Shown one piece after another: positions 1 to 64,000 of a stretch of 64,000 nt of DNA. Position numbers and translations under genes: made by a program. The number at the start of each line of letters is the position of its first letter. Position 1 is the stretch's first letter. Source of the stretch: Chloroflexi bacterium HGW-Chloroflexi-2 (GTDB lineage: Bacteria; Chloroflexota; Anaerolineae; Anaerolineales; Anaerolineaceae). The notes beneath the pieces were generated by a model. That model saw nothing but the letters and a program-made list of their open reading frames with translations. It was not told the origin of the DNA and did not search any database. The DNA lies in contig PHBY01000001.1 in NCBI GenBank assembly GCA_002840735.1, positions 124,001 to 188,000 of the forward strand. The letters are read 5' to 3'.

Positions 1-219
1 CTTCCACTGGATGATTTAATTGATGTTGATGCTGAAAGAGAGCGTATTAATAAAGAATTATCTGAGACTCAAATCCAGATTTCACGTCTCGAAAATCTTT
101 TGAATTCTCCCTTCGGTGAAAAAGCGCCGGCAGCCGTGGTGCAAAAAGAGAAAGAGAAATTGAGTCAGTTCTTAGAAACAGCAAATAAGTTAAAGCAACA
201 ATTAGATAATCTGGTGTAA
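1..219 (+). CDS. valS: Valyl-tRNA synthetase, C-terminal end (partial)
   Basis: Only the last 72 codons lie in the window; the frame is open from base 1 to the TAA at 217-219. The peptide is highly charged and helical, starting LPLDDLIDVDAERERINKEL and continuing with KAPAAVVQKEKEKL. This is the signature of the C-terminal coiled-coil arm of bacterial ValRS, which contacts tRNA-Val. The motif 'LIDVDAERERINKEL...LLNSPFGEKAPAAVVQKEK' pattern is well conserved in the family. The catalytic core lies upstream of the window. A stem-loop terminator follows directly. Confidence 0.9.
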   Translation, partial: LPLDDLIDVDAERERINKELSETQIQISRLENLLNSPFGEKAPAAVVQKEKEKLSQFLETANKLKQQLDNLV

Positions 220-222
220 GCT

Positions 223-262
223 ATAATCCCCTCCCTAAAAAAATATGGAGGGGATTATTTTT
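223..262 (+). terminator. Intrinsic terminator after valS
   Basis: A perfect 12-bp stem pairs 223-234 with 247-258 (ATAATCCCCTCC / GGAGGGGATTAT), followed by a short T-run on the plus strand. It overlaps the end of the convergent udp gene. There is no T-run on the minus side, so it mainly serves valS. Confidence 0.8.
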
Positions 263-1010
263 GATCTTTGTCCTTATCTTTTGTTATCAATATCCGTAGT
301 GCTTCTACGGCTACGCGAATCATTCCATCGGGGTCATGTTTTTTGGCAATGGTATCCATGTCACTCCCTATGATCATCGTGACAGCCCCTGCTCGTTTTC
401 GGTAGATTCCAGCCAGGATGAATACGATGGATGCTTCCATTTCCGAGCAGATTGCTCCTCCAGCCACCCATTGATTCCAACGGTCTTTCAAAAATGGTGC
501 CATTGGCATCCGTTCTGGTTCTACTTCACTATAAAAAGAATCTTTCGTGTGGGATACACCAACATAATGGGTGTAATCCAATTTTTCCGATGCCTGCACC
601 AGGGCATTAATCACATCCAAATCTGCAATGGCTGGATATTCGATCGGTAAATATTGCCTGCTTGTTCCCTCATCCCGGATGGCAGCATTAATGATGGCAA
701 TATCTCCAACTTCCATATGCGGCTGCATCGCGCCGGATGTCCCCACCCGAATAAACGTATGACAGCCGATCTTAACCAACTCTTCAACGGCAATTGCGGT
801 GGAAGGACAACCCATTCCTGTTGAAACTACCGAGACCATTTCACCACTGATATAACCCGTGTAAACTTTGTGCTCCCGGTTAAAAGAAACAAATTTCGGA
901 TGATCAAAATAATTGGCAATGGATTCACATCGACCAGGGTCGCCAGGTAACAGAACGTATTTTCCCACATCACCTTCTTTAACCCGTATATGATATTGAA
1001 CTTCTGACAT
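255..1010 (-). CDS. udp: Uridine phosphorylase
   Basis: A 251-aa protein of the NP-I nucleoside phosphorylase family, close to the 253 aa of E. coli Udp. It would reversibly phosphorolyse uridine to uracil and ribose-1-phosphate in the cytosol. Visible signatures are the phosphate loop LLPGDPGR (about residues 21-28), the STGMGCPSTAIAVEEL signature (about 63-78), GTSGAMQ, and the C-terminal nucleoside-binding region CSEMEAS (Glu-Met-Glu). A related purine nucleoside phosphorylase is the main alternative, but the SEMEAS context and length favour Udp. The gene is transcribed away from the 1244 gene, with a structured repeat in the intergenic space. The 3' end converges with valS. Confidence 0.85.
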   Translation of the reverse strand: MSEVQYHIRVKEGDVGKYVLLPGDPGRCESIANYFDHPKFVSFNREHKVYTGYISGEMVSVVSTGMGCPSTAIAVEELVKIGCHTFIRVGTSGAMQPHMEVGDIAIINAAIRDEGTSRQYLPIEYPAIADLDVINALVQASEKLDYTHYVGVSHTKDSFYSEVEPERMPMAPFLKDRWNQWVAGGAICSEMEASIVFILAGIYRKRAGAVTMIIGSDMDTIAKKHDPDGMIRVAVEALRILITKDKDKDQK

Positions 1011-1054
1011 CCATAACCTCCTATCTTCTTGATCTTGAATTGATTAAAGTTTTT

Positions 1055-1147
1055 TTGTATCATCTCAATAAATCGGGGCAAGCGGGTGTTTTTGGTGTTC
1101 ATCCGCACGCCAAAAACACCCCTGACCGCTAATTATTGAAAGGACAC
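1055..1147 (+). repeat. Structured dispersed repeat, copy 1
   Basis: About 93 bp that recur at 35723-35814 in the same orientation. The core is a long hairpin: 1084-1098 pairs with 1107-1121 (15 bp, one T.G wobble). An outer CAATAA (1066-1071) / TTATTG (1133-1138) pairing brackets it. Differences between the two copies fall at paired positions and keep pairing. It lies between the divergent udp and 1244 genes. It encodes no convincing protein. Confidence 0.8.
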
Positions 1148-1163
1148 ATTTTTTTATGGTTTT

Positions 1164-1179
1164 ATAATTGTACAATTAT
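1164..1179. promoter_or_regulatory. Perfect 16-bp palindrome, possible operator
   Basis: ATAATTGTACAATTAT is a perfect palindrome 64 bp upstream of the start of the dehydrogenase gene at 1244. It is the size and placement of a dimeric repressor site. A second motif, GAACAATTATGA (1182-1193), follows and recurs inverted at 33983-33994. The regulator is unknown. Confidence 0.35.
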
Positions 1180-1243
1180 CTGAACAATTATGAACGAATT
1201 AATCAAAAGAAATCGTGCAGGTGCACCATTATCAGGAGGACAG

Positions 1244-2140
1244 ATGCTAAAAGTTGGATATATTGGATTGGGATTAATGGGAAAACCAATCGCAAAGAAT
1301 ATTTTGAAAGCTGGTTTTCCTTTGGTGGTTCACAACAGAAGTAGAGAAAAAGTAAAAGAGCTGGTACAGGAAGGTGCGGTTGAGGCTTTTTCTCCCGCAG
1401 AAGTTGCCTCCCAGGTGGATATTGTTTTCACAAATCTACCCGACTCACCGGATGTCGAAAAAATTGTTCTTGGTGAGGATGGAATTATTTTTGGTGGAAA
1501 ACCAGGGCTAATTTTTGTCGATAATTCCACAATAAAACCAGCGGTCGCTCGAATGATTGCCATTTCCCTGGTTGAAAAAGGTATTCTTGCGCTGGATGCC
1601 CCGGTGTCCGGTGGTGATATCGGAGCCATCAATGGAACGCTTACCATCATGGTTGGAGGACCCTCAGAAGCTTTAGAAAAAGTTCGTCCAATCTTTGAAG
1701 TAATGGGTAAAACTATCACCCATATCGGAGATGCAGGTTCAGGACAAATCGCCAAAGCTGCCAACCAGATTATGGTTGCTGCTCAAATGGTTGCTATGGG
1801 AGAATTACTGATGTTCGCTCAAAAATCAGGGGCAGATCCAGTGAAGGTCGTAGAAGCAATTCGTGGTGGAGCAGCTCAATGTTGGACGCTGGATGTTAAA
1901 CCTCCCCGTTTGTTCAACGGTAACCGCCTGCCAGGATTTAAAGCTTCCATGCAATCGAAAGATCTGAATATTGTGATGGAGACTGCCAAAGAATACGGTA
2001 TTCCATTACCATCCTGTGCTATTGATCAACAGTTATATCAAAGTATGTTGCAGAATAACCTCGGTAATCTGGACAATTCAGCCATCATTTCCGTTTTTGA
2101 AAACCTGGCAAATGAAAAATTAAAAACCTACTCTGATTAA
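1244..2140 (+). CDS. 3-hydroxyisobutyrate dehydrogenase-family NAD(P) oxidoreductase
   Basis: A 298-aa beta-hydroxyacid dehydrogenase, related to 3-hydroxyisobutyrate dehydrogenase and tartronate semialdehyde reductase. These enzymes interconvert a beta-hydroxyacid and its semialdehyde using NAD(P). The Rossmann motif is GYIGLGLMGKPIAKN at the N-terminus. The substrate signature DAPVSGGDIGAINGTLTIMVGG is followed by GSGQIAKAANQ, whose Lys is the catalytic residue of the family. I chose the ATG at 1244 because AGGAGGA (1234-1240) precedes it; an open frame extends to 1190 but lacks a ribosome site. The precise substrate cannot be read from sequence. The stop overlaps the convergent gene by 4 bp. 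Confidence 0.85.
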   Translation: MLKVGYIGLGLMGKPIAKNILKAGFPLVVHNRSREKVKELVQEGAVEAFSPAEVASQVDIVFTNLPDSPDVEKIVLGEDGIIFGGKPGLIFVDNSTIKPAVARMIAISLVEKGILALDAPVSGGDIGAINGTLTIMVGGPSEALEKVRPIFEVMGKTITHIGDAGSGQIAKAANQIMVAAQMVAMGELLMFAQKSGADPVKVVEAIRGGAAQCWTLDVKPPRLFNGNRLPGFKASMQSKDLNIVMETAKEYGIPLPSCAIDQQLYQSMLQNNLGNLDNSAIISVFENLANEKLKTYSD

Positions 2141-4131
2141 TTACCATCCAGAGAATATAAATGATACCAATCGCCATAATTAGCAACCAGTGAAAATCTG
2201 GTTGTTAGTTTTTCTAAGGCATCTAATTCGACAGGAGGGTGATGTGGATCCTGTTCTTCGCGTAAAAATTCCATTCCCTTGGTGTAAACAAGGAGGTGCG
2301 TAAACCCATCATTTTTCCATTTGGATATGATCTCCTCATTTGATTTGAATTCATGAAAAGTTAATTTCCAATGATCCAAAATTTCATCCGGATCGCATTT
2401 CGGGATACACCCAAAACCCCGGGGTTCATATAGGAACAACACTTTTTTATCTTCATCCAGCAGATTCATTTCATCAATGGCTCTGGCATACCATCCTAAA
2501 TTTTTTTCCAGGTATTCCTGATTGGATTGAAAACCAAAAACATTGGGGAGTACGTCTTTTTCCACCACATCCGCAATCAATTGGAACGAATTGAAGGCAA
2601 GCACCATGATGACAAATATATTGACCAGCCTTTTAATGCGCACCTGACCAATCTTATATTGTTTGACTTGAAAATAGCCAAACCCGGCTAATATTGCAAA
2701 TGCTGGAAACAAGACGAAATAGAACCGGGTCTGGATAAGGTATCCGGAGAACTGATTACCAATCGCCCAGACCAATATACCAAAAAACGCAATCAAACCA
2801 GCATTGACAATCGATAACTTATGCTCAGGATCTTTTCCTTCCCAACCTAAAAAAGCTATCACGCCCAAAGCTAACAAGAGAGGACCCATGGATACACTAT
2901 AACCATGCGCACCATCCACACCCATAATCGTGGCGCGAATGGGAAGGAAAAATAAATCTAACAAATTGCCATAAGGCGCCATGCCTTGATACACAGTTAG
3001 CCGGATTTGATTCATCGACCCAGATTCAAAAAAGAACGGGTAGATCGGATTCCCGGTAAAAGCAAAATTCTTTATGAGCCAGGGTAAAGCAAGCAAACTT
3101 GCCCCCAAACAAAATAACCCAATTGACTTGAACCAATTTTTGTTCTTATTCTTAACAAAATAAATAATAAGGGACAATAACCCAGCTAGAAAAATCACAC
3201 CGGCGGGATACTTACATCCAAATGCCAGACCACTGAAAATGCCTGCCAAAAATACAGCCTTTTCACCACCTGATTTTCGATAATCATCCAATAAGACAAC
3301 GACACCCAAACCAAAAAAGGCTGCCATTAAATCCACGTAACCCCAGGACAGGGCGGAGGCAAATGTAAATCCTCCAAATAAGCTGGCTACACCCACCCAT
3401 GTACTTTCCTGATCAATTTTGTTTCCCAGATAACCTACCAATCCGAGCGTAATCAATGCGCCAATCAGCCCATTAAAAACGAGCACAGAAGACTCGCCAC
3501 CTAACCCCATCAGAACGGTATAAACCATTTCTGATACCTGAGGCATACCCGACATAACCAACCAGGGTATGTCGCTGACCTTTTCCTGTATCTGGTAAGT
3601 CTTCGGTAATGTTAAGTGATAATTAAGAGCATCATAACGAGTTGCTGGAGCTAATGAAACCAATAATTGAGATAGAAAAACCAATCCCAATAATATGATG
3701 ATGATTTTCGTTGATCCATTGCATTGTTGATATGGATTGGCTTCTTTGCGGAATAAATCTTTAAACCAGGAAATGCTGGATCGAAAAGTAATTAAACTTA
3801 AGATGAGTAATAATCCAATGATGATCAAAAGATTGATTTTCCAGGTTGAACCGATGATTAGCACAAGAATCGAGAGTATACCGATACCAATACCAGCCTG
3901 CAAATAACATCGGACCCAGGCTGGTTGATTTTCAAATCTAAAGAATATTCGACCTAATCCGCCCGCCAGAGTAATAACCCCTAAGCCTAAAAATATTTTC
4001 CAGGTGTGAGTAATAAAGGTGATTGTTTGTGATGGATTTACGGGTTTATGAGTGACATAATATCCAATAATAATCAGGAAAAACCAGCTAAACGCAATGA
4101 TTGCAGTAACAATTGGATTTTTCTTTCGCAT
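2137..4131 (-). CDS. Polytopic membrane glycosyltransferase-like protein (GT39/PMT type)
   Basis: A 664-aa membrane protein with roughly a dozen hydrophobic helices and a soluble C-terminal segment (about residues 540-664). After the first few helices it has a periplasmic loop starting LAPATRYDALNYHLTLPKTY. An acidic residue near this position (here 'RYDALNYHL') is typical of GT39/ArnT-like lipid-linked sugar transferases. The family transfers sugars from polyprenyl-phosphate donors at the outer face of the membrane, and the acceptor here is unknown. It starts 2 bp after the hydrogenase protease stop, so it is probably co-transcribed with the hydrogenase operon. Its function there is not obvious and may be unrelated. 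Confidence 0.6.
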   Translation of the reverse strand: MRKKNPIVTAIIAFSWFFLIIIGYYVTHKPVNPSQTITFITHTWKIFLGLGVITLAGGLGRIFFRFENQPAWVRCYLQAGIGIGILSILVLIIGSTWKINLLIIIGLLLILSLITFRSSISWFKDLFRKEANPYQQCNGSTKIIIILLGLVFLSQLLVSLAPATRYDALNYHLTLPKTYQIQEKVSDIPWLVMSGMPQVSEMVYTVLMGLGGESSVLVFNGLIGALITLGLVGYLGNKIDQESTWVGVASLFGGFTFASALSWGYVDLMAAFFGLGVVVLLDDYRKSGGEKAVFLAGIFSGLAFGCKYPAGVIFLAGLLSLIIYFVKNKNKNWFKSIGLFCLGASLLALPWLIKNFAFTGNPIYPFFFESGSMNQIRLTVYQGMAPYGNLLDLFFLPIRATIMGVDGAHGYSVSMGPLLLALGVIAFLGWEGKDPEHKLSIVNAGLIAFFGILVWAIGNQFSGYLIQTRFYFVLFPAFAILAGFGYFQVKQYKIGQVRIKRLVNIFVIMVLAFNSFQLIADVVEKDVLPNVFGFQSNQEYLEKNLGWYARAIDEMNLLDEDKKVLFLYEPRGFGCIPKCDPDEILDHWKLTFHEFKSNEEIISKWKNDGFTHLLVYTKGMEFLREEQDPHHPPVELDALEKLTTRFSLVANYGDWYHLYSLDGN

Positions 4132-4133
4132 GA

Positions 4134-4688
4134 TTAGATATTATAGGTATTTTGTAACCAACGCAATAAAAATTTTGAAGTTTCTTGTATCGATCGTTTA
4201 ACTGCAGGTGAGATTTCTGAAAAAGGATCAACGACTTCAGGTTGAATTCCAATGAGAAAAGCTTCTGCATTTGTATCTAATTGTAAAAATGATACCAATA
4301 AATTGGGTGACAAACGATGTGTGTTTGTAGCCAATGTTTCGATTCTTGAAGGGTCAAATAATTGAACACAACCAGGATTTTCACCAAAAACAGCTGCATC
4401 AATTATCCATATCCAATCAGGGTTGAATTTTCTAATGACACTTGAATAATTTTCTGGGGCAATTGAGCCTTCAATTAATTGGATTTGGTCAAATTTTGGT
4501 AACTTTTTTTTTAAATACCTTACGATCAAAACGCCAGCCCCATCATCACCATTCAATTCATTACCTATTCCCAGAATGGTCAATCGGGGTAATAATGATT
4601 TATTCGCAAGGTGGTTCGTTAATGCCTGGTTGAGCTGCTCGTTCAAGTAAGAATGCAATATCTTCTTCCCTTCCGTAATAAACTTCAA
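4134..4688 (-). CDS. [NiFe] hydrogenase maturation protease (HycI/HyaD family)
   Basis: A 184-aa endopeptidase predicted to remove the C-terminal tail of the hydrogenase large subunit after nickel insertion. Visible family motifs are LGIGNELNGDDGAG (the nickel-sensing Asp lies in the DDG), IDAAVFGENPG (second Asp) and the THRLSPNLL region with the conserved His. The HRLSP form is typical of the HycI branch that serves group 4 hydrogenases. The start is a TTG at 4688 with AAGGA upstream, so the gene overlaps the 3' end of the ferredoxin subunit gene by 89 bp. A shorter product starting nearer the GIGNE motif has no visible ribosome site. It is the only maturation gene in the window; hypABCDEF are not here. 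Confidence 0.85.
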   Translation of the reverse strand: MKFITEGKKILHSYLNEQLNQALTNHLANKSLLPRLTILGIGNELNGDDGAGVLIVRYLKKKLPKFDQIQLIEGSIAPENYSSVIRKFNPDWIWIIDAAVFGENPGCVQLFDPSRIETLATNTHRLSPNLLVSFLQLDTNAEAFLIGIQPEVVDPFSEISPAVKRSIQETSKFLLRWLQNTYNI

Positions 4689-5025
4689 AGGCTTCCTTAG
4701 AGGTAGAAGCCATTTCCCACAGAGAATTGGACATGTTCAAACAGTTGAATCTGCAAAGTTGTACACATTGAGCGCAAAAAACACACCGATCCGGATGATA
4801 GCGCATAACAAATCTTTTATTAATCTTATCAACCGTTAAGAGTTCAATAGCATTGGATGGGCAATCCTTCATACACAACATACATCCAATACATTTTTCT
4901 GGATCATAAACCAGCTTTCCCCTTAACCGTTCTGGCGCAATTGTTTTTGTGAAAGGGTAATTTTGTGTTGCCGGTTTTGTAAAGAAAGCTTTTACTAAAT
5001 CACCAAATAAAACACCAATAGCCAT
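4600..5025 (-). CDS. Group 4 hydrogenase 2x[4Fe-4S] ferredoxin subunit (NuoI/HycF/MbhN-like)
   Basis: A 141-aa electron-input subunit carrying two [4Fe-4S] motifs: CIGCMLCMKDCP (about residues 42-53) and CVFCAQCVQLCR (about 81-92). In Mbh/Ech/formate-hydrogenlyase complexes this subunit passes electrons, usually from reduced ferredoxin, to the small hydrogenase subunit. The N-terminus is short and lacks a membrane anchor. It is downstream of the NuoH-like gene by 15 bp and overlaps the protease gene. Position and motif spacing match NuoI-type proteins. Confidence 0.9.
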   Translation of the reverse strand: MAIGVLFGDLVKAFFTKPATQNYPFTKTIAPERLRGKLVYDPEKCIGCMLCMKDCPSNAIELLTVDKINKRFVMRYHPDRCVFCAQCVQLCRFNCLNMSNSLWEMASTSKEAFEVYYGREEDIAFLLERAAQPGINEPPCE

Positions 5026-5040
5026 TTTTCACCTGAAACC

Positions 5041-5979
5041 TTACCTTAGGATTTCTCCTAAATATCTACCAAAAATTATAGCCAATAATTGTAATAATCC
5101 CATTAACGCTCCAAGTCTCCACCATAATCCAACGGTTTGATCTATTCGTAAGCGAGCAAACATGGATTGTAATGCACTGACAACCAGAAATAGACCAGCA
5201 GACTTAAGAATAAATTCTATTGGATTTGCAATACCACCCAGATAAAAAATCACAACCAGGGTCAAACCAATTACCAATTCAACATTTTTACCGATATGAA
5301 AGAGCGCCAGGCCTCGACCTGAATATTCAGTTAAAGCACCAGCGACTATTTCCGTTTCTGCTTCAGGAGCATCAAACGGAGGAAGTTCCAGTTTTCCCAT
5401 CAAGCCTACAACTGCTATGATAAAACCTATGGGTTGGGCAAGAATTAACCAAATATTTTCTCCTGTGAATGTATTTATTTTCCCAATATTCCATGTTCCT
5501 GCAGCAATGGCTGGTCCTAACAATGCCAGTAAAAATGGGGCTTCGTAGGAAAACATTTGCGTCAATGCTCTGGTTGCACCAATAATCGTGAAACGACTCA
5601 AAGTATTTGCTCCTGCCAGTCCTATACTCAATGTCATCATACTCAACATATAAAGCGCAACAATCAAATCCCCTTCAAAACTAAACGCTGCTTCAAATCC
5701 AAACATTGGGATGTACAGAGCCGCTGTCAGTGCCCCGGTTAGCGCAATGATAGGTAATGCCTGAAACATGAATTTATGTACCCCGTTCGGAATAATCTCT
5801 TCTTTTGCTAAAAGTTTTACTGTATCTGCAAAAGGTTGAAACCAACGAGGTCCAACGCGGCTTTGAAAACGGGCAACTAATTTTCGATCAGCCCATTCAT
5901 ACAATAATCCGATGTTCATCAAGAACAATCCACCTGGAAAGACTAATAAAAGAATGAGTGGGTGCAAAGAAAGGTTCAT
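5041..5979 (-). CDS. Group 4 hydrogenase membrane anchor subunit (NuoH/HycD/MbhM-like)
   Basis: A 312-aa polytopic membrane protein of the complex I subunit 1 family. The motif YEWADRKLVARFQSRVGPRWFQPFADTVKLLAKEEIIP is the classical NuoH signature loop (about residues 27-65). A second conserved loop contains PPFDAPEAETEIVAGALTEYSG, whose acidic residues are part of the proton/ion entry 'E-channel'. It anchors the peripheral hydrogenase arm to the antiporter arm. It overlaps the large subunit gene by 4 bp, which supports translational coupling. Confidence 0.92.
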   Translation of the reverse strand: MNLSLHPLILLLVFPGGLFLMNIGLLYEWADRKLVARFQSRVGPRWFQPFADTVKLLAKEEIIPNGVHKFMFQALPIIALTGALTAALYIPMFGFEAAFSFEGDLIVALYMLSMMTLSIGLAGANTLSRFTIIGATRALTQMFSYEAPFLLALLGPAIAAGTWNIGKINTFTGENIWLILAQPIGFIIAVVGLMGKLELPPFDAPEAETEIVAGALTEYSGRGLALFHIGKNVELVIGLTLVVIFYLGGIANPIEFILKSAGLFLVVSALQSMFARLRIDQTVGLWWRLGALMGLLQLLAIIFGRYLGEILR

Positions 5980-7157
5980 TTGTAGTACTCAATTCCATAT
6001 TTTCTAAGACCATCCCAATTCATCATCTGGGATGGTTGTGAATCCGACCGTATTTCAACCATCCGATCATTACAGGAAAAGCAAGGATCAATTCCTGCTA
6101 ACAACATGGGCATATCAGCCAATTTGTGGCCAACTGCAACATCAGTGATTGTTCCCCAATTGCATAAGCTGGGTGTGCGAACCTTGACTCTGTCTGGCAT
6201 TTCCGTGCCATTGCTTTTTATAAAGTAAAATAACTCCCCTCTGGGGGCCTCAACTCTGGAAATAACTTCACCCTCTGGTATCTTTCTTTTTATGCGAGTG
6301 GAAATTTCTCCTGGTTGGATTTTCTCCAAAATCTCTCTGATTAATCGATAAGATTCATAGAGTTCTTTTAATCGTACGACAAATCTTGCCTCAAGATCAC
6401 CGGTTTGATCAATGACCATTTTTACCGGGAATTCTTTATATCCAGAATAGGGAGCATTGACCCGTACATCTCTTTTTACACCGGAAGCACGTGCTGTTGG
6501 ACCGACAGCTCCTAATAATTTTGCTCTATCTCTGGAGAGGGTTCCAATTCCTCGCGTCCTTCCTAGAAATGTTTCATCTGTTGTGACAACCTTCATGTAA
6601 TGTTCTGTTCGTTCTTCCAAAAAATCCATATCTTTTTTAATCAAATCAGATAATTTCTGGTCAATATCAATTTTTACACCACCCAATATATTTACAGAGT
6701 AATGCACCCGACTGCCCGATAACGTTTCCAAAATATCCATTACAACTTCTCGGTCACGCCAGGTATACATGAACAAAGTATCAAAACCAGCCTCATGTGC
6801 AGCCACACCAAACCATAACAGATGACTGTGAATTCGTTCTAATTCTGCTGCCAGCACACGAATGGCCTCTGCGCGAGGGGGAGCTTGAACTCCTGCCAGC
6901 TTCTCAACACCCAGAACAAATGCTGTTGCATGCACGTGCGAACATATTCCACAAACTCTTTCAAGTAAGTACATATCCTGAGTGTAGTTTCGCGTTTCGC
7001 AAGCTTTTTCAATTCCTCGATGAACAAATCCTAACCGAACTGTTGCATCCGTTACGATTTCACCATCTACAGTAAATTCAAAATTTCCGGGTTCTTTCAA
7101 TGCTGGGTGTTGTGGTCCAATTGGGACAATGAATTTTTCTTTTTTCGCTTCAGTCAT
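5976..7157 (-). CDS. [NiFe] hydrogenase large subunit, group 4 (HycE/MbhL-like)
   Basis: A 393-aa NuoD-related catalytic subunit. Both nickel-binding pairs are present: RVCGIC (Cys69, Cys72) and DPCFSC (Cys359, Cys362). This makes it a true hydrogenase and not a complex I NuoD, which has lost these cysteines. After the second pair comes NDR-MVEI and a 28-residue tail. E. coli HycE is cleaved at the corresponding Arg-Met bond, so the protease at 4134-4688 probably cuts here. The NuoC-like domain is a separate upstream gene (7150-7662, overlapping by 8 bp), as in Mbh, not fused as in HycE. Confidence 0.95.
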   Translation of the reverse strand: MTEAKKEKFIVPIGPQHPALKEPGNFEFTVDGEIVTDATVRLGFVHRGIEKACETRNYTQDMYLLERVCGICSHVHATAFVLGVEKLAGVQAPPRAEAIRVLAAELERIHSHLLWFGVAAHEAGFDTLFMYTWRDREVVMDILETLSGSRVHYSVNILGGVKIDIDQKLSDLIKKDMDFLEERTEHYMKVVTTDETFLGRTRGIGTLSRDRAKLLGAVGPTARASGVKRDVRVNAPYSGYKEFPVKMVIDQTGDLEARFVVRLKELYESYRLIREILEKIQPGEISTRIKRKIPEGEVISRVEAPRGELFYFIKSNGTEMPDRVKVRTPSLCNWGTITDVAVGHKLADMPMLLAGIDPCFSCNDRMVEIRSDSQPSQMMNWDGLRKYGIEYYK

Positions 7158-7662
7158 TGGATTGCTCCTTATTCGATGTTACAAGATCCTGCAAATTGGT
7201 GAATGATTTTCTTAAAGGGTACACACCTTCAGGCCAGGAATCTGGTAATATCAATTTTTCTGTATTCGGTGTATTCAACAAATCAAAACCAAATAATTCT
7301 ATGACTTCTCGTTCATAAATTGTCGCAGAAGGAATAATTTCACAGATGGAATCGATTTGAGGTTTACTGTAAGGCACCTTGACCCGGATGGTTATGATAT
7401 CAGCGTCATTGGCGAAGTGATATAACGCTTCTAATTGACCGGGTTGGAGTTCATTGTTGTCCTGATCACGGACTGGAGGAATATCCAATCCTGTGATGGT
7501 AATCAAATAACCCCAACGAATTTCAACGAGACTCTGGACAGCTGGTTTTAAATTTGCTGTCGAAATCCAGATATCCAGGCGATTTTCCTCGGTTGTTTGA
7601 GATCGCTCAATCCATTTTTCCAGAATTAATTTCCCAGATTCTAAGAATTTAATTGTTTCCAT
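7150..7662 (-). CDS. Group 4 hydrogenase NuoC-like 30-kDa subunit
   Basis: A 170-aa soluble subunit of the complex I 30-kDa family. The C-terminal signature is PSATIYEREVIELFGFDLLNTPNTEKLILPDSWP, the counterpart of the ERE-(x)n-GI-(x)n-HPDLRRI block of NuoC. It is structural, linking the large subunit to the membrane arm. It overlaps the small-subunit gene by 14 bp and the large-subunit gene by 8 bp. It contains no cofactor motif. Confidence 0.88.
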   Translation of the reverse strand: METIKFLESGKLILEKWIERSQTTEENRLDIWISTANLKPAVQSLVEIRWGYLITITGLDIPPVRDQDNNELQPGQLEALYHFANDADIITIRVKVPYSKPQIDSICEIIPSATIYEREVIELFGFDLLNTPNTEKLILPDSWPEGVYPLRKSFTNLQDLVTSNKEQSND

Positions 7663-8185
7663 TGCTTTTCTCCTCTAATTTAAAATCTGGAATGTCATTT
7701 GGGACAACGAATTTTGCTGGTTTTTTACCTTTTTTTAAGCTATCCAATAATTGAACAACCCCAAATATGATTGCCTCAGGTCTGGGAGGGCAACCTGGAA
7801 TGTACACATCAACTGGAATAACCTTGTTCAGGTCACCTATTACACTGTAACAACCGTCAAATACACCACCGGATAGAGCGCAGGAACCAACGGCTATTAC
7901 ATATTTTGGATCTGGCATTTGTTCATATACGCGTATTAAACGATCCAGAGCCTGTAAAGTGACTGGTCCAGTGGCGATCAATACATCAGCATGACGTGGG
8001 CTGCCCTGTAATTTTATGCCTAATCGTTCTACATCATAACGTGGGGTTAATGTGGCTAAAATTTCGATATCACATCCATTACATGAGCCACTATTAAAAT
8101 GAATTGCCCAGGGAGAGTTGATCCTGGCCCAATTCTTCAGCTTATTTACGATTTGATTGTAATAATTTTCCGAATCTGTACGCAT
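7649..8185 (-). CDS. [NiFe] hydrogenase small subunit, group 4 (NuoB/HycG/MbhJ-like)
   Basis: A 178-aa subunit holding the proximal [4Fe-4S] cluster next to the NiFe site. The ligand pattern is visible: SCNGCDIE (Cys35, Cys38), VGSCALSGG (Cys102) and PGCPPRPE (Cys132), the standard NuoB/HycG arrangement. There is no twin-arginine signal, so the complex faces the cytoplasm as expected for group 4. The gene is 13 bp downstream of the NuoA-like gene. Confidence 0.93.
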   Translation of the reverse strand: MRTDSENYYNQIVNKLKNWARINSPWAIHFNSGSCNGCDIEILATLTPRYDVERLGIKLQGSPRHADVLIATGPVTLQALDRLIRVYEQMPDPKYVIAVGSCALSGGVFDGCYSVIGDLNKVIPVDVYIPGCPPRPEAIIFGVVQLLDSLKKGKKPAKFVVPNDIPDFKLEEKSNGNN

Positions 8186-8198
8186 TAATCCTTCCTTT

Positions 8199-8510
8199 CT
8201 ACCCTAACAATAAAGCAATCAGGGAAACCATTAAACCGAGTAAAAATGGTACGGATGAAAAAGTGAAAGTACCTGAACCAATAATTAACATGCCGAGATG
8301 TAATACAGCGAAGAAGAATGCGATCAGGAAAAATGGACGGTAACCTGGTGCAGCTGGATTGGTGGATGCTTCTTCACCACTTGCGTAAATGGTTTCTTTC
8401 ATTTTTGATTTTTTTGAAGTGCCAGCCATTCCCTTTCCAAATAACAATAAAGCCATGACAAAAGGCACGTAGATCAAAAAAGCAAGAGGAGGTGTTAGTA
8501 TAATTTCCAT
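8199..8510 (-). CDS. Small membrane subunit, NuoA-like
   Basis: A 103-aa protein with three predicted membrane helices and a hydrophilic loop KETIYASGEEASTNPAAPGYRPFFLIAFFF. The 'YASGEE' loop resembles the YECG loop of NuoA (the conserved Cys is absent), a subunit that contacts the quinone/E-channel region in complex I. I use the ATG at 8510 because AGGAG lies five bases upstream; the 7-codon extension to 8531 overlaps the upstream gene's stop. Similarity to MbhI is the alternative reading. No catalytic role is expected. Confidence 0.7.
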   Translation of the reverse strand: MEIILTPPLAFLIYVPFVMALLLFGKGMAGTSKKSKMKETIYASGEEASTNPAAPGYRPFFLIAFFFAVLHLGMLIIGSGTFTFSSVPFLLGLMVSLIALLLG

Positions 8511-8520
8511 CAAAACTCCT

Positions 8521-10038
8521 TTATTGGCCAAAGAAAATAAATAAACTATATCCAGCAGGGCCGGTTAACCAATACAAAAGGGAAGGCACAAAACCCAAAA
8601 CGACGACCGCAAGCGTTAATAACGCCAAGGGAATATACATCCAGATAGAAACCGATTCACCCTCCATCACGATATCAGCTGGTTCCTTGCGGTACATTCT
8701 GTTAACCAGAGGTGCATAATACCCTAATGAGAGGACGCTCATCAATCCAGCAAAAATAACCAGAATGATCATGATTGTGTTTTGCGTTTGTGCAATACCT
8801 GCCAATAATTGCCACTTGGACATAAATCCAGCCAGAGGTGGTAAACCGCCTAATGAAAGTAGGGCAACCGAAAATGCAAACGCTGTGAATGGATATTTTT
8901 TTGATGCGCCATTCAGGTCGTCCAATACAAGAACTTTGTGACTACCTTTTGAAATATGGAAGTTGTATAAAAATACACCTGCAGCTAAAAATGCGAGACT
9001 TTTCATCAATCCATGTGTAATCAGATGAAAAACTGCACCAACGCCAGCCAGGAGTCCATTCAATGAAATAAGCACGCCAAAGCCCAATAGCATGTATCCA
9101 ACGTGACTCAAACTCGAGTAAGCCAACAATCGTTTTACTTCATTCTGTCGTAATGCCAGCAGATTTCCAACAATCATATTCAAAACGCCAAATCCGATTA
9201 ATAAATACCCCCATCGCCCACCACTCAAAGCAATTCCACCTAAAGCACGCAATAAAGCAATCAGACCTACCTCAATAACAACACCAGAAAGCATGGCACT
9301 GATTCCACTGGGTGCTTGCGAGTGTGCGTCTGGTAGCCAGGTATGTAATGGAACCATGGCAATCTTGACACCAAAACCAATTACCAATAACGCACCACCG
9401 ATGATTAAAAAAGGTGAAGGAGAATTGATGGACATCCTCATCATTTCGATGTTGAGCGTTCCAGTTTCAAGGAAAATGAGCGCTATGCCAATCACAACCA
9501 TCACAGATCCGGTCGCACTTTGAATGAGATATTTAACGCCAGCCTCCAATGAAGCAGCCTGATCTTTATAAAATGCAACCAGAACGATTGAGCTGATGGT
9601 CATGACTTCAAACCATACCCATAAATTGAAGAGATCTAACGCGCATCCTAACCCATTGATCGCGCCAATCATCATGACGAGCAATGCGTAGAATTTTTCC
9701 TCACCGGATTCTTTCCCCATATAAGTAAACGAATAGATTGTCACCAGAATCCCCAATACCAGAACGAGAAGAGATAGCATCATGCTAATCCCATCAAAAC
9801 GGAACCAGACATCTCCAAAATTCTGGTAATGTGTTTGTCCGGTTGAGAAGACATTCGTGATGATAAAATATAGGAAAATTCCTGTGACCAGAAGTGCTAT
9901 TAATGCCAACCATTTTGCCGGGTTGGTTTTTTTATCATTCTTAAGACCTCGAGAAAATATTCTTCCAATCAGATAAATGACGGCAGAAGAAATCATTGGA
10001 ACCATTAGCAACCAGGTAAATGCTGTATTCACATCCAT
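8521..10038 (-). CDS. Antiporter-like membrane subunit (NuoN/MrpD/MbhH-like)
   Basis: A 505-aa polytopic membrane protein of the proton-translocating NADH-dehydrogenase/Mrp antiporter family. The family signature is seen in HTWLPDAHSQAPSGISAMLSGVVIEVGLIALLR and in the half-channel lysine region around VKRLLAYSSLSHVGYM. It would carry out H+ or Na+ translocation driven by the hydrogenase reaction. The ATG at 10038 has GGAG six bases upstream; the longer reading frame begins with TTG at 10050. It overlaps nothing but starts one base after the stop of the NuoL-like gene. Confidence 0.9.
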   Translation of the reverse strand: MDVNTAFTWLLMVPMISSAVIYLIGRIFSRGLKNDKKTNPAKWLALIALLVTGIFLYFIITNVFSTGQTHYQNFGDVWFRFDGISMMLSLLVLVLGILVTIYSFTYMGKESGEEKFYALLVMMIGAINGLGCALDLFNLWVWFEVMTISSIVLVAFYKDQAASLEAGVKYLIQSATGSVMVVIGIALIFLETGTLNIEMMRMSINSPSPFLIIGGALLVIGFGVKIAMVPLHTWLPDAHSQAPSGISAMLSGVVIEVGLIALLRALGGIALSGGRWGYLLIGFGVLNMIVGNLLALRQNEVKRLLAYSSLSHVGYMLLGFGVLISLNGLLAGVGAVFHLITHGLMKSLAFLAAGVFLYNFHISKGSHKVLVLDDLNGASKKYPFTAFAFSVALLSLGGLPPLAGFMSKWQLLAGIAQTQNTIMIILVIFAGLMSVLSLGYYAPLVNRMYRKEPADIVMEGESVSIWMYIPLALLTLAVVVLGFVPSLLYWLTGPAGYSLFIFFGQ

Positions 10039-10039
10039 G

Positions 10040-11800
10040 TTATGCTCCAATCATCAATACAGCAAATACGACAACCAGGGTTACCAAAATATAGAAAACA
10101 TTCCAATTTAGTTTTCCAGTTTGAGTAATTCTTAAACTTTCACCCAAACCCTGCGTCGCACCTACTATAAATTTATTAATTTTTTCGAACCCAAAACTCG
10201 CTTCTGCCATTCCTGCAATAGGTTTCAGTGCCTGCCTAATGCCAGTTAGGGTTCCTCGGCCAAACCAGGTCATTATTCCAAGAGCAATTACTGCCAGAGC
10301 TATCCAGGTTGCAGGAGCAAATACAACATGATTGAATAATTCGCTTAAGTTAACTTCCTGGATCGAATGAACAGGAAGCGATGAGCTCATCATCTTCGAA
10401 AATGGTCCGATTAATATCCAGGTGGAAAAAGCTCCAATCGCCAGAGGAGTTAAGGCAATTTTCATATTCCTTCCAACCGGGTGTATATGCCGATCCAGTT
10501 TGTTTTCACCATAAAAAACCATCCATACACATCGGGTAGTGTAGAGCGCTGTGAGTCCTGTCACGATGAGCATGATCACATAAATCCAGATAGGATTCCC
10601 ATGCTCCAAACCTGCTTCGAGGATTAATTCCTTACTCCAAAAACCATTGAAAATCGGGATTCCAGCCAGTGCAAGCGATCCAATGATAAATACAGTTCTC
10701 GCAAAAGGTAATTCTTTCCCCAGACCACCCATTTCCCGCATATCTCTGGTTCCAACAGAATGAATGACTGCACCAGCTGCAAGGAATAATAATGCTTTAA
10801 AAACACTGTGGCTGAAAAGGTGAAATTGCGAAGCCAGAATATCTCCCGCCCCTACTGCGTAAACCATATACCCTAATTGGCTGACTGTCGAATAAGCCAG
10901 TACACGTTTGAGATCATTAGCAACCAGAGCCATCAGCGCTGCCATCAATGCAGATAACATGCCCACAATCATGACAGACATTGTCCATCCAGGGACATCT
11001 TTAAACGCCGGATAAAATCGAGCTAACAGGTAAACGCCAGCATTCACCATTGTAGCAGCGTGAATTAAAGCACTGATAGGTGAAGGTGCCTCCATCGCAT
11101 CGGGGAGCCAGGTCTGGAAAGGGAATTGGGCAGATTTTGCTGCTGCGGCTATCAACATGCCAAATGCCATGATCGCCAGAATATTGCTGGGAAAAAGCGA
11201 GGGATTTGAGATGAAGATGTTAATATCAAAGCTACCAGAGTAAGCAAACAATAACGCTGCTGCCAGTAATAAACCCAATCCTCCAACTTGCGTCATTATC
11301 AATGCTTTCATACCACCCGCAACCGCTTTGGGATCATCATTATAAAAAGAGATCAAAGCGTACGAGCACAAAGCTGTTATTTCCCAAAAAATGAACATCA
11401 ACAAAAGATTGCTGGTCAACACCAGACCAACCATAGCACCGATAAAGAACAAAACAAAGGAATAATATCTTCCTAATTGAGCAGAACCATGCATATAGTC
11501 GACAGAAAAGATTATAGCCAGGGCACCAATAACAGTTGCCACAATCGATAGGAATAGCCCTAATCCGTCGCTGATAAAAGTAAAATCTCCATAAGCACTA
11601 CCCATTGAAAAAGAGAGAACTGTACCACTTTTATAAACCCACAACATCGCAATCGATGAAATGGCTGCTGTGATTGAAAAAACCACAGCAGAGACATGCT
11701 GAATTTTTTCATACCGATCGCCAATAAGCCAGACGACTGATGCCCCAAACCAGGGAACCAAAATTGTTATTAAAACCAGAGGTTCTATTTGCAACATCAT
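10040..11800 (-). CDS. Antiporter-like membrane subunit (NuoL/MrpA-like)
   Basis: A 586-aa polytopic subunit. It contains the NuoL/MrpA core block FPFQTWLPDAMEAPSPISALIHAATMVNAGVYLLARFYP and the LKRVLAYSTVSQLGYMVYAVG half-channel. The C-terminal part (about 480-586) is hydrophobic and extended, in line with the lateral helix region of NuoL. It follows the NuoK-like gene by one base. Two antiporter-type subunits in one operon suggest at least two ion channels per complex. Confidence 0.92.
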   Translation of the reverse strand: MMLQIEPLVLITILVPWFGASVVWLIGDRYEKIQHVSAVVFSITAAISSIAMLWVYKSGTVLSFSMGSAYGDFTFISDGLGLFLSIVATVIGALAIIFSVDYMHGSAQLGRYYSFVLFFIGAMVGLVLTSNLLLMFIFWEITALCSYALISFYNDDPKAVAGGMKALIMTQVGGLGLLLAAALLFAYSGSFDINIFISNPSLFPSNILAIMAFGMLIAAAAKSAQFPFQTWLPDAMEAPSPISALIHAATMVNAGVYLLARFYPAFKDVPGWTMSVMIVGMLSALMAALMALVANDLKRVLAYSTVSQLGYMVYAVGAGDILASQFHLFSHSVFKALLFLAAGAVIHSVGTRDMREMGGLGKELPFARTVFIIGSLALAGIPIFNGFWSKELILEAGLEHGNPIWIYVIMLIVTGLTALYTTRCVWMVFYGENKLDRHIHPVGRNMKIALTPLAIGAFSTWILIGPFSKMMSSSLPVHSIQEVNLSELFNHVVFAPATWIALAVIALGIMTWFGRGTLTGIRQALKPIAGMAEASFGFEKINKFIVGATQGLGESLRITQTGKLNWNVFYILVTLVVVFAVLMIGA

Positions 11801-11801
11801 T

Positions 11802-12113
11802 TCACCTCTTCAACTTTGATATGTCTGCAATATCCAGGGTGCCGACAATTCTTTTCACCTGGACTGCTAACGCTAAACCAATCACAGCCACAATGGTATC
11901 TGCAACGATCACTGTTAATGCCATGCTTTGACCAAGACTGGGCTGACCTTGACTCTGACCCACAAACACCAAAAGCAACATAGCACCTTTGACCATTATT
12001 TGTAAACCCACCAACAACCTGATTAAATTTCGGGTAATGAGCAAACAATACAATCCGACACCAAATAACCCCATTACGGCGATTAAAACAATCATCGAGG
12101 TGCTGATATTCAT
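11802..12113 (-). CDS. Small membrane subunit (NuoK/MrpC/MbhG-like)
   Basis: A 103-aa protein with three membrane helices. The sequence GLYCLLITRNLIRLLVGLQIMVKGAMLLLV matches the NuoK/MrpC core, where acidic residues in helix 2 are usual; here the region is more neutral. The final part QSMALTVIVADTIVAVIGLALAVQV is typical. The start at 12113 has CAAGGAGG upstream; a longer frame to 12236 overlaps the previous gene and is unlikely. It overlaps the upstream gene by 4 bp. Confidence 0.85.
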   Translation of the reverse strand: MNISTSMIVLIAVMGLFGVGLYCLLITRNLIRLLVGLQIMVKGAMLLLVFVGQSQGQPSLGQSMALTVIVADTIVAVIGLALAVQVKRIVGTLDIADISKLKR

Positions 12114-12604
12114 TCTTGAACCTCCTTGTGAAGAATTCTGATTTGATATTCGTCGGTCAAGAGACGTAACATGCTGATGACGCCAGCAAAAATCATCACA
12201 ACCTGCAGATATAAATCGGCTTTTCGATTCTCCCAAACCAATTGTTGAAATCCTTCATCCTGATTTAAATTGATCGGAAAATCTAATAAAGGAAGCAATT
12301 GCCATCCAATAAGCAGAATTGCCATAACTGCAAAAATCCTTGCCAGCCATTTTGGAATAAAAGATAAATTTGGAATTGGCTCATCACCAGCAATATTAAT
12401 GGCAAAAACAAAAAGTACTGTCACAAGCCCAGCCCCAACACTCAACTCAATAACAGCAATTTGATAAGCACCGATTAAGTACATCATAATGGACACCAGT
12501 GCACTGGTACCAGCCAGCCATATTGCAGAAACCAACAATCTTTTATCACGGACAGCTTGATAAGAACAAAATAGAATCCCCACAAGGATGATGAAATGCC
12601 ACAT
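12110..12604 (-). CDS. First hydrogenase-operon gene, MrpB/NuoJ-like membrane subunit
   Basis: A 164-aa membrane protein with about five hydrophobic segments. The segment YLIGAYQIAVIELSVGAGLVTVLFVFAINIAGD matches the 'A..E..VGAGLVTVLF' core of MrpB/MbhF and NuoJ-type subunits, with one buried Glu. It is the first gene of the minus-strand hydrogenase operon and has AAGGAGGAATTCT before its ATG. It overlaps the NuoK-like gene by 4 bp. The C-terminal 40 residues are charged and cytoplasmic. Confidence 0.82.
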   Translation of the reverse strand: MWHFIILVGILFCSYQAVRDKRLLVSAIWLAGTSALVSIMMYLIGAYQIAVIELSVGAGLVTVLFVFAINIAGDEPIPNLSFIPKWLARIFAVMAILLIGWQLLPLLDFPINLNQDEGFQQLVWENRKADLYLQVVMIFAGVISMLRLLTDEYQIRILHKEVQE

Positions 12605-12647
12605 AGAATTCCTCCTTTATTGATCTGGGGTTTGAAAAACCTTATTG

Positions 12648-12676
12648 TTTATACATCAGAAAAGAAAATTTGTCAT
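12648..12676 (-). promoter_or_regulatory. Promoter of the hydrogenase operon
   Basis: On the minus strand ATGACA (12676-12671) and TATAAA (12653-12648) are separated by 17 bp, a sigma-70-type promoter. The predicted start of transcription is near 12641, about 37 bases before the first ATG. The -35 is one base off consensus, and a CRP/FNR-type palindrome abuts it. Confidence 0.65.
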
Positions 12677-12691
12677 GTGAAAATTATCACA
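12676..12691. promoter_or_regulatory. Perfect CRP/FNR-family operator
   Basis: TGTGA-AAATTA-TCACA matches the TGTGA-N6-TCACA consensus of CRP-family sites exactly. Its centre is about 42 bases upstream of the inferred start, the class II activator position. This suggests activation of the hydrogenase operon by a CRP/FNR-type regulator responding to energy or redox state. Confidence 0.6.
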
Positions 12692-12742
12692 ATTTTTCTA
12701 ATTGTTAAGAACTTTTCTTCTTGTTACACTTACCCATTGTAA

Positions 12743-12775
12743 TAAAAAAACAGAAGAACTTTGATTGTCTTCTGT
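12743..12775 (-). terminator. Terminator of the molybdenum hydroxylase operon
   Basis: On the minus strand an 8-bp stem ACAGAAGA (12775-12768) / TCTTCTGT (12757-12750) is followed by seven T residues. It lies 24 bases after the stop of the Mo-subunit gene. Confidence 0.85.
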
Positions 12776-12799
12776 CTTAAAAGTTATTGATAAGATTTC

Positions 12800-15613
12800 T
12801 TATGCGAATTGTTTATGCTTCTGAAGTTCTGATACTAATTTCTCCTGGTCAACGGGCAATTTATCCACCCGAACACCAATTGCATTATAGATTGCATTGG
12901 TAATGGCTGGTATGGTTGGGATTAAGCAAATTTCACCAATCCCTTTTGCGCCATAAGGTCCATCTGCCGTTGGATGCTCGACGAGAAAGGATGTGATTTC
13001 AGGGGTGTAATAAATCGATGGTATACGATACTTTGCCAATCGGTCGGTAATGACCCTTCCTTCCTCCAGGATGAAATCTTCAACCAATGCATGACCGATC
13101 CCCATGACAATACCGCCTTCCACTTGCCCTTTCAATCCTAATGGATTAATTGCAAATCCCACATCATTCGCTACGATGACTTCCGGTACTTTCACCTCAC
13201 CTGTAATGGTGTTGACCTCAACCAGAGCTGCCTGCGCCGCAAAAGAGAATGCAACATGCATGTCCCCACCCTGCCCCAAAGGTTTTGTTTCAGGTGCCCA
13301 ATAGGTATAAGAAGCTTTCGGGGTAATTCCATCTTTTCGAAGATTCTGGGATATCGTAGAAAGTTGAACTTCCTGACGATCTATTTGAGCCAGTCCTTCT
13401 TTGAATTCTATTTTTTCTGGTGAGACATCATATCTCTCTGCAAGTTCAGATGTCAGTAAATCACGCATGGCTTTAGAAGTGTATTTAACTGCATTTCCTG
13501 TTACATAAGTTTGTCGGGAGGCTGTTGTTGGGCCGCCATCGGGAGTCAAATCAGTATCAGATAACAAAACCTGTACTTGTTGCGTGCCCTGTCCTAATTC
13601 TTCGGATGCGATTAACTGTAAAACAGTTGGTAAACCCTGACCTAATTCTGCTGAAGCAGAACGCACTTCAAATCGACCATCGGGCAACAATTCAATTTCA
13701 GCTCCGGCTTTATCAGGAGCACCACCACCAAGTCCTGTATTTTTATAAGCAACTGCAAATCCCCAGGCTCTGACAATGGTCGGATCATCTGGATCTGGTA
13801 CAGGAACAAATGGATTTGGTCCAGCTTTTTCATGCAAGGCATTCTCTACTTTTTCGATGCATTCTAACAATCCAACACTATCTTTCAAAACTTGTCCAGT
13901 GTTTGTAACACTGCCAACGCGCAATGCATTTTTCTTGCGTAATTCAATCGGGTCAAGTTTTAATGCTTCTGCCAATGTGTCCATCATCGATTCCACCGCA
14001 AAAGCGGATTGCATCACACCAAATCCGCGGAAGGCTCCGGCTGGTGGATTGTTGGTATACATGGCATAACAATCGATATTCACATGTGGAACTTCATAGG
14101 GACCAGAGGAGTGCGTGGTGGCTCGTGTCATCACCTTTTCTCCTAAGGATGCGTACGCGCCGGTATCTCCATGTAATTCTGTCTGAACTGCCACAAGTTG
14201 CCCATCATTCTTTGCGCCAACTTTAATATTGATCTGGGTTGCATGCCGTTTTGGATGCACAATCAAACTTTCCTGGCGATCAAATAACAATTTAACGGGT
14301 TTTTTGGTTTTCATCGTCAACATTGCTGCGTGGATTTGACCGGCAATGTCTTCTTTGCCACCAAATCCCCCACCGATGAGTTGACCAATGATCCTCACCT
14401 GATTTTCAGGTAGTCCCAGAACAGCAGCAACCTGTTCACGATCGGAATAAGGAATCTGTGAACCTACATAAATTTCCATCCTACCTTCATCTGTCAACCG
14501 GGCAATACTGCATTCAGGTTCAATAAACGCATGATCATTTGGATTGGTGTGAAAAGTGTGTTCAAGGATCAAATCAGCTTCATTGAAACCTTCAGACACG
14601 ATTCCTTTCTGAACTTTGATGTGTTTTAATAAATTTCCTGATTCGTGAATTTTTCTGGTAACAGGAAGATGCGCCTGGACAGCTGACGAAACAACAGGCA
14701 AAGGTTCAAATCTAAACTTGATCAGATCAATTGCTTCAGAGGCGATTTCTCTGGTGTCAGCAGCTACAACGGCGATCGCATCTCCAACATATCGAATCTG
14801 TTCACCGGTATCAACCAATACCGGCCAATCCTTGATAAATAAACCATGTGTTTTTGCATTTGGAACGTCTTTTGCAGTTAACACTGCCTGAACACCAGGC
14901 AAAGCTAATGCTTCAGAAATATCCAATTCAGTTAAAATGCCAGCTGGAACCATTGCTCGTTTCACTCTTGCATGCAACATACCCTCAAATTGGATATCGT
15001 CACTATAAATGGCCTTCCCGGTTACTTTCGCGATTGCATCCGGACGATGGCTGATCTGACCAACTATTCTTTTTCCAATTCTGGAAGTCTGAATAACCGG
15101 CGAGATTGGCGGTTTCCCGGATGTGATGGATTCGGATGCTGCCCGAATCGCTCCAATAATGCTCGGGTAGCCTGCACAGCGGCATAAGGTATCTTTTAAA
15201 GCATACTTAATATCTTTTATTTCCGGGTTGGGGTTTTTTTCAAGCAAAGCATAACTTGTCATGATTTGACCAGGTATACAAAAACCACATTGCACGGCTC
15301 CATATTGTATAAATGCATCCTGAAGCGGGTGTAATACCAAGTAAGAGTTGCCATTTTCACCAACATTTTTAGCCAGACCTTCAATTGTAGTAATTTTCTT
15401 GCCACGTGCTTTAACCGCTGGATATGAACAGGATAAAACCGGCTCACCGTCAATTACTACCGTACAAGCTCCACATTCAGATTCATTACAACCAATCTTT
15501 GTCCCGGTTAATCTTAAACGTTCGCGTAGTAAGTCAGATAACATCTCTCCTTCAATGACTGGGAGACTATATTCTTTATCATTAACCGTAATTTTGATAT
15601 TCATTTCTTTCAT
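12800..15613 (-). CDS. Xanthine dehydrogenase-family molybdenum hydroxylase, fused [2Fe-2S] and Mo subunits
   Basis: A 937-aa enzyme of the XDH/aldehyde oxidoreductase family. Residues about 1-160 hold two [2Fe-2S] clusters: CNESECGACTVVIDGEPVLSC and CGFCIPGQ...CRCAGY. The remainder is the Mo-binding part, with GGGFGGKEDIAGQ, GAFRGFGVMQSAFAVE and, near the C-terminus, GAKGIGEICLIP whose Glu is the catalytic base. It overlaps the upstream FAD-subunit gene by 4 bp. The Fe-S/Mo fusion with separate FAD subunit resembles YgfN/YgfM and other purine or N-heterocycle hydroxylases. Substrate is uncertain (purine or aldehyde). Some members of this branch need a labile selenium ligand, and this genome does have selenium machinery, but that is inference. 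Confidence 0.85.
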   Translation of the reverse strand: MKEMNIKITVNDKEYSLPVIEGEMLSDLLRERLRLTGTKIGCNESECGACTVVIDGEPVLSCSYPAVKARGKKITTIEGLAKNVGENGNSYLVLHPLQDAFIQYGAVQCGFCIPGQIMTSYALLEKNPNPEIKDIKYALKDTLCRCAGYPSIIGAIRAASESITSGKPPISPVIQTSRIGKRIVGQISHRPDAIAKVTGKAIYSDDIQFEGMLHARVKRAMVPAGILTELDISEALALPGVQAVLTAKDVPNAKTHGLFIKDWPVLVDTGEQIRYVGDAIAVVAADTREIASEAIDLIKFRFEPLPVVSSAVQAHLPVTRKIHESGNLLKHIKVQKGIVSEGFNEADLILEHTFHTNPNDHAFIEPECSIARLTDEGRMEIYVGSQIPYSDREQVAAVLGLPENQVRIIGQLIGGGFGGKEDIAGQIHAAMLTMKTKKPVKLLFDRQESLIVHPKRHATQINIKVGAKNDGQLVAVQTELHGDTGAYASLGEKVMTRATTHSSGPYEVPHVNIDCYAMYTNNPPAGAFRGFGVMQSAFAVESMMDTLAEALKLDPIELRKKNALRVGSVTNTGQVLKDSVGLLECIEKVENALHEKAGPNPFVPVPDPDDPTIVRAWGFAVAYKNTGLGGGAPDKAGAEIELLPDGRFEVRSASAELGQGLPTVLQLIASEELGQGTQQVQVLLSDTDLTPDGGPTTASRQTYVTGNAVKYTSKAMRDLLTSELAERYDVSPEKIEFKEGLAQIDRQEVQLSTISQNLRKDGITPKASYTYWAPETKPLGQGGDMHVAFSFAAQAALVEVNTITGEVKVPEVIVANDVGFAINPLGLKGQVEGGIVMGIGHALVEDFILEEGRVITDRLAKYRIPSIYYTPEITSFLVEHPTADGPYGAKGIGEICLIPTIPAITNAIYNAIGVRVDKLPVDQEKLVSELQKHKQFA

Positions 15614-16488
15614 TCGGTTTCTCCAGCTCTATTCCATGCAATTTTTACAACTTTTTCCAGTAAGGCTTGTGCCAAATGGTAACGATATTCAGCAGTTGCT
15701 CTCATTCTGCTGGTCCTGAATTTTACTGTTTCCAGAATAGTTTCTTTTGCCCTTAGAATTGTTTCAGCGGTTAATTTATTACCCCGAAATATTTCCTCCA
15801 CCAGCATTGCGCGGGTTGGAACGGGCCCCGATGGACCAAATGATATCCGAATATCCTCGATCACGTGATCTTTTCTTCTTAACCAAACTGCATGATTTAA
15901 TATCGGTAAAGCGACTCCTTGGGGGCGCATCACTCTGTTAAAAGCTGATCCTTCGCCAGATTTTTTAATCGAGAATTCAAACCCGACCAAGATTTCATCA
16001 TTTGCCAGAGCGGATTCACCTGGCCCTAAAAATAATTCAAGGATTTTCTTTTTGGAATACCCGGAATGTGAGTAAGTAATCGCAGTTGCATCCATCGCTA
16101 CCAGTGAAATCATTCCATCAGCTGCCGGTAACGCATGTGCAACATTGCCACCGAGAGTCGCTGAATTCCTTACCTGAGGTCCACCGATCAATCCAGTCGC
16201 CTCAGCAACAGCCATTGCATGTTTTTTGATCAGTGGTGAATTTGTGATCTGACTGACAGGCACAGCAGCACCTATAAAAATTTGCTCACCCACCATCTTC
16301 AGTTCTCGCATCTCACCAATGTGATTGAGGTCAATTAATGTTTTCATGGTTGGATGGCTGCCTTGTTGGATTTCAAGCAACAAATCGGTTCCGCCAGAAA
16401 CAAAACGAACAGGCTTTTCTGCCTGGTTATACGCTTCTACTGCCTCTGATAAACTATACGCTAATTGGTAATCTTTCCAGATCGTCAT
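15610..16488 (-). CDS. Molybdenum hydroxylase FAD-binding subunit
   Basis: A 292-aa CoxM/XdhB-type FAD subunit. The motif VRFVSGGTDLLLEIQQG (about residues 27-43) and the later TLGGNVAHALPAADGMISLVAMDA (about 110-135) are the FAD-binding signatures. It passes electrons from the [2Fe-2S] clusters of the partner to NAD or another acceptor. It is the first gene of the operon; the ATG at 16488 follows AAAGGAG but with a long, 11-base spacer that contains one strand of a 9-bp leader stem. Confidence 0.88.
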   Translation of the reverse strand: MTIWKDYQLAYSLSEAVEAYNQAEKPVRFVSGGTDLLLEIQQGSHPTMKTLIDLNHIGEMRELKMVGEQIFIGAAVPVSQITNSPLIKKHAMAVAEATGLIGGPQVRNSATLGGNVAHALPAADGMISLVAMDATAITYSHSGYSKKKILELFLGPGESALANDEILVGFEFSIKKSGEGSAFNRVMRPQGVALPILNHAVWLRRKDHVIEDIRISFGPSGPVPTRAMLVEEIFRGNKLTAETILRAKETILETVKFRTSRMRATAEYRYHLAQALLEKVVKIAWNRAGETE

Positions 16489-16490
16489 TT

Positions 16491-16576
16491 ATTCGGTGGC
16501 TCCTTTCACCTGGCGGCACTTTTCGACGGTTTCTGTGAACCGACGCCGGTCTATCATCAAAAACCGACCACCGAAT
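16491..16576 (-). promoter_or_regulatory. Structured 5' leader, candidate riboswitch (molybdenum hydroxylase operon)
   Basis: On the minus strand a perfect 9-bp stem ATTCGGTGG (16576-16568) / CCACCGAAT (16499-16491) closes an 86-nt domain. Inside are a CGGT/ACCG hairpin, then a GGCG/CGCC helix enclosing CGGTT/AACCG, then an unpaired AGGTGAAAGGAG just before the closing strand. The closing strand lies between the ribosome-binding site and the ATG at 16488, so folding could control translation. A molybdenum-cofactor or purine-metabolite sensor would fit the operon, but I cannot match it to a known class. Confidence 0.5.
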
Positions 16577-16617
16577 CTATTATTTAATTTTTACGAATTT
16601 TATAAACTCTATGACAT

Positions 16618-16645
16618 ATTATATCGATTTTTATCGAAAATTCAA
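16618..16645 (-). promoter_or_regulatory. Promoter of the molybdenum hydroxylase operon
   Basis: On the minus strand TTGAAT (16645-16640) and TATAAT (16623-16618) are 16 bp apart. The start would be near 16611, leaving a 120-base leader that contains the structured domain at 16491-16576. Confidence 0.6.
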
Positions 16646-16728
16646 TAATTGACAAATCCTCTACACCCTGCAGTAAAAATTTTTTTCCAGTATAAATTCA
16701 TAAGCAACTTAAATAAGCAACTTAAAAA

Positions 16729-16757
16729 TTGCACAATTTCTTTCTTCGCGGTATACT
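16729..16757 (+). promoter_or_regulatory. Promoter of the PAP2 phosphatase gene
   Basis: TTGCAC (16729-16734) and TATACT (16752-16757) are separated by 17 bp. Just upstream, TAAGCAACTT occurs twice in tandem (16701-16723). Confidence 0.7.
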
Positions 16758-16787
16758 GCGTGCTACTTCAAGATTAAAGGATAGTTC

Positions 16788-17339
16788 ATGCAGCAGGTGA
16801 TAAGAAAAATTATAGAGTGGGATAATCATCTTACCAACAAAATTCGCATAAAACCATCTTCTAAATTGATCTGGCGATTATCAACAATAACTGCCCATTC
16901 AGGGGATTCATGGTATTGCCTGAGTGTCCTATTAATCATCTGGTTGTTCGCAAGGAATGAATGGCGTAGCATTGCTGCTTCCATGGGGTTAAGTACCTTT
17001 ATTCTGGCCATTATTGTATTAATCATAAAATTTTCTATCCGAAGGAAAAGACCGGTTGGTGAATGGGGTGAAATTTATCGAAGCACTGACCCTCATTCCT
17101 TCCCATCCGGACATGCCACCAGAGTATTCTTCCTGACCTCCATGGCCTGGAGTATTGCACCTATCTGGTTTGCTATTCTACTTTCCATCTGGGCGCCTTT
17201 CGTTGCCCTTTCAAGAATACAAACAGGCTTACATTATCTGTCCGATGTGCTGGCAGGTGTCCTTTTAGGTTGGGTATTGGGAAAATTAGTACTGTTACTG
17301 ATTCCTACAATGATCCTTTTGTTTCCCTGGGCATTTTAA
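16788..17339 (+). CDS. PAP2-family lipid phosphatase
   Basis: A 183-aa membrane phosphatase with about five helices. The three catalytic blocks are complete: KFSIRRKRP (block 1, about residues 84-92), PSGH (block 2, about 107-110) and SRIQTGLHYLSD (block 3, with the catalytic His, about 145-156). Likely substrates are phosphatidic acid, phosphatidylglycerophosphate or undecaprenyl diphosphate at the outer membrane leaflet. It has its own promoter and ends 4 bases before the convergent oxidoreductase gene. Another undecaprenyl-PP phosphatase (uppP, 37217) is encoded elsewhere in the window. Confidence 0.85.
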   Translation: MQQVIRKIIEWDNHLTNKIRIKPSSKLIWRLSTITAHSGDSWYCLSVLLIIWLFARNEWRSIAASMGLSTFILAIIVLIIKFSIRRKRPVGEWGEIYRSTDPHSFPSGHATRVFFLTSMAWSIAPIWFAILLSIWAPFVALSRIQTGLHYLSDVLAGVLLGWVLGKLVLLLIPTMILLFPWAF

Positions 17340-17343
17340 CAAA

Positions 17344-18267
17344 CTAAGCATTGTGGAATTTCGGCAAGACAGTTTCTGAAAAATGGATCAGACTGTCCAT
17401 ATCTTCAAGATCAATCCATTGCAGCATAATTTCATCCAGTCCAGTTTGTTGGTATTCATGTAACCTCTCTGTGACCTGACCAGATGATCCAACAATGATG
17501 CCACGTTGTGTCATGTCTTTTGGGTCTCGACCATTTAATTTCTTTTTTAATCGTTCTTGATTTTGTCCATAAGTTAAATTCGTCATGAGTGATCGGCGAA
17601 TTTCCCCGGGCATTTTACTCTTTGCAACGAGTAATTGATCCAGCAAAGTGGTCTTTTCCTTGAATTTCTCAGGTGTAAGAAAGATGGCGTTCCATTCCTT
17701 TGCATATTTAACGATCAACGGAAATGAATATTTTTCTCCATTTCCGCCGATTAAGATTTCCGGACCTTCTTTACGATTGGGTCGTGGTAACAATATCGCA
17801 TCTTTTAACTGATAAAATTTGCCATTTATCGTTATAGGATCATTCGAACGAAGCAGTTGGGATATGATAAACAAACCTTCTTCAAATCGTAAAAACCTTT
17901 CTTTGATGCCTAATAATTCAAATCCATAATTTTGATGTTCACGCTCCTGCCATCCGGATCCTAACCCTAATTTTAATCTTCCAGTGGAAAGATCATCCAC
18001 AGCAGCTGCCATTCTGGCGGTAAAAACTGGATTTCTGAATGATATAGGCGAGACGAGTGAACCAAACCTGATTCTTTTCGTAGTAGTTGCCAGATATGTT
18101 AATGACGTCCACAATTCTAAAGAATCCTTATCGGGAGGATTGGCATTGGTGAAATGGTCAGAGAGATACAATCCATAAAATCCATCATTTTCTACTATAT
18201 CAACTATGTTTTTCCAGTTGGTCCAATTTAGCCCATTTTGCCCCTCTATCATGATTGAAATTTTCAT
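17344..18267 (-). CDS. LLM-family flavin-dependent oxidoreductase
   Basis: A 307-aa luciferase-like monooxygenase-fold protein, probably FMN- or F420-dependent. Family features are the N-terminal MKISIMIEGQNGLNWTNWKNIV, the TTKRIRFGSLVSPISFRNPVFTARMAAAVDDLSTGRLKLGLGSGW core (about residues 60-110) and PEILIGGNGEK. The ATG follows GAGAGGAAATTCA. The substrate cannot be inferred. It lies 12 bases downstream of the GH5 gene on the same strand, so the two may be co-transcribed. Confidence 0.8.
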   Translation of the reverse strand: MKISIMIEGQNGLNWTNWKNIVDIVENDGFYGLYLSDHFTNANPPDKDSLELWTSLTYLATTTKRIRFGSLVSPISFRNPVFTARMAAAVDDLSTGRLKLGLGSGWQEREHQNYGFELLGIKERFLRFEEGLFIISQLLRSNDPITINGKFYQLKDAILLPRPNRKEGPEILIGGNGEKYSFPLIVKYAKEWNAIFLTPEKFKEKTTLLDQLLVAKSKMPGEIRRSLMTNLTYGQNQERLKKKLNGRDPKDMTQRGIIVGSSGQVTERLHEYQQTGLDEIMLQWIDLEDMDSLIHFSETVLPKFHNA

Positions 18268-18279
18268 TGAATTTCCTCT

Positions 18280-20157
18280 CTATTTAGGCAGGATCCTAAG
18301 CAATTGGTTGATTGAAGCACCACGATATTCCACTCGTATTTCTTGCTCTTCAATATTCAAATCCCATTTTCCAGATTCAATTTCCACCCGAAATCCACGA
18401 GGATACTGGTATTCAGGAACGAATACAACCAGTTCCCCTTCATTTTGATCTTCAAACAATAACGTATATTCTTTACGTCGATAATCGAATGATTGTCTCC
18501 TGGGCTCGCCCGAGATTAACCTCAAATATGGTCGCACAATCGCATTTAATCCCCGACCACCGGAGTAAATATTATCCGGATCTACCTGTTGATCGCGACT
18601 GAAAATAGACAAATCTTCATCATTCCACAAATCACCATGCTCATTCGAATTATCAGAGGTGTAATTCCAAATGGTCGAGTCCAGAAAAAGTTCTTCGATG
18701 ATTTGATAATACAAATCCAGAGCTTGTGCTTGAGATGAAAAATCTCCGCTTTTATACGATCTTTTTTTGTTTAAATCGAAGGGAATTCCAAATTCACCGA
18801 TTACAGTTGGGATGCCACCTAATTTTTCATCAGAATCGTTTTTTATGTTTTTCAATTGTTGATAAAAAACCTTTCTGACATTCTTTTTCCCAAAAACAAG
18901 CTTCATTTTATCGGTATCCATTGTGTAGTTGGAATTAAAATTTTTGGTTAATAATGTGACACCATCATACCAATGGGTAGCATTAACGATCATTTGAGCA
19001 TCCTGATCGGTCCAATCAGGCAAATTGAGATCTGGAACTCCCTCTATAAAAATGCAAGCGTCTTTATCAATTTCCCGTACAGCGGTAGAAAACCGATTGA
19101 TGAAAGGTTTCAGATAATTATTGGAAAAATCTACTTTTTCTCCATTTACCTCCGAAAAATAATAAGGGTTGATCAACACCGGATTGTTTTTATCATCAGT
19201 TGTCCAAATGCCATATTGTTTCCAGAGACATTCAGTTCCTTTCTGCCATGCCCGGACTTCTTTTTGATTGATCATTTTCCAATCGGTAAGCCGCAGACCT
19301 AACATCCGAATTTTCCATATTTCAACTTCCTGTTGCCTGCCATCACCTAAAAGTATGGATTGCCAGGGAGTTGGCATTTCTCCCAATTTCAGTTGTCCAT
19401 GATTTTCTCGGAGATCTGGATGTCCAATCCAACCACTGGATGGCTCATTGAGACTATCGTATCCGATTACATGGTCATATTTATTGAGTCTTTCAACAAT
19501 TTTTAAAATAGAATTTATGTAATGCTTTTGCAGGTAATCCTGAATTTGCACACCGGCAATACGAAAATTTGGTGCAAAATCCCTTCCTCCAAAAAATAAT
19601 GTAAACATTGTTGCCGCTGCAAGTTTCTGGTTATTTGTCGGCCAGATCATTCGTGGAAAAGGATGCCCATGAACATTATGAACAATGGCCGCCCCACTTG
19701 GATGTATATTCTTTATATCAAATCCAGCTAATTCAAGGGTCCATCCAGGAGCGCCATCTCCACCAGTAAATCTACTCCATACATCCTGATGGGGATCAAT
19801 GAAAATTGTGAAATCATATTCTCCAGCCTTTTTTACAATTTCTTCAAAGTAATCCAGATATTCTTCATCATAAATCCCGGGTCCGCAATGTTCAATGGCT
19901 TCCCACGTTGTCAGCAATCTCAAAAAATTAAATCCCCATTTTTTCAGTCTATTGAAATGTACATCCGCTTCTGCCAATGGAAATGGTCTTCCAACAAATG
20001 ACACATTTAAATGGTCAAAAAAACCTTCCTTTTTATACGTGGCTCCATCCGGGTGTATTGGAACTTTACTACTTCCACCTAAATTTACACCTCTAAAAAA
20101 CGCTTTTCGATTAGACCGATCGATAAAATATTGAGACTTCAATCCAATTTTTTTCAT
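18280..20157 (-). CDS. Glycoside hydrolase family 5 (endoglycoceramidase/steryl-glucosidase-like)
   Basis: A 625-aa cytosolic enzyme without a signal peptide. The TIM-barrel begins RGVNLGGSSKVP (about residue 22). The acid/base is Glu238 in DSLNEPSSGW, and the nucleophile is Glu455 in VIGEFGIPF. The motif TIFIDPHQDVWSRFTGGDGAP (about 117-137) is typical of the endoglycoceramidase-related GH5 branch, which includes fungal EGCrP glucocerebrosidases and sterol-glucoside hydrolases. A small beta-sandwich domain follows (about 540-625). The likely substrate is a lipid glucoside, perhaps a glycolipid of the organism's own membrane or from the environment. Confidence 0.8.
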   Translation of the reverse strand: MKKIGLKSQYFIDRSNRKAFFRGVNLGGSSKVPIHPDGATYKKEGFFDHLNVSFVGRPFPLAEADVHFNRLKKWGFNFLRLLTTWEAIEHCGPGIYDEEYLDYFEEIVKKAGEYDFTIFIDPHQDVWSRFTGGDGAPGWTLELAGFDIKNIHPSGAAIVHNVHGHPFPRMIWPTNNQKLAAATMFTLFFGGRDFAPNFRIAGVQIQDYLQKHYINSILKIVERLNKYDHVIGYDSLNEPSSGWIGHPDLRENHGQLKLGEMPTPWQSILLGDGRQQEVEIWKIRMLGLRLTDWKMINQKEVRAWQKGTECLWKQYGIWTTDDKNNPVLINPYYFSEVNGEKVDFSNNYLKPFINRFSTAVREIDKDACIFIEGVPDLNLPDWTDQDAQMIVNATHWYDGVTLLTKNFNSNYTMDTDKMKLVFGKKNVRKVFYQQLKNIKNDSDEKLGGIPTVIGEFGIPFDLNKKRSYKSGDFSSQAQALDLYYQIIEELFLDSTIWNYTSDNSNEHGDLWNDEDLSIFSRDQQVDPDNIYSGGRGLNAIVRPYLRLISGEPRRQSFDYRRKEYTLLFEDQNEGELVVFVPEYQYPRGFRVEIESGKWDLNIEEQEIRVEYRGASINQLLRILPK

Positions 20158-20289
20158 AATTCACCTTTTAAATAATTATATTGGATTTTAAAAATACCAG
20201 GAACTGATATATAATCCGGCAATTTTTCCCAATCAATTTTCAAAATTTTTTAAATTTTCCATCTTTCTAACGTTCAAAATGATTAATAA

Positions 20290-20318
20290 TTGACCAAATA
20301 AACTTGTTCGAGTATCCT
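20290..20318 (+). promoter_or_regulatory. Promoter of tRNA-Sec
   Basis: TTGACC (20290-20295) and TATCCT (20313-20318) are separated by 17 bp, and the tRNA starts 8 bases downstream. Confidence 0.65.
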
Positions 20319-20325
20319 TAATGCT

Positions 20326-20419
20326 GGGAGTGGTTAGGTCCCGGTGGGCTTCCCGGTCTTCAAAATCGGTGGCGGGTTGTTATGCAGGCCGCGGTGGGTT
20401 CGACTCCCATCCATTCCCG
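20326..20419 (+). tRNA. selC: tRNA-Sec (anticodon TCA)
   Basis: A 94-base tRNA with the unusual selenocysteine architecture. The acceptor stem is 8 bp: GGGAGTGG (20326-20333) / CCATTCCC (20411-20418). The T stem GTGGG/CCCAT adds 5 bp, giving the 13-bp composite arm. The anticodon loop is CTTCAAA with TCA at 20360-20362. The long extra arm holds GCGG/CCGC and the discriminator is G. The CCA end is not fully encoded (GCC then TG). Partner selB ends at the right edge of the window. Confidence 0.93.
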
Positions 20420-20427
20420 CCTGTATC

Positions 20428-20458
20428 AAAAAGACATGGCTCATTGCTTGTCTTTTTT
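20428..20458 (+). terminator. Terminator after tRNA-Sec
   Basis: AAAAAGACA (20428-20436) pairs with TGTCTTTTT (20449-20457) around a 12-base loop, ending in a T-run. Confidence 0.8.
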
Positions 20459-20511
20459 ACATTAAGTGGTATTACATATATAAAGTAATTAGAATGGTAT
20501 AAGGATCAATT

Positions 20512-21729
20512 ATGGAAACAAATTCATATCTGGAAAATGATTTACAACCACTGCATGACTTTGTCAGAAGCTATATGATTATTGAAAGTATCACAACCGG
20601 TAGAAAAGAAGATAAGTGGCTCATTCGTTACATTGGCAACTTAAAAAATCCTGAGCAAAGCGAAACCGCATTTGATGCTATTGAAAAGAAAGCCAAAAAT
20701 TATAAATTTTCTCCTTTATTGATCGAAGAAAATAACAAGCATGTCGTGTATCTTCTCGATGAGATTCCTGCAGTAAAAAAATCAAACCCCAGAACCAATT
20801 TAGTGCTCTTCATCATCACCATCATCAGTGTTCTTGTGACCGGTGGAATTTTCTCCACACCGAACCTGCCAGAAAAAATCGATTTACAGGCGATCCTGCT
20901 AATTGCAAAAAATGGCTGGCCTTTTGCCATTGCAATCCTGGCAATTCTTGGCACACATGAAATGGGACATTACATCGCAGGGCGAAGACATGGTGTCAAT
21001 GTGACCTTACCCTATTTCATACCATTGCCAATTATCAGTCCTTTTGGAACGATGGGTGCTTTTATCAATATGAAAAGCATCCCTAAGAATAAGAAACAAT
21101 TATTCGATATTGCAATTGCAGGGCCTATCAGTGGAATTGTTGTCGCCATCCCTATTATCATTTTAGGATTGTCATTATCACAGGTCGAAATGCTACCAAC
21201 TCAAATACCTGTAGATAGTGGACTTCAAATGGAAGGCAATTCATTACTTTATTTGGGATTAAAATACCTCGTGTTCGGGGAATGGCTGCCTAATCCTCAA
21301 TCATATGCAGGATTAAATCCAATCATTTATTGGCTGCGCTATTTCTTCACCGGTCAACCCTTTCCATTTGGTGGCTATGATGTCATGATTCATCCGGTTG
21401 CCTGGGCTGGATGGGCCGGTATATTGGTTACCTCATTAAATCTCATCCCGATTGGACAATTGGATGGTGGACACGTTCTGACAGCCGTATTTGGTAACAA
21501 AGCCAGAAAATTAACACCAGTTTTTCTGGTTATCATGGGATTGTTAGGATTTGCATGGTCTGGTTGGTGGTTCTGGGCATTTTTATTGGTATTCCTCAAC
21601 CAAATACCTTCTCAAATGAAGGATTCAGTCACTCAATTGGACCCGAAAAGAAAGAAAATATCCCTCCTTATGCTGATTTTATTTATTTTGGTTTTCACCC
21701 CCGTCCCTTTGGTCATCATAATGGGTTAA
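20512..21729 (+). CDS. Site-2 protease-family M50 zinc metalloprotease
   Basis: A 405-aa integral membrane protease with about 7-8 helices and an N-terminal cytosolic domain of about 85 residues. The zinc site is HEMGHYIAGRRHGVNVTLPYFIPLPI (HExxH, about residues 145-149), and the second ligand region is NLIPIGQLDGGHV (LDGGH, about 319-330). The arrangement resembles EGY1-type site-2 proteases, which cleave transmembrane substrates, possibly anti-sigma or stress sensors. The ATG follows AAGGA with a six-base spacer. The stop overlaps the convergent gene by 4 bp. Confidence 0.85.
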   Translation: METNSYLENDLQPLHDFVRSYMIIESITTGRKEDKWLIRYIGNLKNPEQSETAFDAIEKKAKNYKFSPLLIEENNKHVVYLLDEIPAVKKSNPRTNLVLFIITIISVLVTGGIFSTPNLPEKIDLQAILLIAKNGWPFAIAILAILGTHEMGHYIAGRRHGVNVTLPYFIPLPIISPFGTMGAFINMKSIPKNKKQLFDIAIAGPISGIVVAIPIIILGLSLSQVEMLPTQIPVDSGLQMEGNSLLYLGLKYLVFGEWLPNPQSYAGLNPIIYWLRYFFTGQPFPFGGYDVMIHPVAWAGWAGILVTSLNLIPIGQLDGGHVLTAVFGNKARKLTPVFLVIMGLLGFAWSGWWFWAFLLVFLNQIPSQMKDSVTQLDPKRKKISLLMLILFILVFTPVPLVIIMG

Positions 21730-22841
21730 GCAAGCAAAGTGTGGATTGTTTCTCCATCCAAATTGGTATATTTTCCCATTGACTGCACTGTCAAACAAGA
21801 ATGGGCTGGATATACACATACCAAACTACCCGGTTTAATTTCATCTGGAACTCCATCTGGCATTACAACCACACCATGCTCTTGCGAAAGTGAGCGTAAA
21901 TAACCGACGATCTTTTTATCGTCCCAGCCCCAGTCATTTTGCGCTGGAAGTGATACCAGACCATAGGCGTTCTGGATATCACCCCACGCATGAGAATCTT
22001 TTGACAGATGAATAGCACCGCCGTAAATAACGACTTCGTTTTGTTCTGGATGAACGGCAACCACCGGGCAAACCACAGTAACAGCTATCTCCTCTAACTG
22101 GCATACACCTGCCTGATATTGTTGTACATCATAAAAAAGAAAATTTCCTGGTCGCAATTCATCAACATTTCTGAAATCTTTTACCAATCTTGAAGAAGGT
22201 GTATCTCCAACAGATATTTCTATGTTGGAATATCCAAGTTGATTTAATTGATCTTGAATACCCAATAATGTTTCCACCGACTGATCATAAACTAAGCAAA
22301 TTTCTTCAGCAGTCTTGAACCGATAACTATGCCCGGCATGAGTGATCAATCCTTTAAGTGAAATGTTTTTGCTTTTTTCCAATTCATGTGCTAATTCGGC
22401 TATTATTTCAAATTGATCGCTCCTCAATCCACACCGGTTGGCACCAGTATCAATCTTTATCCATCCGGAGATTTGGCAAAAAATGTGTTTGTCAATGAAA
22501 CTAACTGTCGATATATCCTCAAATAATAAGGACAAATGAATTCTTTTAGAAAGTTCAATAATCTCTTCGATTTGTAATATATTAACTGGAAAAGCGATAA
22601 AAATATCATCCCAGCCATGATCTGCGAAATAAATAGCCATCTCGATGGATGACACTGTAATTTTTGTTATCCCGATTTCCCGAAACCACTCTCCAATTTC
22701 AGCGGATTGATGGGTCTTGAAATGAGGTCGAAATTGTTTTCCCTGGAGGAGGATTTTCTCATTTAAAAGCGCAAGATTTTTTCTGGCTTTATTTTCATCT
22801 AATAATAATGTCGGTTTATGAATACTTGAAAAAATCGTCAC
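21726..22841 (-). CDS. D-threonine aldolase/D-serine dehydratase-like PLP enzyme
   Basis: A 371-aa fold-III (alanine racemase-like) PLP enzyme. PLP binds the Lys in FRPHFKTHQSAEIG (about residues 38-51), and the C-terminal YPAHSCLTVQS holds the His/Cys metal ligands typical of D-threonine aldolase and D-serine dehydratase (DSD1). The reaction would be cleavage of D-threonine to glycine and acetaldehyde, or related chemistry on D-3-hydroxyamino acids. A PLP enzyme of the serine/threonine dehydratase type lies at 30831. Substrate assignment is tentative. Confidence 0.75.
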   Translation of the reverse strand: MTIFSSIHKPTLLLDENKARKNLALLNEKILLQGKQFRPHFKTHQSAEIGEWFREIGITKITVSSIEMAIYFADHGWDDIFIAFPVNILQIEEIIELSKRIHLSLLFEDISTVSFIDKHIFCQISGWIKIDTGANRCGLRSDQFEIIAELAHELEKSKNISLKGLITHAGHSYRFKTAEEICLVYDQSVETLLGIQDQLNQLGYSNIEISVGDTPSSRLVKDFRNVDELRPGNFLFYDVQQYQAGVCQLEEIAVTVVCPVVAVHPEQNEVVIYGGAIHLSKDSHAWGDIQNAYGLVSLPAQNDWGWDDKKIVGYLRSLSQEHGVVVMPDGVPDEIKPGSLVCVYPAHSCLTVQSMGKYTNLDGETIHTLLA

Positions 22842-22855
22842 AATTCATTCTCCAT

Positions 22856-25315
22856 TTAAGGTAAATATCCAAAATAAATTAGATTTCCATATGCAAAATG
22901 AATAATCCCATTTGGGTTTACAGTAAAGGCGGTTAATTTGCTTGACTCGTCAAGATTGTTCGCCTGACTGGATAAATTTGGGCTAATTTGTTGTTGTAAA
23001 TTGAGTGCCATACTGAAGTGATAAATCGCCTGATTTTTCTCATCCATAAAATATATGGATGGATCCGGTGGTAGCGTAACATATACTTGTGAAATCTCTG
23101 TTCCTGGTAAAACACTATAACTTTCCCTGGTTTTTCCTCCCAATATCAAACCATACCCTGTGTCATTCTCACAGGTTAATTGATTCAAGTTGCATCTTGT
23201 TAATTGACCGTTTGAGTGAACAAGAAACAACTCCTCCTGGTTGACGGATATGTCAAGTGACCCAGCTAAATTCTCAGGAATATTACTTGAAAAAATACTT
23301 TCAGGAACCTGATCAAAAGCAAAATCATTGGAGGGATACCGGTATATGTCTCTGTTTTTACTCCCTGAGTCCAAAACATAAAGGCTATATCCATTAAACG
23401 CAAGTGCTTTAATTTCTCCCCAATTCAAATCTGATCTTTTCAATTCAATTGCGATCGGATTACTTCCAGGTATGCACATGAGTAGATTCCCACGTCCATC
23501 GATTCCCATTAAGGATGTATTGATCTTATTTGCATAGTTGACTGGCTCAATATCAATTAATGGATCGACAATAACATCCCCATATTTACCTGGTCCACAT
23601 AAGAATGAATTGTCAATCATATAATCAGGTCGAGTTGCAATCATCCTGATCACTCTACCTGTTCCCGAATCCAGAGCATACACATCCCCATTGGCATTTA
23701 TTCCCATACGACTGATTTGAATTCGTTTGTCAAGACCACCAAATATCGTTGGTTGAATATCAATTCTGGTCACACCCTGAAGTTCATCCAGTTGGATTTG
23801 AATGAACCTCTTAATTTCATTGGTGGATTCTGATTTTCCATAGCTCTCTGATTCTGTGACCAATCTTAAAGCTTCCTGATACATTAAAATTTGATTGTTG
23901 ACATCTGGTTCATCTAATGCGTCACTGATTAATAAATTAGCATTTGCGATTAATTCAGTTTGTTGTGAACCGATCCCACTTTGAAAGTAAACCGTGATGC
24001 CAAGCGCTGACACAAAAACAGCAACAAGAATCGCAATCATCAACATGGATGATGAAGATAAAGAATTGGAATCTTTTTCTAAATTTGACCTGGATGAAGA
24101 TTTAACAACATTATGTAGACCCTTTTTGAGGTAATTTGTAATTTTCTTGTATTTTTCGTCCAGGTTATGAAAATATTTCCGGATACTCAAAAGAAAAATT
24201 GCAAAAGCCTTTGATTCATTCTTATTAGTTTTCTTTTTTTGTGCTTTTTCCTGAATATTGATAGCAGAATCCCACGTATCCCCACTTAAGTAGATGCCAT
24301 CCTTAGATTGCGTGTGAGGAATCTCTTCAGCCTTTTGAGGTGGATTTGCTTCTTCATTATGAAAAATATCCAATTGTATTTGGTCAGAAATTTGATTAGA
24401 TTCTGATTTATCAGAAACTTCTCCCGTCATAAAATCTGGCAGTTCCACAGTCGTAACATCCTGAGGGTTACCATCCATTTTTTCTTCGGAAATCTCGTTC
24501 AGAAGTATTGATTTTTCTTGGGGGTCTTCATAATCTTCTGAAATTGAAATTGTTGCACCATCAACCGGTTGATTATCCTGGAAGGTAGAGTTCATGTCTT
24601 CAATATCTGAAAAAGAAAATTCTGCTGAATCAAGTTTTAATTGATGGACACTTCCGTTTCCACTTCGGAATTGAATGATTACCGCTTCAAAATCATCCTG
24701 ACTTAATTGTCTTAGGGATCTTCTTAAATGGCTGATAGACAGTCCTTGGTAATCGAATAAAGATTCTTTTGTCCATGTTTTTGGAGATTTTGTTGTGAGG
24801 ATGATACGATCGCTTTCATTAATTTTTGTATGGAAAAATCGAAGTTTTATCGTCTTGCCAACACCTACCCCCTCTATTCCATATGTTCTGTCCTCAAATT
24901 TTTCTATTTTTGTTCTGGATAAATGATAGGATGTTGAACCTCCAGCAAGAACCAGGTATAAATCATCTTTGTTGAGAACTAACAAATGAAAGGACCCCAG
25001 AATGGGAGATTGTGAATTGTTTATTATATTTATTTGATTAAGAAGATTATTAAAAAATTCACCAGCCAATTTTGCAGCTGTTGTAATCGGACCTTTTGTT
25101 TTGTAAAATTGATCCCCGGTTTTTGCTACGATTTGATTTATTTGTTTTTCATCTTCAACATTCAACTTTCGAAATGGGGTGAAGCGGATTACAATAATGT
25201 CTTCTACTCGTGTTCTTGTGGCTTTTCGATGGACATTGCCAGCAAAATATCCTATTAAATTTGAATATTCTTCATTATTTTTAAAACCAAAAGGATATAT
25301 GAATAGATCAAACAC
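22856..25315 (-). CDS. Single-pass membrane protein, PP2C-like N-domain and predicted beta-propeller C-domain
   Basis: An 819-aa protein I do not recognise as a named gene. Residues about 1-220 look like a degenerate PP2C-type phosphatase fold (GSFHLLVLNKDDLYLVLAGGSTSYHLSR and SDRIILTTKSPKTWTKESL). Metal-binding aspartates of active PP2C are not obvious. A low-complexity acidic linker (about 230-420) leads to one membrane helix (424-445), and then about 370 residues of repeated 'YALDSGTGRVIRM' type segments suggesting an NHL-like propeller outside the cell. This fits a sensor with a cytoplasmic arm and outside ligand domain. The Ser/Thr kinase and FHA regulator nearby suggest a shared signalling theme. 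Confidence 0.5.
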   Translation of the reverse strand: MFDLFIYPFGFKNNEEYSNLIGYFAGNVHRKATRTRVEDIIVIRFTPFRKLNVEDEKQINQIVAKTGDQFYKTKGPITTAAKLAGEFFNNLLNQINIINNSQSPILGSFHLLVLNKDDLYLVLAGGSTSYHLSRTKIEKFEDRTYGIEGVGVGKTIKLRFFHTKINESDRIILTTKSPKTWTKESLFDYQGLSISHLRRSLRQLSQDDFEAVIIQFRSGNGSVHQLKLDSAEFSFSDIEDMNSTFQDNQPVDGATISISEDYEDPQEKSILLNEISEEKMDGNPQDVTTVELPDFMTGEVSDKSESNQISDQIQLDIFHNEEANPPQKAEEIPHTQSKDGIYLSGDTWDSAINIQEKAQKKKTNKNESKAFAIFLLSIRKYFHNLDEKYKKITNYLKKGLHNVVKSSSRSNLEKDSNSLSSSSMLMIAILVAVFVSALGITVYFQSGIGSQQTELIANANLLISDALDEPDVNNQILMYQEALRLVTESESYGKSESTNEIKRFIQIQLDELQGVTRIDIQPTIFGGLDKRIQISRMGINANGDVYALDSGTGRVIRMIATRPDYMIDNSFLCGPGKYGDVIVDPLIDIEPVNYANKINTSLMGIDGRGNLLMCIPGSNPIAIELKRSDLNWGEIKALAFNGYSLYVLDSGSKNRDIYRYPSNDFAFDQVPESIFSSNIPENLAGSLDISVNQEELFLVHSNGQLTRCNLNQLTCENDTGYGLILGGKTRESYSVLPGTEISQVYVTLPPDPSIYFMDEKNQAIYHFSMALNLQQQISPNLSSQANNLDESSKLTAFTVNPNGIIHFAYGNLIYFGYLP

Positions 25316-25477
25316 GATATAAAATTCCTCTCATTGGAATAATTACATTACCTTTTGATTATACAACCTAATTTTAATCGATCTTGCTATTCTCAATTTG
25401 AAATGAGTTCTAAAATTAGAAAATTCTCCATCTTCTTAAAAGATTTTACGTAACAATGATTTTTGTTTTATTTTAGC

Positions 25478-25483
25478 TATAAT
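25478..25483 (+). promoter_or_regulatory. -10 element for the XRE-cupin regulator
   Basis: TATAAT at 25478-25483 with no clear -35. Transcription would start near 25490, downstream of the TTG at 25463, which supports the ATG at 25529 as the real start of the next gene. Confidence 0.45.
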
Positions 25484-25528
25484 CAATTTAATGTGACAAA
25501 AAAGTTTTTGAAAGGCCAGGTTTTTCAG

Positions 25529-26173
25529 ATGACAGTTGAAAAAGACGCACTCTCTTTGGATGTAGGATCAAGACTGAAGGTACTTCGTGAAGCCAGACAT
25601 ATCTCTATGCGAGAATTAGCCCGCAGAAGTGAATTATCTGCAAATGCTTTAAGCATGATCGAGAGGAACCTGACTTCTCCATCTGTAAGCACATTGAATA
25701 AATTAGCAACCGCGATGGAAATTCCAATCACAGCTTTTTTTAGAAATAATCCTGAAAAACATAGTATTGTATTTTGTAAGGCATCCGAAAGAAATCGTGT
25801 GCCCTTTATGAAAGGACTCTGGGAAGGTCTGGGGGGAGAATCTTTCATTGGAAGGATAGAAGCATTTATGCTAACTTTAGAGACTGGCGGTTCCAGTGGT
25901 CCGCATGGAATGCTCCATTCTGGTCATGAATTTGTTTATTGTTTGAGAGGTAAGCTGGAATATGAAGTGACTGGCGAAAAATTTCTTTTGGAAACAGGCG
26001 ATAGCCTAATTTTTGCTTCACAACTTATGCATCGCTGGCGGAATACCGGACCTCATGTTTGTAATGCTATTATCGTAATTTCCGGTCACGAAGATAGTGA
26101 AAATCCTTCAGAATTTCATCTTGCTTCAGCAAAAATTATTGATGACCTGAAGAAAATAACAAGGTCTGATTGA
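25529..26173 (+). CDS. XRE-family transcriptional regulator with C-terminal cupin domain
   Basis: A 214-aa regulator. The N-terminal helix-turn-helix is GSRLKVLREARHISMRELARRSELSANALSMIERNLTSPSVSTLNKLATAM (about residues 12-62). The C-terminal cupin has GGSSGPHGMLHSGHEFVYCLRGKLEYEVTGEKFLLETGDSLIF (about 115-160), a small-molecule sensing barrel with conserved His. Such proteins (PuuR/SutR type) usually repress catabolic or transport genes in response to a metabolite. Its own target is not obvious; no operator was identified. It converges with the FHA regulator gene. Confidence 0.85.
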   Translation: MTVEKDALSLDVGSRLKVLREARHISMRELARRSELSANALSMIERNLTSPSVSTLNKLATAMEIPITAFFRNNPEKHSIVFCKASERNRVPFMKGLWEGLGGESFIGRIEAFMLTLETGGSSGPHGMLHSGHEFVYCLRGKLEYEVTGEKFLLETGDSLIFASQLMHRWRNTGPHVCNAIIVISGHEDSENPSEFHLASAKIIDDLKKITRSD

Positions 26174-26182
26174 TAACCAAAT

Positions 26183-26866
26183 CTAATTAGATTGCTTTGG
26201 TTCGTTATCCAGGCGTATCCCGTGTCCCCTGACAGTTACCAGATATTCATGTGTCGGGTCAAACGAAGATAGTCGATCTCTAAGTCTGCGTACTAACGCA
26301 TCCAATGCTTGTTCAGAGACACCAACAGCTTTTTCATCTCCCCAAATCATCGCAATCAGGTCACTTCTGGAAACAACTTTCCCTTTTTGTTCATTGAGCA
26401 TATGTAATAACATGAATTGAGGTACGCTTAATGGCGGAAGTATTTCTTGATCTCCTAACCAAACCCGCCGAGACCGAAAGTCGAGATAGATTTTTGCGGT
26501 GTTTTTTACAGTCTGAGGATCAGGTAACAATTCCCGATCCAATGGCATGGTTGCATCAGAACTCAGAAAGAAGAAACTTTGAACCAATGCAATTTGAACG
26601 ATATCTCCTTCTTCCAGAATGGTCGGGCTCTCAAGTAATGCCCCATTCAAAAAGGTACCATTTTTACTCCTTAAATCCTCGAGTAATACACCATTGTTGT
26701 TTACCGTTAATCGAGCATGAACTCTGGATACTTGTCGATCTGGTACAACAATTTCACAGTCTGGATCTCTTCCAATGTGAATTTCGGTTTTAATTCCCCA
26801 GCGTTGACCTAACAATGGTCCATTCTGTGCGATTAAGATTGGAAATTCAGAAAACAATTCTTCCAT
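26183..26866 (-). CDS. FHA domain-winged helix regulator
   Basis: A 227-aa protein with an FHA domain first (HIGRDPDCEIVVPDRQVSRVHARLTV...DLRSKNGTFLNG, about residues 28-75) and an OmpR/PhoB-type winged helix last (about 130-220, ending YLVTVRGHGIRLD). FHA domains bind phosphothreonine, so this could be a DNA-binding output of the Ser/Thr kinase encoded divergently at 27039. The ATG at 26866 has AGGA upstream. There is no receiver domain, so it is not a classical two-component regulator. Confidence 0.8.
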   Translation of the reverse strand: MEELFSEFPILIAQNGPLLGQRWGIKTEIHIGRDPDCEIVVPDRQVSRVHARLTVNNNGVLLEDLRSKNGTFLNGALLESPTILEEGDIVQIALVQSFFFLSSDATMPLDRELLPDPQTVKNTAKIYLDFRSRRVWLGDQEILPPLSVPQFMLLHMLNEQKGKVVSRSDLIAMIWGDEKAVGVSEQALDALVRRLRDRLSSFDPTHEYLVTVRGHGIRLDNEPKQSN

Positions 26867-26969
26867 CAAATCCTCAGTCCTTCAGGAATTTCTTTTTAAT
26901 CCCAAAATGTGTTAAATTTATTAGGTATAAATTTCCAACTTCGCAGCTTAATTGGGATATTGAATAAGG

Positions 26970-26975
26970 TATAAT
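26970..26975 (+). promoter_or_regulatory. -10 element for the Ser/Thr kinase gene
   Basis: TATAAT at 26970-26975, with no convincing -35 at the expected distance. The ribosome site AGGAGA precedes the ATG at 27039. Confidence 0.4.
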
Positions 26976-27038
26976 ATATCAAATAAACGCCGAATTGTAA
27001 AAAAATCGCAAGTAACAATTTAATCAGGAGAGAAGAAA

Positions 27039-28022
27039 ATGCTGCTCCCGTTGAAAACGGGGGATGTATTGCGTGGTCGATATCGAATTCAAAAGATCAT
27101 AGGACAAGGTGGTTCTGGATCCATTTATCTCGCAGATGATTTACGATTATCGGGACGACAATGCGCCCTTAAAGAAGTTGAACACAATGCCAGCCTACCA
27201 GAGGAATTGATCAAAGAAGCTCGTGAACAATTCTTGCGGGAAGCAACTGTTCTGGCCAGATTGGATCATCCTAATCTGCCGAAAGTGTCTGATTTCTTTT
27301 CCACCGGTACAAGAGATTACCTGGTCATGGATTTTGTGCCTGGTGAGGACTTGAGAACAATCATGCTGAAAGCCAAACAAAAAAACCAATTTCTTTCAGA
27401 AATTGATGTTTTAAGTTGGATTTCCCAATTGTCCGATGCTCTGATTTTTCTACACGAACAAGAGACACCAATTCTTCATCGAGATATTAAACCCAGTAAT
27501 CTGAAGTTAACTCCCAGCGGTTTATTAAAACTTGTCGACTTTGGATTAGTAAAAATTGCTGCTCCTGGTGAGGTGACGATAACAATCGTCCAGGGTCAAG
27601 GAACGGCATTGTATACTCCTCTGGAACAATACGGAGGTGACCAAGGACATACGGATGTGCGAAGTGACATATTTTCCATGGGATCCACCATGTACCATCT
27701 TCTGACAAACACACCTCCGACCGATGCTCGTCAGCGATTCCTAAATCCGGATTCACTTAAACCACCTCGTTCTATTAATCCTGATATCAGTATGAGAACT
27801 GAGAAATGTATGTTGTGGGCAATGAATTTACATCCAGATGATAGACCAATAAATGTGATTCATTTTCGACAAGCTTTATTCGGAGACCGGGCAATACCCC
27901 TCCGCCCCATCAATAAAAAAATTACTTTTCAGGAAATTATCAGAATGAATCCAGAACAGACTTTAGTTCTTTCAGCAATTGTTATTTTTATCCTCAGCTT
28001 CTTAATGACAGTAGGAAAATAA
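27039..28022 (+). CDS. Serine/threonine protein kinase, membrane anchored
   Basis: A 327-aa Hanks-type kinase. Visible are the glycine loop IGQGGSGSIYLADD (about residues 20-33), the Lys in CALKEVE, the catalytic loop LHRDIKPSNLKL (about 145-156), DFGLVK (about 169) and the APE-like region. A hydrophobic tail TLVLSAIVIFILSFLMTV (last 20 residues) anchors it in the membrane. No extracellular sensor follows. The likely partner substrate is the FHA regulator encoded divergently. Confidence 0.9.
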   Translation: MLLPLKTGDVLRGRYRIQKIIGQGGSGSIYLADDLRLSGRQCALKEVEHNASLPEELIKEAREQFLREATVLARLDHPNLPKVSDFFSTGTRDYLVMDFVPGEDLRTIMLKAKQKNQFLSEIDVLSWISQLSDALIFLHEQETPILHRDIKPSNLKLTPSGLLKLVDFGLVKIAAPGEVTITIVQGQGTALYTPLEQYGGDQGHTDVRSDIFSMGSTMYHLLTNTPPTDARQRFLNPDSLKPPRSINPDISMRTEKCMLWAMNLHPDDRPINVIHFRQALFGDRAIPLRPINKKITFQEIIRMNPEQTLVLSAIVIFILSFLMTVGK

Positions 28023-30824
28023 TCAGGATTTTCTTAATTCCACTCTTCCTCTGACATACCAGATCCATCCGATAAAACATCCAACAATCGCACCCAGAAA
28101 TGAGACAGCCATTAGATCAATAGGCTTAAGTTCTAAAGTCCATTCAACTCTCATGATCGATTGAAAACTGATCAATATGTAGGCAAGCAATCCCCCAATA
28201 AATGCCAATATTCCCCATCGTATACTCCAACGAATTGGAATTCTTGTCTTTGAGAAGAAAAACACACCAAATGACATCATCGTAACAATTAATACCATCG
28301 CGATCCAATCACTTAACCTTGGAAGGATAGTTGGATTATCTTTAATCATTACCACCGCTTCAGTTGGTGTTACAGTTGCTGTCAAAGTCGGTGTAGGCGT
28401 TTCAGTCATTTCTGGAGTGGATAAAACTACGATTGTTGCTTCAGCACCTTCTGGTTCTGGAATTTCGATTTGAATGACTTCAGAATTATAAGCTGGATCA
28501 CTTACAGCTCTAATTTCCAACAACCCCGTATTTTGCACCCGGTATGTAACCTTGGCAATTCCCTTTTGGGTTATTGCTTCAACTTGTTGAATATTGCTCC
28601 CTTTTTCAACGTAGCTGATCAAAAAACGGACGATTGTACCATCAGGAACTGGATTCATATTGTAATCTACGATTTCACCTGTTTCTAAGCCAATTTGTTC
28701 CCCCAAAGCTACCTTAGGGATGTTAGAAAAATCCAGCTGGGGATCACCTATCACAGGTGAGATTTCCTGAGGAGTTTTCAGAAATAACGTAATGATCTGA
28801 TTAGGATTGGGAGCTGTTCTGGAAATTAGATCATAGCCAATTCCCGGTACACTTACTGGTAAGACACCATCCGCTGAAATCTCTTGAAACAATAATCTGG
28901 TTGCAGTATCGATAAACTCAGCTGTTTTACTGAATAAGACATAATAAGCAGTCAATTTGCTGATATCCGTCGCATCCAGATAATATGGCGCATTAAATCC
29001 AAATGCGATCACTTTTTTATTGTTTAATAAGTCAGGACGGTCAGCCAGAAATTTTTGCATTGCCATGGAATCCTGATTTTCAAAGTTTGGTTTTATAAAT
29101 GAAAAAACAATCCAATCAGCATTTCGTAATTCAGAATCTAGAACAGAAGATGATTGGGGATCAACTAAATAGCGATTTAAGTCTGCGAATGTATAGGAGG
29201 ACATTCGGGTTGGTGTGACCTGATCTCCTGCACCTGGACCGTATAAGCGCAATACAGCATCTTGAAAAGTTGAGACACCAAAAATTAATTGTGATGGACA
29301 TTCTGTACATTGTCTCGCAGAAATTGTATCGGTAATGAATAGTATTCTCTCATCTCTTTGAGGTGGTTCTGGGAGTATAACGTTCAATTCAACCAGGTCC
29401 GGGCTCATAAGTACTACCGAATTGCTTGAAATATCAAAATTAATTTGTTGATTTTTGCCAACTTTTTCTAAATTCTCCATATTTGGGATAATTTTTTCAA
29501 TTTCAAATTCACCGTATAGTTCATACTTAAGTTTCAATATTCGTTTTACTGATGAATTTACTCGTTGAGCAAAAGCTGGATCCTCCAGATATTTTTGTGT
29601 AAAGAAATCTAATACCCTTATAGTGGTTGAATATGGATTTAAATCACTCGTATCAACATAAAGATCCAATAATAAAAGATCATTTCCAGAAATAAGAGCG
29701 TTACGAGAAATTTGTCTGGGATCAAAACCCTCACCGGTTGGATTAAAAAACTTCCGCACAGCATTCGAACCTAGATTATCACTAACTATAATTCCTCCTG
29801 AATTTCGCCATGATTCAAAGGCTGGCAAAGACATAAGTTGCTCTTGAGCAGATTGGTCAAAACTAACCGGTCTGGTGGTTGAACGAATATTTCCTTGAAA
29901 ACCCTGATATCGGATATGGGACATTAATAAGCCATCCGTTGTTGATTCCTCATTTGGTGAATTGCCAGTTACCGAAAAAAATGGTGCTAATTCTATTTGT
30001 TTCAATTGTTCAAGTGATTTTCGAACAGTTGCCACTTCATTTTCCGGCAATCTGTCAGAAGAACCTCTTCCAGGAAAGTGTTTGGATATTACAGCCATCT
30101 GATTATTGCTACCAGAATGTACACCTTTTATATAAGCCTTTCCCAATTCTCCAACCCAAAAAGGATCACCTCCAAATGTTCTTGCCCCTAAATCATCACC
30201 ACCTTCAACATAAGGAAAATCCAGTACATCAAGCGAAGGTCCTAATAACATGTTGAAGCCCAAAGCGGATAATTCTTCACCCAACACATTTCCAACCCCT
30301 TCTGCGAGGTTTAAGTCCCAGGTAGCACCAATGGCCAGTTGACTGGGTAATGTAGTCACACCATTGATAATCGAGTTATAAGGATAAGAATCGCCTTCCT
30401 GAGAAATCGCAACAAAAATTGGAATGTAGTTGGAAGGTTGAGTACTGCCGGTACTGGTATCATCTGATTCTAATACCATTGGACCTTCCCATTCCATTTG
30501 CTGTAATGCTTTGGTTAATTGATAAGTATTTTCAATTGTATTAAGTGACGTAAAATTATCGTTCGCCAAATTAAGAACCACACCCCCAACATGTCGATTA
30601 ACGATCAAATCAAAAATTTCACTGTCTTCGGTAACTTCACGACCTCTAAAGGAAACCAGGAATAATTGCCCTATCTTTTCTTCGGGAGTCATTTTTTGAA
30701 ATAGATCCTGAACCTTTATTTCCACATCATTTATTTGTTCATCGGCAGCAGAATATCCGATTCTTAATGGAACCAAAATGGATATCAATATGAGGAGGAT
30801 ACAGATTCGATAAATAATTCTCAT
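28023..30824 (-). CDS. Glycoside hydrolase family 3-like secreted membrane protein
   Basis: A 933-aa protein with a signal peptide (residues 1-25), a GH3 catalytic barrel (about 35-400), a GH3 C-terminal domain (about 440-680), a Thr/Pro-rich linker (TETPTPTLTATVTPTE, about 815-830) and three membrane helices at the C-terminus. The family loop is KHFPGRGSSDRLPENEVATV. NagZ-type enzymes have KHFPGHGD and a DSH dyad here, and this protein has Arg and Asp-Arg instead. So it may be inactive, or use altered catalysis, and act in cell-wall recognition or degradation. Anchoring at the C-terminus is unusual for the family. Confidence 0.75.
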   Translation of the reverse strand: MRIIYRICILLILISILVPLRIGYSAADEQINDVEIKVQDLFQKMTPEEKIGQLFLVSFRGREVTEDSEIFDLIVNRHVGGVVLNLANDNFTSLNTIENTYQLTKALQQMEWEGPMVLESDDTSTGSTQPSNYIPIFVAISQEGDSYPYNSIINGVTTLPSQLAIGATWDLNLAEGVGNVLGEELSALGFNMLLGPSLDVLDFPYVEGGDDLGARTFGGDPFWVGELGKAYIKGVHSGSNNQMAVISKHFPGRGSSDRLPENEVATVRKSLEQLKQIELAPFFSVTGNSPNEESTTDGLLMSHIRYQGFQGNIRSTTRPVSFDQSAQEQLMSLPAFESWRNSGGIIVSDNLGSNAVRKFFNPTGEGFDPRQISRNALISGNDLLLLDLYVDTSDLNPYSTTIRVLDFFTQKYLEDPAFAQRVNSSVKRILKLKYELYGEFEIEKIIPNMENLEKVGKNQQINFDISSNSVVLMSPDLVELNVILPEPPQRDERILFITDTISARQCTECPSQLIFGVSTFQDAVLRLYGPGAGDQVTPTRMSSYTFADLNRYLVDPQSSSVLDSELRNADWIVFSFIKPNFENQDSMAMQKFLADRPDLLNNKKVIAFGFNAPYYLDATDISKLTAYYVLFSKTAEFIDTATRLLFQEISADGVLPVSVPGIGYDLISRTAPNPNQIITLFLKTPQEISPVIGDPQLDFSNIPKVALGEQIGLETGEIVDYNMNPVPDGTIVRFLISYVEKGSNIQQVEAITQKGIAKVTYRVQNTGLLEIRAVSDPAYNSEVIQIEIPEPEGAEATIVVLSTPEMTETPTPTLTATVTPTEAVVMIKDNPTILPRLSDWIAMVLIVTMMSFGVFFFSKTRIPIRWSIRWGILAFIGGLLAYILISFQSIMRVEWTLELKPIDLMAVSFLGAIVGCFIGWIWYVRGRVELRKS

Positions 30825-30830
30825 TGACGA

Positions 30831-31787
30831 TTAAAACAAATCCTTCCAGCGATCACAAATCTCTTTATGATAATCTGCTTGAATATTACAGCCCGTGATT
30901 ATCAGCACCGGTTTGTTTACTGTAATTTTATTCATGAGTACAGCGGCAAATGGAACAGCAGCTGAACCCTCAATAATCACTTGATAATGATACCAGACAT
31001 ATGCAATCGCCCGTTCTATTTCTTCTTCATCTACAAGAACAAAATCATCCAGCATACTTCTTACTAAAGGAATTGTTATTGAGTTTTTTTCAACGCCACC
31101 AGTTAACCCATCGGCAACACTTTTACTTTCCACAACATTTTTAATAATTCCATAATGATAAAGTGAGTGAAAAAAGGCAGAATTTTTACTTTGAATGCCT
31201 ATAATCCTTGTTTTTAAACCATTCAACTTGAATGCTAAACCTATTCCGGAAACTAGAGCTCCACCACTTACAGGAACTAAACAGGCTTCAGAGTCATATG
31301 GATTTATTTGATCAATCAATTCTAATCCTAACGTAGCCTGGCCAGCAATTACCTGTTCGTCATTATAAGGAGAAACCCAGGTAGCTCCTCGTTTCACTGC
31401 ATAATTTTGTGCCTCAATTTCAGCTTGACTATAATCTCCAGCAATTTTGTGAACAATAGCACCATAGTTAAGTATTGATTCTTCTTTGTTCTTAGCAGTC
31501 TTTTCCGGAATGAAAACAGTTGCTTTTGCACCAACTAATTTGGCGGCATAAGCAACGCCCAGACCATGATTTCCAGCAGAAACTGCAACCAGACCTCTTT
31601 CCTGCTCCCAGGGCGCCAAAGCTAGAATTTTATTTATCGCGCCACGAATCTTAAAAGCACCTGTTTTTTGTTGGTTTTCCCATTTGATGTATACATTTAA
31701 CTTCGAATCAAAAGTTAAAGGTGTCCTGTTAATTTTTCCTTTAATCCTGCTTGCGGCAGCTTGAATTGATTCAGAATTAATCATCAT
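30831..31787 (-). CDS. Threonine dehydratase/serine racemase-like PLP enzyme
   Basis: A 318-aa fold-II PLP enzyme. The PLP-lysine region is WENQQKTGAFKIRGAINKI (about residues 31-49), and AVSAGNHGLGVAYAAKLVGA (about 63-82) plus VPVSGGALVSG are the phosphate-binding loops. It is likely a threonine/serine deaminase or serine racemase. There is no ACT regulatory domain, so it is of the catabolic or racemase size class. It overlaps the GDPD gene in an ATGA arrangement, indicating coupling. Confidence 0.75.
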   Translation of the reverse strand: MMINSESIQAAASRIKGKINRTPLTFDSKLNVYIKWENQQKTGAFKIRGAINKILALAPWEQERGLVAVSAGNHGLGVAYAAKLVGAKATVFIPEKTAKNKEESILNYGAIVHKIAGDYSQAEIEAQNYAVKRGATWVSPYNDEQVIAGQATLGLELIDQINPYDSEACLVPVSGGALVSGIGLAFKLNGLKTRIIGIQSKNSAFFHSLYHYGIIKNVVESKSVADGLTGGVEKNSITIPLVRSMLDDFVLVDEEEIERAIAYVWYHYQVIIEGSAAVPFAAVLMNKITVNKPVLIITGCNIQADYHKEICDRWKDLF

Positions 31788-32524
31788 TTATTTATTAGTC
31801 TTCTTGCCAGAGAAGGATCATCCGTAATCAGCCCATCTACATTATCCTTCAGCAATTTTATTATTTGCGATTCAGTGTTTACTGTCCAAACATTTACTTT
31901 TCGATTTTTTTGATGTTGCTTTTCAATAAATCGTTTATCTACATCATTAAAAAAAGGATGAATTATTTCTGGACTTATCCATCTCATCATATTTGATCGA
32001 AAAATCCAACCACTTACGCCAGGTAGAGCTAACAAAGCAACTGACACGTTCGGCATGATTCTCCTGGTTATGATGAGATTATATGGATGAAAAGACGAAA
32101 AAATCAAATTTTCCGCGCTGCGCATTCGCTTGACCAAAATTGCTGCTTTCCGCGCTAATCCATCATTTATGGAGGAATAATTTGTTAATTCAATATTAAT
32201 GACTAATTTTTTTGAAAATTCTTCTAATACTTCACTTAAAAGAGGAATTTTTTCACCAGTAAATTCAGAAGAATAAAAGCTTCCCGCATCCAAATTTCGC
32301 AAATCTTTCAGATCTGTTTCGATCACTTTTCCACGCCCATTGGTTGTTCTTTCCAATGACTGATCGTGAATAATCACCATTTCTCCGTCTTTAGAGCATT
32401 TGACATCAAACTCGATGCCATCAGCAGACAAATCAACTGCTTTCTGAAATGCTGCCATGGTATTTTCTGGTGCATAAGCAGAAGCACCTCTATGAGCGAT
32501 AATAAGAGGTTTTTTATTTTCCAT
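31784..32524 (-). CDS. Glycerophosphodiester phosphodiesterase
   Basis: A 246-aa GDPD enzyme hydrolysing deacylated phospholipids to glycerol-3-phosphate and an alcohol. Signatures are AHRGASAYAPENTMAAFQKAVDLSADGIEFDVKCSKDGEMVIIHD (His and Glu of the two-residue catalytic pair) and the C-terminal NVWTVNTESQI...VDGLITDDP. No signal peptide, so cytosolic like GlpQ-type UgpQ. It lies 13 bp downstream of the AAA+ ATPase gene. Confidence 0.88.
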   Translation of the reverse strand: MENKKPLIIAHRGASAYAPENTMAAFQKAVDLSADGIEFDVKCSKDGEMVIIHDQSLERTTNGRGKVIETDLKDLRNLDAGSFYSSEFTGEKIPLLSEVLEEFSKKLVINIELTNYSSINDGLARKAAILVKRMRSAENLIFSSFHPYNLIITRRIMPNVSVALLALPGVSGWIFRSNMMRWISPEIIHPFFNDVDKRFIEKQHQKNRKVNVWTVNTESQIIKLLKDNVDGLITDDPSLARRLINK

Positions 32525-32537
32525 AATAAAATATATG

Positions 32538-33884
32538 TTATAAATCTACAAAATACGATGCAGCTGCTTTATCAATCAGTTCCTTATTCAATATAGGTTC
32601 AACATTCAGATACCGGGAAATGTCAATAATCTGATCGCAAATATCGCGCGGATGAGATGCACGCAGATTGCGGCTGCGTTTAATGTAATGCTCCTGCAAT
32701 AAATAAGCTAATCCTTCATCCGTATAAGTAACACCCTTTTGGGATGACACTCTGCGGAATAATTCCCGATAGTCTTCATAAGATGGATCGCCAATTTCAA
32801 TTTTATGACGTAGACGTCTCAAAAAAGCTTCATCAACCAGATCTTTTGGGGGTAAGTTTGTTGAAAAAATCACGAGAACATCAAAGGGAACTTCTATCTT
32901 TCTACCAGTGTGTAAACTCATATAATCGATTCGATTTTCCAATGGCACAATCCATCGGTTCAATAAGTCTCTAGGGCGAACCAATTGACGACCAAAATCA
33001 TCAATCAGCAAAATCCCACCATTCGCTTTCACCTGAAATGGCGCTTCATAAAATTTGTTGGTTGTATCAAATACCAGGTCAAGTCCGGCCATCGTTAGTT
33101 CACCACCTGTGATTATGAAAGGTCGACGAACACGCAACCATCTTGGATCCCGGCGAACACCAGACCTAACAGTACCGGTTCCTGTTGTCGTCGCATCATC
33201 TTCCCTGACTAATTGGTGGTTGACAGAATCATATAATTTGATCACCTGTCCATCCACATAAATGGAAAACGGGATATACATGGTTTGTCCCTGGACTAAG
33301 TTGCCAATTGCTCTCGCAACACTCGTTTTTCCGTTTCCTGGAGGACCATATAAAAATATAGATGTCCCAGAGTTTACCGCAGGTCCTAATTTGTTGAACG
33401 TGGGTTCATTTAAAACCAGATGAGCCAAAACCTGATGCATCAATCGACTGGTCGCCTGTAAGCGACCACGTCCCTGCTTCAGAATAGATTCATTGTAGAC
33501 ATCTATCGGAACCGGAGCTGGTCCTGCATATTGGCTGCGGTCTAATGCTTCTCTCGCACGATGGATACCAGCACCAGTAATCGCGTAAGTGTACGAACCT
33601 TCTCCCAAGCCCATTTGAGATGTTCTGACTTCAACCAGTTTTTCTCTTTTCAGAATTTCGATGATTTGGTCAACAATCCCTGTAAATGGCAATGCCATTT
33701 CCTCTGCTAATTTAAATCCGGACATGTATCCTTGAAAATAAAAGATTTTTAATGCCAGATCCTGTAACCAAAGAGTTGATAAACCTGTTTGTTCCAAATT
33801 GGAAATGGGTTGTGGTACAAATGATTTTTGAATGGGGCTTACTGCAGATATTGGGCTTTTGGGTTTTGGAGCTTCTTCCGCCAT
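32538..33884 (-). CDS. AAA+ ATPase with N-terminal winged-helix
   Basis: A 448-aa ATPase. The N-terminal region (about 35-130) reads as a winged-helix (GFKLAEEMALPFTGIVDQIIEILKREKLVEVRT). The AAA+ core has Walker A YGPPGNGKTSVARA and Walker B GGILLIDDFG, then the sensor region STNLPPKDLVDEAFLRRLRHKIEI with arginine finger candidates. The ATG at 33884 is preceded by GGAGG; a longer frame to 33986 is not supported. Its role is unknown. Similar proteins occur near secretion or pilus genes in other Chloroflexi, but none is nearby here. Confidence 0.7.
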   Translation of the reverse strand: MAEEAPKPKSPISAVSPIQKSFVPQPISNLEQTGLSTLWLQDLALKIFYFQGYMSGFKLAEEMALPFTGIVDQIIEILKREKLVEVRTSQMGLGEGSYTYAITGAGIHRAREALDRSQYAGPAPVPIDVYNESILKQGRGRLQATSRLMHQVLAHLVLNEPTFNKLGPAVNSGTSIFLYGPPGNGKTSVARAIGNLVQGQTMYIPFSIYVDGQVIKLYDSVNHQLVREDDATTTGTGTVRSGVRRDPRWLRVRRPFIITGGELTMAGLDLVFDTTNKFYEAPFQVKANGGILLIDDFGRQLVRPRDLLNRWIVPLENRIDYMSLHTGRKIEVPFDVLVIFSTNLPPKDLVDEAFLRRLRHKIEIGDPSYEDYRELFRRVSSQKGVTYTDEGLAYLLQEHYIKRSRNLRASHPRDICDQIIDISRYLNVEPILNKELIDKAAASYFVDL

Positions 33885-33966
33885 TTTTCCTCCATGTAGG
33901 AAAACAATCAAACAAGAATAATTATAGCACGTGCAAAAATTGTTTTTATTATTTATGATCATCAAA

Positions 33967-33992
33967 ACAATTATGAAAACGATCATAATTGT
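33967..33992. promoter_or_regulatory. 10-bp inverted repeat upstream of the AAA+ ATPase
   Basis: ACAATTATGA (33967-33976) and TCATAATTGT (33983-33992) form a perfect inverted repeat with a six-base centre. It lies between the recJ stop and the ATPase start. There is no T-run after it on the minus strand, so it may be an operator and not a terminator. TCATAATTGTTC here equals GAACAATTATGA at 1182-1193. Confidence 0.35.
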
Positions 33993-34007
33993 TCACAAAA
34001 ATATATT

Positions 34008-35690
34008 TTAGAAAGAGGGTTTCAAATCTTTCACCCTGAGTTGTTTGTAAATATTACCATTGTAATGATTTCGTTCGATTGAATATACCACATCAATTCT
34101 GGTTGGCATTGCTTTGGCCCAATAACCCTGGTTAAAAGCAATGGCGTCATATTCGGCATGTCTATCCCGTAAACGTAACTTGAGGTGATTTTCATCTTTT
34201 CCTACTGTTCTGGCATTTCTTACTTCAACACCTCTTGAAACAAAAACAGCTTCAGAATTGTCTGCTCCGAGTGGTTCCAATTTATCTAATTCATTAAAGA
34301 TGTCTAAAGGTAACTTATGTAATGGATATTCCATATCAATATTTATTTTTGGTCGCAAGTCTTTCGGGTCAAGCTCTGTTTCTGCAATTAACTCCAACTC
34401 CTGGACTAATTTTTCAAGATTTTCATTGGTAACAGTAAACCCGGCCGCCATGGCATGACCACCATGCCGCACCAACAAATGTTCACATTTATCAAGTGCG
34501 TTGGTAATATGAAATTCAGGTATGCTTCTGCAGGAGGCTCTTGTGTACGCTTCACCTATATACCCCACAATAGAGGGTCTGTAAAAATACTCAGTTAATT
34601 TTGCTGAAACCAATCCCACAAGGCCCGAAGTAAACTGTGTATCAAAAACATGAATGATTAATTTATTTTCATCGAGATCTTTTTGAGCTGATTCTTGCAT
34701 ATTTTGTGTTATCTTTTGTCTTTTGCGATTAATATCATCAAGCTCCTGGCTGAGCAAACCTGCTTCATTTAAGTCTCTTGTTAATAACAAATTCAATGCT
34801 TTCTTCGGGGAGTCTAATCTTCCTGCCGCGTTCAAACGAGGCGCAATACCAAAACCTATATCTACTGTATTAATTTTTCGTTGATCAAACCCAGCAACAG
34901 AAATCAGACTCTTTAGACCAATCCTTTTGGAAAACCGAATTGCAGTTAATCCTTTTGCAACGATAAGCCGATTTTCACCTAATAAAGGAACGACATCAGC
35001 TACCGTCCCGATCGCTGCCAGATCTAACCATTCATCCGCGAATTCGATTGATCCGCTTTTTCTCTGGAATAATGCTTGAGCCAATTTATAAGCAATACCG
35101 ACTCCAGATAGATTTTTATCAGGATATTGATCCTCTTTAACCCTGGGACAGATAATACTGTGTACATCAGGAATAATTTCAGCTGGCACATGATGATCTG
35201 TCACAATAACAGTCATACCCAAATCCTGCGCATAGCGTAATTCTTCCGGTGAACGAATTCCACAATCCACTGTGATGATCAAAGAAATTTCCTGATCATG
35301 CAAAAAATCAATCGCATTGGTGTTAACACCATACCCTGCTTCTCGTTCGGGAATATAAGGCGTCACATGAGCACCTAACGTATGTAAAACTTCTGATAAT
35401 AAAGCTGTGGATGTGATTCCATCAGCATCATAATCTCCAAACACGGCAATACGTTCCTGGGCGTCAATGGCAAGAAATATTCTTTCCACTGACTTATCCA
35501 TGTCTTTCAGTAAAAATGGATCATGAGCATTGGCTTCTTTATCGAAAAAATGGGCAGCAGAAATCGAGTCCATAATTCCGCGGTTATATAAGATTTGTTG
35601 CATAATGTCCGAAACACCACTCAACTCACCTTTGATTTCTTCAGGAACTTTCGGTGCTATGACCCATTCTTTTTCTGTTGCCATCTGCAT
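34008..35690 (-). CDS. recJ: Single-stranded-DNA-specific exonuclease RecJ
   Basis: A 560-aa 5'-3' ssDNA exonuclease used in recombination and mismatch repair, near the standard 550-580 aa. The DHH phosphoesterase motifs are FGDYDADGITSTALL (motif I), ITVDCGIRSPEE (motif II) and VIVTDHHVPAE (motif III). The DHHA1 part has RHGGHAMAAGFTV. The C-terminus is the OB-like domain (about 450-560). The ATG at 35690 follows GAGG with a seven-base spacer. A structured repeat lies just upstream. It is transcribed divergently from tgt. Confidence 0.93.
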   Translation of the reverse strand: MQMATEKEWVIAPKVPEEIKGELSGVSDIMQQILYNRGIMDSISAAHFFDKEANAHDPFLLKDMDKSVERIFLAIDAQERIAVFGDYDADGITSTALLSEVLHTLGAHVTPYIPEREAGYGVNTNAIDFLHDQEISLIITVDCGIRSPEELRYAQDLGMTVIVTDHHVPAEIIPDVHSIICPRVKEDQYPDKNLSGVGIAYKLAQALFQRKSGSIEFADEWLDLAAIGTVADVVPLLGENRLIVAKGLTAIRFSKRIGLKSLISVAGFDQRKINTVDIGFGIAPRLNAAGRLDSPKKALNLLLTRDLNEAGLLSQELDDINRKRQKITQNMQESAQKDLDENKLIIHVFDTQFTSGLVGLVSAKLTEYFYRPSIVGYIGEAYTRASCRSIPEFHITNALDKCEHLLVRHGGHAMAAGFTVTNENLEKLVQELELIAETELDPKDLRPKINIDMEYPLHKLPLDIFNELDKLEPLGADNSEAVFVSRGVEVRNARTVGKDENHLKLRLRDRHAEYDAIAFNQGYWAKAMPTRIDVVYSIERNHYNGNIYKQLRVKDLKPSF

Positions 35691-35722
35691 AATCCAACCT
35701 CTAAATCATTTCTTAACAATAA

Positions 35723-35814
35723 TTGTATCATCTCAATAAATCGGGGTAAGCGGGTGTTATTGGCGTGCGTCCGCACGCCAATAACACCCTGACCGCTAAT
35801 TATTGAAAGGACAC
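35723..35814 (+). repeat. Structured dispersed repeat, copy 2
   Basis: A 92-bp near-copy of 1055-1147. The hairpin is longer here: 35752-35768 pairs with 35773-35789 over 17 bp with a GTCC loop. The inverted CAATAA/TTATTG arms are present as in copy 1. It lies between divergent recJ and tgt, the same setting as copy 1. Confidence 0.8.
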
Positions 35815-36068
35815 CAATAATTTTATGAAAGCTTTGATTAACCAATTTTATTTCGAATACTTTCTGAAAACACTAATGATAACATCTGCTCTTAATTGCA
35901 TTCAATTTCTCGATTATCATGCAACCTCTTAGCAATTTCAGCGTATATCTACAAAGAAGTGTTCGTTTTTCTCATATTATTATAGATTTTTATCGAACAA
36001 GCTTACCATTATTCTCCATAGTATAATCGACAAGCATTAATAATAAAAAGTTACCAGGAATAAAATAC
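35815..36068. other. Intergenic region between the repeat and tgt
   Basis: About 250 AT-rich bases. A TATAAT at 36022-36027 is a plausible -10 for tgt, without a clear -35. A minus-strand TATAAT (35984-35979) could serve recJ. No ORF or RNA structure was recognised. Confidence 0.5.
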
Positions 36069-37214
36069 ATGAGCTTCAATTTGAAATTGCTTAATGTTGA
36101 AAACAATGCCAGAGCCGGCGAATTTGATACACCACATGGCACCATCCTTACCCCAACTTTTGCGCCAGTGGGAACCCAGGCTACAGTCAAAACATTGGCC
36201 CCAGCTCAATTAGAATCAACGGGAGCTAACCTAATTCTCGCCAATACATACCACCTATTCCTTCGTCCTGGAGCGGACTTGATTGCAGAAATGGGTGGTT
36301 TGCACAATTTCATGCAATGGGATAAACCCATCCTGACGGACTCAGGTGGTTTTCAGGTGTTTTCGCTGGCAGAGATGCGAAAAATTGACCAGGATGGTGT
36401 TACGTTCCGCAGTCATATCGATGGATCAAAACAGAGGTTGACTCCAGAAATTGCAGTACAGATACAGGAAAAATTAGGGGCAGACATCATCATGGCATTT
36501 GATGAATGTGCTTCACCTTATGATGAATCATACAGTACCAAAGCAATGGAGCGAACTCACGCCTGGGCTATCCGATGTTTACAAGCCAAAACACGTGATG
36601 ATCAGGCTCTTTTTGGTATTGTTCAGGGAGGAATTTTTCCCGAGTTGAGAAAACAATCTGCAGAATTCATCAGTTCCATTGATTTTCCAGGTTATGCTAT
36701 CGGAGGATTGTCTGTGGGTGAATCAAAAATTGAAATGTATCGCACAATAGAAATTGTAAATAAAATCCTTCCTTCAGAGAAACCCAGATATTTAATGGGA
36801 GTTGGCACACCAGAAGATTTGATTTACGGCGTTCAACGAGGGATCGATATTTTTGATTGTGTTCTGGCTACCCGTTTAGCTCGTCATGCTGCAGCTCTGA
36901 CGAATAAAGGTCGTCTTAACCTGATGAACGCAAAGTATTCTCGTGATCCAAAACCGATTGAAGAAGGATGTAATTGTTACACCTGTAAAACATTTTCACG
37001 GGCTTACATTCGCCATCTGATCATGGCAAAAGAAACTTTATTCGGAACACTATTATCAATCCATAATATTCATATGTTGCAAGACTTGATGAAAAAGATT
37101 CGTCAAGCAATTTTGAACAATAAATTTGGTGAATTTTCTAAAGAATACCTATCGAATTACGAATATAAACCAGGCATCACAGCCGATCAAATCATTTATG
37201 AATCAAGGGAGTAA
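36069..37214 (+). CDS. tgt: Queuine tRNA-ribosyltransferase (Tgt)
   Basis: A 381-aa enzyme that exchanges guanine at position 34 of GUN anticodon tRNAs for preQ1. Visible: ILTDSGGFQVFSL (substrate-binding and catalytic Asp region), MGVGTPEDLIYGVQRGIDIFDCVLATRLARHAAALT, and the zinc site CNCYTCKTFSRAYIRHLIMAKETLFGTLLSIHN (three Cys and a His). Length is standard. It ends 2 bases before uppP, so they are likely one operon. No preQ1-synthesis genes are nearby. Confidence 0.95.
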   Translation: MSFNLKLLNVENNARAGEFDTPHGTILTPTFAPVGTQATVKTLAPAQLESTGANLILANTYHLFLRPGADLIAEMGGLHNFMQWDKPILTDSGGFQVFSLAEMRKIDQDGVTFRSHIDGSKQRLTPEIAVQIQEKLGADIIMAFDECASPYDESYSTKAMERTHAWAIRCLQAKTRDDQALFGIVQGGIFPELRKQSAEFISSIDFPGYAIGGLSVGESKIEMYRTIEIVNKILPSEKPRYLMGVGTPEDLIYGVQRGIDIFDCVLATRLARHAAALTNKGRLNLMNAKYSRDPKPIEEGCNCYTCKTFSRAYIRHLIMAKETLFGTLLSIHNIHMLQDLMKKIRQAILNNKFGEFSKEYLSNYEYKPGITADQIIYESRE

Positions 37215-37216
37215 AT

Positions 37217-38041
37217 ATGACAATCTGGCAGGCTTTTATAATGGGTATCGTTCAGGGTATTACGGAATTTTTACCAATTTCCAGTTCCGGTCATTTGGTG
37301 ATCACCCCGTATTTGCTGGGTTGGTCAATTAACAAAGAATATATTTTTACTTTTGATGTTCTTGTTCAGATGGGAACATTGATTGCAGTTATTATTTATT
37401 TTTGGAAATATTTATGGAGAATATTTGGTTCAGTCCTAAAAGGGATAATTGAGAAAAAACCATTTGGTACACAAGATGCAAAATTAGGGTGGTTGATTGT
37501 GCTTGCAACACTCCCTGCAGTTTTCGGCGGATTATTCTTAGAAGACCTGGTTGAGTCAGCTTTTCATTCTGTACAAATTACAGCAATCTTTCTGCTGGTA
37601 ACGGCCTTATTGTTATGGTTTGCAGAACGTATGAGCAAGCAAGTGAACAAAATGGACAATTTAACAACAATGGATGCATTTATCATCGGTTGTTTTCAGA
37701 TATTGGCAATTTTTCCAGGATTATCCCGATCCGGTTCCACAATTGCTGGTGGTATCCTCCGAAAGCTCAAGCGAGAAGAAGCTGCTAAATTTTCGTTCTT
37801 AATGTCAATACCCATCATGCTCGGCGCTGGAGCTATGAGCATAAATGATCTCTTCGCTGTTCCAAACTTGACCAAATTCCTACCCGTATTATTAGTAGGT
37901 TTCATTACATCCGGGGTGGTTGGCTTCATTTCGATCCACTGGTTGTTAAAATTTTTGAATAAAAACAAATTGGGATTATTCAGTATTTATTGTGTTGTAA
38001 TCTCCATTATTACATTGGCAATCACCTTTATTCGTGGATAA
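37217..38041 (+). CDS. uppP: Undecaprenyl-diphosphatase
   Basis: A 274-aa BacA/UppP family membrane phosphatase that recycles undecaprenyl carrier for cell-wall synthesis. The two catalytic blocks are GITEFLPISSSGHLVI (about residues 13-28) and PGLSRSGSTIAGG (about 171-183). About eight membrane helices. It lies between tgt and the ttuB-ttuA pair on the same strand. The ATG at 37217 follows AGGGAGT, whose tail overlaps the tgt stop. Confidence 0.94.
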   Translation: MTIWQAFIMGIVQGITEFLPISSSGHLVITPYLLGWSINKEYIFTFDVLVQMGTLIAVIIYFWKYLWRIFGSVLKGIIEKKPFGTQDAKLGWLIVLATLPAVFGGLFLEDLVESAFHSVQITAIFLLVTALLLWFAERMSKQVNKMDNLTTMDAFIIGCFQILAIFPGLSRSGSTIAGGILRKLKREEAAKFSFLMSIPIMLGAGAMSINDLFAVPNLTKFLPVLLVGFITSGVVGFISIHWLLKFLNKNKLGLFSIYCVVISIITLAITFIRG

Positions 38042-38064
38042 TTGCCCAAGCAAGAAGAATAAAT

Positions 38065-38265
38065 ATGACAATAACCGTGATACTCAAAAAAAAAGAACAC
38101 GTATTCGTAGAGACTAAAGATTTAACTGTCAGCAAAGTTTTTAATAAATTAGACATTTTACCAGAAACATATTTATGCGTCCGGGAAGGTGAATTAATTA
38201 CTGAACGGGAACTACTCAAAGATGGTGATGTCATTCGATTAGTTCCTGTAATTTCTGGTGGCTGA
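38065..38265 (+). CDS. ttuB: Ubiquitin-like sulfur carrier protein (TtuB/ThiS-like)
   Basis: A 66-aa beta-grasp protein ending in the diagnostic Gly-Gly (PVISGG), at which a thiocarboxylate forms. Its stop (TGA at 38263-38265) overlaps the start of the TtuA-like gene by one base. This coupling is the basis for calling it TtuB, the sulfur donor of tRNA thiolation, and not ThiS or MoaD. The start at 38065 is chosen because the longer frame (37990) runs into uppP. The upstream part of the ORF track frame has no ribosome site. Confidence 0.75.
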   Translation: MTITVILKKKEHVFVETKDLTVSKVFNKLDILPETYLCVREGELITERELLKDGDVIRLVPVISGG

Positions 38266-39188
38266 TGATGAAATGCAGAAAATGTAACCAGAAAGCAGTT
38301 ATCAACATGCGCCAGCATAAACTGGCACTCTGTAAACATCATTTTATAGAATGGGTCTGTGATCAAACTGAACGGAACATCAATAAATATAAATTGTTTA
38401 CTAAAGATGATAGAGTCCTGGTAGCTGTTTCCGGAGGGAAAGACTCCCTGGCTTTATGGGATGTCCTGAGTAAGCTTGGTTATATGACTGCAGGGGTTTA
38501 TATTAATTTAGGCATTTCAGGTGATAACCAATACTCCGTGAAATCTCAATCGCTTGCAGAGAATTATGCTTCAGACCACAACCTCGTTTTACATATTGCC
38601 AACATAAAGTCCGAATATGGAAAAACCATTCCAGCGTTTTCTGAGACTAATAAACGGGGAAAATCAAAACCTTGTTCTGTCTGTGGTTTAATCAAGCGAC
38701 ATACAATGAATGAAATTGCATCCAGGAATGGCTATGATGTACTTGTAACTGGCCACAATTTGGACGATGAAGTATCAGTTTTGTTCAACAATGTCCTGGG
38801 ATGGCAGGTCGATTTTCTACGTCGCCAATCACCGCTAATCCCCGCAAAAGAAGGATTGATTCCCAAAGCTAAACCATTTTGCCGTTTCTATGAACGTGAA
38901 ACAGCTGCGTATGCAATTTTAGCAAAGATTGAATATATTGAGGATGAGTGTCCATTTTCTGAAGGAAGCACAACCATCCAAAATAAAGAGTTACTCAATC
39001 AATTAGAACATCAACGCGCTGGCACTAAATTAGCTTTTTATCTCAAATTTCTGAATGCCAGAAAGGAATTGTTTTCTGATCTTGAAAATGAAAAGTATAT
39101 AGAAGAGTTATTTTCCTGTCCAACCTGTGGGCAACCAACACCAAAACCAGGCAATTGTACATTTTGTAGAATGGTAACCAGATCGTAA
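38265..39188 (+). CDS. ttuA: tRNA-5-methyluridine54 2-thiolation synthetase (TtuA-like)
   Basis: A 307-aa PP-loop enzyme of the TtcA/TtuA/Ncs6 group. Order: N-terminal zinc knuckle CRKC...CKHHF (residues 4-26), PP-loop VSGGKDSLAL (55-64), CSVC (Cys137, Cys140), GHNLDDE (163-169), DECPFS (Cys229) and C-terminal zinc fingers CPTCGQPTPKPGNCTFC. The three cysteines 137/140/229 have the same spacing (3 and 89) as Cys130, Cys133 and Cys222 that bind the [4Fe-4S] cluster of Thermus TtuA. It would make 2-thio-ribothymidine (s2T54) in tRNA. The start overlaps ttuB by one base. Confidence 0.82.
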   Translation: MMKCRKCNQKAVINMRQHKLALCKHHFIEWVCDQTERNINKYKLFTKDDRVLVAVSGGKDSLALWDVLSKLGYMTAGVYINLGISGDNQYSVKSQSLAENYASDHNLVLHIANIKSEYGKTIPAFSETNKRGKSKPCSVCGLIKRHTMNEIASRNGYDVLVTGHNLDDEVSVLFNNVLGWQVDFLRRQSPLIPAKEGLIPKAKPFCRFYERETAAYAILAKIEYIEDECPFSEGSTTIQNKELLNQLEHQRAGTKLAFYLKFLNARKELFSDLENEKYIEELFSCPTCGQPTPKPGNCTFCRMVTRS

Positions 39189-39206
39189 TCAAGATTGGAC
39201 AAAAAT

Positions 39207-39246
39207 AAAAAGAGGAATTTTCTATGAGTGAAAACTCCTCTTTTTT
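39207..39246. terminator. Bidirectional terminator between ttuA and glnA
   Basis: AAAAAGAGGA (39207-39216) pairs with the TCCTCTTTTT end near 39236-39245, extended by TTTTC/GAAAA with one mismatch. A T-run follows on plus and an A-run precedes it, so it can end transcripts from both sides. Confidence 0.85.
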
Positions 39247-39268
39247 GTTGAATTTATAATTGCGCTTT

Positions 39269-40606
39269 TTACGCTGTTTCTAAATAGCGCTGTTTTTCCC
39301 AGTCAGTGACAAAAATACGGTATTCATCCCATTCTGCTCGTTTAGCACGCATGAAAGCGCCATACATTTCACTACCAAGACTATTTTTAATCACTTCATC
39401 TTTTTCTAATTCATTGAGTGCTTCTAATAGTGAACCAGGTAATTGACGAATTCCCATTGCCGCACGTTCCTCTATTGATAATGAGTATATATTGACATTG
39501 TTTAATGGTTTCGGGGGAGTCATCTTTTTCTCAACACCATCCATGGCTGCGGATAGCATGGCGTTAAATTGCAAATAAGGATTTCCTGATGGATCCGGAC
39601 AGCGTAATTCTGCTCTCACTGCCTTATCTTTACCAGGCGTAAATCTTGGGATCCGAATCAAAGCTGATCGATTTTCACCAGCCCAACCAATGTACACAGG
39701 TGCTTCATATCCAGGCACTAATCGTTTGTATGAATTTACAGTGGGGGATAGGATGGCAGATAAGGAGCGCGCATGATGCAGTTGCCCGGCCAGGAAGTGA
39801 TATGCCAGATCTGATAGATGAAATTCATCATGAGCATCATAGAATAGATTATTTCCGTTATGATCAAACAGTGATTGGTGACAGTGCATGCCTGATCCAT
39901 TGACACCATATATTGGTTTTGGCATAAAGGAAGCAATCAAATCATGTTTTGCGGCAATTGCCTTGACTGTATATTTGAGTGTCAGAACATTGTCGGCAGT
40001 CTTTAAAGCTTCTCCAAATTCAAAATCAATTTCATGTTGACCTAAGGCCACTTCATGATGTCCAACTTCAACTTCCAGACCCATCTGAATGAGCGCACTC
40101 ATCAATTCTGTTCTCACCCTGACAGCTTCATCATTGGGTGAAAAATCAAAATACCCACCCACATCATGGGGAACAGGATGAACATTATCTGTTCCATTTC
40201 GTCGGAAAAGGAAAAATTCTGGCTCAGGACCCACATTGAAAATGTAGCCTTTACTTTCCAATGCTTTTAATTTCCGTTTCAAGACACCACGGGGATCACC
40301 CTCGAAAGGAGATCCGTCAGGATGAAAAATTTCGCAGAAAAATCTTGCTCTTTTATTTTCATCCGGAGACCAGGGTAGTACCGCATAGGTATCCATATCC
40401 AGACGAAGATGCATATCACTCTCCTGGATTCTGGAAAAACCTTGAACGGATGAGCCATCAAACCAGACTCCATCGTCCAAAGCCCCTTCTAATCTTTTCA
40501 CCGGTGCATCAACACTTTTTACGGTTCCGGTAATATCAGTGAATTGATATGATACATATCTCACACCATCAGCTTTAACGCGTTCTAAAATTTCTTTTTT
40601 ATCCAT
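39269..40606 (-). CDS. glnA: Glutamine synthetase type I (GSI-alpha-like)
   Basis: A 445-aa GS assembling ammonium and glutamate to glutamine. Visible: the substrate block WFDGSSVQGFSRIQESDMHL (about residues 50-69), GVNGSGMHCHQS (ATP/ammonia site), NRSALIRIPR and the C-terminal NIYSLSIEERAAMGIRQLPGSL. The adenylylation Tyr motif of GSI-beta (NLYDLP) is absent, consistent with the GSI-alpha branch that is not adenylylated. The ATG at 40606 has GGAG seven bases upstream; one at 40612 also fits. Its leader carries a glmS-type ribozyme, so expression may respond to glucosamine-6-phosphate. Confidence 0.95.
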   Translation of the reverse strand: MDKKEILERVKADGVRYVSYQFTDITGTVKSVDAPVKRLEGALDDGVWFDGSSVQGFSRIQESDMHLRLDMDTYAVLPWSPDENKRARFFCEIFHPDGSPFEGDPRGVLKRKLKALESKGYIFNVGPEPEFFLFRRNGTDNVHPVPHDVGGYFDFSPNDEAVRVRTELMSALIQMGLEVEVGHHEVALGQHEIDFEFGEALKTADNVLTLKYTVKAIAAKHDLIASFMPKPIYGVNGSGMHCHQSLFDHNGNNLFYDAHDEFHLSDLAYHFLAGQLHHARSLSAILSPTVNSYKRLVPGYEAPVYIGWAGENRSALIRIPRFTPGKDKAVRAELRCPDPSGNPYLQFNAMLSAAMDGVEKKMTPPKPLNNVNIYSLSIEERAAMGIRQLPGSLLEALNELEKDEVIKNSLGSEMYGAFMRAKRAEWDEYRIFVTDWEKQRYLETA

Positions 40607-40691
40607 GATCATTCTCCATATTAATTAAAATAATTAATCCTACAACAAACTGACCTACAGTCCGTGGCGAATTTGTTGGAAACTTAAATAC

Positions 40692-40711
40692 AAACCTTAT
40701 TTAACAGGTTT
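40692..40711 (-). terminator. Weak hairpin in the glnA leader
   Basis: On the minus strand AAACCT (40711-40706) pairs with AGGTTT (40697-40692) just 3' of the ribozyme. The following tract (GTATTTAAG) is only weakly T-rich, so termination may be partial. Confidence 0.35.
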
Positions 40712-40714
40712 TTT

Positions 40715-40920
40715 CTTACCACTACGGCTCTTTGTTTCTGTTGTCACCAACAGATTTTCAGAAACACATTTTTTTTGGAGATTGAAGCCAGTGGTGTGGC
40801 TTTGAAGGCATCCGCTGATCACTCGATTTTCTTCTGTTTATTTCGCCCCTGACAGAATTAACACTCTCTTTGCAGAGAGGAACCTCCTCCTCGTCATCTC
40901 AATGATGAGATTCAGTCGCT
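40715..40920 (-). ncRNA. glmS-type self-cleaving ribozyme in the glnA leader
   Basis: Minus strand, 5' to 3'. Cleavage site A|GCG (40920|40919). P1 hairpin ATCTCA-TCAT-TGAGAT (40911-40896). Core GACGAGGAGGAGGTT (40895-40881) and ATCGAGTGATCAGCGGATG (40827-40809) are near-identical to the conserved core of glmS ribozymes. P2 GGAGG/CCTTC. P3 AAGCCA/TGGCTT (40802-40785) with loop CACCAC, which can pair with GTGGT (40722-40718) as P3.1. P4 CTGTTG-GTGA-CAACAG (40753-40738), then AAAGAGC. A 51-base insertion carries two extra hairpins. The position before glnA, not glmS, is unusual. Confidence 0.72.
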
Positions 40921-40959
40921 AGATCTCCATTTATTAAGTTTTTAATTTTCAATGGAGTT

Positions 40960-40989
40960 AGTCTACCTGAAACAGGATACTGTTGTCAA
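40960..40989 (-). promoter_or_regulatory. Promoter of the glnA ribozyme leader
   Basis: TTGACA (40989-40984) and TAGACT (40965-40960) on the minus strand are 18 bp apart. A 7-bp CTCCATT/AATGGAG hairpin (40957-40925) lies between it and the ribozyme cleavage site. Confidence 0.65.
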
Positions 40990-41024
40990 GGGGCAAAATT
41001 CGCAAAATTCTCAAAGGTTTAAAC

Positions 41025-41051
41025 TTGACATTTGAACATTTGTACTATAAA
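41025..41051 (+). promoter_or_regulatory. recA promoter with LexA-like SOS box
   Basis: TTGACA (41025-41030) and TATAAA (41046-41051), 15 bp apart. Between them GAACATTTGTAC (41034-41045) is one base from the GAACN4GTTC box of Gram-positive-type LexA. A LexA site overlapping the promoter fits SOS control of recA. Confidence 0.5.
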
Positions 41052-41121
41052 CTATTATTATCTTTTTGAATACAATAATACTCAGCTATAATTTGATAAG
41101 CTTACTTTGAAGGAGATACAA

Positions 41122-42216
41122 ATGGCTCGTAAGAAGAAAAATGACTTATTCTCACAAGAAGAAAATGGTTCAATGAATGAAGCGCGCCGGGCTGTATTGG
41201 ACAAAGCCTTAAATGATATCGTCAAAAGGTATGGCGAAGGATCCATTATGCGCATGGGCGAAGCTAAACATCTCAATGTAGAAGCAATTCCAACAGGATC
41301 ATTATCCCTGGATATTGCCCTGGGTGTTGGCGGAATTCCGAAGGCGAGAATTACTGAAATTTTCGGGCCTGAATCATCCGGAAAAACAACTTTATGTCTG
41401 CATCTTGTGGCAGAAATCCAAAAAATGGGAGGAATGGCGGCTTATGTTGATATGGAACATGCGCTTGACCCCATTTATGCCACTCATCTAGGTGTGGATA
41501 TCGATAATTTGTTGATTTCTCAACCCGATACCGGGGAACAGGCGCTTGAGATTACAGAAACATTGGTTCGTTCTGGTGCCATCGATCTGGTGGTAGTCGA
41601 TTCAGTCGCAGCGTTAGTTCCTCGCAATGAAATCGATGGCGATATGGGTGATGCTACCATGGGAATGCAAGCACGTTTGATGTCCCAGGCTTTACGCAAA
41701 TTATCCGGAGCCATCAATCAAACAAAAACCGCTGTTGTGTTCACCAATCAATTAAGACAAAAAATTGGTGTTATGTTTGGAAATCCCGAAACAACAACTG
41801 GTGGAATGGCATTAAAGTTCTATGCATCCGTACGTTTGGATATCAGACGTATTCAATCTATAAAGGTTGGATCAGAGATTGTAGGTAATCGGGTTAGAGT
41901 TAGGGTTGTTAAAAACAAAGTTGCACCGCCTTTCAAAGTTGCTGAATTTGATGTCATGTACAATGAAGGTATCTCAACTGAAGGTGATATCCTGGATTTG
42001 GCAACACAATTAGAAATTGTGACCAAACGAGGTGCTTTCTATTCGTATGGAGATATTCGACTTGGACAGGGTCGTGAGAATGCAAAAGAATTTTTACGAC
42101 AAAACCAGGATCTAATGGACGAAATTGATAGTGCTGTTCGTGAACATGCCATTCATGGTTTTGCGATAGGTGTCACATCCGAATCCGAAGAAAATTTCAC
42201 GGAAGACGAAATGTAA
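41122..42216 (+). CDS. recA: Recombinase A
   Basis: A 364-aa RecA, the ATP-dependent strand-exchange and SOS co-protease. Walker [11 protein letters not shown] (about residues 71-80), the motif [22 protein letters not shown] with the Walker B Asp, then [20 protein letters not shown] (L2 region). The ATG at 41122 has AAGGAG six bases upstream; a start at 41107 is less likely. The gene follows a putative SOS box and precedes a lipoprotein gene by 37 bases. Confidence 0.97.
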
Positions 42217-42253
42217 TTTTTTAAATTGCAATATAGGCGAATCTGGTTAGTTC

Positions 42254-42793
42254 ATGGGTAAAAAAATTTTTATAATCATCAGTCTTATAGGGATATTATT
42301 CTTTCTTTCAGGTTGTTTTCGTCCCCTGCAAGCTGATCCTATGGAGGTGGATGTTCCGGCATTTGTTCCACCCACTTTAGTTCCACCTACTCCTACCATT
42401 GAACCAATTCCTACTCAAAAGCAAAGTTCTGATAATTCACAAGCAGACGCTTGTATTGATAACCTTACGTTTATCGAGGATAAAAGTATTCCGGATGGTA
42501 CTCAGGTAATTGCAGGCTCAGTCATTGAAAAAGCATGGGAAGTGAAGAATTCAGGCACTTGTAATTGGGGACCTGGATATACCATCCAACTAATTGGTGG
42601 ACCAGCCTTGGAAGCCTCCTCACCCCAGGATCTTTTTCCTGCACGTAGTGGTACTTCTCTCACAATACAAATAGATTTCATTGCCCCTGAAGAACCTGGT
42701 AATTACCGAAGCGCCTGGCAGGCATACAACCCTTCCGAATTGGCATTTGGTGATTCCTTTTATATTGATGTTGTAGTCAAAGCGGAAGAATAA
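42254..42793 (+). CDS. Lipoprotein with NBR1-type Ig-like domain
   Basis: A 179-aa secreted lipoprotein. The signal ends in the lipobox LSGC (Cys about residue 21), followed by a Pro/Thr-rich linker (FVPPTLVPPTPTIEPIPTQ). The rest (about 75-178) is an immunoglobulin-like fold of the NBR1 'FW' type, shown by WEVKNSGTCNWGPGYTIQLIGG and EEPGNYRSAWQAYNP. This domain is common in Chloroflexi surface proteins. Function unknown; probably an adhesion or surface-display module. Confidence 0.75.
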   Translation: MGKKIFIIISLIGILFFLSGCFRPLQADPMEVDVPAFVPPTLVPPTPTIEPIPTQKQSSDNSQADACIDNLTFIEDKSIPDGTQVIAGSVIEKAWEVKNSGTCNWGPGYTIQLIGGPALEASSPQDLFPARSGTSLTIQIDFIAPEEPGNYRSAWQAYNPSELAFGDSFYIDVVVKAEE

Positions 42794-42836
42794 AAAAACT
42801 CATCCCTCATATTTTTCTGGGATGAGTTTTATATTT
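42792..42836. terminator. Bidirectional terminator, lipoprotein gene and ahcY
   Basis: A perfect 12-bp stem AAAACTCATCCC (42795-42806) / GGGATGAGTTTT (42819-42830) lies between the two convergent genes with T-rich sequence on both sides. Confidence 0.9.
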
Positions 42837-42848
42837 TATTGGAGAGAT

Positions 42849-44108
<1,260 letters not shown>

Positions 44109-44124
44109 TTATTCCTCCACTAAT

Positions 44125-45090
44125 TTAATTTTTATTTAGAATTTGATCTAACTCACCTTTGTCATCATATTGTTGTCGAAATCTTTCTACAAATTTTTCA
44201 ACTGAATATTGATGTGATTGAGTTCCGTTTTGTTCAAGACAATAAGCAGCTGATAAAGAACCAATTTTACCGCATAATTCCCAGGAAAATTTCTCTTGAT
44301 AACCTCTCAAAAATCCACCTCGGAATGCATCACCAACCCCGGTTGGATCAACTATGTTTTCAACTGGAAAAGCTGGTACTACATATTCATGATCATCAGC
44401 ATAAATCACTGCGCCTTTATTACCCAATGTAACAACCAGAAATTTAACGATGTTTAATATCTCGTTCTGGCTTAATCCTGTATGTTTTTGTAAAAGTTGA
44501 TACTCATATTCATTCACAAATAATGAATAAGCTCCTTCCACGCCAATCCGAATTTCTTCTGAGCTCATCCGAACGATTTGTTGACTGGGATCAAAAAGAT
44601 AAGGGATTTTCAATTGAGTGCATTCATCCACATACCGATTCATTGCCATAGGGTCATTCGGGGAAATAACAACCAATTCTGGTGTAAAATCCAATTCTTT
44701 CAAGGAATAATCCCTGGCGAATGTCATTGCCCCAGGATAGAAACTGGCAATTTGTGAATTGGCTTTATCCGTATTGGCGAAAAACGAGGCTGTGAAAACG
44801 TCATCAATTTTTTTAATGTATTTCGTTTCCACGTTGTGTTTTTCCAACCAGATACGGTAATCTTCAAAATCCTCACCTACCGTGGCAAAAACGACAGGTT
44901 TATCAGAACCTAATAAAGCCAACGTATAAGCTATATTCGGAGCGATTCCCCCCCGTACTTTTGTCATACTTTCTACTAGAAAGGATAAGCTCAAAGTCTC
45001 TAAATTATCTGGCAAAATGTGATCTTTGAAGTAACCAGGAAATTTCATTAAATAATCATATGCGACAGATCCGGTACAAACAATTGACAT
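44125..45090 (-). CDS. PfkB-family sugar/nucleoside kinase, probable adenosine kinase
   Basis: A 321-aa PfkB kinase. The family motifs are GGIAPNIAYTLALLG (N-terminal, about residues 47-61) and DPTGVGDAFRGGFLRGY (about 247-263), the ATP/anion-hole signature with the catalytic Asp. Its next gene is ahcY, so adenosine is the most likely substrate: removing adenosine drives SAH hydrolysis. Ribokinase or another sugar kinase is possible. A terminator-like leader precedes it. Confidence 0.8.
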   Translation of the reverse strand: MSIVCTGSVAYDYLMKFPGYFKDHILPDNLETLSLSFLVESMTKVRGGIAPNIAYTLALLGSDKPVVFATVGEDFEDYRIWLEKHNVETKYIKKIDDVFTASFFANTDKANSQIASFYPGAMTFARDYSLKELDFTPELVVISPNDPMAMNRYVDECTQLKIPYLFDPSQQIVRMSSEEIRIGVEGAYSLFVNEYEYQLLQKHTGLSQNEILNIVKFLVVTLGNKGAVIYADDHEYVVPAFPVENIVDPTGVGDAFRGGFLRGYQEKFSWELCGKIGSLSAAYCLEQNGTQSHQYSVEKFVERFRQQYDDKGELDQILNKN

Positions 45091-45123
45091 TTAAAACTCC
45101 AATAAAACGAAATCACCTTACAT

Positions 45124-45165
45124 AAAAAACGCCCTCATGTCGGAGAGCGAACCATTAAAGCCCGC
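45124..45165 (-). promoter_or_regulatory. Attenuator-like leader of the adenosine kinase-ahcY operon
   Basis: On the minus strand an intrinsic terminator CGCTCTC (45149-45143) / GAGGGCG (45136-45130) followed by TTTTTT (45129-45124) sits 34 bases before the start codon. A second hairpin GCGGGC (45165-45160) / GTTCGC (45152-45147) shares CGC with the first arm, so the two are mutually exclusive. There is no upstream gene on this strand, so this is a regulatory leader, possibly SAH/SAM responsive. Confidence 0.55.
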
Positions 45166-45276
45166 CTAGTTTAACATAGTCGGAACTCTTTGTAAAGCAC
45201 GCACTGGAGCAATTATAAATTAAGACTGAATTTCTTTCTATTATTTGTTACAATTTAGTCCTGGTTTGGAAATCTT

Positions 45277-47700
45277 ATGAAAAAAATTTTTCTAATAACA
45301 TTTTTTAGTCTGTCCATTATATTAACCGGTTGTTCAGAAACATCTTCCAAAGAAGAATTGACTCAGAATGGAAATGATCCCGTTACTGAACTGGCTACTT
45401 CAACATTTACGCCAGTCCCGACTCTTACACCAACACCAACACCCCTCCCTGAAGTGAGAATTACCCTTGCTGAAAAATCCTTTTTTGAAGGTGATTATCA
45501 ATCCGCGATCATTGAACTCCAACAGGCGAAAGCGAATGCGTCCGAAACAAACCTGAAAGCAGCAGCTGATATTCGTCTGGCTCAAATTTATATCTCTGAA
45601 TCTCGTTTTTCAGAAGCGAACAATCTTATAAGTATTTATCTTGAAGATGAGACAATCGATAACGAACTAAAAGCAAGAGCTCATTATTTTTATGGTCTCA
45701 GCCAGGATAACCTGAATAACCCTGTTGAATCTGCACGAGGTTACTTGGGATACAGTCAATTGCTCCCAGGCAAACTGGATACCTTCATGTTAGAAAAGGC
45801 GGGAGATGTTTTCTACCGATCAAATTTGCTGGATAATGCCCTAATTTATTACAATTTGGCATTGGAATCAGACCAAACCAGTAATACTACAAATATAAAA
45901 ATTAAGGTCGGTCGAATTTATGCTGCTCAATTGGATCATACGAATGCAATCAGGATCTTTATTGAAGTGCATGATGCCAGCCCTAATGAGTTCGTAAGAG
46001 CGCAAATGAATTTACTGGCTGGTCAATCATACCTGGCATTGGGATTGCCAGAACAGGCTTATGCAAGGTTCCAGGAGTCAGTTCAGAATTATCCAAAAGC
46101 TTTTGATACCCATTCCGGTTTAGTAGCATTGGTCGATGCAGGAATTCCAGTTGATGAATTCAATCGTGGGTTGACAAATTATTATGCAGGTAGTTATGGG
46201 TTAGCTATCAATGCTTTTCTTAGATATATAGAAAAAAATCCGGATCACAATGGGAATTCTTTCTATTTTATTGGGCTTTCTTATTTAAAAATGGATGACC
46301 CGGTTAATGCCATTGAAAATTGGAAGAAATTAATAAATAATTATCCGGATAATATTTTCTTTGTGGATGCCTGGGAAGATATTGCCTATGCTCAATGGGC
46401 CTATTTAAAACAGTATTCTACAGGGGCACAAACTTTATTAGAATTTGCAAATTTATATTCTGGAAGTGAAAATGCAGCAGAAGCCATCCTGGAAGCAGGC
46501 AGGATTTATGAAAGAAACAATCAATTAACCGATGCAGCCAATACGTGGTCAGGTTTAATTGATCTATATCCGCGATTAGAGATTTCATCACAAGGGCTCT
46601 TTTTAAGTGCGCTTTCAAATTATCGTTTATCAAAATACGATCAGGCATTATCACAATTTCAACGCTATTTACTGCTAACCAGTGTTCCTGAAGAAAAAGC
46701 CGCAGCCTATTTTTGGATAGGAAAAACCTATGAAAAATTAGGAGACTACGAAAAATCAACTTCAGCCTGGAAGGATGCAGCAAAGCAAGACCCAACTGGT
46801 TATTATTCTGAAAGGGCTAAAGAAATCTTATCGAATTCAGATCTCCTTTCACCATTCAATGAAGTAAATTTGCAGGTAAATCTTGAACAGGAAAGATTAA
46901 TCGCAGAAGTATGGATGCGAAATACTTTCTCGCTTCCCCAGGATACCAATTTTATAACGCTGAGTCCATTCTTAGCCAATGAAACTTTCATCAAAGCGAA
47001 TGCCTATTGGGATTTGGGATTATATACCCAGGCTCGTAATGAATATGAAAATTTAAGGACGTTATACGAAAATGATCCACTGAATTTGTTTCGGTTGACC
47101 AATCATTTCTTAGAAATCGGTCTTTATCGATCTGCTATTTATTCGAGCCGGCAAATTTTAGATTTGGCGAATATGGACGATTTTGCATCGATGAATGCTC
47201 CTCTCTGGTTCAACCATGTACGCTTTGGGCTTTATTTCAATGAGATCGTTGAAAATGCTGCTAATGAATATAATTTTGAACCATTATTACTTTATAGTCT
47301 GATCAGACAGGAATCATTTTTTGAAGGCTTCATCGTTTCCTCCGCTGGTGCAAAAGGGTTGATGCAAATCATGCCAGCCACCGGTGATGAAATCGCCAAC
47401 TTACTTAAATGGCCAACCAACTACGTAGAGAATGACCTCTATCGACCAATAATCAATATACGCATGGGTGCCAGTTACCTATCTAGAATGCGTACTTATT
47501 TTGATGGTGACATGTTTGCTACCCTGGCAGCTTATAACGCCGGTCCTGGGAATGTAATAAGATGGCGCGAAAAAGCTGATAATGACCCGGATTTGTTTTT
47601 GGAAATCATTCCCTATGAAGAGACCCGTCGCTATTTGAGAAACATCTACACTTTCTACAGAATCTATGAATCGCTATATCCTGTAAGATCAGCTCAATAA
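45277..47700 (+). CDS. Soluble lytic transglycosylase-like lipoprotein with TPR repeats
   Basis: An 807-aa exported protein. Lipobox LTGC (about residue 19) and a TFTPVPTLTPTPTPLPE linker, then a long superhelix of TPR-type repeats (about 60-590), and a C-terminal Slt70-like lysozyme domain (about 650-800). The catalytic Glu is in IRQESFFEGFIVSSAGAKGLMQIMPATGDEI (about 683), and AAYNAGPGNVIRW is the family motif. It cleaves peptidoglycan to 1,6-anhydromuropeptides during wall turnover. Arrangement resembles Slt70 but as a lipoprotein. Confidence 0.88.
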   Translation: MKKIFLITFFSLSIILTGCSETSSKEELTQNGNDPVTELATSTFTPVPTLTPTPTPLPEVRITLAEKSFFEGDYQSAIIELQQAKANASETNLKAAADIRLAQIYISESRFSEANNLISIYLEDETIDNELKARAHYFYGLSQDNLNNPVESARGYLGYSQLLPGKLDTFMLEKAGDVFYRSNLLDNALIYYNLALESDQTSNTTNIKIKVGRIYAAQLDHTNAIRIFIEVHDASPNEFVRAQMNLLAGQSYLALGLPEQAYARFQESVQNYPKAFDTHSGLVALVDAGIPVDEFNRGLTNYYAGSYGLAINAFLRYIEKNPDHNGNSFYFIGLSYLKMDDPVNAIENWKKLINNYPDNIFFVDAWEDIAYAQWAYLKQYSTGAQTLLEFANLYSGSENAAEAILEAGRIYERNNQLTDAANTWSGLIDLYPRLEISSQGLFLSALSNYRLSKYDQALSQFQRYLLLTSVPEEKAAAYFWIGKTYEKLGDYEKSTSAWKDAAKQDPTGYYSERAKEILSNSDLLSPFNEVNLQVNLEQERLIAEVWMRNTFSLPQDTNFITLSPFLANETFIKANAYWDLGLYTQARNEYENLRTLYENDPLNLFRLTNHFLEIGLYRSAIYSSRQILDLANMDDFASMNAPLWFNHVRFGLYFNEIVENAANEYNFEPLLLYSLIRQESFFEGFIVSSAGAKGLMQIMPATGDEIANLLKWPTNYVENDLYRPIINIRMGASYLSRMRTYFDGDMFATLAAYNAGPGNVIRWREKADNDPDLFLEIIPYEETRRYLRNIYTFYRIYESLYPVRSAQ

Positions 47701-47964
47701 AAAATTTCGTATTTATTTAGGCAGATGTTACTACGGTTTTATTATTTATTATTACCAGCACCCCTTGCGAATTGGGATTTATTGAGAAACTAAAAATAAA
47801 TCAAATTGTAGGAAATGATGCTAATATTAGATGTATTCAGCCTCAACCATCATCCTAATAGGGTGAATTTGTTGACAAAAAATAATGGAAATAAAATTTC
47901 GATATATAATCATATTTGTACTTTCCATACTGATTTACCCAAATTTTATCAAGGAGAAAAAGAC
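47701..47964. other. Intergenic region before the ECF cassette
   Basis: About 264 bases. It holds TTGACA (around 47873) and a TATAAT-like element near 47913, but not at promoter spacing. No ORF or structured RNA was recognised. Base composition changes toward higher GC just after it. Confidence 0.4.
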
Positions 47965-48522
47965 ATGAAAGATTTATTTAAGGTCAACACGAAGACCATC
48001 GTTGCCACCGGGTTAGGCGCAGCAATTTTCACGCTTCTATTCATGTTTGTCAAGGTTCCTTCCCCTGTCCCGGAAACCAGTTTTCAGACAGCTTACGGAG
48101 TAAGCGCACTTTTCGCCACCCTGTTTGGTCCCATCGCAGGTGCACTCATCTCATTCATCGGTCACGCGCTCAGCGACGCCATTCAGTATGGTTCACCTTG
48201 GTGGAGCTGGGTCATCGCCAGTGGCGTTTCCGGCTTCATCTTCGGTTTTGCTTTCAAGCGCACCAAAGTTGAAGAAGGCGAATTCAAGGGCAAGGACATC
48301 ATTACTTTCAACATTATCCAGGTCATCGGCAATGCCATTGCCTGGGTTGTAATTGCTCCCTTACTGGACATCCTCATCTATCAGGAACCGGCAAATCTGG
48401 TTTTCACCCAGGGCATCACTGCCGCTATCATGAATTCCGTCAGTGCCGGCGTGATCGGCACACTGTTGCTGATCGCTTACGCAGCCACCCGCACCAAGAA
48501 GGGTAGCCTCAGCATGAAGTAG
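47965..48522 (+). CDS. ECF transporter S component (UPF0397/riboflavin-like)
   Basis: A 185-aa membrane protein, the substrate-binding unit of an energy-coupling-factor transporter. Five or six helices, with TAYGVSALFATLFGPIAGALISFIGHALSDAIQYGSPWWSW as the family block. The UPF0397 group is associated with ECF transporters of vitamins. The start is the ATG at 47965 (AAGGAG ahead). The longer open frame to 47815 is not used. The substrate cannot be told from sequence; pairing with a SAM hydroxide adenosyltransferase suggests adenosine- or SAM-related cargo. Confidence 0.8.
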   Translation: MKDLFKVNTKTIVATGLGAAIFTLLFMFVKVPSPVPETSFQTAYGVSALFATLFGPIAGALISFIGHALSDAIQYGSPWWSWVIASGVSGFIFGFAFKRTKVEEGEFKGKDIITFNIIQVIGNAIAWVVIAPLLDILIYQEPANLVFTQGITAAIMNSVSAGVIGTLLLIAYAATRTKKGSLSMK

Positions 48523-48559
48523 GGATCGTGCCTTTTTTGGGCCGTTTTTGGTCAGTATA

Positions 48560-48600
48560 AAAGCCCAGACTTTCATGCCAGCAGAGTCTGTGCTTTTTTA
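48560..48600 (+). terminator. Hairpin between S component and EcfA genes
   Basis: AAAGCCCAGACT (48560-48571) pairs with AGTCTGTGCTTT (48585-48596) with one mismatch, followed by T residues. It may reduce EcfA-EcfT expression relative to the S component. Confidence 0.65.
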
Positions 48601-48611
48601 TTCAATAATGA

Positions 48612-50327
48612 ATGCTTATGAACTCAAAACCGATCATCGAATTCACTAACTTCACATTTCAATATTTCAGCCAGGCTGAACCTACTCTGCATGATATTAA
48701 CGTGAAGATATACCCCGGTCAGAAGATCCTTATTGTCGGCCCAAGCGGCAGCGGCAAGAGCACATTAGGTCATTGCCTGAATGGATTGATCCCATTTTCC
48801 TACAAAGGCGAAGTTCACGGCAGCCTGAAGATCAATGGTCAGGAAACCTCCACGCTCGATATTTTCAAGTTGTCAAAAACGGTTGGCACTGTTTTGCAGG
48901 ATTCAGATGCCCAGTTTGTCGGCTTGACAGTGGGAGAAGATATTGCTTTTGCCCTCGAAAATGACAACATACCCACAGATGAGATGCACCAACGGGTGCG
49001 TAGCGTGGCACAAATGGTGGACATGCATAACTGGCTAACATCTTCCCCTTTCGAGCTTTCCGGTGGGCAGAAACAGCGTACTTCGCTGGCTGGGGTCATG
49101 ATCGACGATGTGGATATTCTACTCTTTGACGAGCCACTGGCCAACCTGGACCCCGCCACAGGCAAGATAGCTATTGAGATTATCGATGATATTCACAAAC
49201 AGTCCGGTAAGACGATCCTGATCATTGAACATCGGCTGGAGGATGTGCTGCATCGAGATGTCGACCGGGTGATTGTGATCAATGAAGGCCGCATCATAGC
49301 TGACATGGATGCCCATTCCCTGGTTGCTTCCGTTGTATTGCAGGAAACCGGTATCCGCGAACCATTGTATGTTACTGCACTAAAATATGCCGGGGTGCAG
49401 GTAACAGAGGTGATGCAGGCGGGGTATATTGAGACTCTCAAGAGCGAACTGTTGCGAGATGCGCTGCAAGTCTGGTATAGGCGCATTCAACCAACCAGGC
49501 AAATAAACACCTGCGAGTCCATCCTGAAGATGGAAAATATCTCCTTTTCCTATGACGGTCTCCGCCCGGTGCTGGAGGATATCGACATTGACATTAAGGA
49601 AGGTGAGATGGTGTCAATTGTGGGCAAGAACGGTGCAGGCAAATCCACCCTTTCTAAGCTGCTGTGCGGCTTTGAAAGGGAAGACCGCGGGCGTATTCTC
49701 TATCGCGGAGAGGACATACGGTCCAAGTCAATAAAGGAACGGGCTGAAATCATTGGACTGGTGATGCAGAATCCCAACCAAATGATATCCAAACCACTGA
49801 TATTCGATGAGGTTGCGCTCGGTCTGCGTCTACGCAATGTACCGGAAGAGAAAATTACTGCGCAGGTAGAGAAAGTGCTAAAGGTTTGTGGTTTAGCTCC
49901 ATTTATCGAATGGCCCATTTCTGCCCTTAGCTTTGGGCAGAAGAAGCGCGTCACCATTGCCTCCATTCTTGTACTTGACCCCAAGATTCTCGTTCTGGAC
50001 GAGCCGACTGCTGGGCAGGATTATCGTCATTACACTGAGATCATGGAATTCCTGGTGGAGGTCAACAAGCTGGGTGTGACGATCATACTCATCACGCACG
50101 ACATGCACTTGATGCTCGAATACACACCGCGTGCCATTGTACTGTCAAACGGACGCAAGATTGCAGACACCGGCGCAGCTGAAGTGCTGACTGATTCTAA
50201 AGTGATCGCCGAAGCCAACCTGAAAGAGACTTCGTTGTTTGCCCTTTCACAAATGGCAGATGTCGAAGATGGTACCCAGTTCGTGCAGAGCTTCATCGAT
50301 TATGAGCGGAGGTTGAAGAACCGATGA
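48612..50327 (+). CDS. ECF transporter fused ATPase (EcfA1-EcfA2 type)
   Basis: A 571-aa protein with two complete ABC ATPase domains in tandem. Domain 1: GPSGSGKST, LSGGQKQR, DEPLANLDP (about residues 38-185). Domain 2: GKNGAGKST, FGQKKR, DEPTAGQD (about 340-480). It powers transport with EcfT. The fused form is less common than separate EcfA1/EcfA2 and is known from YkoD-like transporters. In the second domain the signature is LSFGQKKRV in place of LSGGQ. No ribosome site is obvious at 48612 or 48618. It overlaps ecfT by 4 bp. Confidence 0.9.
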   Translation: MLMNSKPIIEFTNFTFQYFSQAEPTLHDINVKIYPGQKILIVGPSGSGKSTLGHCLNGLIPFSYKGEVHGSLKINGQETSTLDIFKLSKTVGTVLQDSDAQFVGLTVGEDIAFALENDNIPTDEMHQRVRSVAQMVDMHNWLTSSPFELSGGQKQRTSLAGVMIDDVDILLFDEPLANLDPATGKIAIEIIDDIHKQSGKTILIIEHRLEDVLHRDVDRVIVINEGRIIADMDAHSLVASVVLQETGIREPLYVTALKYAGVQVTEVMQAGYIETLKSELLRDALQVWYRRIQPTRQINTCESILKMENISFSYDGLRPVLEDIDIDIKEGEMVSIVGKNGAGKSTLSKLLCGFEREDRGRILYRGEDIRSKSIKERAEIIGLVMQNPNQMISKPLIFDEVALGLRLRNVPEEKITAQVEKVLKVCGLAPFIEWPISALSFGQKKRVTIASILVLDPKILVLDEPTAGQDYRHYTEIMEFLVEVNKLGVTIILITHDMHLMLEYTPRAIVLSNGRKIADTGAAEVLTDSKVIAEANLKETSLFALSQMADVEDGTQFVQSFIDYERRLKNR

Positions 50328-51160
50328 ACATGAAAATGAAACTCTTCTCCTACAATTTAGCCGATACCTTCATTCACCGGCTATCTGGTCTCACAAAGCT
50401 GATTTGCTTCCTGTTCCTTACCTTTGCGGTGATGTATTCCTACGATATCCGCGTCATCCTCGTTGTAATGGTATTCTCCATCCTCCTAATGCGGACTGCA
50501 CATATCCAGTTCTCACAGGTGCGCTTGATGGTCATTTATGTGCTCATCTTCATTTTTACCAACGCAGTCATTTCGTTCTTTTTCTCTCCCGAGTTTGGTA
50601 CAACGATTTACGGTACCAGTCACGAATTTGCCAGGGTGTTTGGCATCTCGCTGACCTATGAGCAGTTGTTTTACCAGGTGACTAAGATGTTCAAGTATGC
50701 ATCGGTCGTCCCGCTGGGTATGATCTTCCTGCTAACCACCAATCCCAGCGAGTTTGCATCCTCGCTGAATGGCATTAAAGTCAATTATAAAGCTGCCGTT
50801 GCCGTGTCATTGACATTACGGTATTTTCCGGATATTCAGCGCGATTACAAAGACATCTATTTGGCTCAGCAGGCACGCGGCCTGGAATTGTCTCGTAAGG
50901 CTAAATTTATTGATCGTTTCAAGAACTCCCTGCTGATTGTCATCCCGCTCATTTTTTCCACTCTTGACCGCGTAGAAGTGATCAGCAATGCCATGGACCT
51001 GCGAGGATTCTCCAAGAGCAAGACGCGCACCTGGTACACATCACGCAAATTTTCGAGACAGGATGCCCTGGCGCTGGTTGTATCCGGTCTGATCTTTATC
51101 GCTACCGTTTTGGTGTCAATCTTTATCAATCGGAGCCGTTTCTATAATCCGTTCATATAG
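50324..51160 (+). CDS. ECF transporter transmembrane protein EcfT
   Basis: A 278-aa membrane protein linking the ATPase to the S component. Five membrane helices and the coupling helices with AQQARGLELS (the conserved Ala-Arg-Gly) and MDLRGFSKSKTRTWY. The ATGA overlap with the ATPase gene indicates coupling. High similarity in composition to the rest of the cassette. Confidence 0.88.
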   Translation: MNMKMKLFSYNLADTFIHRLSGLTKLICFLFLTFAVMYSYDIRVILVVMVFSILLMRTAHIQFSQVRLMVIYVLIFIFTNAVISFFFSPEFGTTIYGTSHEFARVFGISLTYEQLFYQVTKMFKYASVVPLGMIFLLTTNPSEFASSLNGIKVNYKAAVAVSLTLRYFPDIQRDYKDIYLAQQARGLELSRKAKFIDRFKNSLLIVIPLIFSTLDRVEVISNAMDLRGFSKSKTRTWYTSRKFSRQDALALVVSGLIFIATVLVSIFINRSRFYNPFI

Positions 51161-51172
51161 AGGAGTAACCAT

Positions 51173-52015
51173 ATGAAACCGATACTGGTATTTCAATCTG
51201 ATTTTACATATAAAGAGGGTGCGGTTTGCGCTATGTATGGCGTGGTTAAATCTGTAGACCGCGAGCTGGAAATCATCGACGGCACACATGAAATCCCCCA
51301 GTATGATATATGGAGTGCATCCTACCGTCTTGCCCAGTCGATGAACTTCTGGCCGCGAGGTACAATCTTTGTCTCAGTAGTGGACCCAGGTGTGGGTACA
51401 GCGCGCAAAGCATGTGTGGCGAAAACGAGCGAAGGCTATTTCATCGTGACCCCCGATAATGGCTCTCTGACCCATATCAAAGCATGGCAGGGTATCAGCG
51501 AGGTTCGCGAGATTGATCAGAGCGTCAACCGACTGCGCGGTAAGAACACTGAACATACCAATGTGTTCCACGGACGGGATGTGTTCTCGTATTGCGCAGC
51601 CCGTCTGGCCTCTGGCATCATCTCCTATGAAGGTGTGGGACCGGCATATTCAGTGGATGAAATCATTACTTTGCCCATCCATGAGGCGGTTCTGGAGGGT
51701 GGCAAGGTGCATGGTATTTTTGAAATTGTTGATCCTAACTTTGGCAACCTGTGGACCAATATTCCCCAGGCTTTGTTCAGCGAAGCCGGTTTTGCCTACG
51801 GCGACCATTTGAAAATGACTGTCCGGCTTGCTGGGGAAGTTGTCTTCAGTCAAGCAGTAGCGCATTACCAGTCGTTTGGTTTCGTCCCCAAAGGGGACTT
51901 TGTCATCTATACGAATGAGTTGATGCGGGTATCACTGGCGGTCAGCCAGGGCAGTTTTATCGAAAGAACGAAGTTTGGGTATGGCAGTGACTGGCAAGTG
52001 GAATTTGAGAAATGA
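51173..52015 (+). CDS. SAM hydroxide adenosyltransferase (DUF62 family)
   Basis: A 280-aa enzyme of the SAM-dependent chlorinase/fluorinase (DUF62) family. Members with hydroxide specificity hydrolyse SAM to adenosine and methionine. Key blocks: LVFQSDFTYKEGAVCAMYG (N-terminal Asp), SVVDPGVGTARKA, VTPDNGSLTHI and HGRDVFSYCAA. Position 12 bases after EcfT places it in the transporter operon. It may degrade SAM or produce adenosine; the link with the transporter is known from other genomes but its logic is unsettled. AhcY and an adenosine-kinase-like gene lie 7-9 kb away. Confidence 0.85.
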   Translation: MKPILVFQSDFTYKEGAVCAMYGVVKSVDRELEIIDGTHEIPQYDIWSASYRLAQSMNFWPRGTIFVSVVDPGVGTARKACVAKTSEGYFIVTPDNGSLTHIKAWQGISEVREIDQSVNRLRGKNTEHTNVFHGRDVFSYCAARLASGIISYEGVGPAYSVDEIITLPIHEAVLEGGKVHGIFEIVDPNFGNLWTNIPQALFSEAGFAYGDHLKMTVRLAGEVVFSQAVAHYQSFGFVPKGDFVIYTNELMRVSLAVSQGSFIERTKFGYGSDWQVEFEK

Positions 52016-52258
52016 GACGGGAGATATCCTTTTCCCAGTTCCCTCGTCAGATTTCCGGTTGATATTAAATTTGTGCAAGTACATCTGTAAGTAAAAATTA
52101 ATCAGTACGAGCAGAATGCTTAAGGTTCAACCACAGCCCATATGAAGAGATAGCATTCCATCTTTTATCTTGAGATTGGGTGTTGGTACCAAATAAATAA
52201 ATCAGCCGACCAATGAACTATAGAAGATAGAAAAAGGTTCCCGAAGGAACCCTTTTTT
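52016..52258. other. Intergenic region, ECF cassette to pdhC
   Basis: About 240 bases between convergent operons. A hairpin terminator is at its right end; otherwise nothing was recognised. GC content falls back to the background here. Confidence 0.5.
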
Positions 52259-52259
52259 C
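52231..52259. terminator. Terminator of the pdhABC operon
   Basis: AAAGGTTCC and GGAACC-C-TTT pair around CGAA with one bulged C, flanked by A and T runs on both sides. It ends pdhC on the minus strand and the ECF cassette on the plus strand. Confidence 0.85.
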
Positions 52260-53569
52260 TATAATAACAATCTCATTGGATTCTCCAGCTGAAATGCCAA
52301 AGCTTTCATGAATTCTGCCGCTTCAACTCCATCAGTCGCTCGATGGTCAGCGGACAAAGTAACTTTCATACGCCAGGAAATTCTAATTTCATCATTTATC
52401 ACAACTGCTTCTTTTCTTGCTGACGAAACAGCTAAAATTGCAGATTCTGGTGGATTAATGATTGCCGCAAAATTCTCAACATCAAACATGCCTAAATTGC
52501 TGATTGAAAATGTTGAGCCTTCCACATCTTCTGATCTTACTTTTCCTGATCTGACTCTGGCTGCCATTCCTTTTACTTCCTGCGAAATGACACGCAGCGG
52601 TTTCACATCAGCATTTTTAACTACAATTGTTAACAAGCCACCTTCTACTGCAACAGCAACGCCAATATTTACATTTCCATGTTGTACTAACTCGTTGTCA
52701 GAAATTGATGCATTTATATTTGGAAATTCGTGTAATGTCATGGCAGTAGCTTTGATGACATAATCATTGATGGAGATTTTTTGTTGTGCAGGTAATGTTT
52801 CATTTACCTGTTTATAAACTGACATAAGTGGATCAACATTGATGCTCTTGGTCACATAGAAATGGGGAATATTTTGTTTCGAGTCGACCATTCTTCGTGA
52901 GATGACCTGGCGAAGTTTATTTAATGGTTTCCGATTTTCTTCTCTCTTAAGTTCGTCAGCAAGCCAAATAGATGAAGGTAATGGGTTTCCAGATTCGGGT
53001 TTCTCCTCAACCGGCTTTTCTTTTGCTGCTTCCGGTTTCACATCAACAATTTGAGAGGTATCTTTTTGTTTGGATTCCAATACTGCTTCGATATCTTTCT
53101 TGATAATTCTTCCACCAGGTCCGGTGCCTTCTACATTAGCAAGATTGATCTTGTTTTCTGATGCCATTTTTCTAGCTACCGGAGAGGCTTTTATTCGTTC
53201 ACCATCGTCATCTTCAATGGTAGCTGAGGATTTATCATTCGTAGATTCTTTTTTTTCTTCAATAGATTCTGATTTTGAAGATTTGGTTTCTGGTTTTTTG
53301 CCTAAAAGCGAATCGAGATCGACTTTTTCGCCTTTCTCAGCAATCACTGCAATTGGATCTCCGATGGGAACGATTGCATCCGTTTCAACTAATTGGCTGA
53401 AGAGGACACCAGAAAATGTTGATTCAACCTCAACTGTGGCTTTATCCGTTTCAATCTCTGCCAGAACATCACCTTTCGTAACATTTTCCCCTTCATTCTT
53501 GATCCAGCGAACAAGCGTACCCTCTTTCATATCAAAACCCAGTTTGGGCATAGTCACAATTTCAGCCAT
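52259..53569 (-). CDS. pdhC: Pyruvate dehydrogenase E2 (dihydrolipoamide acetyltransferase)
   Basis: A 436-aa E2 subunit. One lipoyl domain (residues 1-80) has the lipoyl-Lys in EIETDKATVEVES. After a charged linker comes the E1/E3-binding domain IKASPVARKMASENKINLANVEGTGPGGRIIKKDIEAVL (about 128-166). The catalytic acyltransferase domain ends with DHRATDGVEAAEFM (the HxxxDG motif). A branched-chain or acetoin dehydrogenase E2 is possible, but the E1 pair next to it fits PDH. The pdhB stop shares one base with its start. No E3 (lpd) gene is present in the window. Confidence 0.9.
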   Translation of the reverse strand: MAEIVTMPKLGFDMKEGTLVRWIKNEGENVTKGDVLAEIETDKATVEVESTFSGVLFSQLVETDAIVPIGDPIAVIAEKGEKVDLDSLLGKKPETKSSKSESIEEKKESTNDKSSATIEDDDGERIKASPVARKMASENKINLANVEGTGPGGRIIKKDIEAVLESKQKDTSQIVDVKPEAAKEKPVEEKPESGNPLPSSIWLADELKREENRKPLNKLRQVISRRMVDSKQNIPHFYVTKSINVDPLMSVYKQVNETLPAQQKISINDYVIKATAMTLHEFPNINASISDNELVQHGNVNIGVAVAVEGGLLTIVVKNADVKPLRVISQEVKGMAARVRSGKVRSEDVEGSTFSISNLGMFDVENFAAIINPPESAILAVSSARKEAVVINDEIRISWRMKVTLSADHRATDGVEAAEFMKALAFQLENPMRLLL

Positions 53570-54540
53570 TACAACACCTCCTTGACAGCCTTAATAATAT
53601 CTTCAACCTGTGGTAATGCCATCTGCTCCAGGTTGCGGTTATAAGGAAGGGGAACCTCCTTTTGAGCAACTCGCTTGATGGGGGCATCCACATAATCAAA
53701 GGCGTGTTCATAAATTTGAGCTGAGATTTCAGCGCCAACACCAAATGATTTCCAACCTTCTTCAACAATCACTGCCCGATTTGTCTTTTTAAATGATTCG
53801 ATTACTGGTTCCATATCCAGTGGTCGTAATGTGCGTAAATCCACGATTTCTGCTTCAATCCCATCCTTGGCCAATTGTTCTGCTGCTTTGAGTGAAAGTT
53901 CAAGCATCTTGCTGTAGGTCACAATGGTTACATGATCACCAGATCGCTGAACGGTGGACTTACCAATGGGAACAATGTAATCACCATCCGGAACTTCGCC
54001 ACGAATCTGATAAAGAGTGGCATGTTCGATAAACATAATTGGATCATTGGAACGAATGGCTGCCTTTAACAATCCTTTTGCATCCGCTGGTGTGCCAGGG
54101 GCAACTACTTTCAGTCCAGGAAAGTGAGCAAAAATGGCGTCAGGGGTCTGTGAATGGGTCGCTCCTAATTGTCGCCCTCCTCCCCCAACAGTTCGGATGA
54201 CCAATGGCAGTACCATCTGACCGTTGAACATGTAATGCATTTTTGCGGATTGATTCACGATATGATCCATAGCAGAAAATGCAAAATTGATTGTCATTAA
54301 TTCTGCAACTGGACGAGTCCCTGCAATTGCAGCACCAATCGCTGAACCAATAATAGCAGCTTCGGAAATCGGAGTATCTCTGACACGGTCAGCGCCAAAA
54401 TGATCATAAAAACCTTTTGTCACAGCATATGTTCCTCCCCATACTCCAACTTCCTGACCTAAGATGAATACCTTTGGGTCTCGTTCCATTTCCTCCCATA
54501 ATGCCTGGGAAATTGCCTGACGCATCGTAATTTTTGCCAT
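53569..54540 (-). CDS. pdhB: Pyruvate dehydrogenase E1 beta subunit
   Basis: A 323-aa thiamine-diphosphate enzyme beta chain. Visible are IGSAIGAAIAGTRPVAELMTINFAFSAMDHIVNQSAK and the C-terminal VIVEEGWKSFGVGAEISAQIYE. With PdhA it decarboxylates pyruvate and acetylates the E2 lipoyl group. Two bases lie between it and pdhA. The ATG follows GGAGG. Confidence 0.92.
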   Translation of the reverse strand: MAKITMRQAISQALWEEMERDPKVFILGQEVGVWGGTYAVTKGFYDHFGADRVRDTPISEAAIIGSAIGAAIAGTRPVAELMTINFAFSAMDHIVNQSAKMHYMFNGQMVLPLVIRTVGGGGRQLGATHSQTPDAIFAHFPGLKVVAPGTPADAKGLLKAAIRSNDPIMFIEHATLYQIRGEVPDGDYIVPIGKSTVQRSGDHVTIVTYSKMLELSLKAAEQLAKDGIEAEIVDLRTLRPLDMEPVIESFKKTNRAVIVEEGWKSFGVGAEISAQIYEHAFDYVDAPIKRVAQKEVPLPYNRNLEQMALPQVEDIIKAVKEVL

Positions 54541-54542
54541 TT

Positions 54543-55508
54543 TTACCTCCCCTCTTCCACATAAATATTCTTGAATAATTCTTCTGCAGCTGGTTCAGGG
54601 CTGGATTCGGCAAAATGAACAGCATCTTCAACGATTTCGTTGGCTTTTTTGTCTTCTCCATTCAACTCTTCTTCACTGGCTATTTTTTCTTCTACCAGAT
54701 ATCTTCGGTAGATCCCAATTGGATCATTCTCCTGCCATTTGCGAATTTCTTCCTGTTGACGATATCGTTCTGGATCACCCATTGAATGGCCTCTAAATCG
54801 GTAGGTATTAATTTCCAAAAATTGTGGTCCCGATCCGCTTCGGATTTCTTCAATCATTTCCAGCGCTTTTTCGCGCACTTTCATAATGTCCATACCATCC
54901 ACATTGTCATTTTTCATCGCATACCCATCCGCTTTTTGTCTGATTTCGGAGACAGCGGAAGCTCTCTCAACAGTTGTACCCATACCGTACTGGTTGTTTT
55001 CACAAACCCACAGAACGGGCAATTTCCAGACTTTTGAGAGATTCAATGCTTCATGGAAATAACCAATATTCGTTGCTCCGTCCCCAAACATACAGATTGT
55101 GACACCATCTTGTTTTTGATAAACATCCCCTAAAGCCAGTCCAGCCGCAATGGGAAGATGGGAACCAACAATAGCATGACCTCCCCAAAAATTATTATTT
55201 ACATCTGCCAGATGCATGGAACCACCCTTGCCACCGGATACACCGGTAGCCTTCCCCAGCAACTCTGCCATAACCTCTTTTGCAGATATTCCACAATTGA
55301 TCGCAACCCCATGGTCACGATAAGCAGTTATAACCCTATCCTGCGGTTTCCTGGCTGAAATCAAACCTGTGCTAACTGCTTCCTGACCAATATACAGGTG
55401 TAAAAAACCCCCAATTTTTCCTTGTTGATACAGTTCTGCAGATCTTCCTTCTAAAATTCTTATGACTACCATTTGTTGATAAAGATCAAGATGTTCTGAT
55501 TTTTCCAT
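54543..55508 (-). CDS. pdhA: Pyruvate dehydrogenase E1 alpha subunit
   Basis: A 321-aa alpha chain. The ThDP motif is MFGDGATNIGYFHEALNLSKVWKLPVLWVCENNQYGMGT (about residues 165-205), and YRFRGHSMGDPERYR is the phosphorylation-loop equivalent region. I use the ATG at 55508; the open frame continues to 55589 but has no ribosome site. AGGAG lies eleven bases upstream, slightly far. First gene of the operon pdhA-pdhB-pdhC. Confidence 0.9.
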   Translation of the reverse strand: MEKSEHLDLYQQMVVIRILEGRSAELYQQGKIGGFLHLYIGQEAVSTGLISARKPQDRVITAYRDHGVAINCGISAKEVMAELLGKATGVSGGKGGSMHLADVNNNFWGGHAIVGSHLPIAAGLALGDVYQKQDGVTICMFGDGATNIGYFHEALNLSKVWKLPVLWVCENNQYGMGTTVERASAVSEIRQKADGYAMKNDNVDGMDIMKVREKALEMIEEIRSGSGPQFLEINTYRFRGHSMGDPERYRQQEEIRKWQENDPIGIYRRYLVEEKIASEEELNGEDKKANEIVEDAVHFAESSPEPAAEELFKNIYVEEGR

Positions 55509-55600
55509 CTTCGTTGTTACTCCTATCTTAAAATCTATAAAGCTATTTATTAGCTTTTTTAATATTTTCAAGTCAAATTTCTTCAGCAATTATGAAAAAA

Positions 55601-55606
55601 ATTATA
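55601..55606 (-). promoter_or_regulatory. -10 element of the pdh operon
   Basis: TATAAT on the minus strand, with no good -35 at 17 bp. The 8-bp inverted repeat at 55614-55639 occupies the position of the -35. Confidence 0.5.
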
Positions 55607-55613
55607 TCAAAAG

Positions 55614-55639
55614 TGTACAATTCCTGTTTAGATTGTACA
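55614..55639. promoter_or_regulatory. Inverted repeat operator upstream of pdhA
   Basis: TGTACAAT (55614-55621) and ATTGTACA (55632-55639) form a perfect inverted repeat with 10 bases between. It lies just upstream of a -10 and so could bind a regulator of pyruvate metabolism. Confidence 0.5.
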
Positions 55640-55667
55640 TGGATATTACACAGGCGAAAATTTATTA

Positions 55668-55709
55668 AACAAAGAAAGGTTTGGATTTCACTCCAAACCT
55701 TTCTTTGTT
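55668..55709 (-). terminator. Terminator of ppdK
   Basis: A perfect 18-bp stem, 55668-55685 with 55692-55709, and a six-base loop, placed 14 bases after the ppdK stop. No strong T-run follows, but the long stem makes termination likely. Confidence 0.8.
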
Positions 55710-55723
55710 ACATGTTTTTATAA

Positions 55724-58501
55724 TTATTTCGGTTGATGTTTAATAGCTGCATGAGCAGCAGCCAATCGGGCTACCGGCACTCGGAATGGAGAACAGCTAA
55801 CATAATTTTGGCCAATTAAGTGACAGAATTCAATTGAACTTGGATCTCCACCATGCTCGCCGCAAATACCAACTTCCAATTCAGGTCGAACTTTACGGCC
55901 TTTTGAGACAGCGATCCGCATTAAGTCGCCAACTCCTTCCCGGTCAATTGTCTGGAATGGATTCTTTGGCAAAATACCATCCTCAACATATTTCAACAGG
56001 AAACTTCGTTCAGCGTCATCACGGCTGTATCCAAATGTCATTTGAGTCAAATCATTGGTACCAAATGAGAAGAATTCAGCCACTTCAGCAATCTCATTCG
56101 CGGTAACAGCTGCGCGAGGGATTTCTATCATAGTACCAAATTTATAGTCAAATTTGACTTTCTTCTCGTCCATAACTTCTTTGGCAATTGCTTCCAAACG
56201 AGGCTGGATCACATTGAGTTCATTTACATGTCCTGTTAATGGAATCATAACCTCTGGTTTTGGATGGACACCTTTTAATGCAACGTTTGCAGCTGCTTCC
56301 ATAATGGCGCGAACCTGCATTTCAACGATTTCTGGCATGACAATACTGAGACGCACACCGCGTAAACCCATCATTGGATTGCTTTCATGCATGGATTCAA
56401 CCGCATGCAAAAGTTTCTCCAATTCCTGCACGGATTTGGATTCTCCTTTGCCAAGGAGATAGTCTGCCATGCTTTCTACGCGTTTTGTGATGATCTGATC
56501 CTGTAAATCTTCAGCAGCGGGTAAGAATTCGTGTAGTGGCGGATCAATTAATCGGATGATTACGGGTAAGCCATCCATGGCGGTGAACAAACCTTCAAAA
56601 TCCTGGCGCTGATGTGGAAGTAATTCATCGAGGGCTTCAGTTCGTTCTTCACTGGAAGTTGCAAGAATCATTCTTTGTACACTGGGGAGACGTTCTTGTT
56701 CAAAGAACATGTGCTCTGTTCTACAAAGGCCAATACCTTTTGCACCATATTGTCTGGCTCGCTGAGCATCTTTTGGATAATCAGCATTTGCCCAAACCTG
56801 TAAACCAACAGTTGGGAATCCAGGACCTTCTCCAGAACGAACACCAGGGGTAGCACAAATTTCATCTGCCCAATCCAATAACTTTAATAATTCTGTTTGT
56901 TCATCCAATGAGGGGGCAAATTTATCTAATTGGCCAAGATATACTTCACCGGTCGTTCCATCAACTGAAATCCATTCGCCTTCTCGAACGACCACATCAC
57001 CGACAAACATGAGGCGGCGGTCTAAATCAATTTTCACTGAGGATGCACCAACAATACAGGGCACGCCAAATTGTCTTGCAACCACTGCTGCATGTGATGT
57101 GGCTCCACCTTCACTGGTCAAAATACCCTGGGCTGCCAACATGCCATGGACATCATCTGGTTTGGTGAAAGGACGTACCATAATCGTTTGTTGGTGCTCT
57201 TCTTTTGCCATACGTTCGGTTGTATCAGCATCGAAATAAACACGACCAACAGCTGCTCCAGGAGAGGCATTTACACCACTGCAGAAGAAACGGCCGCTGT
57301 CTTTGGCTTTATTTTTATTTTCAAGATTGAATTGGGGGTGTAGTAACGTATCAACCTGTTCTGGTGTAACACGGGTTACGGCTGTTCGTTTATCAATTAA
57401 TTTTTCTTCAACCATATCAACAGCAATTTTTACTTCTGCATTGGCTGTTCGTTTCCCATTACGAGTTTGCAACATCCATAACCGGCCACGCTCAATGGTA
57501 AATTCTACATCCTGCATATCCTGATAATGGTTTTCAAGTTTGTTAACAATTTCAACAAATTGATTGTATGCTTCTGGTAAAGTTTCAGCCATGTGTTGAA
57601 TCGGTTCTGTGTTACGGATACCAGCAACCACATCCTCACCCTGGGCATTCAGGAGATAATCACCGTAAAGTTTGTTTTCACCTGTGGCAGGGTTTCTTGT
57701 GAAAGCAACTCCAGTACCGGAATCCCAACCCATATTACCAAAGACCATCGTCTGTATATTGACAGCAGTACCTAGATTATCCGGGATATCAGTAGCACGG
57801 CGATAATCAACAGCTCTTTTACCCATCCAGGATTTGAAAACTGCTTCCGTGGCAAGTTTCATTTGTTCATAAGGATCCTGGGGAAAATCAAAACCCTGTT
57901 CTTTACGAACAACTTTCTTAAACTCTTCGGTTAAGTATTTTAAATCTTCTGTTGAGAGATCTGTATCAGCAACGATCCCTTTTTTGGTTTTAAACCCATC
58001 GAACACTTCTTCAAATGCTTCATCGGAAATACCCAATACGACTGAACCAAACATCTGAACCAGACGCCGATACGAATCATAAACAAACCGTTCATTTTCA
58101 GTCAATTTGACCATTGCCAAAGCGGTTTCATCATTCAAACCAATGTTCAGAACTGTGTCCATCATGCCTGGCATGGAGAATTTGGCACCTGATCGACAGG
58201 AAACCAACAATGGACTTTCGGTTCCTCCGAAAACCTTTCCTGTAGCTTTTTCAACATCTTTCATAGCGGTAAGAATTTGATCCCATAATCCTGCTGGGAA
58301 TTCTTTATTACCTTGATATGCATTACAAGCTTCTGTTGTCACAGAAAACCCGGGAGGGACAGGGACACCAATTCTCGTCATATCTGCGAGATTTGCACCC
58401 TTTCCACCTAAAAGGCCACGAACACCTTCCCAATCTCCACCTACAGCTTCAATTGCCTGGTCGATTTCGTGGAATAGAAAAACCCATTTTTTATCAGACA
58501 T
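55724..58501 (-). CDS. ppdK: Pyruvate, phosphate dikinase
   Basis: A 925-aa enzyme interconverting pyruvate, ATP and Pi with PEP, AMP and PPi. N-terminal ATP-grasp domain (about 1-340) begins with GLLGGKGANLADMTRIGVPVPPGF. The swivelling phosphohistidine domain has LTSEGGATSHAAVVARQFGVPCIVG (catalytic His). The C-terminal PEP/pyruvate domain has GICGEHGGDPSSIEFCHLIGQNYVSCSPFRVPVARLAAAHA (Cys/His region). Length is normal for the family. It probably runs in gluconeogenesis or PPi-linked glycolysis. It has its own leader with a palindrome CTTGTTTGAACAAG (58601-58614). Confidence 0.97.
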   Translation of the reverse strand: MSDKKWVFLFHEIDQAIEAVGGDWEGVRGLLGGKGANLADMTRIGVPVPPGFSVTTEACNAYQGNKEFPAGLWDQILTAMKDVEKATGKVFGGTESPLLVSCRSGAKFSMPGMMDTVLNIGLNDETALAMVKLTENERFVYDSYRRLVQMFGSVVLGISDEAFEEVFDGFKTKKGIVADTDLSTEDLKYLTEEFKKVVRKEQGFDFPQDPYEQMKLATEAVFKSWMGKRAVDYRRATDIPDNLGTAVNIQTMVFGNMGWDSGTGVAFTRNPATGENKLYGDYLLNAQGEDVVAGIRNTEPIQHMAETLPEAYNQFVEIVNKLENHYQDMQDVEFTIERGRLWMLQTRNGKRTANAEVKIAVDMVEEKLIDKRTAVTRVTPEQVDTLLHPQFNLENKNKAKDSGRFFCSGVNASPGAAVGRVYFDADTTERMAKEEHQQTIMVRPFTKPDDVHGMLAAQGILTSEGGATSHAAVVARQFGVPCIVGASSVKIDLDRRLMFVGDVVVREGEWISVDGTTGEVYLGQLDKFAPSLDEQTELLKLLDWADEICATPGVRSGEGPGFPTVGLQVWANADYPKDAQRARQYGAKGIGLCRTEHMFFEQERLPSVQRMILATSSEERTEALDELLPHQRQDFEGLFTAMDGLPVIIRLIDPPLHEFLPAAEDLQDQIITKRVESMADYLLGKGESKSVQELEKLLHAVESMHESNPMMGLRGVRLSIVMPEIVEMQVRAIMEAAANVALKGVHPKPEVMIPLTGHVNELNVIQPRLEAIAKEVMDEKKVKFDYKFGTMIEIPRAAVTANEIAEVAEFFSFGTNDLTQMTFGYSRDDAERSFLLKYVEDGILPKNPFQTIDREGVGDLMRIAVSKGRKVRPELEVGICGEHGGDPSSIEFCHLIGQNYVSCSPFRVPVARLAAAHAAIKHQPK

Positions 58502-58538
58502 TTATTCCTCCTAAAGAATAATAATTTTCCTGTAAAAA

Positions 58539-58554
58539 CAAACCGATTGGTTTG
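58539..58554. promoter_or_regulatory. Palindrome in the ppdK leader
   Basis: CAAACC-GATT-GGTTTG is a perfect six-base palindrome 38 bases upstream of the ppdK start. Its core resembles the ACAAACGATTG and ACAAACGGTTG repeats at 58712 and 58761. Function unknown. Confidence 0.35.
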
Positions 58555-58600
58555 CTAAAAATCGCACTAATCGCTAATTTTACCATAAAGGTAATGAATT

Positions 58601-58614
58601 CTTGTTTGAACAAG
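58601..58614. promoter_or_regulatory. Palindrome upstream of ppdK
   Basis: CTTGTT-TG-AACAAG is an almost perfect palindrome, next to an extended -10 (TGGTAAAAT, minus strand, near 58580) of ppdK. It is a candidate operator. Confidence 0.35.
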
Positions 58615-58711
58615 TATGTTTTTGTATGACTTTTTTTGGGATTCATTTCAATTTGTCTTGGATACAAAGTACACTGATCAACGTGACTTTACAAATTTGC
58701 TAGGATTAACC

Positions 58712-58778
58712 ACAAACGATTGTTTTTTGTGTAAATTACATACATGAATTATTACTAACAACAAACGGTTGCTTTTTT
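58712..58778 (+). repeat. Direct repeat upstream of the response regulator
   Basis: ACAAACGATTGTTTTTT (58712-58728) and ACAAACGGTTGCTTTTTT (58761-58778) are near-identical direct repeats 49 bp apart, before the gene at 58796. They resemble a palindrome upstream of ppdK. Probably a binding site; regulator unknown. Confidence 0.4.
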
Positions 58779-58795
58779 TAATTGCTGGAGGATGC

Positions 58796-59188
58796 ATGCA
58801 TAGAGTCTTAGTCATTGATGACGATCCTGCTATGACAGATTTATTAGGAATAATATTATCTTCTCATCAAATGGAAGTTAAAGTAGTTAATGATGGCCAA
58901 ACAGGACTAAATAGTCTTAATAACTACTCTCCAAACATCATTATTCTGGATCTGTTAATGCCTGAATTAGATGGCTGGAAGGTTTGCCGAAAGATCAAAC
59001 AATTAAATAATATTCCAATTCTTGTCCTTTCAGCGGTGGATAGTCCTTCAATGATTGCAGAAGCTCTTGATGCAGGCGCAGATGATTACCTCATTAAACC
59101 AGTTACCAGTACATCGCTTATTGCTCATATTAATAACCTGATCAAAAGAACCACCGGTGAGTTAAGATTAACCAATACCAGAACTTAG
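58796..59188 (+). CDS. Single-domain response regulator (receiver)
   Basis: A 130-aa CheY-like receiver. Asp residues VIDDDP (about residues 6-11), the phosphorylated Asp in IIILDLLMPELDGW (about 52-64), Thr/Ser in ILVLSAVDS and Lys in DYLIKPVTS. No output domain. The ATG at 58796 has GGAGG four bases upstream; an overlapping ATG at 58792 gives a stop after three codons. No histidine kinase lies nearby. The receiver may act on a partner protein. Confidence 0.88.
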   Translation: MHRVLVIDDDPAMTDLLGIILSSHQMEVKVVNDGQTGLNSLNNYSPNIIILDLLMPELDGWKVCRKIKQLNNIPILVLSAVDSPSMIAEALDAGADDYLIKPVTSTSLIAHINNLIKRTTGELRLTNTRT

Positions 59189-59288
59189 ATCCAGATAATT
59201 CGTAATCAATTGGAATTTCATAGTAAAATATGAATAAATATACAAGACTTAATTTCTGCTTTTCATTTTTCCTTTATGAGAGGGTAAA

Positions 59289-59585
59289 TTGCAAACTTGT
59301 TCAAAATGCTTTCATATTTCTCCAGATAACGAATTAAATTGTCAAAATTGTGGTGCTGATTTGAGTGAGTTTTCTGAGCACGCGATTCAAAGAAAACAAT
59401 TGATCGAGAATCCAAGGGTTACAGCAATAAGAATTAGTGTAGGAAAAAATGCTTGTCCCACCTGTCGCCTTGCAGAAGGAGTTTATACCAAAGAAACGCT
59501 TCCCCATTTACCAATAGAGGGGTGTTCTGGTCCTAGAGGATGTGAGTGTTCCTATGCTCCAATTCTGGATGAAATCTTCCCCTGA
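59289..59585 (+). CDS. Small zinc-ribbon protein
   Basis: A 98-aa protein of unknown function. It has a zinc ribbon with CSKC...CQNC (residues 4-20) and a second Cys cluster (ACPTCR ... CSGPRGCEC, about 54-88). Start is a TTG after GAGAGGG. Related proteins occur as stand-alone small ribbons in Anaerolineae. It may bind nucleic acid or protein; nothing more can be said. Confidence 0.5.
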   Translation: MQTCSKCFHISPDNELNCQNCGADLSEFSEHAIQRKQLIENPRVTAIRISVGKNACPTCRLAEGVYTKETLPHLPIEGCSGPRGCECSYAPILDEIFP

Positions 59586-59613
59586 AAAAAACCTGACCAT
59601 TTCACAAAAAAAT

Positions 59614-61089
59614 TTAATTTAAATTTTCTTTATGAGTCACAAGGAATTTCGTTGCGTCTTTGTGATTCTTAATATTTCCATTGATTGTTTCTATCTTTAA
59701 TTGATTGATCCACCATCCAATTTTCTTCCCATCATGTATTTTTAATATTCTCATTACATCATGACCATTGATAAATGTAGGTGGATTAATCCATTCATCA
59801 TAATGACAAAAATATGCATCTAAAAAGTAGCGACTTAATTCAAGACTTTTATGCCAACCGGTTTCATTCAGCGTGAATCCATCTCCCGCCAATGCATTGG
59901 TTAATGGTATTAGGCACGCAGCAACGCCTGAAAACCTGCTTCTATTGAAAAACAAAAATGAAAGTTCCGGATTCAAGTTTGCATCCTGCTGAATTATGCT
60001 TTTAAACATTCCAATTCCTGCATAAAAATCATACATCCATTTCTTTTCAGCTGAAGACAGAACCAGTTCTTTAGCAGCTTTTTCAACCAGTTTCTCTAGT
60101 TTTTTTTCAGGGTTTTGGTCAATATTATTCGGTTCAATTTGAGTTGATGTGTTTTGAACGATTACATTATAAAGAATGCAGGAAATAATCAATGATTTCA
60201 AGCTTCTATCTTGATGAATATTGGATTGAAAATAAGTAGCCAATGGATCGCGAAAACGGCCTAAACTCATCACCAATTCTCCCTGGCGAATATCCATTGC
60301 TCCTTCGGGGGAGTATGTCCCGATGACCAGTTGATCGAATTGAGAAAATTTCTGAATGCTGCCTATGGCATGATCCAAAAATAAGATTGAGTCCTGTTTT
60401 GTTTCTTGATTAAATCCAGGAAAACAAACTTCTAAGAGATTTAGATAAGCTAGTATCCTGATTGCTGTATAAGAATGAGGAAGATCGAAAATTCGAAACA
60501 ATTCATCTCTTTTACGTTCTGCTGACACATCCATTAATTTTGACGCAGAGGATTTGATTGCATTCATTGTGGCGGATGATATTTTCCAATTAAATTGAAC
60601 AGCCAGCCGTATTGCACGCAAAATACGCACTGGATCATTATCTAAACTATCGGGTCTACATATTTGTAATAATTTTTCCTTGAGATCCATCGCCCCTTTT
60701 AAAGGATCAATTATTTTTGTTCGATCTTGTAGGTCAATGGCGATTGCATTTACAGTAAAATCTCGAAATGCGAGATCATCCAGAATGTTGTTTTCTCGGG
60801 TAGCGACAATGTCGATCCATCTTTTTTCCCCGGTTTGGGATTTATAAATTATTCTGGCAGTTTGAAACTTCAGATTGAGCATAAAAAAAGAAGCGTTCAA
60901 ATAATCAGCTACGCGCTTCGCATAATCTCGCACGTTTCCACAAAAAGATAAATCGATATCATGAACTGGACGATTCATGAGAATATCACGAACCATTCCT
61001 CCAACCATATATACTCTTTCATTGGAATATAAATTATTTAATAGTGCAGAAAATATTACTTCTGTTTCGGGATCATATTGATAAGTCAT
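59614..61089 (-). CDS. CCA-adding enzyme/poly(A) polymerase family nucleotidyltransferase
   Basis: A 491-aa protein of the class II nucleotidyltransferase superfamily. The head has YMVGGMVRDILMNRPVHDIDLSFCG with the GG...DxD metal-binding aspartates (about residues 27-51), then the RNA-binding DPVRILRAIRLAVQFNWK (NTSFIII-like) region. The enzyme adds or repairs CCA at tRNA 3' ends. The C-terminal half is longer and less conserved, with no HD motif recognised. It overlaps hpt by 4 bp and is last in the tdk-hpt operon. Confidence 0.82.
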   Translation of the reverse strand: MTYQYDPETEVIFSALLNNLYSNERVYMVGGMVRDILMNRPVHDIDLSFCGNVRDYAKRVADYLNASFFMLNLKFQTARIIYKSQTGEKRWIDIVATRENNILDDLAFRDFTVNAIAIDLQDRTKIIDPLKGAMDLKEKLLQICRPDSLDNDPVRILRAIRLAVQFNWKISSATMNAIKSSASKLMDVSAERKRDELFRIFDLPHSYTAIRILAYLNLLEVCFPGFNQETKQDSILFLDHAIGSIQKFSQFDQLVIGTYSPEGAMDIRQGELVMSLGRFRDPLATYFQSNIHQDRSLKSLIISCILYNVIVQNTSTQIEPNNIDQNPEKKLEKLVEKAAKELVLSSAEKKWMYDFYAGIGMFKSIIQQDANLNPELSFLFFNRSRFSGVAACLIPLTNALAGDGFTLNETGWHKSLELSRYFLDAYFCHYDEWINPPTFINGHDVMRILKIHDGKKIGWWINQLKIETINGNIKNHKDATKFLVTHKENLN

Positions 61090-61661
61090 TCTTGTTGTTT
61101 AGACTTTACAAGTTTATATTTCTCTTCATCAACAACACCTACAAATGGCAGGTTTCGATACAGATCATCCAAATCCAATCCATAACCAAACACGAATTTA
61201 TTTAATATGGGAAATCCGACATACTTCACAAAAACTTCTATTTCCCTTCTCTCAAATTTATCTAATAATGTACAAACTTGAAGACTTCTGGGTTTTCGGG
61301 ATGAAAGCAATTCCAAAACAGATGATAATGTGTGTCCACTATCGATAATATCTTCAACAAGAATCACATCCCGATCATGAATATCAGTGTTGAGGTCATG
61401 AGAAATTCGAACCTGACCACTTGATGCACGCGAACCGGAGCCATATGACTCAACAGCCATAAATTCGATGGCATGTGGGATTCTTATGGCTCGCATTAAA
61501 TCGGTTAGGAACATCACTCCACCTCTTAAAATACAAATTAAGATCAGATTTGATGAATTCGCATAATCTTTGCTTATCTGTTCCCCCAATTCGTAAACTC
61601 TTTTTTTCAGGTTTTCTTCAGAAATTAGAATTTCAGATAAAAATTCCTGGTAACTTTCCAT
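61086..61661 (-). CDS. hpt: Hypoxanthine phosphoribosyltransferase
   Basis: A 191-aa type I PRTase. The PRPP motif is DVILVEDIIDSGHTLSSVLELL (about residues 102-123), with the N-terminal loop ILRGGVMFL and the KFVFGYGLDLDDLYRNLPFVG purine-binding region near the C-terminus. It salvages hypoxanthine/guanine to IMP/GMP. It overlaps the downstream gene by 4 bp and follows tdk by 11 bases. Confidence 0.9.
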   Translation of the reverse strand: MESYQEFLSEILISEENLKKRVYELGEQISKDYANSSNLILICILRGGVMFLTDLMRAIRIPHAIEFMAVESYGSGSRASSGQVRISHDLNTDIHDRDVILVEDIIDSGHTLSSVLELLSSRKPRSLQVCTLLDKFERREIEVFVKYVGFPILNKFVFGYGLDLDDLYRNLPFVGVVDEEKYKLVKSKQQE

Positions 61662-61672
61662 TTTATACCTCT

Positions 61673-62245
61673 TTATTTCCTGGGGACTTTATGGTGTAGA
61701 CGACAACGAGCTTCATACATTTCTGATGCACCTACAATAATAATTGGATCATCGTAAAAGGCAGGTTTTCCATTTACTAATCGTTGTGTTCTTGAAGCAG
61801 GTTCTCCACACTCCATACAGATAGCCTGTAATTTATCAACATGCTCAGCAATGGCCATTAATGTAGGCATAACACCGAAAGGTTCTCCACGAAAATCTGT
61901 ATCTAACCCTGCACAAATTACACGTTTATTGTCATTAACCAATCTTTGAATAATGTCGAGGATATCTGGATCAAAAAATTGAACCTCATCAATCCCAACA
62001 ACAGTGGTATCCTGGTTAAGTCTCTCCTGAATTTGCGAAGATTTTTCGATTGGGAGGGCTTCAAAAGCAGCACCACTATGCGATGCAACTTTAGCTACCT
62101 GATAACGTGTATCTATAATCGGTTTAAAAACCTGTACTTTTTGACGTGCAATTTCTGCTCTTCTCAGTCTGCGAATCAATTCCTCGGTCTTCCCACAGAA
62201 CATTGAACCGCAAATTACTTCGAGAGATCCGGTGTGATGCTTCAT
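61673..62245 (-). CDS. tdk: Thymidine kinase
   Basis: A 190-aa type II thymidine kinase. P-loop [19 protein letters not shown] (about residues 10-28), the lid region [11 protein letters not shown], and zinc ligands in [13 protein letters not shown] and YEARCRLHH. Makes dTMP for DNA synthesis. First gene of an operon with hpt and the CCA transferase. Length is standard. Confidence 0.95.
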
Positions 62246-62293
62246 GATTACCTCGCATTTAAAAATGGCATATACCTATTTTATCTAAGAAAT

Positions 62294-62320
62294 AAAAAAG
62301 CAGCCTAGAACAGGCTGCTT
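62294..62320 (-). terminator. Terminator of the rplU-rpmA-rpmE operon
   Basis: On the minus strand AAGCAGCCT (62320-62312) pairs with AGGCTGCTT (62306-62298) and is followed by TTTTTT. It lies 21 bases after the rpmE stop. Confidence 0.92.
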
Positions 62321-62340
62321 GATGTAAACCAAAATCTTAA

Positions 62341-62805
62341 TTACTTGGTTGTTTCTGGAACTTCATAACCAAGTGAGCGTAATCGTTTCTTCAGATCGAT
62401 TAATGATTTTCGACCAAAGCCATCGACTGCCAATAATGCTTCGTCACCTTTTTGTAGTAAATCAAAAATCTGACCAACATTGGTTAACTCTGCTTTAAGT
62501 AAAGCATCGGTTGCACGATTTCCCAATTCCAATTCAGCAACGGGTCGATCCAAAGATGTTTTGGATTCTTCGCGTTCTTTTTTGGTTTCGATGTACTCCT
62601 GGCGAGCTTGTAATCGTTTGTAGAAGCGATCAACCTGACCTTCAATATCGATAATTCGTTGCTGCTGTCCGGTAAAAAATGGATGACATGCAGAACAAAC
62701 TTCGGTTCTGATTTCTTTGCGAGTAGAACCAGTTTTCCAGGTGTTTCCACAGGCACAGGTTACTACTGCATCCGGATAATATTTCGGATGAATTTCTTTT
62801 TTCAT
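62341..62805 (-). CDS. rpmE: Ribosomal protein L31 fused to an RNAP alpha-CTD-like domain
   Basis: A 154-aa protein, about twice the usual 65-85 aa of L31. Residues 1-75 are L31, with zinc cysteines C17, C19, C37, C40 and the HPFFTGQQQ block. Residues 78-84 are a charged linker. Residues 85-150 match the RNA polymerase alpha-[24 protein letters not shown] and [19 protein letters not shown]. Arg and the Gly-x-Lys-Ser of the DNA-binding site are kept, but Asn268 and Lys271 equivalents are changed. It is in an operon with rplU and rpmA. Confidence 0.88.
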
Positions 62806-62871
62806 TGTCTTTGACCTTCCTGAAATATGCTACTTCCGTTTCTTCTTGTGCGAAAAAACGGGTAACAAAAT

Positions 62872-63138
62872 TTAAAGCTGAGCTTCAGCGGGTAGAACAT
62901 TTACACGCTTGCGGCCATCCGGTAGAGACTCAAAAACAACGACACCTTCAATCGTTGCAAATAATGTATCATCACTACCACGACCAACATTTTGTCCGGG
63001 TTTGATGCGTGTTCCACGCTGCCGCACAAGTATGTTTCCAGAAATTACTTTCTGACCAGCATATTTTTTAACACCAAGTCGTTGTGCATTACTATCACGA
63101 CCATTGCGACTTGATCCGCCACCTTTTTTATGTGCCAT
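62872..63138 (-). CDS. rpmA: Ribosomal protein L27
   Basis: An 88-aa 50S protein beside the peptidyl transferase centre. The N-terminus [31 protein letters not shown] is diagnostic. It starts directly without the Firmicutes-type N-terminal propeptide. It is 5 bases downstream of rplU and upstream of the rpmE fusion. Confidence 0.97.
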
Positions 63139-63143
63139 AATAT

Positions 63144-63461
63144 CTACTCCAACTCAATCGAATTAACCATCAAACGGGTATATTGTTGGCGATGGCCGGT
63201 CTTTACCCGAATGCGTTTCTTGGGTCGATACTTAAAGACAACAATCTTTGGACCCTTGACATGGGAAACTACTGTTGTTTTTACTTTTGCCCCATTCAAT
63301 TCTGGAGCACCGACCTTTACCTCATCACCATCAACAAACAGTAAAACCTGTTCTATATCAACCTGTTCGCCGACTTCTACGGGCAAGAGATCCACTTCTA
63401 TTGCGGTCCCTTCGACGGCCTTGTATTGTTTGCCGCCACTTTCGACAATTGCGTACTTCAT
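63144..63461 (-). CDS. rplU: Ribosomal protein L21
   Basis: A 105-aa 50S protein. The block [27 protein letters not shown] near the C-terminus is the family signature. First gene of rplU-rpmA-rpmE, transcribed from a consensus promoter with a structured leader (63506-63572) that may bind excess L21. Confidence 0.97.
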
Positions 63462-63505
63462 TTATCTCTCTCCATCTTCACTTCACCATGGATCCCGCGA
63501 ACGTA

Positions 63506-63572
63506 TGACGCCGAAATATGGGGAAGCTGGATTTACATTTATTTACCCCAGCTTTTGCTGGGGTTAGCGTCA
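63506..63572 (-). promoter_or_regulatory. Structured leader of the rplU operon
   Basis: On the minus strand TGACGC (63572-63567) pairs with GCGTCA (63511-63506), enclosing a hairpin ACCCCAGC (63564-63557) / GCTGGGGT (63552-63545). CCAGCTTCCCC downstream can compete for the GGGG arm. The outer stem starts at the inferred transcript start. It is a candidate autoregulatory r-protein leader. Confidence 0.55.
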
Positions 63573-63575
63573 GAT

Positions 63576-63604
63576 ATTATACAGGCATCATGAAAAGCTG
63601 TCAA
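63576..63604 (-). promoter_or_regulatory. Consensus promoter of rplU
   Basis: TTGACA (63604-63599) and TATAAT (63581-63576) on the minus strand with exactly 17 bp between: a perfect sigma-70-type promoter. Confidence 0.9.
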
Positions 63605-63605
63605 C

Positions 63606-63677
63606 GTTTACGTTTCTACTGTTTACGTTTCTACAAGGGGAAATTTCTACTTTGCCTTGACTCGTTTACATTTCTAC
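63606..63677 (+). repeat. Short direct repeats upstream of the rplU promoter
   Basis: GTTTACGTTTCTAC occurs at 63606-63619 and 63621-63634, with GTTTACATTTCTAC at 63664-63677 and a half copy TTTCTAC at 63644-63650. The first copies lie directly upstream of the -35 on the minus strand. They may bind a regulator. They are too short and irregular for CRISPR. Confidence 0.55.
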
Positions 63678-63697
63678 GATGACCAATCTCATTCATT

Positions 63698-64000
63698 CTA
63701 TTTACGAGTCGGACGTAATTTACGAAAATCTCCATCACGAATTGTAGTTCCTTTTGCATCCAGGTGTTCCAGAAAGGCTAAAGCATATTTTCTGGATGTT
63801 TGAAACTTATCTCTGAATTCAGCTACGGTCAGAGAGCCAGAGAGTTCAATCTTTTCAATAACCCAATTTTCCATTTTTTGGTAATTTTCACTTAAGAAAG
63901 CCACATCATTTCCGACTGAAATGAGCATATTTTCAGCCTGTAAATAATTCATGATTTCCTCACCATATAACTCATTGCTCTCTTTTATACTGGGTGTTGA
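63698..64000 (-). CDS. selB: Selenocysteine-specific elongation factor SelB, C-terminal part (partial)
   Basis: The frame is open through the right window edge; only the last 100 codons are seen. The residues VAEFRDKFQTSRKYALAFLEHLDAKGTTIRDGDFRKLRP match the fourth winged-helix domain of SelB, which reads the SECIS hairpin in selenoprotein mRNAs. It explains the presence of tRNA-Sec at 20326-20419. An ATG at 63952 is internal and not the start. It ends 93 bases before the rplU promoter. Confidence 0.85.
   Translation of the reverse strand, partial: STPSIKESNELYGEEIMNYLQAENMLISVGNDVAFLSENYQKMENWVIEKIELSGSLTVAEFRDKFQTSRKYALAFLEHLDAKGTTIRDGDFRKLRPTRK

Follow-up and report, generated by a model that had tools for sequence, protein, structure and literature searches.

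Why should the leader of a glutamine synthetase gene carry an RNA whose usual place is the leader of glmS? The question is raised by the minus strand of the window, which is the whole stretch of 64,000 nucleotides analysed here. A first-pass annotation of this DNA had proposed a glmS-type ribozyme in front of glnA, and a cmscan search of the whole window bears this out: RF00234 (glmS ribozyme) matches over model positions 1-167 of 167 with 38.5 bits and an E value of 1.8e-5, a score that lies only just above the gathering cut-off of 37 bits. All strings named in support of the proposal were found, that is the cleavage site A|GCG, GACGAGGAGGAGGTT and ATCGAGTGATCAGCGGATG, ACCAC complementary to GTGGT, and a P4 capped by GTGA. 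Chance similarity was considered and is ruled out by the E value in the window, by recurrence of the element in relatives and by covariation. The next gene, which begins ~100 nt downstream on the same strand, is indeed glnA and not glmS; its product scores 545.7 bits with TIGR00653 (cut-off 429.15). The glnA leader carries a glmS-type ribozyme, presumably self-cleaving (Table 1). The cleavage site and the conserved core strands are present in the window element and in relatives found with the covariance model, the double pseudoknot P2.1/P2.2 is present with P2.2 in a shifted register, and the window element also has the peripheral P3.1 and a P4 with a GNRA loop. Absent is the usual, non-defining context of a glmS leader. 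A glutamine riboswitch (RF01739) gave no match at the gathering threshold anywhere in the window. Apart from the ribozyme, a single Rfam match reaches this threshold in the window, a selenocysteine tRNA at 20326-20418 (+) with 69.9 bits (cut-off 47).

Table 1 Features of the glnA leader and its ribozyme, in window positions.
Feature	Position	Strand	Basis
glmS-type ribozyme (RF00234), bulge-4 sub-class	40713..40931	-	cmscan, family recurrence, covariation
Predicted cleavage site, A(-1) 40920 / G1 40919	40919..40920	-	RF00234 alignment position
P2.2 5' strand, C2 G3 (A4 bulge, 40916) C5 U6 G7	40913..40918	-	model-found glnA matches, registers compared
P2.2 3' strand, C52 A53 G54 C55 G56 (core numbering of PMC7125110)	40813..40817	-	letters in 29/29 model-found glnA matches
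P1 hairpin (TCTCA...TGAGA)	40897..40910	-	covariation
GACGAGG core strand and P2 5' strand	40881..40895	-	cmscan alignment; ACGAGG in 28/28 model-found glnA matches
Two-hairpin insertion between P2 and the AUCGA pocket strand	40829..40880	-	covarying hairpins (alignment helices 5, 6)
P3.1 pseudoknot, L3 strand ACCAC	40791..40795	-	covariation with 3' strand
P3.1 3' strand GTGGT	40718..40722	-	covariation with L3 strand
P4 with GUGA tetraloop	40737..40754	-	cmscan; alignment helix 9
Extra helix 'P0', 5' strand upstream of cleavage site	40923..40929	-	pairs with 40776-40782; 7 complementary bases
'P0' 3' strand, after P3	40776..40782	-	pairs with 40923-40929
Promoter-like site TTGACA-18-TAGACT, first base 40989	40960..40989	-	consensus scan, 10/12
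glnA, type I glutamine synthetase, presumed controlled gene	39269..40606	-	TIGR00653; Pfam Gln-synt_C, Gln-synt_N

The start codon of glnA is probably the ATG at 40606, 7 nt after a GGAG. The promoter-like site is one of four found in the region by the consensus scan compared with a mean of 2.1 in shuffles, which is weak evidence; transcription would start near 40953 and the scissile step would then lie ~33 nt into the transcript. Within the ribozyme insertion, one of the hairpins (40879-40864) was marked as terminator-like by the same scan. The helix listed as 'P0', formed by the flank upstream of the cleavage site and a strand after P3, is absent from the Rfam model. The mean longest complement between the two strands was 7.15 in 133 glmS-type sequences versus 5.47 with swapped partners, and 6.26 versus 5.91 in 130 sequences of the sub-class described below.

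The element departs from its glmS-linked relatives in the helix P2.2. In the canonical arrangement, as described in PMC7125110, C2-G56, G3-C55, C4-G54 and C5-G53 are paired and residue 6 is bulged. The glnA elements read GCG-R-CUG on the 5' strand and CAGCG on the 3' strand, and if they are forced into the canonical register two of the five P2.2 pairs fail in each of 66 aligned sequences, leaving 60% paired. With purine 4 bulged instead, C2-G56, G3-C55, C5-G54, U6-A53 and G7-C52 all form in 66 of 66. Note that the pattern used to select these 66 sequences itself prescribes most letters of P2.2; the helix is invariant among them, so that covariation cannot test it, and the unfiltered matches found with the covariance model are the fair basis for counts of P2.2 and core letters. 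Purine 4, C5 and U6 occur together in 27 of the 28 model-found glnA matches that reach the 5' strand (25 with G and 2 with A at position 4; the sole exception is locus L317), and the 3' strand CAGCG is found in 29 of the 29 with letters there. The changes GCGAC and ATCAGCGG had been taken in the first-pass annotation for the loss of one core pair. This is wrong because all P2.2 pairs are kept with the bulge at position 4; the changes shift the bulge. According to PMC7125110 an inward-moved P2.2 bulge rescues mutants in vitro, with A6C rescuing C4A about 24-fold, and the register of the glnA elements is in essence that rescuing arrangement.

For the link between P2.2 genotype and downstream gene only the model-found set is informative, the pattern-found set having been selected by the P2.2 signature itself. 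The model-found loci share descent, and a Fisher value for the link is therefore no fair measure of probability. Among the model-found matches listed, the genotype R4C5U6/A53 is present at 27 parsed glnA loci and at one orphan locus; the glmS loci have either C4C5/G53 (61 loci) or C4A5/A53 (79 loci). The exceptions are the glnA locus L317 with C4A5/A53 and a glutamate-synthase-like locus, L106, with C4C5/G53. P2.2 could not be parsed at 19 of the 201 model-found loci, two of which are glnA loci with matches cut short (L083 and L094); the full sub-class signature was later matched in both. The model-found set, among the matches listed, accordingly holds 30 members of the sub-class, 29 before glnA, one orphan and none before glmS. 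A different change was seen at glmS-type loci, where C5-G53 is jointly switched to A5/A53 at 84 of the 201 model-found loci among the matches listed; where U6 is present, position 5 could then be the bulged one.

The fold of the sub-class was assessed on an alignment of 66 distinct sequences, drawn from 73 short ones of 116 extracted; the other seven (L121, L125, L126, L191, L192, L196 and L218) were removed manually because they were near copies or had a doubtful 3' end. In this alignment 95.3% of the cells of the 47 proposed pairs are paired, and 30 of the 47 pairs are changed on both sides. The covariation score is 0.452 versus 0.181 in shuffles, none of 500 shuffles reaching it, and sliding the partners by 1-3 columns leaves only 36-43% paired. 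The fold is under selection. In P2.1, 98% of the cells are paired, and in P1 five of seven proposed pairs are changed on both sides; an extra, lowest P1 pair (8-26) is partly supported, being unpaired in 46 of 66. Three pairs of P3.1 are changed on both sides. Its two inner variable pairs covary in a test with 69 of the 73 sequences, where 0 of 5000 shuffles scored as high, and the outermost, third variable pair was not supported (28/56 unpaired in the alignment and below shuffles in the 69-sequence test). The insertion had been put forward as a sign of new specificity, a reading that fails since a like insertion of ~50 nt is present in ribozymes before glmS of the same family.

The letters of the catalytic core were counted on the unfiltered matches. 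Position -1 is A in 27 of 28 model-found glnA matches with letters there. G1, C2 and G3 are present in 28/28 glnA matches and in 155-157 of 157 glmS matches (G1 in 155/157), G7 and ACGAGG in 28/28 glnA matches with letters, and CGAG in 28/28 versus 157-158 of 158. The pocket strand AUCG and the string UC-A-GCGG are found in 29 of 29 glnA matches with letters, GCGG being present in 158-160 of 160 glmS matches. For UCG the figures are 29/29 and 138-142 of ~145 glmS matches with letters there; these columns are difficult to align because of the insertion, and 15-16 of the 160 glmS matches have a gap in them. The glnA elements thus share their active-site and pocket letters with the glmS-linked ribozymes, which favours glucosamine-6-phosphate (GlcN6P) as their ligand. 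Two positions depart from this pattern. Position 53 is A or G in the glmS matches, unlike the fixed A53 of the glnA matches, and position 26, whose G forms a triple with the pair G7-C52, carries G in 156/158 glmS matches compared with 19/28 glnA matches with letters there. Among 133 sub-class sequences, obtained with search expressions that left this position free, it is G in 41%.

That the arrangement recurs before glnA in relatives, as had been suggested for checking, was confirmed on a broad set of genomes. RF00234 matches at E <= 0.1 in 36 of 41 genomes of the family and at E <= 0.01 in 199 of the 396 class genomes. Downstream genes were identified by tblastn, the queries being GlnA of the window and GlmS of the window's own genome, later joined by six more proteins. 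In the 40 family genomes with contexts read, a tally that omits genomes without a match and G392, the ribozyme stands before both glmS and glnA in 26, before glmS only in 11 and before glnA only in 3, so that the glnA link is seen in 29 of 40; for G334 one of two matches was contexted and its entry as 'glnA only' may be incomplete. The 201 model-found loci, among the matches listed, comprise 160 before glmS, 30 before glnA, one before a glutamate-synthase-like gene (L106 in G288, without the shift), one before a YvcK/PGM-like gene and nine others to which the query set assigned no gene or which were too short. Listed class matches of G312, G390, G071, G286 and G392 lie outside these 201 loci.

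The sub-class pattern was found in at least 118 stretches of the genome_contigs collection, at least 105 of them with a complete core and 13 without; some records of this set are the same genomes as others in the samples. The next gene after the at least 105 core stretches is glnA in 57, an ada-like gene and/or eamA in 28, a split glutamate synthase in 12 and unassigned in 8. Among the stretches listed, glnA lies further on in 22 of the 28 ada-like/eamA cases, and in two of the 12 split glutamate synthase cases the gene starts ~1 kb on; the second protein of L203 scores 302.8 bits with Pfam Glu_synthase. The first assigned gene after a sub-class element is never glmS among the matches and stretches listed. 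Titles were available for 80 of the stretches listed, and the 70 of these with a core all carry either a Chloroflexota name or the name of an Anaerolineales genus. Of the 13 stretches without a full core, three resemble true members, namely L118 and L123, which lie at contig ends, and L135, which has masked bases and is followed by glnA; others shown, such as Rhizobium, Sphingomonas and Paucibacter records, look like chance. The exact pattern, which misses diverged members, is present in 16 of 396 class genomes, corresponding to 16/37 of one order and 0/359 outside this order. By family it is found in 7/11 genomes of the window's family, 9/24 of a second family and 0/2 of two others of the order; a phylum sample of 400 genomes gave the exact pattern only in the same 16 genomes, and a reversed control pattern had no match in the 396 class genomes. 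Records named as cultured species with the sub-class are Longilinea arvoryzae, Bellilinea caldifistulae and Pelolinea submarina. In the latter two glnA follows the element, and the Longilinea arvoryzae locus (L150, identical to L088) is the orphan copy.

Several single loci deserve mention. An isolate with contigs JADHXE01 has a sub-class element before glnA (L148) and another before glutamate synthase (L112), the latter ~1 kb ahead of the gene with small open reading frames between. One lineage (L124, L119, L129 and others) has the order ribozyme, ada-like gene (AraC/O6-methylguanine methyltransferase), eamA transporter gene and glnA in one orientation. At the orphan L088 (2001-2215) there is no recognised gene behind the element on its strand; the next genes face it and by look encode branched-chain amino-acid ABC ATPases. 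In another family, glnA is preceded at L317 (201-406, G321) by a glmS-type ribozyme that lacks the bulge shift, apparently an independent link. A glmS ribozyme at L033 (1501-1716, G245) precedes an open reading frame with CofD/YvcK-like and phosphoglucomutase/GlmM-like parts, both tied to amino-sugar metabolism. L240, L246 and L302 have one before a gene that, named by eye from the sequence, resembles a sugar aminotransferase; L240 and L302 also have what by eye is an oxidoreductase-like gene, and at L302 glmS lies 2.3 kb on. At L108 (2001-2232, G034) a glmS ribozyme stands before the gene for a glycolate-oxidase-like FAD/Fe-S protein, in an assembly with contamination listed as 7.

Searched in full with RF00234 at E <= 1, the genome yielded the window element and just one further match, of 28.3 bits. 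The match to the main glmS gene (TIGR01135, 786.2 bits) lies ~30 nt beyond the end of this sister ribozyme, whose score is below the cut-off of 37. Type I glutamine synthetase is encoded twice in the genome, and near the second gene no RF00234 match was detected in this search. A gene for RNase J is present (576.8 bits with TIGR00649). In the sister ribozyme (L002, 1501-1672) the P4 domain is missing or shrunk, as it is by eye in other glmS-linked copies of the family; the glnA copies keep P4.

We consider it probable that the window element belongs to a lineage-specific sub-class of self-cleaving ribozymes that are triggered by GlcN6P and lower the expression of glnA. GlcN6P, which GlmS makes from glutamine and fructose-6-phosphate, would bind a preformed pocket and supply its amine, and the mRNA would be cleaved between A40920 and G40919. 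The downstream piece with its 5'-OH would then be degraded, probably by RNase J; in B. subtilis RNase J1 degrades the 5'-OH product of the glmS ribozyme (PMC7824784). Plentiful amino sugar would in this way cause GlnA to fall, and together with the sister ribozyme before glmS the cell would shut off the amino-sugar synthase along with an enzyme that supplies its glutamine. GlcN6P is named in PMC6316151 as one of the cumulative feedback inhibitors of the enterobacterial glutamine synthetase, and a lowering of GlnA at high GlcN6P therefore has a precedent at the protein level. The unshifted ribozymes before glnA (L317) and before the glutamate-synthase-like gene (L106) also suggest GlcN6P as the input and a link of nitrogen genes to GlcN6P that arose more than once. 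Against the GlcN6P reading it counts that the one consistent core change of the sub-class affects the very helix in which the cleavage site lies, that the sub-class is tied to nitrogen genes and G26 is relaxed, that the window element scores so close to the cut-off, and that the ada-like and eamA genes found in some operons are not obviously connected with GlcN6P.

Some of these features can be turned into a case for a changed ligand. The shifted sub-class would then report nitrogen status (e.g. glutamine or another amine or phosphorylated amine) with the same catalytic strategy. The P2.2 genotype is tightly linked to glnA, split glutamate synthase and operons containing glnA, the JADHXE01 isolate has the sub-class before both glnA and glutamate synthase, the altered helix positions the cleavage site, and the constraint on G26 is relaxed; moreover, genes of a similar set are controlled by the glutamine riboswitch of cyanobacteria (PMC10216258). 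We nevertheless regard a changed ligand as unlikely, since no change is seen in the letters of pocket and active site, the genotype may be no more than a mark of descent (the exact pattern was found in one order), and the unshifted loci L317 and L106 make GlcN6P a sensible input. It is equally doubtful that the sub-class forms a second, nitrogen-sensing ligand class of the glmS ribozyme fold that governs a nitrogen-assimilation regulon of glutamine synthetase and glutamate synthase in Anaerolineales.

The relaxed G26 could also mean relaxed regulation, with cleavage occurring constitutively, in the presence of any amine or none, and serving to process or destabilise the glnA leader without metabolite sensing. 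Other small ribozymes are known to act in RNA processing. Such a role is very improbable here, however, as the pocket strand is fixed in all glnA matches, and P3.1 and P4 are kept with covariation, as is expected of a tuned, cofactor-dependent ribozyme. The narrow passage over the Rfam cut-off, the orphan copy in Longilinea arvoryzae without a recognised gene behind it on its strand, and the terminator-like site could on the other hand be taken to indicate a decayed, inactive copy of a glmS leader, or a leader reused as plain structure. This we judge the least probable of the readings, with hardly any chance of being correct: covariation is strong in 66 distinct sequences, the core letters are kept in the model-found matches, the glnA link recurs in most of the family genomes read, and the hairpin that resembles a terminator is part of the insertion that covaries. 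Taken together, the interpretation given in the first-pass annotation is partly supported.

If GlcN6P is the input, a single metabolite may adjust both cell-wall sugar and nitrogen assimilation, and the glnA-linked ribozyme would be the equivalent, at the RNA level, of the feedback by which GlcN6P classically inhibits glutamine synthetase. Its recurrence before glutamine synthetase and glutamate synthase would constitute a glmS-ribozyme regulon outside amino-sugar synthesis. The natural shift of the bulge offers a ready test of the suggestion, made in PMC7125110 from in vitro mutagenesis, that P2.2 tolerates inward-shifted bulges, and also of whether the geometry of a core helix can alter the choice of ligand.

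A survey of 2011 by McCown reportedly comprised 463 glmS ribozymes, all but two in glmS mRNAs. In a text search of the literature, which covered the long result lists in part and had that survey outside its scope, no title or abstract was found that links the glmS ribozyme with either glnA or glutamate synthase. The same survey is said to describe structural variants from Deinococcus-Thermus with extra stems inside the core, located before glmS; these are reportedly alike in their extra core stems and differ in gene association and in the bulge shift. The glutamine riboswitch RF01739 is not a ribozyme, and its fold differs from that of the glmS ribozyme. This cyanobacterial 'glnA' RNA has in common with the sub-class the RNA-based control of nitrogen-assimilation genes including glutamine synthetase (PMC10216258). 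With the glmS ribozyme (RF00234) the sub-class shares A|GCG, the double pseudoknot P2.1/P2.2, the GACGAGG and AUCGA strands, GCGG, the P3.1 pseudoknot and P4 with its GNRA loop. It differs by its position before glnA, glutamate synthase or glnA operons, by the P2.2 bulge at position 4 instead of 6 and by the relaxed G26; the two-hairpin insertion is additional to the Rfam fold and also present in the glmS copies of the family. Within the literature covered, the gene set and the P2.2 register are new; the fold is the same and so, presumably, is the chemistry.
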